Part shown: piece by piece, positions 1 through 32,215 of the stretch
Layout: every line of letters begins with the position of its first letter
Position numbering within the stretch: position 1 is the stretch's first letter
Source of the DNA: Gammaproteobacteria bacterium
GTDB taxonomy: Bacteria > Pseudomonadota > Gammaproteobacteria > Enterobacterales > Alteromonadaceae
NCBI GenBank assembly: GCA_018820995.1
Contig: JAHJNE010000659.1
Span: 1-32,215, forward strand
Direction: 5' to 3'
DNA length: 32,215 nt
Notes under the pieces: generated by a model
What the model saw: only the letters and a program-made list of their open reading frames with translations
What the model was told of the DNA's origin: nothing
The model's database searches: none
Position numbers and translations under genes: made by a program

Positions 1-91
1 CAGAGCGCGGTCAGATGCAGATGGTAAGCTTTTCATCACAATAAAATCAGCCACAGTTGCTATTGCCCAACGCCGAACTGGCTTAGGCTCA

Positions 92-109
92 GACCATCGT
101 CAAATGGTC
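92..109 (+). promoter_or_regulatory. Hairpin enclosing the putative start codon
   Basis: GACCAT-CGTCAA-ATGGTC is a perfect 6-bp inverted repeat with a 6-nt loop. The ATG at 104 opens the right arm. In mRNA this could hide the start codon, or it may be a small operator or chance. Nothing else supports a role. Confidence 0.3.
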
Positions 110-1276
110 AGGAACATTGTCTTGTCATACCAACATATTTTTAAAAAGTCTGTCAATTTATACCTCACTCCATGTTTGTTCGTGTTGGCTTGCACCTTAA
201 ATCAGGTCAAGGCTGCGGCGGTCGATCCACAAGCCGCAAAACCATCACACGACGCTACGCCTGCCACGAGCACTCTTTTGCCACGCTATTCCGAGTTGGT
301 AAACGTCGGTACCCAAAAGTTTCATATCCGGCGGATGGGACCCGTTGCAGCACAAGTAAAGGCGCCAGTCGTGGTGTTATTATCCGGTCCGAATAAAAAT
401 TTCCATGCCGACAGCGCCTGGTTTGCATTATTGCAGCCGTTATTGGCGCAAAGCTATAACGTCATCGCCATTGACCGGCTTGGCAATGGTTTTAGCGATG
501 ATGCAGACAATCTGTCTTATCAGCGTTTTAGTCAGGATTTAGTCAGTTTGCTGCCCGCCATCACAGATCAGAATGTGATACTGGTGAGTTTTGCCAGCGC
601 CAATATTAGTGCGCAGTTGTTTTATCAACAGGCTCCCACAGGGCCGGCGGCCAGTCAGGTTAAAGCGATGATCTTGATTGATCCGGATATTCCAACACCA
701 GCAGCATTAGCGCTTTATCAGGGTTATCCGGTGGATTGGTATCAGCAGCACTTGCAACAATTACTACCGGAATTGGCCAAAGGTGTTTGGAATCAACGCA
801 CTTTAGATAAGCTAAAAGCCGAGCGGGCGGAAATTACTGCCCTGCTAAATCCAGAGCATCAGGCACAAATGGATTGGGACTATTTCGATCAGATCAGTCA
901 GCAACGAAAAACGCCCAAACGCCAACAGCAACGCGCTATAGAAATTGCGCACTATGCCAAAGATTTAGATTTATTCGCCGCCCTGCCTGCCATCAGCGAC
1001 ATCCCGGTTACCGTCATAGACAGCGATTTTGAAACGATGGATATCGCCGCAGATCCAAGCCAAGCCGGGCAGCTGCAGTTATGGCAACAACAAGGCAGTG
1101 CCTGGAGCAAACAGTTGGCAAACTCTTCAGGTGGTCAGTATCTGCCACTTGCGAACAGCCACCACCTGGTGATGTTTCAACATCCGGAAAAGATCCTGGC
1201 AGCAGTCGATTGGCTGCGGATCAAAATTTCACAGCCAGCTGCGGGCACCGCCGGCCTAAAAGGTTCACGGCCTTAA
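104..1276 (+). CDS. Secreted alpha/beta-hydrolase-fold protein with altered nucleophile elbow
   Basis: 390 residues. The N-terminus looks like an export signal: basic start, hydrophobic segment around residues 17-30, possible cleavage after VKA near residue 37; a lipoprotein site at Cys30 is less likely. The mature part follows the alpha/beta-hydrolase plan: VVVLLSG near 90-94 (oxyanion strand), IAIDRLGNGFS near 121-131, nucleophile strand ILVSFASAN near 159-166, LIDPD near 191-195, and a C-terminal SHHLVMFQHPEKI matching the catalytic-His region. At the elbow, where GxSxG is expected, the sequence reads SFASA, so the usual nucleophile Ser aligns with Ala; the protein may be non-catalytic or use a shifted Ser. 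The start is uncertain: no clear ribosome site, the ATG sits in a hairpin, and the frame is open to the window edge. The substrate is unknown. It converges on agaK, sharing TTAA as both stops. Confidence 0.75.
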   Translation: MVRNIVLSYQHIFKKSVNLYLTPCLFVLACTLNQVKAAAVDPQAAKPSHDATPATSTLLPRYSELVNVGTQKFHIRRMGPVAAQVKAPVVVLLSGPNKNFHADSAWFALLQPLLAQSYNVIAIDRLGNGFSDDADNLSYQRFSQDLVSLLPAITDQNVILVSFASANISAQLFYQQAPTGPAASQVKAMILIDPDIPTPAALALYQGYPVDWYQQHLQQLLPELAKGVWNQRTLDKLKAERAEITALLNPEHQAQMDWDYFDQISQQRKTPKRQQQRAIEIAHYAKDLDLFAALPAISDIPVTVIDSDFETMDIAADPSQAGQLQLWQQQGSAWSKQLANSSGGQYLPLANSHHLVMFQHPEKILAAVDWLRIKISQPAAGTAGLKGSRP

Positions 1277-2202
1277 ATCAGACTTTCACGCCTGCCATCC
1301 GCTGCACGCAAGCCAAGAATAGCCGCACCACGTTCACCGGATGCGGCGCCAAATTCTGCAGTTTTAAGCGGCGGCACCGAAGCGCCTGCAAACAGATGAC
1401 GCGCAATGGCCGCTGGCAGCGCCTGGTGAATTTCCTCCAGATCGGATAAACCGCCACCGATCACAATCACATCCGGATCATATGCCAATACCTGACTGGC
1501 AAGACATGCCCCTAAGGCGTCCATATAACATTCAAAGGTGTGCTTGGCCGTCATATCGCCGCCACGAAATGCGGTAATCCAATCGTAGGTGGTTAAGCTT
1601 TGTTGGCTAAAATGGCTGTATAGCCGTGCCAGGCCAGTGCCGGAAATATATGTTTCGGCACACCCTTTTAAACCACAACCGCAGTCATACAGTGGCAGCT
1701 GGTATTTTGCCAGCACGCGTCCCGCCACCGATTGATGCCCAAACTCACCCGCCAGCTGTTGCGGCCCCTGATACAACTCACCATCGACACAAAGACCGCC
1801 GCCGGCGCCAGTGCCTAAGATCACGCCAAACACTTTGTTGTAACCACGCCCGGCACCGAGCATCGCTTCTGATAACACAAACAAACGGCAGTCGTTCCCC
1901 AAAGCCACCGGTCGTTGCAGCCGCGCCACAAGATCGGCCGCCACGGTGCGTTGATTTAAACAAGCCACGTTGGAGGAAATAACCAAACCTTGCGGAGCCA
2001 CCACGCCTGGCAAGGCAATCCCGACCGGAGCCCGCTTACCTAGTAATTGATCGGCTTTGTCGATTTGCGCCGAAATTGTCTGCAAAAACTGCGGATAATC
2101 ATCGGTCGGCGTCGGTACCCGCCAGCGCTCAAGCAGCTGAAATTGCTCTGTAAATACAGCAATTTCTATTTTAGTCCCACCGATATCCAAACCGTACACC
2201 AT
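1273..2202 (-). CDS. agaK: ROK-family amino-sugar kinase, probable N-acetylgalactosamine kinase AgaK
   Basis: 309 residues, normal for cytoplasmic ROK sugar kinases. The ATP-binding start GLDIGGTKIEIAVF is at residues 4-17. LGNDCR places the catalytic Asp at 104, GTGAGGG is near 130-136, EFGH (Glu153, His156) contacts the sugar, and DCGCGLKGC (Cys174, Cys176, Cys181) is the ROK zinc site. The family phosphorylates GlcNAc, ManNAc, glucose or fructose at O6; placement after agaS in a cluster with agaR and agaZ points to GalNAc to GalNAc-6-P, the role shown for AgaK in Shewanella. It starts inside the agaS stop (TGATG), indicating translational coupling. Its stop shares TTAA with the convergent gene at 104-1276. 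The alternative is a GlcNAc kinase (NagK-like), which sequence alone does not exclude. Confidence 0.85.
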   Translation of the reverse strand: MVYGLDIGGTKIEIAVFTEQFQLLERWRVPTPTDDYPQFLQTISAQIDKADQLLGKRAPVGIALPGVVAPQGLVISSNVACLNQRTVAADLVARLQRPVALGNDCRLFVLSEAMLGAGRGYNKVFGVILGTGAGGGLCVDGELYQGPQQLAGEFGHQSVAGRVLAKYQLPLYDCGCGLKGCAETYISGTGLARLYSHFSQQSLTTYDWITAFRGGDMTAKHTFECYMDALGACLASQVLAYDPDVIVIGGGLSDLEEIHQALPAAIARHLFAGASVPPLKTAEFGAASGERGAAILGLRAADGRRESLI

Positions 2203-3407
2203 CAGCGGTTTCCTCTGGCTGCTGTCAAAACTACATCACGGGCAAAGGCTGCTGTTTCAGGCAGAGGATAAATGGTCACCCCTTGCACCACCCGGTTCAC
2301 TTCACCACCAGGGCAAGGGTTATCGGGCGTAACGCCAAGCTGCAATGCTTTGTAAAAAGCTAAAGTCTGGCAGTATACAATATAAGGAAAAGCCGACCAG
2401 ACATCTGTCATGGCAGAGTCGGGCAAAGTCGCCCAGTCAGCAATATCCAGCTCAGTAATGGCTTGCGCCCGACCATTCGCCTGCAATTCTTGTTGTAAAT
2501 CCTGATCATAAAGCCGGCTATAAGCGTCACAGGATTTCAGCAGTACAATGTGGGTTTGCCCATCCACCAGTGATTTAGGGCCGTGGCGAAATCCGAGCGG
2601 ACTTTCGTAATAACTACCGATTTGCCCTGATGTCAGTTCCAGATATTTCAGGGCTGCTTCCTGCGCAATGCCTTTTAAACAACCTGCGCCCAGAAACACG
2701 ATGCGCCGGCAAGGCGTTTGCGCTAACTGCCGAATGGACTGATGCTGTAACAACACTTGTTCGCTCAGCAGCGTGGCCTGCTGGAAAGCCTGCACATCGG
2801 GCGCAAATAATAATAAGGTTGCCAGTAACATCCCGGTGAAACTACTGGTCATTGCGAAGCTGCGATCGTGACAGGCATCCGGCAATAACCACAAGGCGCA
2901 ATTAGCTTTGTCTTTGGCAAACCGCGCCAGCTGGCCGTCGGCATTGCAACTAATCATTAAATGAAAGCTTTGCGCCACCAGCGCGTCGACCACAGCAAGC
3001 GCCGCAACACTTTCCGGGCTATTACCAGAGCGACCAAAACTAACCAATAAGGTTGGGATTTCAGCAGTTAAATATAACTGTGGGTGACTGACTAAATCGG
3101 TGGTACTGATGGCTTCGATCCGTTGTCCAGGCAGCGGTAACTTGTTGATTAAATGTGGTACCACGGTCTGACCGATATAAGCAGATGTCCCAGCGCCGGT
3201 GAAAATAATCCGCAAATTCGGTAAGGCTAGTAGCGGCTGCAGCCAACTGCGCAAGCTCGCTTCAATGGCGGTAAATTCAGTTGCCAATTGTTGCCAGATC
3301 GCTGGCTGTTGCGAAATTTCCTGCGCTGTCCAAGACGCGCCTGCCTGCTGCAATTGTGCTGTGCTAAGACCCAGCATGGTTGAATTTTTATCTGCACACA
3401 CGACCAC
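2202..3407 (-). CDS. agaS: AgaS: galactosamine-6-phosphate deaminase/isomerase (tandem SIS domains)
   Basis: About 401 residues, cytoplasmic. Two SIS domains as in AgaS and the isomerase half of GlmS: the first begins near IIFTGAGTSAYIG and carries VSFGRSGNSPES; the second begins near RIVFLGAGCLKGIAQEAALK and carries the ESPLGFRHGPKSLV loop. The family converts galactosamine-6-P to tagatose-6-P plus ammonia, the deamination step of GalNAc use in E. coli and Shewanella. The start is ambiguous: TTG at 3428 lacks a ribosome site, ATG at 3377 is weakly supported, and I chose GTG at 3407 because AGAGG lies 7 nt upstream. It lies about 170 bp after agaZ and is coupled to agaK through TGATG. No CTTTC box lies in the agaZ-agaS gap, so it is probably read through from the agaR promoter. 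Confidence 0.88.
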   Translation of the reverse strand: MVVCADKNSTMLGLSTAQLQQAGASWTAQEISQQPAIWQQLATEFTAIEASLRSWLQPLLALPNLRIIFTGAGTSAYIGQTVVPHLINKLPLPGQRIEAISTTDLVSHPQLYLTAEIPTLLVSFGRSGNSPESVAALAVVDALVAQSFHLMISCNADGQLARFAKDKANCALWLLPDACHDRSFAMTSSFTGMLLATLLLFAPDVQAFQQATLLSEQVLLQHQSIRQLAQTPCRRIVFLGAGCLKGIAQEAALKYLELTSGQIGSYYESPLGFRHGPKSLVDGQTHIVLLKSCDAYSRLYDQDLQQELQANGRAQAITELDIADWATLPDSAMTDVWSAFPYIVYCQTLAFYKALQLGVTPDNPCPGGEVNRVVQGVTIYPLPETAAFARDVVLTAARGNR

Positions 3408-3577
3408 CGAACCACCTCTTTTTTCCAAAATCGTTACTATCTAACCAGTCATTTCAGTACTGTTGTTTGGCACAGATACTGATACTGCTTCAAATAGACA
3501 TCAGCTTGTGCAACACCAGCCTTAAACAACAACGTATACAGCTGGCATTCCACAACACACCAAAAAATATCAATCTC

Positions 3578-4870
3578 TTAGGCAGCGACGGATAACCCAC
3601 AGGCTGTCGCATAACGAGCGGTCACCTGCCTGATTTTGTGTTGAATCAGCGCTTGTGGCGTTGCCGCCAGATCGCCGTTGAGCACGGCCTCATATTGCAC
3701 CGGCAAAAACTGACTGAGCAGTGGCAATGGGATGGCTTGCGTCGCAAGGTTCTGACAAAGTTTTTCAACTGCAGCGCGGATCAACGGCAGGTTCCAGTAA
3801 TAACGGATGCGATCGCTGTAACTGAATTGGCGCAGCAACGATTGTTGCTCGGCGCTCACTTGATAAAATGCCTGCCAATAATCAGGCTGGCGCTGCATTT
3901 CACGCTCACAAATGGCAATCAGGCAAGATTGTTGTTCAATCGGCAGCAACTGCTCTTCAATTAAACAAAGCGCAAACAGTGCTTCGCGCAAGGCAAAAGT
4001 CAGTTGTGGCCCGACTTTTAAAATCGCAAAATGCTGACGCACCAGTTGCTGATAGGCCTGTGCTGGCTGGTAATCGGTGGAATGGGCTTCATACACCACA
4101 TGTGGCACATCCCGGATAAAACTGGCCAAAGCAGCGGTTTTATCCGCCTGAAAGCGATGCACACTGGTATTGTCAAATTCGACGCCCGGCTGTACCACAA
4201 CCGCAATCACTCGTTGCCATACGGCTTCGGTCAATCCTGCCTCTGCAAAAGCCTGCTGATGGTCAAGCAGCGTTTGTGCGACATGGCCAACCGGCGTCAC
4301 TGCCAGGCTTGCCTCTAAACTTGCCACGCCACCCGGCGCCGGTACTTCCGTGCCAATGACATAACAAAGTTCACTGTGGCCAAACTGTTGCATCGACGTT
4401 TGTTCAGCAACCTGACACAACCGTGCTGCACGTTGTGCGATCAACGTATCGGCTAAAGGCAGCACATCATCGGCACAGGCCATACTGGTATCTAAATGAA
4501 TTTTTTGAAAACCTGCTGCGACATACACTTCGATCAGCTTCTCGGCTTGTGCCATCGCTTGCGCGGCGGGTTGATGTTTCCAGCACACCGGGCCTAAATG
4601 ATCACCACCAAACAGGATCTGCTGTCGACTCAGGCTAATTTCATCAGCTAACTTAAATACAAAATCTATAAAATCAGAAGGTTGCATGCCGGTATAACCG
4701 CCATACTGATTGACCTGATTGGCAGTCGCTTCTATCAGCAGTTTGCTGCCATCTTGCTTTGCCTGCGCCAGCGCTGCCATCAGCACCTGCGGGTGCGCTG
4801 AACAAACCGAATAGATCCCCAAGGGCTGACCCGCTTTGTTCGCGCGGATCAATTCAAGCAAAGCTTTCAT
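3578..4870 (-). CDS. agaZ: AgaZ/KbaZ: tagatose-1,6-bisphosphate aldolase subunit or tagatose-6-P kinase
   Basis: 430 residues, typical of the KbaZ/GatZ/AgaZ family. Family stretches visible: an N-terminal IYSVCSAHPQVLMAAL, IEATANQVNQYGGYTGM, FGGDHLGP, KIHLDTSMAC, YVIGTEVPAPGG and FAILKVGPQLTFALREALF. The family was described as the non-catalytic partner of the class II aldolase KbaY/GatY and has been proposed as a tagatose-6-P kinase; sequence cannot decide. Either way it acts on the product of AgaS. The ATG has AGGAG about 6 nt upstream, and that ribosome site overlaps the end of agaR 10 bp away, so the two genes are co-transcribed. No kbaY/gatY partner is in the window. Confidence 0.88.
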   Translation of the reverse strand: MKALLELIRANKAGQPLGIYSVCSAHPQVLMAALAQAKQDGSKLLIEATANQVNQYGGYTGMQPSDFIDFVFKLADEISLSRQQILFGGDHLGPVCWKHQPAAQAMAQAEKLIEVYVAAGFQKIHLDTSMACADDVLPLADTLIAQRAARLCQVAEQTSMQQFGHSELCYVIGTEVPAPGGVASLEASLAVTPVGHVAQTLLDHQQAFAEAGLTEAVWQRVIAVVVQPGVEFDNTSVHRFQADKTAALASFIRDVPHVVYEAHSTDYQPAQAYQQLVRQHFAILKVGPQLTFALREALFALCLIEEQLLPIEQQSCLIAICEREMQRQPDYWQAFYQVSAEQQSLLRQFSYSDRIRYYWNLPLIRAAVEKLCQNLATQAIPLPLLSQFLPVQYEAVLNGDLAATPQALIQHKIRQVTARYATACGLSVAA

Positions 4871-4880
4871 AACACTCCTG

Positions 4881-5654
4881 TTAACTGATGATTTGCACGT
4901 GCACCCCCATCCGGGTCAATTCTTCGACATACCCGGCCGGGATACCGGCATCTGTCACTAATGTATGGACCTGATTTGCCGCGCAAATCAGATGAAACCC
5001 ACGACGTTCAAACTTCGATGAATCGGTGACCACGATAATTTCCCGTGCCACCTCACACATCAGCCGGTTGAGCGTCGCTTCAGCTTCAAAATGGGTTGAT
5101 AGCCCGGTTTTTAAATCAAAACCGTCCACCCCCAGCACCACTTTGTCGAACTGAAAATGACGCAGTGCCTGTTCGGCCTGAGCACCGTAAAAAGACATTG
5201 ATTTCTTGCGTAACAAACCGCCGGTCAACATCACTTCAACTTTGTCGAAAGTTGCCAATTCAGTGGCGATATTCAGCCCATTGGTCATCACAATCAGATT
5301 TTTGTGCTCTGACAAACAAGCCGCTACTTCTTCCGTCGTCGTACCGGAATCAAGAATAATTCGCTCGTCATCGGCAATCAGCGCCGCCACAGCCCGGCCC
5401 AGTTTTTGTTTTAAATCTGAATGTTTCTGCCGCTTCTCTTTGAGCGACAATTCACGACTTAAATCATCATTCACCATGGCACCGCCGCGTGAACGAACCA
5501 CCAGCCGCTTACTATCGAGCGTCGCGAGATCGCTACGAATAGTCACTTCCGACACGCCAAAACGCTGCGATAAATCGGCCACCGATACTTTGCCCTGCAC
5601 TTGCGTCAACCGGACAATCTCTTGCTGCCGCTCAATCGTATTTAAACTTTCCAC
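4881..5654 (-). CDS. agaR: AgaR: DeoR-family repressor of GalNAc utilisation
   Basis: 257 residues from the chosen start, the usual DeoR length. An N-terminal winged helix-turn-helix (VSVADLSQRFGVSEVTIRSD, followed by the basic VVRSRGGAM wing) precedes a sugar-phosphate sensor domain with IILDSGTTTEEVA, IVMTNGLNIATEL and VMLTGGLLRKKSMSFYG. The frame is open further upstream to 5747, but GTG at 5654 is preferred: GGAGCAAGG precedes it, and DeoR proteins begin just before a TIERQQEI-like segment. AgaR repressors control GalNAc genes and are relieved by a pathway amino-sugar phosphate. It is the first gene of agaR-agaZ-agaS-agaK and diverges from the TonB-dependent receptor, with CTTTC boxes between, so autoregulation and control of both arms is likely. 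Confidence 0.88.
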   Translation of the reverse strand: MESLNTIERQQEIVRLTQVQGKVSVADLSQRFGVSEVTIRSDLATLDSKRLVVRSRGGAMVNDDLSRELSLKEKRQKHSDLKQKLGRAVAALIADDERIILDSGTTTEEVAACLSEHKNLIVMTNGLNIATELATFDKVEVMLTGGLLRKKSMSFYGAQAEQALRHFQFDKVVLGVDGFDLKTGLSTHFEAEATLNRLMCEVAREIIVVTDSSKFERRGFHLICAANQVHTLVTDAGIPAGYVEELTRMGVHVQIIS

Positions 5655-5710
5655 CCTTGCTCCCTGCCCGCCTGGGGCCAGTTGGTTGTACCTTACCATC
5701 AAAAAATAAA

Positions 5711-5739
5711 CTTTCAATAGCTTTCGTTTTCGATATTTC
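5711..5739 (+). promoter_or_regulatory. Proximal AgaR operator candidate (two CTTTC boxes in phase)
   Basis: CTTTCAATAG at 5711-5720 is followed directly by CTTTCGTTTTCG at 5721-5732 and ATATTTC. The two CTTTC cores are exactly 10 bp apart, about one helical turn, so two DNA-binding domains could sit on the same face. Published reconstruction of proteobacterial AgaR regulons reports a shared CTTTC core in multiple copies and arrangements. The site lies 57 bp upstream of the chosen agaR start, which suits autorepression. Confidence 0.6.
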
Positions 5740-5848
5740 AAAAGCATTTCTGCTTAAAAATGTTATGCCATGCAACTTAAAAATCACAAACAAACAGCAA
5801 CTGTATGTTTTTTATGAGATTAAAATTTAAATATGGCAATACTCAAAC

Positions 5849-5911
5849 CTTTCAATAGAAGTTTCAGATCTATTCGATTTAACAAATAGACTAAAAACAT
5901 ATAAACGAAAG
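5849..5911. promoter_or_regulatory. Distal AgaR operator candidate
   Basis: CTTTCAATAG recurs exactly at 5849-5858, followed by GTTTC at 5861-5865. An inverted copy, CGAAAG, is at 5906-5911 on the other strand. The 10-base identity with the box at 5711 argues against chance. It lies just upstream of the candidate receptor promoter, where a DeoR tetramer bridging both operators could repress both directions. Confidence 0.5.
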
Positions 5912-5922
5912 GCATAAATAAC

Positions 5923-5952
5923 TTGCGATCATTTTCGAATTAACGATATAAC
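5923..5952 (+). promoter_or_regulatory. Candidate sigma-70 promoter for the receptor-GH31 operon
   Basis: TTGCGA at 5923-5928 (4/6 to TTGACA) and TATAAC at 5947-5952 (5/6 to TATAAT) are 18 bp apart. The -10 lies inside a perfect palindrome. The predicted start near 5959 gives a leader of about 135 nt. The -35 match is modest. Confidence 0.35.
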
Positions 5953-5961
5953 AGTATATCG
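5944..5961. promoter_or_regulatory. Palindrome overlapping the candidate -10
   Basis: CGATATA-ACAG-TATATCG is a perfect 7-bp inverted repeat with a 4-bp centre. It differs from the CTTTC boxes, so it may serve another regulator; it could also be chance in AT-rich DNA. Confidence 0.4.
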
Positions 5962-6095
5962 AAGGTTTTGATTGCTGTAGTTATCGTCAATATGTCATTC
6001 ATTTGCTGTTGTGACTGAGTTTACGCCAACCAAGCGTAACTGCGATATGTGCATTCGGGAATTTCATAACAAAAAATAACAAACCGGAGGGGAGT

Positions 6096-8972
6096 ATGTC
6101 AGTTCGCAATGTTTCGCAGGATCAATCGTCATCACATTCACGCAAACCGCACTATTTTTTACAGCCTGGGTTTTCAAAGAGCAAGCTCGCAACCTTAGTG
6201 CTGCTTGCCTTGGCAGGATTGCCCGCAGGCCAGGCGCTGGCTGAAGAGAGCGCCGCCAGCAAAGAAAAATCCGCCAAGGAAGAAAAAGTCGAAAAAATTG
6301 AAGTCACCGGCATTCGCAGCAGTATTAAAGAATCGTTGTTTATGAAACAAAACGCCACCAGTGTAGTCGATGTGGTGGTCGCCGAAGATATTGGCAAATT
6401 CCCGGATGAAAACCTGGCAGAAGCACTGCAACGGATCGCTGGCGTCACTATTACTCGGAACGGTGGCGAAGGACAGAACGTATTAATCCGCGGTTTGGGG
6501 GATGGTTACAACATCACCACCCTTAATGGACGCAAACTAGCCTCAGAAAACAGTGGCCGAGATTTTAACTATGACACTATCGCTTCGGAGCTGGTGAGCT
6601 CTATCGCAGTCTATAAATCACCCGAAGCACGCTTGCAAGAAGGTGGCATTGGCGCCGTTGTCGATATTCAAACCAGAAAGCCTCTTGATTTAAAAGGCTT
6701 GACGATGGCCGCTTCGGCAAAAGGCGTCTATGAAAATCGAACCGGCGAAACCCAGCCCCACCTGTCATTTCTGGTTGGTGACCTGTTTGACGATGGAAAG
6801 TTGGGGGTATTGCTAACAGGCGCTTATTCCGAGCGGACCTTACGCAATGACACCTATTCTGCCGCTGGTTTTTATGATGAAGCTGAAGGCGTGACCGAAG
6901 CGACAATCCCCGTAGATATGAATAAGGATGGGATCATTGATCAAGCCAATGAACTGTTTCCGTCAAAAGTACCGGCTTACATGTATTACGCCAATGCCCA
7001 GGATGTACGAGAGCGACTGGGCGGCACGCTAAATGTGCAATATCAGCCAAACGACTGGATTGATCTCAGTGCCGATGTTTTGTACTCGCGCTACAACACC
7101 AACGGCAATAGATATCAGATCGGCTTCGTCAACTACGATGAAAGCTGGACACCAGGTACGCCAATATTTGGCGATGCTAAATTTGGGGACGATGGCCGGG
7201 TCATTGCCGTCACCCAAACGGCCAACCCGATGGTGGAATTACTGAACCTGACATCCCCACGGAAAACGGATACCTGGCAATTTGGCACGAATGGTAAATT
7301 TCAATTAACTGATCAGCTGACGTTGGTTGCTGACTATTCACACTCAGAAGCCAAAGATCAAAATGCCGGCGACAATCGTTTTATCGTCGCGCGCGGGTTT
7401 GTCGACTCCATTAGCATCGACTACAGCAAAGATAACAAACTGCCGGATGTGACCATTGCTCCGGGGTTAAATGCTGAGCAAAAGTACGGTGCGCATTATA
7501 GCTATAACAGTGGAACCGGCGTCACAGACAAAGTAGATGACCTCAAACTACTGGCCTCTTACACAGTCGATGATTCCATTATCACCAAAATTGATGCCGG
7601 CATTACCTATGTGCAACAAACCAAATCGCGCAGCGAATTCTCTTCAAAAAACCCAAGTCAGTTTAGCAATGGCGGTTTTTATCTGACGCGGGACAAATAC
7701 GCTTTTGACAATAGCACCGTATTCTCACAGGGCGATTTTTCACTCTTCCGGATCCCGACAGATGTCTTTGTACCCGCAAATTTCGACAATTTCCTCGATG
7801 GTGAAGCTGGCGTGCATCCGAGCCCGTGGCCAAGCTTCGATTACGACAAATTACTGTCTTACTACCGCAGTATCAATGCCGAAGCCGCCGACAAAAGCAT
7901 CGTGCCGCAGCTCAATCAAGCCGGTGCTTTTAATGTGAAAGAAGCAATCAGCACCGCCTTTATCCAAATGAACATAGAAGACACCGTCTTTGAGCTACCA
8001 TACTTTTTAAATATTGGCGTGCGCGCCAGTAAAACCGAAGTCACCAGCAGTGGTTTTTCCTATGATTTAGCCAAAGTGGTGCTGGATGGCAATGGCAAAC
8101 CGACTAACAATGACTGGCGCACAGTGCAACAAATTAGTCATGACGGTTCGTACAGCGAGTTACTGCCAAGCCTTAACTTCAAGCTGACGCTACAGGACGA
8201 TCTATTCTTCCGCTTTTCGGCGGCTGAAGTGATGAGTCGTCCAAGCCTTGATCAGTTAAAACCTTGGGCTGCCCCAAACTTCACCACGTTCAAAGAAGGT
8301 TTGCCACAACTCAGTATTAACTTTCCTGATTTACCGCCAGAAATGGCCAAACAGTATGACGCTACACTGGAATGGTATTTTGCCGACAGCAGTCAGCTGG
8401 CAGCTGGGGTGTTTATCAAAGATATTGAGTCTTTTATCAGCACAGAACGCGGCCCGATAGATCTACATGGAGTGAAATATTATGCCGAATATCCGATCAG
8501 CGGCGAATATGGCGCCAGTATCAAAGGTGTCGAGTTATCCTGGCAACAATCGATGGAAAATTGGTTACCAACGCCGTTTGATGGCATGGGTATCCAATTG
8601 AACTATACCTATGTTGACAGCCAGTTTGACGACCCGGAACTGAAGGATATTTCTTATACTGGGATGTCTAAAAATTCCTATAATGCAGTGGTTTATTATG
8701 AAAAAGATGGCATTCAGGCGCGCCTGGCCTACAACTGGCGCAGCAAGTTTCTGTTGTACCCGGGGGATTGGGGCGGCGATAGCTGGATAGCCGATTATGG
8801 TCAGTTAGACGCCAGTGCCAGCTACGACATTAACGAGCAATTGTCGGTGTATACCGAAGTATCAAATCTCACCAACCAGCGCTATTGGGGTTATGTCAAA
8901 CAGGAAGATCAGGTGAACTTTTTGGAACGCTTTGGCACCCAGTTTGCTGTTGGGATCCGCGGTAATTTCTAA
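6096..8972 (+). CDS. TonB-dependent outer-membrane receptor for GalNAc-containing glycans (AgaO-like)
   Basis: 958 residues. A long basic n-region (about 30 residues) precedes the hydrophobic core LATLVLLALAGLPAG, with signal cleavage predicted after QALA near residue 49. A short Lys/Glu-rich linker follows, then the plug domain: IEVTGIRSSIKESL, DVVVAEDIGKFPDENLAEAL, RIAGVTITRNGGEGQNVLIR, and EGGIGAVVDIQTRKP at its end. The rest is a beta-barrel ending in Phe (VGIRGNF), the outer-membrane assembly signal. There is no N-terminal STN domain, so direct sigma/anti-sigma signalling is not expected. The pattern matches the large proteobacterial carbohydrate-linked TonB receptor group. GGAGGGG lies just before the ATG. 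The partner GH31 gene follows in the same direction. A receptor gene belongs to GalNAc regulons in Shewanella; the exact ligand (sugar or oligosaccharide) is inferred. Confidence 0.9.
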   Translation: MSVRNVSQDQSSSHSRKPHYFLQPGFSKSKLATLVLLALAGLPAGQALAEESAASKEKSAKEEKVEKIEVTGIRSSIKESLFMKQNATSVVDVVVAEDIGKFPDENLAEALQRIAGVTITRNGGEGQNVLIRGLGDGYNITTLNGRKLASENSGRDFNYDTIASELVSSIAVYKSPEARLQEGGIGAVVDIQTRKPLDLKGLTMAASAKGVYENRTGETQPHLSFLVGDLFDDGKLGVLLTGAYSERTLRNDTYSAAGFYDEAEGVTEATIPVDMNKDGIIDQANELFPSKVPAYMYYANAQDVRERLGGTLNVQYQPNDWIDLSADVLYSRYNTNGNRYQIGFVNYDESWTPGTPIFGDAKFGDDGRVIAVTQTANPMVELLNLTSPRKTDTWQFGTNGKFQLTDQLTLVADYSHSEAKDQNAGDNRFIVARGFVDSISIDYSKDNKLPDVTIAPGLNAEQKYGAHYSYNSGTGVTDKVDDLKLLASYTVDDSIITKIDAGITYVQQTKSRSEFSSKNPSQFSNGGFYLTRDKYAFDNSTVFSQGDFSLFRIPTDVFVPANFDNFLDGEAGVHPSPWPSFDYDKLLSYYRSINAEAADKSIVPQLNQAGAFNVKEAISTAFIQMNIEDTVFELPYFLNIGVRASKTEVTSSGFSYDLAKVVLDGNGKPTNNDWRTVQQISHDGSYSELLPSLNFKLTLQDDLFFRFSAAEVMSRPSLDQLKPWAAPNFTTFKEGLPQLSINFPDLPPEMAKQYDATLEWYFADSSQLAAGVFIKDIESFISTERGPIDLHGVKYYAEYPISGEYGASIKGVELSWQQSMENWLPTPFDGMGIQLNYTYVDSQFDDPELKDISYTGMSKNSYNAVVYYEKDGIQARLAYNWRSKFLLYPGDWGGDSWIADYGQLDASASYDINEQLSVYTEVSNLTNQRYWGYVKQEDQVNFLERFGTQFAVGIRGNF

Positions 8973-9037
8973 TGTTCAGTGCTCATGCCGTTGAGAAGCA
9001 ATAAACGCTTGGTCAACGGTATGCCACCCACTGCATC

Positions 9038-9066
9038 CACCGGCATTGTGTTCAGCACTGCCGGTG
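9038..9066 (+). promoter_or_regulatory. Intercistronic hairpin between receptor and GH31 genes
   Basis: CACCGGCA at 9038-9045 and TGCCGGTG at 9059-9066 form a perfect 8-bp stem with a 13-nt loop, followed by a broken T-rich run. It sits 14 nt before the GH31 ribosome site. It could attenuate transcription or protect the receptor mRNA, so that more receptor than enzyme is made. Confidence 0.5.
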
Positions 9067-9092
9067 TTTCTAAATTTATAAGAGGTTGTTTC

Positions 9093-12000
9093 ATGGGTAT
9101 TCGTTGTGGTCAGACTTTATTCGCGCTGGCTGTCAGCCAAACACTGGCGATGGCTACCGTCGCTGCGCCAATCGGCAATTTACAGCAGATCAGGGCTGAA
9201 ACCAGTCAGGTAGAGATCCAAACAGACCAGCAAGTGCAGCTGCAAATTCAATTATTAAAACCCGATGTTTTCCGACTACAAGCGAGCAACGACGGCAAAT
9301 TTACTGGTCCAGGCAACAAAGCGGCAGCAATTGTCATCAAGCAGGATTATGCCCGCGTTGAGTTCAACCTGAGCGACCAGGGCGACTATCAGTTACTAAA
9401 AACCAGTGCCATGGCGCTGCGTATTTACAAACAACCGCTGAAGTTCGCTTTATATAAAGCTGACAATCAAACGCTAATATTTGAAGAGTTACAACCGCTG
9501 GAACTGGCCAAAGACCTAAGTTTCCAAACCCTCAGCAGTTCTACCGACGAGCGTTTTTTTGGTGGTGGCCAGCAAAACGGTGCCTTTGAATTTAAAGGCA
9601 AAACCATGGATATTTCTTATTCTGGCGGCTGGGAAGAAGGTGACCGGCCAAGTCCGGCACCATTTTTTATGTCGAATAAAGGGTACGGTGTCCTTCGCAA
9701 TACCTGGGCCAATGGCAGCTACGATTTTCGCTCCAATGAATACATCAATGTAAGCCACCAGGAACAACGCTTTGATAGTTACTATTTTGTCGGTGATTCA
9801 TTAAATGACGTACTGGCCGACTATACCGAACTGACGGGTCGCGCCCGCCTGATCCCACGTTGGGCTTTTGAATATGGCGATGCCGACTGCTACAACGATG
9901 GCGACAATATTAAAAAACCGGGCACAGTGCCGGATGGCTGGAGCGACGGCCCAACCGGCACGACACCAGATGTGATTGATAGTGTTGCCAAAAAATATCG
10001 TGAACACGACATGCCTGGCGGCTGGATTTTACCGAATGATGGATATGGTTGTGGTTACACCAATCTGCCGGAAGTGGTGAAAGGGTTAGCAAAATACGGT
10101 TTTCGCACCGGTCTTTGGACCGAAAACGGCGTGGATAAAATTGCCTGGGAAGTTGGCACCGCCGGCACCCGCGCCCAAAAACTCGACGTTGCCTGGACCG
10201 GTCAGGGCTATCAATTCGCGCTCGACGCCAATAAAGCCGCTGCTGATGGCATTTTGAATAACTCCGACTCACGGCCATTTTTATGGACAGTCATGGGCTG
10301 GGCTGGCATTCAGCGCTATGCCGTCACCTGGACCGGCGACCAGTCTTCCAGTTGGGATTATATCCGCTGGCATATCCCAACCCTGATTGGCTCGGGTTTA
10401 TCCGGTCAGACTTATGCCACTGGTGATGTTGACGCCATTTTTGGCGGCAGCCCGGAAACCTTTACCCGCGATTTGCAATGGAAAGCCTTCACCCCAGTAC
10501 TGATGGGGATGTCCGGTTGGGCCAAAGCGGCGCGTAAACATCCGTGGTGGTATGACGAACCTTATCGCAGCATCAACCGTGATTATCTGAAGTTAAAAAT
10601 GCGCTTGATGCCGTACATGTACACCACGGCTTATGAAGCAGAAATAACCGGCGCACCGATTATCCGTGGCTTGATGTGGGACTATCCGCAAGATCCATCC
10701 GCATTCACCGAAGCGCATAAATATCAGTTTTTAGTTGGCAAAGATCTGCTGGTAGCGCCGGTTTACCGCTCGATGGCGGCGACTAAAGGCTGGCGTAAAG
10801 ATGTGTATTTACCACAAGGCCAATGGATTGATTACTGGGATGGGCGGGTCGTGACGGCACCGACAACCGGCGCCAAACTGGATTACAAAACCGATCTGAA
10901 AACGATCCCGGTGTTTGTGCGGGCCGGTGCCATTTTACCGATGTATCCTGAATCATTGTATGACGGCGAAAAACCCAAAGATGTGCTGACACTCGACATT
11001 TATCCTTATGGTCAAAGCAATTACCAAATGTACGAAGATGATGGTAATAGCCGCCAATATCAGCAGGGCAAATTCAGTCAGCAACAATTTCGGGTTACTG
11101 CACCTGAAGGTATAGCCGGCGATATTCAAATCAATATCGATGCGGTCAGTGGCGAATACGCAGGTCAGGAACAACAACGGGTTTACCAGCTACAGGTTCA
11201 CAGCCGCATTCAACCTGACCAGGTCACGGTTGCAGGGAAAGTGCTGAAACAACTCAAAGATGCTAATGCTTTTTCCAAAGCCGAAAGCGGCTGGTATTTT
11301 AGCGCGCAGCAATACGGCGTGGTACAGGTAAAAACGGCCAAGACCTCGATTCGTCAGGCGTTGCAATTTGAACTTGCCATCAACCCGGCATTGCCGTTAA
11401 CCCCCACTGCCGGCTATGAACAGGCGCCGGAGCTTGGCAACGCCATTGCCGCGGATAGCTTGCTGGTCTTAAATCGTCCGGCCGAAGAGTCTGGTCATGT
11501 GCTGGAAAACGCTTTTGACGACAATCCAACCACCTGGTTTCGCACCAAACGTGACCAGGCACAAAAAACCGGGGCCCATGAATTTACATTGGCCTTGGGT
11601 GAACGGCGGATGGTCAACGGTTTTGAAATTGCACCACGCAACGATCAGCACTGGAAATATGGTCAGGTGCGCGATTATGAAGTCTATATCGCCGATAACA
11701 ATGGCGAATGGGGCGAGCCCGCGTATCGCGGCACCTTAAAACTGCTGCAAACGATACAAAAAGTTGAGTTTCCAGCCAAAGCCGGCACCCTATTCCGCTT
11801 TCGGGTGTTAAGCACTCAGGATCAGGCCGATGATGGTACAGCGATCGATTCGATGGTGACAGCGGCAGGTGATGATGCTGCGGGCAAGCAAACGGACGAG
11901 CAAAAAAGTAATTCAGATGCAGCGGCTGAGAAACCAGTTGTCGCCAAAGCCTTTAATGCCCTAATCCCAAAACAAGTAACGCCAATCACCATTTCCGAGT

Positions 12001-12485
12001 TTAAAGTGCTGGAACAGCCGCTGCCAAACCAGCCGCAGTTACAACAACCGCTGTCGGAAGTGGTCGCCAGTGTCAGCGAAAATAGCCGTGGTCCGGTTGA
12101 ACTGGATAGTAGCAACGGCGGCAAAAAAGCCAAAGATGGCGCGCAAATGCAAATGAACGGCCTGAAGTTTCGTAAAGGCCTCGGCGTCGCCGGCCACAGC
12201 AGGATTGATTACCCACTGCAAGGCCACTGGCAGTTGTTCCGCGCCGATGTCGGCATCGACGATAGTTGTCGCCAGCATGGCAGTGTGCAGTTCCAAATCT
12301 ATGGTGACGACCAGCTACTCTACGATTCAGGCACTTTACAGGCGCCAGCCGTGGTGAAACCACAACTGGATATTCGCGGCATCAAATTATTGAGCCTGCG
12401 TACCACAGCCGGTCACAGCAAAGTTTGTGCGAATTGGGCCAATGCGATGGTGATTGGTTTTGCCGGGGATAAAGCTGGCAAGTAA
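9093..12485 (+). CDS. Secreted multidomain GH31 glycosidase, probable alpha-N-acetylgalactosaminidase
   Basis: 1130 residues. The frame extends back to a GTG at 8979, but ATG at 9093 has AGAGG 7 nt upstream and opens a clear signal peptide (MGIRCGQTLFALAVSQ, cleavage near TVA-AP); the upstream extension crosses a hairpin. Layout: N-terminal beta-sandwich (about 30-250), GH31 barrel (about 255-600), C-terminal sandwiches (to about 770), CBM32/F5-8C-like module (about 785-975), NPCBM/CBM51-like module (about 985-1125). Likely catalytic residues are Asp365 in KLDVAWTG (nucleophile) and Asp416 in TWTGDQ (acid/base), 51 residues apart. GLWTENGVDKIAWEVG, ATGDVDAIFGGSPETF and the GH31+CBM32+NPCBM build resemble the alpha-GalNAcase branch of GH31 rather than alpha-glucosidases. 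Position beside aga genes supports GalNAc release. It is periplasmic or secreted. Specificity (Tn antigen, blood-group A, other alpha-GalNAc) is inference. Confidence 0.85.
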   Translation: MGIRCGQTLFALAVSQTLAMATVAAPIGNLQQIRAETSQVEIQTDQQVQLQIQLLKPDVFRLQASNDGKFTGPGNKAAAIVIKQDYARVEFNLSDQGDYQLLKTSAMALRIYKQPLKFALYKADNQTLIFEELQPLELAKDLSFQTLSSSTDERFFGGGQQNGAFEFKGKTMDISYSGGWEEGDRPSPAPFFMSNKGYGVLRNTWANGSYDFRSNEYINVSHQEQRFDSYYFVGDSLNDVLADYTELTGRARLIPRWAFEYGDADCYNDGDNIKKPGTVPDGWSDGPTGTTPDVIDSVAKKYREHDMPGGWILPNDGYGCGYTNLPEVVKGLAKYGFRTGLWTENGVDKIAWEVGTAGTRAQKLDVAWTGQGYQFALDANKAAADGILNNSDSRPFLWTVMGWAGIQRYAVTWTGDQSSSWDYIRWHIPTLIGSGLSGQTYATGDVDAIFGGSPETFTRDLQWKAFTPVLMGMSGWAKAARKHPWWYDEPYRSINRDYLKLKMRLMPYMYTTAYEAEITGAPIIRGLMWDYPQDPSAFTEAHKYQFLVGKDLLVAPVYRSMAATKGWRKDVYLPQGQWIDYWDGRVVTAPTTGAKLDYKTDLKTIPVFVRAGAILPMYPESLYDGEKPKDVLTLDIYPYGQSNYQMYEDDGNSRQYQQGKFSQQQFRVTAPEGIAGDIQINIDAVSGEYAGQEQQRVYQLQVHSRIQPDQVTVAGKVLKQLKDANAFSKAESGWYFSAQQYGVVQVKTAKTSIRQALQFELAINPALPLTPTAGYEQAPELGNAIAADSLLVLNRPAEESGHVLENAFDDNPTTWFRTKRDQAQKTGAHEFTLALGERRMVNGFEIAPRNDQHWKYGQVRDYEVYIADNNGEWGEPAYRGTLKLLQTIQKVEFPAKAGTLFRFRVLSTQDQADDGTAIDSMVTAAGDDAAGKQTDEQKSNSDAAAEKPVVAKAFNALIPKQVTPITISEFKVLEQPLPNQPQLQQPLSEVVASVSENSRGPVELDSSNGGKKAKDGAQMQMNGLKFRKGLGVAGHSRIDYPLQGHWQLFRADVGIDDSCRQHGSVQFQIYGDDQLLYDSGTLQAPAVVKPQLDIRGIKLLSLRTTAGHSKVCANWANAMVIGFAGDKAGK

Positions 12486-12505
12486 CTTCAGATTGTGACC
12501 TGTGC

Positions 12506-12558
12506 AGCAGATATCATAACTAACATCCGAATGATGGCAGTTTTGGTATCTGCTTTTT
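12506..12558 (+). terminator. Probable Rho-independent terminator after the GH31 gene
   Basis: AGCAGATA at 12506-12513 pairs perfectly with TATCTGCT at 12547-12554, then the T run continues. The loop is long (33 nt), which weakens the call. It lies between convergent genes, 21 bases past the GH31 stop. Confidence 0.45.
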
Positions 12559-12593
12559 GTTTGGTTGGCGCGGTCATTATTTAGCGGGGCGTC

Positions 12594-12830
12594 TTACACC
12601 CCCTCTTTTGCCCTTGCGATTGCCAACTGAATGGCGGCTTTAGCTTGCGGACTATTTTTCCAACAGCTGGTACGCAACATCAAAGCAACTCGCTCGGCAA
12701 TCTCAGTCGCCTGATAATTTGCCAAGTCAGCAAATGAGTGGATGCCAATTTCCTCAAATCGCTGTAAAACTTTAGGGCCAACGCCCTTTACCGCCAACAA
12801 TGCTTCCCGCTCTGGCGCTGAAAATGCCAT
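12594..12830 (-). CDS. Small helix-hairpin-helix protein
   Basis: 78 residues from ATG at 12830, chosen because GGAG lies about 7 nt upstream; the longer frame to 12860 would overlap the preceding gene's stop. LLAVKGVGPKVLQRFEEIG (about residues 11-29) is a clear helix-hairpin-helix with the GxGxK-type turn used for sequence-independent DNA backbone contacts. IHSFADLANY and a helical tail with CWKNSPQAKAAIQLA follow. No catalytic domain is present. It lies 29 bp after the PhyH-type gene in the same direction, so co-transcription is likely though the functional link is obscure. A DNA-binding or DNA-repair accessory role is possible; the specific function is unknown. Confidence 0.75.
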   Translation of the reverse strand: MAFSAPEREALLAVKGVGPKVLQRFEEIGIHSFADLANYQATEIAERVALMLRTSCWKNSPQAKAAIQLAIARAKEGV

Positions 12831-12859
12831 CACTATCTCCGTTAGATTGATCAAGTCCA

Positions 12860-13630
12860 CTACAAAGGTAACTGCCAGGTTTTGATGGCTATCGTATTTT
12901 CAAAGGCATCGGGGCATTCGAGTTTTTCCAGTATCTCAGGCCCGGGTAAGCAGTCATTATCCACAAATTTAACCAGTTCAGGAACAGAGTCGCAGAACAA
13001 AATGTCGAGTGACAGGCGATCCATCCCATAAATTCCCCGATGAATCATATTGGCACTAAATACCAATAAATCACCGGTAGCTAACGTCACTCTGAAACCC
13101 GAAGCAAGATCTTCATAGTTTTTGTGACCATTTAGCTCCATCCGAACATCAAACTCTTCGCTGTTATCCCAACGCTGATGGGTTCCTGGCACGAGTTCGA
13201 CTCCGGGTTCATCCACTAAAGCAATCCGACAATGCACAACATGAAGACTGTGCAGCGCTTTTTTCTGCTCATCGACGGACAGATGGTACTGTGGATCCCG
13301 ATGCCAGTAATTTTTCTGGTTGATATTCACCGGATCAAAAAACAATTGAGTATTCATAAATGCAGGTTGTTCGCCAATGATTGAAGTCACGACGTTCATC
13401 AACTTCGCCGAACCGATAAACTTAAATAATGTTTCCCGCTCTGCATCCCGCAAGTGCTTTTTGGCGGTTAGATAAGCAGAGTTTATTGCTTTTGTGGCGT
13501 AAAAAGTGGCGTTTTCTTGTCTCCACGATTGGTGAAACTGCGTGACCACTTCGCGTAGATTTTGCAGCTCATTTGGACTTAAAAAATCTTTAACAATGAA
13601 AAAGCCATCATCCTGGTAGTTTTGATGCAT
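12860..13630 (-). CDS. PhyH-type Fe(II)/2-oxoglutarate dioxygenase
   Basis: 256 residues, cytoplasmic, no signal peptide. Matches phytanoyl-CoA dioxygenase-like enzymes: DGFFIVKDFLSPNELQ at the N-terminus, metal-binding YWHRDPQ (His110, Asp112), VELVPGTHQRWD near 144-155, GDLLVFSANMIHRG (distal His197) and Arg205 in GMDRLSLDI as the likely 2-oxoglutarate anchor. The full HxD...H triad is present, so it is probably active as a hydroxylase or halogenase-like oxygenase. The substrate is unknown; family members act on lipids, amino acids and natural products. The ATG is supported by length, but the ribosome site is poor and the leader carries a 7-bp hairpin, so translation may be controlled. The helix-hairpin-helix gene follows. 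Confidence 0.8.
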   Translation of the reverse strand: MHQNYQDDGFFIVKDFLSPNELQNLREVVTQFHQSWRQENATFYATKAINSAYLTAKKHLRDAERETLFKFIGSAKLMNVVTSIIGEQPAFMNTQLFFDPVNINQKNYWHRDPQYHLSVDEQKKALHSLHVVHCRIALVDEPGVELVPGTHQRWDNSEEFDVRMELNGHKNYEDLASGFRVTLATGDLLVFSANMIHRGIYGMDRLSLDILFCDSVPELVKFVDNDCLPGPEILEKLECPDAFENTIAIKTWQLPL

Positions 13631-13637
13631 AGAGATA

Positions 13638-13658
13638 CCAATAATTTTTGGTTATTGG
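13638..13658 (-). promoter_or_regulatory. Hairpin or dyad just upstream of the PhyH-type gene
   Basis: CCAATAA-N7-TTATTGG is a perfect 7-bp inverted repeat ending 7 nt before the ATG, so one arm covers the ribosome-site position. It could be an RNA hairpin limiting translation or a repressor operator. Confidence 0.45.
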
Positions 13659-13754
13659 GAAAATACTGCGTATTGACCGAAACGACCAGCAGTCTTTTTC
13701 CTCGTGAGTTCACCAACAGCATTGAACAATGTGTTCGGCAATTAAACGCAGCTG

Positions 13755-14534
13755 TCAGCGGTTGCCCTCGCATGCTAACTCCACCAAAGATTGGGCATTA
13801 ATACGGTAACGCTCTTGCAGCAATAAGTACTTTTCATCTTGAAACAACGACTTCAGCGCTTGATCAAAAGCTTTTGCATCTTCGACTTTGCGAAAAGCGG
13901 CACGGTAATAACTGGCTGGGAATAAAGGATGAATAGTGACCTGTTGCAGGGGGACGATTTTATCATTGTGATAATTAAATATATTTACATCCATCACCAA
14001 CGCCTGCACTCTTTTGCGCAGTAACGATTCCACCTGACTACTTTGCTCAACGGTTTCCCGGTATTTGTAGGAGTTTTCGACCGCGCTCCGATATTCATCA
14101 CCCAGCAGCTGCGATGCATTTTGAAACGCTAATACCGATAAATCCTTCAAATCACTCAACTGCACGATCGACAATGCATCGGCTTCCAAAGTAATCACCA
14201 CATTCTGATAACGAATATAGGGACAGCTATAAAACAGTTCAGGCTCGTTAGCGGACATCGGCTGTAAAGTCGCAATATCGCCAATCCCTTGCTGTAACAA
14301 CGTTTGGATTCGCTTATTCGGAACGTGGGTAAATTCTGCGCGGTAGCCCATCCGTTGCACAACTTCGCGTAATAACTCAAGCTCAAAACCGTCCGAGGTT
14401 TCAATCTGAATATAGGGCGGCTTGCTCATCCCAACCAACACTTGCAGCGGCTGTTTATCTCGAGCCTCAACCTGAAATCCAAGCTGTACCGCCAAAATTA
14501 CCAGCCACACCCATACCCGACCAATGTTTGTCAT
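13755..14534 (-). CDS. Orphan periplasmic substrate-binding protein (SBP family 3-like)
   Basis: 259 residues from the chosen ATG, which opens a signal peptide (TNIGRVWVWLVILAVQLGFQ, cleavage near VEA). The frame is open to an ATG at 14615, which would add a second hydrophobic segment; I prefer the shorter form, although neither start has a strong ribosome site. The mature part has the bilobed family-3 pattern: LQVLVGMSKPPYIQIETSDGFELELLREV, then GIGDIATLQPM, PYIRYQNVVIT, LKDLSVLAFQNAS and the SLLRKRVQALVMD region. No ABC permease or ATPase is nearby, so it may be a stand-alone sensor or polar amino-acid binder of the kind common in Alteromonadales. The ligand is unknown. Confidence 0.7.
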   Translation of the reverse strand: MTNIGRVWVWLVILAVQLGFQVEARDKQPLQVLVGMSKPPYIQIETSDGFELELLREVVQRMGYRAEFTHVPNKRIQTLLQQGIGDIATLQPMSANEPELFYSCPYIRYQNVVITLEADALSIVQLSDLKDLSVLAFQNASQLLGDEYRSAVENSYKYRETVEQSSQVESLLRKRVQALVMDVNIFNYHNDKIVPLQQVTIHPLFPASYYRAAFRKVEDAKAFDQALKSLFQDEKYLLLQERYRINAQSLVELACEGNR

Positions 14535-14715
14535 AAGAGCATCCGGCGAAGTCATACCTGTTGCAAGCATAGTTGGCACAACTGTGATTAATCCAGCAAG
14601 TACAATAACTATCATCGCGAAGGGTGCGACCTATTGTCGCAACATCTGGAATTGTTGAATTTTAGTCGATAGTATAAATCCAGATATTTTTGATATTCAG
14701 TGAGTTACTCAATCT

Positions 14716-15456
14716 ATGCGATATCTCCGCACAATCCGGTTCTGGCGAACCTTTCATCTTTGGTTGAGTTTATTGCTGTCATTGCAGTTGCTGGCTTGGT
14801 TTGGTGGCGGGTTGATCATGTCGGTGTTGCCAATTAACGAAGTGCGCGGCGACCATTTAAGAGCCCCCACACCAAGTATTCAATGGTCACAGGCGAATGT
14901 CAGCCCAGCGCAATTAAAGCACCTCGTGCACATGCAATTACCCAATGCGGGCTTATTGACGGGTGTATTAAGTCTGAAACAACGTGGTGAGCTACCGGTA
15001 TATCAGCTGCAGAATGGTCCAAAATCGCAGTATTTCAGTGCTATCGACGGTAGCAAACTGCAGCCACTGAATGAAAAAGAAGTACATCAATTAGCGCAGC
15101 AGTTGTATCGGGGCGGCGGCAAATTACAGCAGGCTAGGTTGATCAGCGAGTTGCCGATTGAAGCTCGGGGTTTGCGTGCGCCGGTCTGGCAGGTCACCTT
15201 TCAAGATGCGGATAATAGCGTATTTTATCTGGATCCCATCCTTGGACAACTACTGCGGGTTCGCACCGACAACTGGCGGTTATACGATTTTGTCTGGATG
15301 TTGCACATCATGGACTATAAGGAGCGGGATAATTTTAATCACGGCTTATTGATTGCAAGTTCTGCATTGGCTTTGTTATTTACGATCAGTGGCTTGGTAT
15401 TGCTGGTCATGACATTGCGCCGAAAAACCAGTCGCTCTTCATTAGCGGGGCAATGA
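14716..15456 (+). CDS. PepSY-domain inner-membrane protein
   Basis: 246 residues. A transmembrane helix lies near residues 14-36 (LWLSLLLSLQLLAWFGGGLIM) and a second near 208-232 (LLIASSALALLFTISGLVLLV). Between them lies a periplasmic part with two PepSY-like segments: one around PVYQLQNGPKSQYFSAIDG and one around APVWQVTFQDADNSVFYLDP, the latter leading to LLRVRTDNWRLYDFVWMLHIMD. That last motif, with the helix after it, is typical of PepSY-associated membrane proteins, some of which are linked to iron reduction or redox. No partner is adjacent. It diverges from the periplasmic binding protein. The function remains general. Confidence 0.75.
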   Translation: MRYLRTIRFWRTFHLWLSLLLSLQLLAWFGGGLIMSVLPINEVRGDHLRAPTPSIQWSQANVSPAQLKHLVHMQLPNAGLLTGVLSLKQRGELPVYQLQNGPKSQYFSAIDGSKLQPLNEKEVHQLAQQLYRGGGKLQQARLISELPIEARGLRAPVWQVTFQDADNSVFYLDPILGQLLRVRTDNWRLYDFVWMLHIMDYKERDNFNHGLLIASSALALLFTISGLVLLVMTLRRKTSRSSLAGQ

Positions 15457-15558
15457 ACCTGGTCAGCGTGTCGACTGACGCTTGTCGCCCCACTTTACTG
15501 GTAAAAGACCGCTGCTGACGTATACTGAAAAGTACCATGTACTAAACGGAGACGCATT

Positions 15559-15786
15559 ATGGACAACAGTCATCATTCTTTACGTGAGTTGTTTGACCAA
15601 CTTGGGCTCGACAGTGATTACAATAGTATTGAGCAATTTATCGGCAAACATCGGTTAAATGAAGATTTACCATTATCCAAAGCCAGCTTCTGGACGACAG
15701 CTCAAGCTTCTTTCTTACGCGAATCTTATCATCAGGACGCGGATTGGGTTGCAGTGATCGATGAACTGAATCAACGCCTACGCTAA
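15559..15786 (+). CDS. DUF2789 family protein
   Basis: 75 residues, the usual family length. Matches the DUF2789 pattern from memory: SLRELFDQLGLDS, an IEQFIGKHR helix, LPLSKASFWTTAQASFLRES and a C-terminal ADWVAVIDELNQRLR. It is acidic, helical, cytoplasmic and of unknown function. GGAG precedes the ATG, and a TATACT -10-like hexamer lies near 15521 without a convincing -35. It converges on the next gene with a 28-bp gap that has no terminator. Confidence 0.8.
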   Translation: MDNSHHSLRELFDQLGLDSDYNSIEQFIGKHRLNEDLPLSKASFWTTAQASFLRESYHQDADWVAVIDELNQRLR

Positions 15787-15814
15787 CTTTTGTGAGGTCA
15801 ATTCCGCCTTGGTA

Positions 15815-17137
15815 TCATTCAACAATACGGATTTGATACAACGGCAATGCATCAAGTCGTTGATCAATATCCTGCAGTATTTTCTGGTAATTAACTGAGT
15901 CAACCGACTGATATTCCTGCTCAAAGGTTTGCTGCGACAGACCTTCCGGCAACCGGGATTTGCTTGGGAATAAATCTGCTTCAGTCAACTCCTGACTAAA
16001 AAACTGCTGCAGCGCAGCGGCTGAGCTGGCAGAACCAATCGCAATTTGTGCAAAACGAACTCCGGCACGATCTGCCAGCAAATCCACAAAACTAAAACCA
16101 CTGCCACCTTTGATTGAATCTAGCAGTTCTTTGGCCTCACCGACCGTGTCGCTGACGTTTTTATTCGTCAGCACTTGGATGGTCGCTGAATAAATAAAAT
16201 GTTGTTGTAAATCCGGACGTCTGGCTAAAGTCACCCGAGGTGCTTTCCCGCCAGGCGCTTTTTTCACTTCATTCACCAACAATTGTAAGTTCTGCCCACC
16301 CAGCAATTGCGCCATCGCGAGCAACACAGCTTGATTCTCTAGTTGTGCCCGGCCTGGTTCATCCTGATAGACCGCTGTGCGCAGCTGCGCCTGACGAAAC
16401 AGCAGCTGCAAATAGCCATGCAGACTGCTATTCGGATTTGCGACAGCATACTCGGCGGCGATTTTGTAATAAAACTCGAGATTGGCGGTTTGTGCTGGCG
16501 AACTGAATAACTCACGATAGACCGACAGGCCGGATTGCTTCAGGCGCTGAAAATCCCAGCCACCTGGTCTTGTCACTTCAACCTTGACTTCGTCCTGCTG
16601 AAATTGCACCGAACGCACCATCGCTAACAAACTGGCACCTTTACCTGGTCCCCACAAACGATCGGCAAACCAACCAAGTAGACTCAAAGCCGTGTCACCT
16701 GGCAGAGTCAGCATGCCCAGCGTCACCTGCTGAATATCCAATGGACCTGTTGAAGGATGAACCTGCACGCTGGCGTTCAAATAATAAGATTTCCCCAGCA
16801 AGGTCACCGGCAAGGTCATATAGCTGGTTAAGCCTTCAGGGGTCACTTGTGCCTGGCCCCGAAAACCCGGCAAGGTACGGCTGGCGAGCGCAAACGCAGA
16901 GTTTAACTCATCCGTATTCGCTGAAAAAACCCATTGTTGCTCGGTCGGATTTTGCATTGCGGAATTGAGGTTGCTCAACAATTGTTTACTGTGCCGCACC
17001 GCTTCAGCGTTCATTCGCCCTTGCGGTGTAACCAGTGGCTGCGCATCAAATAACAACCAGAAGCAAATAACGCCTAAGGTGATAATCACCAAAAGCAACG
17101 TCAGCACTTGCCGGAATAAATGATGTACCGCCTGCAT
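15815..17137 (-). CDS. Unrecognised membrane-anchored protein
   Basis: About 440 residues from ATG at 17137; GTG at 17212 or ATG at 17194 would add up to 25. The chosen start gives a classic anchor: short basic N-terminus, then one transmembrane segment (VLTLLLVIITLGVICFWLLF, about residues 11-30), with the rest predicted periplasmic. No catalytic motif is visible. The first third (VFSANTDELNSAFALASRTL, then GLTSYMTLPV) looks like a beta-rich domain seen in uncharacterised marine gammaproteobacterial proteins; the rest is mainly helical with a DPGRAQ-like hinge region and Gln-rich segments. It diverges from the diguanylate cyclase gene. I cannot assign a function; an envelope or polysaccharide-related role would be a guess. 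Confidence 0.65.
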   Translation of the reverse strand: MQAVHHLFRQVLTLLLVIITLGVICFWLLFDAQPLVTPQGRMNAEAVRHSKQLLSNLNSAMQNPTEQQWVFSANTDELNSAFALASRTLPGFRGQAQVTPEGLTSYMTLPVTLLGKSYYLNASVQVHPSTGPLDIQQVTLGMLTLPGDTALSLLGWFADRLWGPGKGASLLAMVRSVQFQQDEVKVEVTRPGGWDFQRLKQSGLSVYRELFSSPAQTANLEFYYKIAAEYAVANPNSSLHGYLQLLFRQAQLRTAVYQDEPGRAQLENQAVLLAMAQLLGGQNLQLLVNEVKKAPGGKAPRVTLARRPDLQQHFIYSATIQVLTNKNVSDTVGEAKELLDSIKGGSGFSFVDLLADRAGVRFAQIAIGSASSAAALQQFFSQELTEADLFPSKSRLPEGLSQQTFEQEYQSVDSVNYQKILQDIDQRLDALPLYQIRIVE

Positions 17138-17477
17138 CGCCACTCGATGGACCTTCTGCACCAAAAAACAGTATCTTACCAGAAGGATTGTCATCCACGG
17201 CAAGCTTTTCACGGCGAATAGACGGCAAAGACAGCTCGACGTTGATCCAGTCTATTTACGCTCAGCAGCAAGCAAATAATTTTCAACATGCGGCCGCCTG
17301 ACAAGTGAAGGAGTAGACCCATCAATCAACGCCGACGGATCTGGCGTTTATCATTTCAATGACGAAAGTGACATTGTCGCTGCCGCACTATATATTCTTG
17401 TTAACTAATTCAACCCAACCCTGCAATAGCCGACTAAGCTGTTGATGAGTATCAAAATAACGGTGAAGCCCCCAACA
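17138..17477. promoter_or_regulatory. Divergent intergenic region upstream of the GGDEF gene
   Basis: About 340 bp between the chosen starts. It holds a strong promoter for the rightward gene (17368-17396) and a hairpin AACGCC-N9-GGCGTT at 17328-17348. I see no riboswitch and no clear leftward promoter. Confidence 0.5.
17368..17396 (+). promoter_or_regulatory. Sigma-70 promoter for the diguanylate cyclase
   Basis: GTGACA at 17368-17373 (5/6) and TATATT at 17391-17396 (5/6) with an ideal 17-bp spacer. The predicted start near 17403 gives a leader of about 75 nt. Confidence 0.65.
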
Positions 17478-19565
17478 ATGCGATCGATATGGTTTTGGTT
17501 TTGGTTTAGGTACAGATGTATCCCCGGCAGCCGCTGGCTGTTGATGTTGTGGCTCACCATCAGCTCAGTACAGGCCGCTCCGGAAGTTGATGCCAAACTC
17601 GAAGAAGAGCTCAACCAATATTTGCAGCTGACGACTAGCGATCAGGCAGCAGCCGAGGTTTTGCTCCAGAAAATAGCGCCAAAAATCACGGCTTTAACAC
17701 CAATTGCTACCAAAGTCCGTTACAACAGTTATCTATCAACGACCCTGTCTGCTGATAAAAAATACCAGGAAGCAGATCAGCTATTACAGCAAAACTGGCT
17801 CTGGGCTGAGCAGGTTCAAGACCCGGATATCTGGGCAGAGGTTTTGGCAGATCATCTGCAAGAAAGCTGGGGCCGCGGTGAAAATGCCAAAGCCGTCAGC
17901 TTCCTTGAGCCATTATTGCAATACGCAGCAAAAGCCACCCAGCACAGGGTCCAATATTATGCATGGAATACAGCCGCTCGCTTTCAGTCCTGGCAAGGCA
18001 AATATGAACTGGCGCTGGCGTCATTTCATCAAGCCTATGCCGGGATCGAGCAGGATGAAAACCCTCGCACCCCGTTCCGAAAAATGTACCTCAAAGCCAG
18101 CATTGCCAATTTGCATGGTAGTTTACGCAATTACCCGTTGGCTTTAAAAACCATTCAGGAAGGCCTGGCTGAGTCGAAAAAGAATCCTGATCTGGCCTCT
18201 TACGTCACCGACTTTTATACCCAGGAAGGTTATCTGTTGGTCGATGTTGGCGAGTTGGATGCCGCGCTACATAGTTATCAACAAGGCCTGAGCTGGGCCA
18301 TCAAGCAAAATAACGACTTCGCCGAAGCAACCTTACAAAACAACATTGGTGACATCTATTTGCGTCAACGCAAACTTGATTTAGCCACCAGCTATTTTGA
18401 GAAAAGCCTGGCCTTTGGCGTCAGTAAACAGAATAAAGCAACGATTGCTCTGTCCACATTTAATTTGGGTTATGTCAAAGTATTGCAAGGCGATTATGCG
18501 CAAGGGATTGCGCAAATGCAGGCCATGATTAAAGAGTTTGGCGATTTAAACGGCAAAGCAGATTCACTGGCTTATTTGATTGAACTCGCAGATGCCCTTC
18601 GGTTTGCCAAACAGTATCAAGCAGAGGCTGAGACTTTACGACAATACAATCAGTTGTCATCAGAAATATTTCAAAGTGACCGGGAAAAACAGTTAAATCA
18701 ACTGCAGGAAGAATTTTCAGCCAAAGAAAAAACCAAAGAAATTGCTGTGCTGACGCAGCAAAATCAGCTCAAAGCGGTTGAAATCGAACGACAAAACCTG
18801 CAACAGGAAGTGACAATGCTGGTTGGGATTGTTGTGGCGCTAGCCTCCGTTTTGCTGTTTTTACTGTATCGCAAAGTGCGGCAAGCTAATTTAAAATTGA
18901 AAGAAGTGAACGATAAACTGGCCTATCAGTCATTGCGTGACCCACTGACCGGCTTGTTTAACCGTCGCTCCTTGCTCGAACATATGGAACGCCGCCAAAT
19001 CAGCGACCGGCGTGCCGCTGCACCGCAGTTGACGGATGGATTTATCCTACTGGATATCGATTTTTTTAAACACATTAATGATCACTATGGCCATGCGGCG
19101 GGAGATGCAGTGTTGGTAGAAATTGCCAAACGACTCACGGCCCTGACCCGTAATGACGATATGGTATGGCGCTGGGGCGGCGAAGAATTTCTCATTTTAT
19201 TGCGTAAAGTTGATATGGCTGCACTCACACAATTTACCCAACGGGTGCTTGAGGTCATTGGCGCTAACAGCATTACTTTTGGCAAACAACAACTGCAGGT
19301 GACTGCTTCAGCGGGGTTTTTAACCTATCCTTTTGCCGCACTGGATGAACAGACACTCAGTTGGCCGAAGGCATTACAACTGGCTGATATGGCGTTATAT
19401 CTGGGGAAAATACATGGCCGTAACCGCGCTTATGGTTTAGTGCAATTAAATCAACCCTATCAGCAAATTGCGGCGCAGCTGGAAACCGATTTATCAGCTG
19501 CGATTGAACTGGGGCTTGTTGATGTGGTGTTGGTTGAAGGGCCGGCCAAAGACGAGCGGCTCTGA
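17478..19565 (+). CDS. Diguanylate cyclase with periplasmic TPR sensor (TPR-TM-GGDEF)
   Basis: About 695 residues from ATG at 17478, chosen for GGTGA about 10 nt upstream and the signal peptide (aromatic-rich WFWFWFRYR, then WLLMLWLTISSVQA, cleavage near VQA-AP); ATG at 17445 is an alternative. The mature region is a helical TPR array (about 60-400), including a canonical unit ATLQNNIGDIYLRQRKLDLA. A coiled coil (EKQLNQLQEEFSAKEKTKEI) and one transmembrane helix (VGIVVALASVLLFLLY) lead to a cytoplasmic GGDEF domain starting at DPLTGLFNRR. The active motif is GGEEF, and RNDD five residues before it is an intact RxxD inhibitory site, so it should make c-di-GMP with product inhibition. TPRs presumably sense a periplasmic protein or ligand. 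Confidence 0.9.
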   Translation: MRSIWFWFWFRYRCIPGSRWLLMLWLTISSVQAAPEVDAKLEEELNQYLQLTTSDQAAAEVLLQKIAPKITALTPIATKVRYNSYLSTTLSADKKYQEADQLLQQNWLWAEQVQDPDIWAEVLADHLQESWGRGENAKAVSFLEPLLQYAAKATQHRVQYYAWNTAARFQSWQGKYELALASFHQAYAGIEQDENPRTPFRKMYLKASIANLHGSLRNYPLALKTIQEGLAESKKNPDLASYVTDFYTQEGYLLVDVGELDAALHSYQQGLSWAIKQNNDFAEATLQNNIGDIYLRQRKLDLATSYFEKSLAFGVSKQNKATIALSTFNLGYVKVLQGDYAQGIAQMQAMIKEFGDLNGKADSLAYLIELADALRFAKQYQAEAETLRQYNQLSSEIFQSDREKQLNQLQEEFSAKEKTKEIAVLTQQNQLKAVEIERQNLQQEVTMLVGIVVALASVLLFLLYRKVRQANLKLKEVNDKLAYQSLRDPLTGLFNRRSLLEHMERRQISDRRAAAPQLTDGFILLDIDFFKHINDHYGHAAGDAVLVEIAKRLTALTRNDDMVWRWGGEEFLILLRKVDMAALTQFTQRVLEVIGANSITFGKQQLQVTASAGFLTYPFAALDEQTLSWPKALQLADMALYLGKIHGRNRAYGLVQLNQPYQQIAAQLETDLSAAIELGLVDVVLVEGPAKDERL

Positions 19566-19647
19566 CATATTTGCTGACATTCAATCACTGGCAATTGGCG
19601 GGTTCGCCGATTTACACTGAAATAAACAGCTTTTAAAGGACACGCCC

Positions 19648-19968
19648 ATGCTTAGTAGCCTATCTGACAGTCACATTCAAAAAAAAGTGCTGGCGACGGC
19701 ACAATTAGGTGCAGGCCACAGCGATGGTTATTTGAGTGTCAGTTCGACAACGCTGCGCTTTGAACCATTTAATCAGACGTATGGCTTAGGCCCTTATCTT
19801 ATTCACCGGGATGAAATCAGCAAGGTTGAACCCACTTATGGCAAAGGTGGTGGTTTTATACCGGTAGTAGCAGAAGCCATTACCATTACCATGGCTGATA
19901 GCCGGCAATATCAGTTTGTGCTGGCTGACGCCGCTGGCTGGATCGCATTGTTGCAACCAGCGCAGTGA
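19648..19968 (+). CDS. Small beta-rich hypothetical protein, PH/GRAM-like
   Basis: 106 residues with AAAGGA about 8 nt before the ATG, which supports a real gene. The pattern SDGYLSVSSTTLRFEPFN, then YLIHRDEISKVEPTYGKGGGFIP, then AITITMADSRQYQFVLADAAGWI resembles bacterial PH-like/GRAM domains that respond to membrane or protein partners. There is no signal peptide or transmembrane segment. It follows the diguanylate cyclase by 82 bp, with a small GGCG/CGCC hairpin between, and may share its transcript. Function unknown. Confidence 0.65.
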   Translation: MLSSLSDSHIQKKVLATAQLGAGHSDGYLSVSSTTLRFEPFNQTYGLGPYLIHRDEISKVEPTYGKGGGFIPVVAEAITITMADSRQYQFVLADAAGWIALLQPAQ

Positions 19969-20071
19969 CAACTTCCGGTTTGCTTCGTTTTCCTAAAACT
20001 GTGATCTGATGTTCACCATAAGGGTGTTTCTGCACTATGGTTAGCTCATACTCGGGAGGAAAAGACGACCG

Positions 20072-20497
20072 ATGACCTTTCAAATATTACAGCTCGACCA
20101 TATCGTGCTGCGCTGCCAGCACTTACCAGAAATGTTGGAGTTTTATCAACAGCGACTTGGCTGTACGCTGGAACGTAGCGTCCCGGAACTGGGTCTGTAC
20201 CAATTGCGTGCAGGGCAGCACCTGATTGACTTAATTAGTGTTGAAGGGGAACTGGGACAACAAGGTGGCGCCGCACCTCGGGCTGAAGGCCACAATATGG
20301 ACCATTTTTGTCTGCGGATAGACCCTTTTGACAGCCTATCTTTAACCGCATTTTTTAGTCACTACGGTATTGAAGTATCCACCAGCGCAGAGAGATATGG
20401 CGCTGATGGTTTTGGGCCTTCGTTGTACATCAAAGATCCAATGGGGAATACCATTGAACTCAAAGGCCCACCCGTCAAAACTGTAACCAGCGACTAG
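20072..20497 (+). CDS. VOC superfamily (glyoxalase/dioxygenase-fold) protein
   Basis: 141 residues. Two beta-alpha-beta-beta-beta modules: the first starts LDHIVLRC with metal-ligand His10, the second NMDHFCLRI with His78. The C-terminal [12 protein letters not shown] gives Glu129, the third ligand. Family members include glyoxalase I, fosfomycin-resistance enzymes, extradiol dioxygenases and small binding proteins; this one is short and nearest to generic VOC proteins. A GGGAGG ribosome site precedes the ATG. It converges on speD, with TAG stops of both genes sharing CTAG at 20494-20497. Confidence 0.8.
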
Positions 20498-21312
20498 TCC
20501 AATTCTGGCAAGTTACGGCCATAGAAAATTTCGCGCATTTCACGTTTCACTTTCTTGCTGATATCTTTTTGCTCTTGCTCAGAAAACGAATCCGCACCAG
20601 AACCGAACAAATAATTATCTAAATCAAACTCTTTGAGCATCATTTTGGTGTGGAACAGATTTTCCTGATAGACATTGACATCCACCATCTGGAAGGCATT
20701 TTTAGTCTGCGCATCCATAAAATTCTGAATCGAATGGATCGGATGATCGATGTAATGTTTCACACCATTCACATCACGGGTAAAACCACGCACCCGATAA
20801 TCGATGGTCACGATGTCAGATTCAAAGCTATGGATTAAAAAATTCAACGCTTTAAGCGGTGAAATCACCCCACAGGTCGAAACTTCGATATCTGCTCTAA
20901 AGGTACAGATGCCACCTTGCGGGTGATGCTCTGGGTAGGTATGAACACAGATATGGCTTTTATCAAGATGGGCGACAATTGCGTCAGGGAATGGGCCAGG
21001 TTGCTCTGTGGTCGGAGGTGCAACAGCACCTGGTACTTCTATCGGTTCTTCGCATACCAGGATCGTGACGCTGGCACCTTGTGGATCATAATCCTGCCGC
21101 GCCACATTCAGAATATTGGCGCCAATAATATCAACCACTTCACTCAGGATGTCAGTTAACCTATCCGCATTATATTGTTCGTCGATATAAGAAATGTACT
21201 CTTCCCGGTGCTGGTCGGTCGGGGCGTAACAAATATCGTAAATACTGAAACTTAAGCTTTTTGTTAGATTGTTAAAGCCATGCAGCTTCAGTTTTTCAAA
21301 TGGTTTTACCAC
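20494..21312 (-). CDS. speD: SpeD: S-adenosylmethionine decarboxylase proenzyme
   Basis: 272 residues, E. coli-type (264). Makes decarboxylated SAM for spermidine synthesis. Highly conserved: [20 protein letters not shown] at the start, then [17 protein letters not shown], where self-cleavage between Lys118 and Ser119 makes the pyruvoyl cofactor, then [44 protein letters not shown] and [13 protein letters not shown]. The start is GTG at 21312 with GGAGA about 10 nt upstream; a TATACT -10 at 21349-21354 (minus) suggests its own promoter, though no -35 is clear. speE is not in the window. It shares its stop with the convergent VOC gene. Confidence 0.95.
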
Positions 21313-21381
21313 GGTCTATGCTCTCCACTGCCCGTTGTCATCAGGGTCAGTATAGTGTATTCAAAAACAACTTCAGAAATG

Positions 21382-21825
21382 TCAGCTGGCAGGTTTTACC
21401 GCTGAAGGATGAACACTGAACGAATGTGTCACGGTCATGGCCTGTTGCAACATAATCGACACTGAGCAGTATTTTTCCGCAGATAAATTCACCGCGCGCT
21501 CAACATGTTTTTCGCTGACGTCAAAACCAGTGACTTCAAAATGCAGGTGAATTTTACTAAACACCCGTGGCACTGTATCCACCCGATCACCCGTTAACAC
21601 CACTCGGCAATCCGTCACTTGTTGCTTCGCTTTTTGCAAAATACTAACGACGTCCACCGAAGAACAGGCGCCAGCCGCCATAAGCAGGGTTTCCATTGGC
21701 GTGGGGGCAATACCCTCATCTTTATTCGAATCGAACATTACAGCGTGCCCGCTGCCTGAACGACCAATAAAACTGCTGTCGCCAGCCCAGGATACTGTTG
21801 CGTGAAGTTGGTTATCGCCTGCCAT
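21382..21825 (-). CDS. OsmC/YhfA-family peroxide-related protein
   Basis: 147 residues from ATG at 21825, chosen for GGAG 8 nt upstream; the longer frame to 21897 is unsupported. OsmC-fold features: an N-terminal beta part, PTPMETLLMAAGACSSVDVVS with the first conserved Cys, and SAEKYCSVSIML with the second. These two Cys are the peroxidatic pair in OsmC/Ohr enzymes. Sequence and size fit the YhfA subgroup, whose substrate is not known. In many gammaproteobacteria yhfA neighbours crp; here it sits between DUF3802 and speD. Confidence 0.85.
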   Translation of the reverse strand: MAGDNQLHATVSWAGDSSFIGRSGSGHAVMFDSNKDEGIAPTPMETLLMAAGACSSVDVVSILQKAKQQVTDCRVVLTGDRVDTVPRVFSKIHLHFEVTGFDVSEKHVERAVNLSAEKYCSVSIMLQQAMTVTHSFSVHPSAVKPAS

Positions 21826-21951
21826 CAGAATGCTCCGAGAGAAAATAGACAGGCATTCTATAAAAAATGTCGGCCCGGGGATAGGCCTAAGCGACATAGA
21901 AGCTTTTTCACGAAAGTGAACTTCATTGACTCGATGCTTTTCAAGCCTGAT

Positions 21952-22302
21952 TTAGTCCATTAAATGCGCAATCGCAGTATCAAATAGGTTTTTAATTAAC
22001 AGCGCCACTTCATTAATCAGTTCGACTTGTTCAGCCGTGGCTGGTCGGTTCAGCACTGACGCCAGTACTTCCTGAAAATCATACATGATGCCATCTACTT
22101 CACGGATAATCTGACTGCGATGGATGGTTTCAAGCTCGGTATGCTGCGTACAAAGCTGAATAATTTGTTCAGCAATTTGCTCTTCAATAATGACGCCCAG
22201 CGTTTTATTGTCGCTGGTTTGGGTTCCGGCCTGCTCAAACAACGCAAGGTGCTCTGTTAAAAACTGGATCAGGTGCTCGTAACCGGGTTTGTCAGTGACC
22301 AT
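21952..22302 (-). CDS. DUF3802 family protein
   Basis: 116 residues from ATG at 22302 (an in-frame TTG at 22314 would add four). Acidic, all-helical, cytoplasmic. Segments GYEHLIQFLTEHLALFEQAG, RSQIIREVDGIMYDFQEVLA and LLIKNLFDTAIAH match DUF3802 proteins of Vibrio and Shewanella as I recall them. No function is known. A weak hairpin with a GAAA loop lies just after the stop but has no U-tract. Confidence 0.7.
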   Translation of the reverse strand: MVTDKPGYEHLIQFLTEHLALFEQAGTQTSDNKTLGVIIEEQIAEQIIQLCTQHTELETIHRSQIIREVDGIMYDFQEVLASVLNRPATAEQVELINEVALLIKNLFDTAIAHLMD

Positions 22303-22400
22303 GGTGTAAACCAAAAACCGTTATAACCAGAAGGTAGGTAAATCTGCCACAGAACAGGAAGCAGGGTAAAGCTTTGTCTGAAAATATTTACTCATTTAGC

Positions 22401-22448
22401 AAAAAATAAGGCGCACCAGAAGCCATTGATCAGGATCAGGTGCGCTTT
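22401..22448 (-). terminator. Rho-independent terminator after astD
   Basis: GCGCACC at 22411-22417 and GGTGCGC at 22439-22445 form a perfect GC-rich 7-bp stem, extended by flanking A/T pairs. Read leftward, the stem is followed by CTTATTTTTT. It lies about 30 bases beyond the astD stop and may also weakly stop rightward reads. Confidence 0.75.
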
Positions 22449-22476
22449 ACCTTTGGGTCAAGCGATAGTTAACAGA

Positions 22477-23973
<1,497 letters not shown>

Positions 23974-23996
23974 TCACAAACAAAAAAAGGCGGAAA

Positions 23997-25013
23997 TTAA
24001 AGACGCGCCAGTCGCACCCAATCGCCATCCTGTACCTGCAGCGCACTTGCCAATTCTGCCGGCAAATTAACCTCGTCACTGGTTTCACTGACGTGTAAAT
24101 GCGCCCAGGTTGCGCGAAAGTTTTGCCGGTCGCTGTTGCAAATTAAATGAGGTTGACCACCACTCACATCGGCGACGCGCACCTGCAACCGGCGGCTATT
24201 CCGTGCAGTACGAATGTGCTCAAGTTTGGCTTCAACTGTCGGGCCAGCATCAAAAATATCGACATAACCGGTGGTCGAAAAACCTTCAGATTGCAGCAAT
24301 GCCAGCGCAGGCTTGGTTTTGGCGTGAACCTGACCAATCACCGCTTGGGCATCTTTACTCAGTAAACTGACGTATATCGGGTATTTAGGCATCAATTCCG
24401 CAATAAATACTTTCTGACCGATACCAGTCAGATAATCGGCGGTCGGAAAATCGACTGAAAAGAAATGCTCCTCCAGCCATTGCCAAAACGGTGAATTGCC
24501 TACTTCATCAGAGACTCCACGCATTTCGGCGATAACCCGATCCGCAAATCGTTCGCGAAACTCTGCCATAAACAAAAATCTGAAACGCGACAACAATTTG
24601 CCGTTGTGCTTCAGGCGTCGCTGCTCACGCAGGAACAAAGTGCATAACTCGGTCGCACCGGTGTAATCGTTGCACAAGGTCAAAATATCGACAGTGTTGT
24701 ACACACCAAGTGCCCGCGATGTATGAACCACTTTGCCGAGGTGATAATGATAAAAAGCATCATCGAGACCCACTGCGGCTTCAATCGCACTGGTGCCACA
24801 GATGTGGCCGGTTTCAGTATCTTCCAGGACAAACAAGTAACCTTCGTCACCAGGTTTGCTGACATTTTTGGCAAAAGAGGCTTCTGAGCGATTAATTTTG
24901 CGCTGCAACAGTTCATCGTTGACTGGCAAAGAGGTAAATCCATGGCCGGATTCCACTGCCATATCATATAAGGCAGGATAATCGTCGGCGCGGATTGGGC
25001 GAATCACCATCAT
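23997..25013 (-). CDS. astA: AstA: arginine N-succinyltransferase
   Basis: 338 residues from ATG at 25013 (E. coli AstA is 344). Transfers succinyl from succinyl-CoA to arginine, step one of the AST pathway. MVIRPIRADDYPALYDMA at the N-terminus, GHGFTSLPVNDELLQRKI, and VVHTSRALGVYNTVDILTLC followed by SRFRFLFMAEFRERFADRVI and MPKYPIYVSLL are AstA signatures. The frame runs 34 codons further up, but GGAG about 9 nt before 25013 and family length support this start. It follows astC by about 180 bp, a gap holding a stem-loop, and precedes astD. Confidence 0.93.
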   Translation of the reverse strand: MMVIRPIRADDYPALYDMAVESGHGFTSLPVNDELLQRKINRSEASFAKNVSKPGDEGYLFVLEDTETGHICGTSAIEAAVGLDDAFYHYHLGKVVHTSRALGVYNTVDILTLCNDYTGATELCTLFLREQRRLKHNGKLLSRFRFLFMAEFRERFADRVIAEMRGVSDEVGNSPFWQWLEEHFFSVDFPTADYLTGIGQKVFIAELMPKYPIYVSLLSKDAQAVIGQVHAKTKPALALLQSEGFSTTGYVDIFDAGPTVEAKLEHIRTARNSRRLQVRVADVSGGQPHLICNSDRQNFRATWAHLHVSETSDEVNLPAELASALQVQDGDWVRLARL

Positions 25014-25158
25014 CGTCGCTTGCTCCAGAGTTGCGGCGGGAGCTTCAGGCCCGCCATTTTGTTTTTGCTTTACGCAAGCCGCTCCTGCCGCATTATTGCT
25101 ATTGTCTGACGGCATGGCTTGCGTTGGTTGCTTCGTTTTTTAGTATTATTGGTCTTCA

Positions 25159-25177
25159 CCCCAGCTTCGCACTGGGG
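25159..25177 (-). promoter_or_regulatory. Stem-loop between astC and astA
   Basis: CCCCAG-N7-CTGGGG, extendable by one A-T pair. Read leftward, no U-tract follows, so it is not a clear terminator for astC; read rightward TTTT follows. It may process or stabilise the astC mRNA. Confidence 0.4.
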
Positions 25178-25195
25178 TTTTGGCAAAAATGGAAA

Positions 25196-26721
<1,526 letters not shown>

Positions 26722-27843
26722 TTATTCTAAATCGAGCTTATCCAGCCGGGTATTTTGCAAAATTTCCAGATAATCTTCGCGTAATTGCACTTCATGACGC
26801 CATTGTTGGTCTTCAGCATCGGTCAGTTGTTTCGCTTTTCGCAGTGTTTGAGATTGCGCAAAATATTCAGCTTGATGTAACAAACGGGTCAGTTGATTCG
26901 CGCCCTGGAAACTAACACCTTCGGCTAACTGATCTAGGGTGTTTCCTAACGGGATCCGTTTTAACTGCCACTTCGAGACCAAATCAGCACTGATAATCGC
27001 AGCAAATTCCTGAAAACAACTGGTTAAAAAACTGGCATCGGCATCCAGACTATCCAATGCGTCGGTTAATACGGTATCTCTGGCGTCTCTGGCTTGTAAT
27101 AACGCTGCTTGCTTGGTTTGTTGGTAAGTTCTCAAGTACGTTCGGGTCACCACAAAATAACCAAGACTATTAAACAATCCGGCACAAAATGCCACAAATT
27201 GATTGTCACCGGTTTCTTCCGCCAATCGCTGCGAAGCAATGGCCACCGCCAAACTATATTCCCAGATGTTCAGTTTAAAACCAGTAAAAGGATCCGTGGA
27301 ATGCGGTAAACAACGCTTTAAGCCAAACACCGGGATAATTTGCTTTAATGACTCGATACCCACCAAGCCCAGTGCCGTTTTTATCTCTTTAACGTAATTA
27401 CCACCGGCGGCTTTTTTACGGTAATTCGGCTGATTGACCAGCTTCAGAATATCTTCTTTTAACCAATCAACTTTGCTAACGAGCGCTTCGAGCTGACTGA
27501 GCGTGACCGCTCTGGCGCTGAGCGCGTCTAACACCGGTGGAAATCCTTCCGCCAAACTGAACACTGTGCTGGCGACGGTTTCAAATTTACCCAGTTTTAA
27601 AAATAACTCTTCAGCCACCTGATCATGCAAATGAGCCTGAGTAAATTCGAGAAACTGTTGTTTGGCCACTTCGTCGGCCTGACGATTCTGTTGTGCCTGT
27701 TGTTCAATTGCCAACAAAGTGCGTTTAGTATCAGGTTGATTACCTTTACGAAGAGCGGATTTCACACCAAAACGGGTTTGCTGGGGACTGACTTCAAGCA
27801 CACAGTCAAAAAACCGCTGCTGTAAAACGACTGCTATCGACAT
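26722..27843 (-). CDS. HDOD-domain signalling protein
   Basis: 373 residues. The central HDOD domain (about residues 90-300) is shown by LSQLEALVSKVDWLKEDILKL, a NQPNYRKKA segment, TALGLVGIESLKQIIPVF and a helical core ending IISADLVSKWQL. HDOD domains resemble HD phosphohydrolases but usually lack the metal residues; they act in signalling and chemotaxis-linked pathways. The N-terminal 90 residues and C-terminal tail are helical and unassigned. It lies 52 bp after pabA and upstream of astC, an arrangement I recall from Alteromonadales genomes. Specific role unknown. Confidence 0.75.
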   Translation of the reverse strand: MSIAVVLQQRFFDCVLEVSPQQTRFGVKSALRKGNQPDTKRTLLAIEQQAQQNRQADEVAKQQFLEFTQAHLHDQVAEELFLKLGKFETVASTVFSLAEGFPPVLDALSARAVTLSQLEALVSKVDWLKEDILKLVNQPNYRKKAAGGNYVKEIKTALGLVGIESLKQIIPVFGLKRCLPHSTDPFTGFKLNIWEYSLAVAIASQRLAEETGDNQFVAFCAGLFNSLGYFVVTRTYLRTYQQTKQAALLQARDARDTVLTDALDSLDADASFLTSCFQEFAAIISADLVSKWQLKRIPLGNTLDQLAEGVSFQGANQLTRLLHQAEYFAQSQTLRKAKQLTDAEDQQWRHEVQLREDYLEILQNTRLDKLDLE

Positions 27844-27895
27844 AGGTTACAAACTTCCAAATTCTAATGCTAAAAGCAGTGTGCGTTTTGGCGGT

Positions 27896-28507
27896 TCAGC
27901 TGTCAACCGCAATGGTTTTTGCAACGTTACCAAGGGTTAAAAAGTTTGCCAATAATTGATGGCCTTGTTCCGTTAAGATCGCTTCCGGATGAAATTGCAC
28001 CCCATGTAACGGTAAAGTCTGGTGCGCCAGTCCCATAATTTCATCCACATGACCATCCTCATCTTCGGTCCAGGCGGTGATCACAAATTCAGAGGGGAGT
28101 TGCTCATTCGCCACCACCAATGAATGGTAACGGGTCACACTCAGTGGATTATTCAAACCTTGAAACACCGATTGCCCGGCATGGCGAATCAATGAGTTTT
28201 TACCATGCATCACCTGTTTCGCGCGCTGCACTGTTCCGCCAAACGCTTGCGCCATTGCCTGATGACCCAGACAAACACCAAGGATCGGGATTTTCCCGGC
28301 AAAATGACGAATGGTCGCCAGTGAAATACCGGCCTGATCCGGACTACAAGGCCCGGGTGAAATCACCAAATAATCAGGCGCCAACTGCGCTATTTCGGCC
28401 AGAGAAATATCATCATTGCGCCTGACCATGACTTGCTGACCCAGTTCAGAGAAATACTGAACCAGGTTGTAGGTAAAAGAGTCGTAGTTGTCGATCATTA
28501 ACAGCAT
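27896..28507 (-). CDS. pabA: PabA/TrpG: class I glutamine amidotransferase subunit
   Basis: 203 residues from ATG at 28507, matching family starts ([18 protein letters not shown]); the frame extends to a GTG at 28540 without support. Catalytic triad: Cys79 in LGVCLGHQ, His173 and Glu175 in VQFHPEAIL. Supplies ammonia to a chorismate-using partner. Isolated from trpE and from the trp operon and next to ast genes, it is most likely PabA (aminodeoxychorismate synthase, folate synthesis), although many such proteins serve tryptophan synthesis as well. It diverges from the fumarase gene. Confidence 0.88.
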
Positions 28508-28696
28508 GAATAGTCGGGCCTTGGTAGAACGCCACGGCACAAAAGGCGCCGCCGATTTTGGTTGCGCATTGTAATGGAATACGTTTGGAAAAGTTAGTAC
28601 TGCAGCTTAGCGAAAGCTACAAGGTATCTGAACTACACATTGCGAAACGCAGTTCAAGGCCGCAGCTTCCAACTATGCTTAATCAACTTCAACAGG

Positions 28697-28706
28697 TTCA
28701 CGTGAA
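28697..28706. promoter_or_regulatory. TTCACGTGAA palindrome upstream of fumarase
   Basis: A perfect 10-bp palindrome about 50 bp before the fumC start, in the 248-bp pabA-fumC divergent region. It could be an operator; no family is identified. Confidence 0.3.
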
Positions 28707-28755
28707 GCCGTGTTACGGTTTTGAATCATCGCATTTCAACGACAAGGACAATCTT

Positions 28756-30132
28756 ATGCATACCAGAACCGAACACGACAGTATGGGCGAAATGCAGGTG
28801 CCGGATACGGCACTATATCAAGCGCAAACCCAGCGCGCGGTACTTAACTTTGCAATTCGGCCAGAGCCGATGGCTGCTGGCTTTATCCGCGCTTTATTGC
28901 TGATCAAACAAGCGGCCGCAACGGCGAATCAACAGCTGGGGTTATTGCCAGACAACATTGCAGCTTCGATTGTGAGTGCTGCAACCTCGCAGCTCAATCA
29001 GCTGGATTTAAGTCAGTTTCCGGTGCCGCTCTACCAGACCGGTTCTGGCACCAGCAGCAATATGAATGTGAATGAAGTCCTTGCGAGCCTTGCAACAAAA
29101 CAACTTGCAGAAAAAGTTCATCCAAACGATCACGTCAACCTGGGACAAAGCAGCAATGACACAATCCCAACAGCAATCAGCGTCAGCACGGCATTGGCAC
29201 TTCGTCAGCAATTATTGCCGGCTTTACAGCTGCTGCAACAAACGCTGACCCAAAAAAGTAAGCAAATTGGCCATCTTGTTAAAACCGGCCGCACCCACTT
29301 AATGGATGCAATGCCGGTTACTTTTGCTGATGTATTGCAGAGCTGGTCTTCACAATTGCAACACGCAGAAACTTTGCTCCATGAGCAGCTTCCCCGTTTA
29401 CAACAGCTGCCACAAGGTGGCACAGCTGTAGGTTCAGGTGTCAATGCACATCCTGATTTTTCAATGCAATTTTGCCAGCAATTGCAGCAGATGACTGGCG
29501 TGTCATTTCAACCGGCGCCGAACCTGTTTTTTCGCATCGGGACACAAGATGTTTCGGTCGCTTGTTCCGGTGCATTAAAGGTATTGGCGGTAGCGCTTAT
29601 GAAAATAGCCAACGATTTACGCTGGATGAACTCTGGTCCGCTGGCTGGCCTTGGTGAAATAGAGCTTCCTGTGCTGCAACCGGGTTCGTCAATAATGCCA
29701 GGCAAAGTGAATCCGGTGATCCCTGAAGCCGTGGCAATGGCTGCTGTGCAGGTCATAGGCTTGGATACGGCCATTGGAATTGCCGGACAATCCGGCAATT
29801 TTGAGCTCAATGTTATGCTTCCTCTAATTGGCCAAAATTTATTACAAATGATTGACTTACTAAGTGATAGTTGCCGGGAACTCGCCGAAAAAGCTATCCG
29901 GGGTTTTGTGGTGCGTGAAGATGTGATCAGTCAAGCTCTCGCGCTGAATCCGATTCTGGTGACGGCACTCAACCCTCTGATTGGCTACGAAAAAGCGGCG
30001 GCAATTGCGAAGCAGGCCTATCAACAAGGCCGGCCGGTACTGGATGTCGCGCTGGAACAAACCGAATACAGCCGGGAACAACTCGGTGTTTGGCTGGATC
30101 CCGCGACACTGACCAAAGCCCAGTCGTTGTGA
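28756..30132 (+). CDS. fumC: Class II fumarate hydratase
   Basis: 458 residues from ATG at 28756, chosen for AAGGA about 9 nt upstream and match to FumC length (467). The frame runs 66 codons upstream but that part is unlike any FumC. Interconverts fumarate and malate without an iron-sulfur cluster. Motifs: SGTSSNMNVNEV, GQSSNDTIPTA, KTGRTHLMDAMP with catalytic His181, and GSSIMPGKVNPVIPEA with Ser311/312. The VNPVIPE variant occurs in aspartase too, but also in SOD-linked FumC of Pseudomonas, whose C-terminus (NPILVTALNP, GRPVLDVALE) this matches, so fumarase is favoured. Confidence 0.88.
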   Translation: MHTRTEHDSMGEMQVPDTALYQAQTQRAVLNFAIRPEPMAAGFIRALLLIKQAAATANQQLGLLPDNIAASIVSAATSQLNQLDLSQFPVPLYQTGSGTSSNMNVNEVLASLATKQLAEKVHPNDHVNLGQSSNDTIPTAISVSTALALRQQLLPALQLLQQTLTQKSKQIGHLVKTGRTHLMDAMPVTFADVLQSWSSQLQHAETLLHEQLPRLQQLPQGGTAVGSGVNAHPDFSMQFCQQLQQMTGVSFQPAPNLFFRIGTQDVSVACSGALKVLAVALMKIANDLRWMNSGPLAGLGEIELPVLQPGSSIMPGKVNPVIPEAVAMAAVQVIGLDTAIGIAGQSGNFELNVMLPLIGQNLLQMIDLLSDSCRELAEKAIRGFVVREDVISQALALNPILVTALNPLIGYEKAAAIAKQAYQQGRPVLDVALEQTEYSREQLGVWLDPATLTKAQSL

Positions 30133-30216
30133 AACACGCATTTTTCTATGATGCTGACGAATGCTTGCCGACCATTTGTCCGGAAAAACAGCCGTTCTTC
30201 AGCATTTTGCTGCAGA

Positions 30217-30245
30217 TTAGCAATAAGTTGTTCACAACATATAAC
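30217..30245 (+). promoter_or_regulatory. Candidate promoter for the ABC exporter
   Basis: TTAGCA at 30217-30222 (4/6) and TATAAC at 30240-30245 (5/6), 17 bp apart, 45 bp before the ATPase start. Confidence 0.45.
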
Positions 30246-30290
30246 CTTCATCGGTATGCTTTCACCTGAAATAAATTGGGTGGAGTTGTT

Positions 30291-31256
30291 ATGTTGCACA
30301 TCGAAGTTTCCCGTGTCGCCAAAACTTATGGTTCAGTCAAGGCGGTGAAAGACATCAGTTTTACTATTCCTGCTGGACAGATTTTTGCGTTGTTGGGTCC
30401 GAATGGCGCCGGTAAATCTTCGCTGATCCGAATGCTGGTCGGCCTGACCATCCCCGATCAGGGACAGATCAAAGTGACATTCAACGGACAACAACATCAC
30501 AGCTTGCCGGATGGATGCTTCGGCTATCTACCGGAAGACCGTGGCTTATATTTAGATAAAACAGTGTCGGATAATTTGCAGTACATCGGTCAGCTTCGAG
30601 GTTTGAGTAAAAACCAAATAACAGCGCAGCTGGACTCCTGGTTACAGCGCCTGGACCTGCTCGATAAACGCAAAGAAAATCTGTCTAAGTTATCTAAAGG
30701 TAATCAGCAAAAAGTACAACTGATCAGCTGCCTGATCCATCAACCAGCACTACTTATCCTAGACGAACCATTTTCTGGCTTGGACCCTATCAATCAAGAA
30801 CATGTGTTGACCATTCTGGCTGAACTTAAAGCCAAAGGGACCACGATCCTATTAAGTGCGCACCAAATGGCGTTGGTTGAACGGCTTGCCGATCAGATGC
30901 TGCTGCTAAACAAAGGCCAGGTAGTGGCGCAGGGGAATTTGCAGCAAGTAACGCAGCAGTTGGATCCAACTATCAGTTATCACGTCACTTTTACTTCAGC
31001 CATTGATGCACAGCTGCTGAATCACTGCTCGAGTATCAGCCAGTGGCGCGCACCATCAACGGAAAAATTTATCTTGGAAATTCAACCTCATGCCACTGTA
31101 AATCAGTTGCTGCAGGAATTAAGTCAGCTCGGCACATTGGCTGATTTCAGTCGTCAACAACCGAGTTTACATGACTTATATCTGGCGGCGGTGCAACAGC
31201 ACAATCAAGCGCCTCACCAGCCTGCTTCAGAGCACAATGAAGGGGTCGCAGCATGA
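30291..31256 (+). CDS. ABC-2 exporter ATPase (NatA-like)
   Basis: 321 residues from ATG at 30291, with GGTGGAG about 5 nt upstream; the in-frame codon at 30276 is not a likely start. Complete ATPase: Walker A GPNGAGKSS, Q-loop near FGYLPEDRG, signature LSKGNQQKVQ, Walker B LLILDEPFSGLDP, H-loop LLSAHQM. A C-terminal extension of about 100 residues follows, as in NatA/CcmA-type exporter ATPases. The permease gene overlaps its stop by 4 nt (ATGA). The substrate is unknown; Na+, drugs or peptides are possible for this type. Confidence 0.88.
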   Translation: MLHIEVSRVAKTYGSVKAVKDISFTIPAGQIFALLGPNGAGKSSLIRMLVGLTIPDQGQIKVTFNGQQHHSLPDGCFGYLPEDRGLYLDKTVSDNLQYIGQLRGLSKNQITAQLDSWLQRLDLLDKRKENLSKLSKGNQQKVQLISCLIHQPALLILDEPFSGLDPINQEHVLTILAELKAKGTTILLSAHQMALVERLADQMLLLNKGQVVAQGNLQQVTQQLDPTISYHVTFTSAIDAQLLNHCSSISQWRAPSTEKFILEIQPHATVNQLLQELSQLGTLADFSRQQPSLHDLYLAAVQQHNQAPHQPASEHNEGVAA

Positions 31257-32215
31257 AGATCTGGACCATTGCTATTTTTGAATTCAAACGGTATTTCAAG
31301 TGGAAACAAGAGTTGATTGGCATTGGTTTGATGCTACTCATTTTTACTTTATCGAGTTTATGGCCATTGCTTAAAAACGCGCTGGATAAAGATTACAACG
31401 TTGCCATATTGGCTACCAATAGCAGCATGCCTGAACTTGAAGGTTTTAAATTTCAGCGACTCCCGCCTGAAAAAAAAGCTGATGTCGAAGCCGGTATTGG
31501 TGAAGTGTGGGATGCCGTGATTGATACCAGCACAACGCCGGTACAATTGCTGGCCAAAGAAAAAGCCAGCTGGCAGGACAAACTAAAAACGACCATGCAA
31601 AAGTGGCAACAACAACGGTTAATTGCCGCGCTACCGCTTACTGAAGAACAGCAACAACTAATCGCGAAACTACCTGAGATTCACATTCAGTTCGTCAATG
31701 CTGACGGCGGCGCAAAAGATGACAAAGGCCAGAAACTAATTAGCGCTGGTTTATTGTTTTTACTCGGTTTAGGGGTATTTTCCGGGTTTGGTTATATGTT
31801 CACAGCCATCACCACCGAAAAACAAAGCCGCGTGACCGAGCAACTTCTTACACTGCTCACACCACAACAATGGATCGATGGAAAAATTCTTGGTATTTCA
31901 CTGTTTTGCTTAAAGACGATGCTCACCAGCGGCCTGTTTTTCTTTTTGGTTTTGCAGGCGTTGCGCTTACTGGATAACAAACCCATGCAGACGATACCGA
32001 TGACGGGCTTTGAAGTCTTCAGTGCCCTGCTATTCATTGGTTTGGGATTGTTGCTGGTCAACAGTTTTATGGCGGGATTCGCGGCGACCATTGATGATCC
32101 CAATCATTCCAGCAGAAGTATGATGATGTTTTTACCGGCGGCCCCATTGGGTCTGGCTTTTAGTGTAATGGACAATGCCGAAGGTTTAATGATGCAGATT
32201 TTAAGCATCTTTCCA
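31253..32215 (+). CDS. ABC-2 permease (NatB-like), truncated by window end
   Basis: I translated this frame from the ATG overlapping the ATPase stop. It stays open for 321 codons to the edge, so the C-terminus is missing (NatB-like proteins are near 400). Start: MKIWTIAIFEFKRYFKWKQE, then transmembrane helix 1 (LIGIGLMLLIFTLSSLWPLL). A long periplasmic part runs to about residue 160. Then GLLFLLGLGVFSGFGYMFTA, the EKQSRVTEQLLTLLTPQQWI motif typical of ABC-2 permeases, and further helices. It pairs with the upstream ATPase as a two-gene exporter. Confidence 0.85.
   Translation, partial: MKIWTIAIFEFKRYFKWKQELIGIGLMLLIFTLSSLWPLLKNALDKDYNVAILATNSSMPELEGFKFQRLPPEKKADVEAGIGEVWDAVIDTSTTPVQLLAKEKASWQDKLKTTMQKWQQQRLIAALPLTEEQQQLIAKLPEIHIQFVNADGGAKDDKGQKLISAGLLFLLGLGVFSGFGYMFTAITTEKQSRVTEQLLTLLTPQQWIDGKILGISLFCLKTMLTSGLFFFLVLQALRLLDNKPMQTIPMTGFEVFSALLFIGLGLLLVNSFMAGFAATIDDPNHSSRSMMMFLPAAPLGLAFSVMDNAEGLMMQILSIFP

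Follow-up and report, generated by a model that had tools for sequence, protein, structure and literature searches.

A predicted AgaR control region shared by the divergent arms of a GalNAc-utilisation locus in Rheinheimera

AgaR systems and the locus in Rheinheimera

The AgaR regulon of Shewanella, reportedly described by Leyn et al. in 2012, is said to rest on a CTTTC consensus that occurs in multiple copies and arrangements. In Shewanella sp. ANA-3, the operon agaR-GH109-kbaZ-agaS-agaK-agaA-agaP lies divergent to a TonB receptor gene, and the same 10-bp tandem box that we describe below precedes agaR by about 60 bp. A review that cites this work (PMC12118421) describes uptake through an outer-membrane receptor, AgaP and AgaK in place of the PTS. 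The AgaR system of E. coli, in contrast, relies on PTS-based uptake, has neither a TonB receptor nor a GH31 enzyme, and gives agaS a separate promoter. In Serratia, AgaR is 47% identical and the CTTTC boxes take another arrangement.

The stretch of DNA analysed here, 32,215 nucleotides in length (the window), carries a locus of the ANA-3 kind. Its AgaR is orthologous to that of ANA-3 (70% identical), and kbaZ, agaS, agaK and the divergent TonB receptor are shared. GH109, agaA and agaP, all part of the ANA-3 operon, are missing from the window locus; GH109 is unlinked, a GH31 gene follows the receptor, and a box is found at nagA-nagP elsewhere in the genome. The source genome is a Rheinheimera, and its AgaR is 96% identical to that of Rheinheimera sp. 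SA_1 and 95% identical to that of R. riviphila. The mechanism of control proposed here is known and ordinary. It is the proposed content of the regulon, namely GH31, GH109 in trans and the capture of nagA-nagP, that is noteworthy. Our search of the literature found no description of an AgaR regulon for Rheinheimera, and the present analysis provides a concrete prediction of one, with a GH31 alpha-N-acetylgalactosaminidase candidate added.

The first-pass annotation, made from the letters of the window, had named the regulator as AgaR. This identification holds, as the protein combines HTH_DeoR and DeoRC domains and scores 335.6 bits against the NCBIfam AgaR model NF040755 (cut-off 260), while kbaZ, agaS and agaK lie directly downstream (Table 1). 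Its probable start is the GTG at 5654, preceded by a GGGAG ribosome site. The mechanically called ATG at 5747 would cross the operator, which the GTG start probably leaves outside the gene.

Table 1. Features of the control region and flanking genes in the window
Feature	Position	Strand	Support or remark
agaK, ROK-family GalNAc kinase	1273..2202	-	ROK kinase families; orthologue in ANA-3 aga operon
agaS, GalN-6-P deaminase/isomerase	2202..3428	-	TIGR02815 445.8 bits, below cut-off 529; orthologue in ANA-3 aga operon
kbaZ/agaZ, tagatose-bisphosphate aldolase subunit	3578..4870	-	TIGR02810 above cut-off
agaR, DeoR-family repressor	4881..5654	-	NCBIfam AgaR NF040755 above cut-off
Inferred agaR promoter, TTGAAA (5712-5717), 16 bp, TAAGGT (5690-5695)	5690..5717	-	Conserved position in alignment
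Main candidate AgaR operator, tandem CTTTCAATAGCTTTCG = CTTTCAATAG-CTTTCG, 10-bp period	5711..5726	+	Conservation, pattern, model
Second exact CTTTCAATAG	5849..5858	+	CCTTTCCGATAG in closest relative; lost in three species
Candidate receptor-side AgaR site, tandem GTTTCAGATCTATTCGA = GTTTCAGATC-TATTCGA, 10-bp period	5861..5877	+
Inverted box CGAAAG	5906..5911	-	11 bp upstream of inferred receptor -35
Inferred receptor promoter TTGCGA-N18-TATAAC	5923..5952	+	Hexamers 6/6 and 5/6 columns invariant
TTTTCG box within receptor promoter spacer	5932..5937		CTTTCG in two relatives, CTTTCA in one
Degenerate inverted box TCGAAGGTTTT just past -10	5959..5969	+	CGAAAGG in relatives; conserved, six species
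TonB-dependent receptor, presumed GalNAc-oligosaccharide receptor (Omp-Aga-like)	6096..8972	+	TIGR01782
GH31 enzyme, F5/8 type C and NPCBM domains	9093..12485	+	Probable ATG 9093

We propose, with high confidence, that the two divergent arms of this Rheinheimera GalNAc-utilisation locus share one control region, the gap between agaR and the receptor gene, through which AgaR would govern both arms and GH31. AgaR would bind CTTTCRAWWN half-sites placed every 10 bp along one face of the helix. Occupation of the tandem over the inferred agaR -35 would shut off agaR-kbaZ-agaS-agaK (autoregulation), and occupation of the set at 5861-5877, 5906, 5932 and 5959, which surrounds the inferred receptor promoter, would shut off the TonB receptor, with GH31 repressed alongside it by read-through. 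AgaK and a deacetylase would make GalNAc-6-P or GalN-6-P, whereupon release of AgaR is expected.

The CTTTC tandem at agaR

The boxes claimed by the first-pass annotation lie where it placed them, as a recount in the window sequence confirmed. Exact forward-strand copies of CTTTCAATAG begin at 5711 and 5849, with no third copy in the window and a total of four in the genome; a further CTTTC starts at 5721, 10 bp past the start of the first copy, and CGAAAG is found at 5906. The gap between agaR and the receptor gene is 441 bp long and contains four CTTTC on both strands, where dinucleotide shuffling predicts 0.88 (p=0.01). Across the whole window, CTTTC is not enriched (43 vs 70 expected). Shuffling gives p=0.0005 for the CTTTC-N5-CTTTC tandem in this gap, and p about 0.07 for any exact 10-mer repeat within its AT-rich sequence. 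Consequently, the 10-bp tandem is non-random, and the distant exact repeat alone is unconvincing.

Conservation separates the two copies further. In an alignment of the control region from six Rheinheimera species (G000, the window genome, with G139, G179, G344, G046 and G263), 19 of the 21 columns at 5711-5731 are invariant, and the tandem CTTTCAATAKCTTTCGTTTT is identical in all six except for one base. Only 7 of 104 columns are invariant between the clusters (5745-5848), and none of the 10 in the copy at 5849, which on this alignment is probably not an essential site. Both copies of the exact repeat exist, as claimed, but the emphasis that had been laid on the repeat was misplaced.

The tandem lies 57 bp upstream of agaR and overlaps the inferred agaR -35. 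A consensus promoter scan finds neither the agaR nor the receptor promoter, the former falling below its threshold. Beyond the window, a tandem box stands 54-63 bp from agaR in 17/17 other sites extracted from four genera; in Rheinheimera, Alishewanella, Shewanella and Alkalimonas, every case examined has a tandem close to CTTTCRAAAGCTTTCGAAAG before agaR. CTTTC counts exceed those of shuffles (p<0.05) in 19 of 22 agaR gaps, many of which are related sequences.

Specificity is evident from pattern searches. Within its own genome, YTTTCRAWWNCTTTCG has a single match, the window site at 5711. It occurs at agaR in 10 of the 12 Rheinheimera genomes that carry this gene (22 genomes in all), and a scan of 10 agaR-less sister genomes gave no match. 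At the agaR site of G160 the sequence is one base off in the second box, and the agaR gap of G275 has an inverted box layout in its place. Further matches in G328 (contig C1) and G160 (contig C70) lie in or beside genes without an evident GalNAc role and were set aside as background. The looser pattern YTTTCNNNNNYWTTCG does not rise above its reversed control in the window genome (21 vs 28); on its own, a loose half-site is therefore uninformative.

A sequence-only model was trained on 12 sites from other species, none of them from the three-species clade of the window, and was applied in each genome to 150 out of about 2,600 first-look candidates. Among the candidates scored in the 4.27-Mb genome, 5710-5728 came top, with E=0.075; the best matches among those scored in three agaR-less genomes had E values of 0.78-1.56. 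The second-ranked of the scored candidates in the window genome (contig C589) lies between two ORFs without an evident GalNAc role and was treated as background.

Could the repeats be chance words of an AT-rich spacer? The shuffling result for exact 10-mers and the poor conservation of the 5849 copy would allow this, and for 5849-5858 alone it is possible. For 5711-5726 it is already contradicted by the improbable tandem spacing, by conservation across genera at a fixed position, by absence from agaR-less genomes and by the top rank in the blind model. As an account of the region as a whole, chance is extremely improbable. The first-pass reading of the CTTTC boxes as an AgaR-type motif is upheld, since they are kept alongside agaR across several genera and are missing from agaR-less sister genomes. 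Its suggested check for conservation in related genomes came out in its favour for the 5711-5726 tandem, which is kept in six Rheinheimera species plus other genera, and against it for the copy at 5849. On the sequence evidence, the tandem at 5711-5726 very probably serves AgaR as a genuine operator.

Proposed control of the receptor arm and GH31

The first-pass interpretation, which we find partly supported and mostly right, had put boxes near both promoters. This is correct, although the conserved receptor-side set comprises 5861-5877, 5906, 5932 and 5959 and does not include 5849. Beside the 5849 copy, GTTTCAGATCTATTCGA has 15 of 17 columns invariant across the six species, amid a divergent stretch. 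At 5906, YGAAA is kept in all six, and the full CGAAAG in two. The predicted receptor promoter reads TTGCGA-N18-TATAAM across the six, with YTTTCR in the spacer, followed by CGAARGG. In Shewanella ANA-3, the box after the receptor -10 resembles the TCGAAGGTTTT of the window. Immediately past the receptor -10, Shewanella, Alishewanella and other Rheinheimera have GAAAG and CTTTC boxes at a spacing of 23-24 bp.

It is conceivable that AgaR operates at its own gene, while the receptor arm, with or without GH31, answers to a different regulator or is constitutive. The GAAA and TTTC words of the receptor arm would then be AT-rich coincidences or promoter elements. Several observations fit this account: the receptor-side boxes of the window are degenerate and are not picked up by the trained model, in which GTTTCAGATCTATTCGA scores low; the 5849 copy is unconserved; and some of the conserved words overlap the -35/-10 region. 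We nevertheless consider it unlikely. GTTTCAGATCTATTCGA is nearly invariant outside the obvious promoter hexamers, the paired boxes past the receptor -10 recur in the genera named above, and the receptor co-occurs with agaR. The divergent agaR-receptor arrangement recurs in Rheinheimera, Alishewanella, Shewanella and Alkalimonas, although in one Alkalimonas the contig stops short of the receptor. A search of agaR-less Rheinheimera genomes for a close receptor homologue found none.

AgaR control of both arms might additionally involve looping of the DNA that joins the two clusters, as the first-pass annotation suggested. E. coli DeoR is known to loop DNA and offers a precedent. In the six species the conserved clusters are 150, 150, 151, 151, 162 and 162 bp apart (14.3-15.4 turns); these spacings differ by roughly one helical turn, which is compatible with looping, and they are kept while the intervening sequence is unconserved. 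However, they amount to effectively two or three independent spacings, and direct promoter occlusion accounts for the layout without a loop. Further, the spacing of the middle box varies by 1-4 bp in other Rheinheimera, Alishewanella and Shewanella, so fixed phasing is not favoured. Such a loop, which could coexist with AgaR repression of both arms, is at most a tentative addition.

GH31 would join this regulon through its position. The gene sits directly behind the receptor, and we found no promoter, terminator or CTTTC in the interval between them, making the earlier extension of the regulon to GH31 plausible. Repression would reach it by read-through, although GH31 may have start signals of its own. 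Its best match among solved structures, and closest solved relative, is the Enterococcus faecalis GH31 alpha-N-acetylgalactosaminidase (6m76/7f7q, E=2e-119; about 400 bits over 720 residues), which, unlike the window enzyme, is a gram-positive wall-anchored protein. In an alignment with the E. faecalis enzyme, D403 and D454 (numbered from the ORF start at 8979) fall at the positions that we take to be those of the catalytic pair. The window GH31 is likely an alpha-N-acetylgalactosaminidase.

GH31 occurs in 10 of the 22 Rheinheimera genomes, three of them without agaR. In G275, no receptor separates agaR from GH31; the two genes face each other directly, and the gap contains four CTTTC against 0.97 expected (p=0.015). 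The three GH31 species without agaR have 0-1 boxes upstream of GH31, which is likely under different control there. In these species (G239, G084 and G286; L039, L040 and L041), GH31 is present without agaR or the receptor and lies near a LysR-like regulator gene; the SBP_bac_3 gene found downstream in the window (13755-14615) accompanies it here too. In R. riviphila (G179, L032:5095-10071), the receptor has given way to a cassette that carries genes for a lantibiotic dehydratase, a LanC-like protein and a glycosyltransferase. What is left is the agaR-receptor gap with roughly the first 8-10 codons of the receptor, and the cassette cuts GH31 off from the boxes.

Candidate sites in trans at GH109 and the nag genes

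A GH109 homologue is present on another contig of the window genome; it is 76% identical to that of ANA-3 and has the GH109 C-terminal domain. Upstream of it lie GAAAGCAATTGAAAG and GTTTCATTTGCTTTYGA, both in 10-bp register; G139 and G179 retain GTTTCATTTGCTTTYGA in full and GAAAGCAATTGAAAG in part. At L127:6503-6527 (contig C619), the tandem CTTTCAATTGCTTTC precedes this unlinked alpha-N-acetylgalactosaminidase homologue, with a second 10-bp tandem closer to the gene. Displacement of GH109 by GH31 was considered and rejected, because GH109 persists elsewhere in G000, G139, G179, G046 and G263.

In the window genome, the only genes resembling agaA and agaP are nagA and nagP, which belong to a nagK-nagB-nagA-nagP cluster and are named by gene order and similarity together with Pfam. 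With 150 of about 2,600 candidates scored per genome, the blind model finds CTTTCGAATGCTTTTGAAG between nagB-II and nagA in G000, G139 and G179, and the window-genome site, an AgaR-like tandem, is at L126:6322-6351 (contig C613). By our rough estimate, the chance of two model sites outside the window falling in about 1.2 kb before GalNAc-relevant genes is <0.001. The nagB-nagA gap has no CTTTC in the other 18 of the 21 nagA-bearing genomes of the genus, nine of them without agaR.

The same three species carry agaR and have no agaA of their own, which, together with the nag box, suggests that AgaR captured GlcNAc genes. As these are sister species, the box represents one evolutionary event. Such a capture is biochemically sensible, because nagA of E. 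coli can replace agaA (PMC3668189). We lean slightly towards AgaR drawing nagA-nagP into the GalNAc regulon, with nagB and nagK keeping a control of their own, a regulatory capture that would offset gene loss. Another regulator of nag genes could instead own this site, and a clear agaA is likewise missing from G263, G046 and G275, yet these have no such nag box. The genus offers a series of species, with agaR and their own agaA, with agaR and a presumably captured nagA, and with no agaR, that lets regulon rewiring after gene loss be traced by single operator changes. In G344, G046 and G263 (L137, L138 and L139), the nagB-nagA gap, free of CTTTC, holds a terminator-like element in which T's come after the inverted repeat ACGAAACCATT...AATGGTTTCGT.
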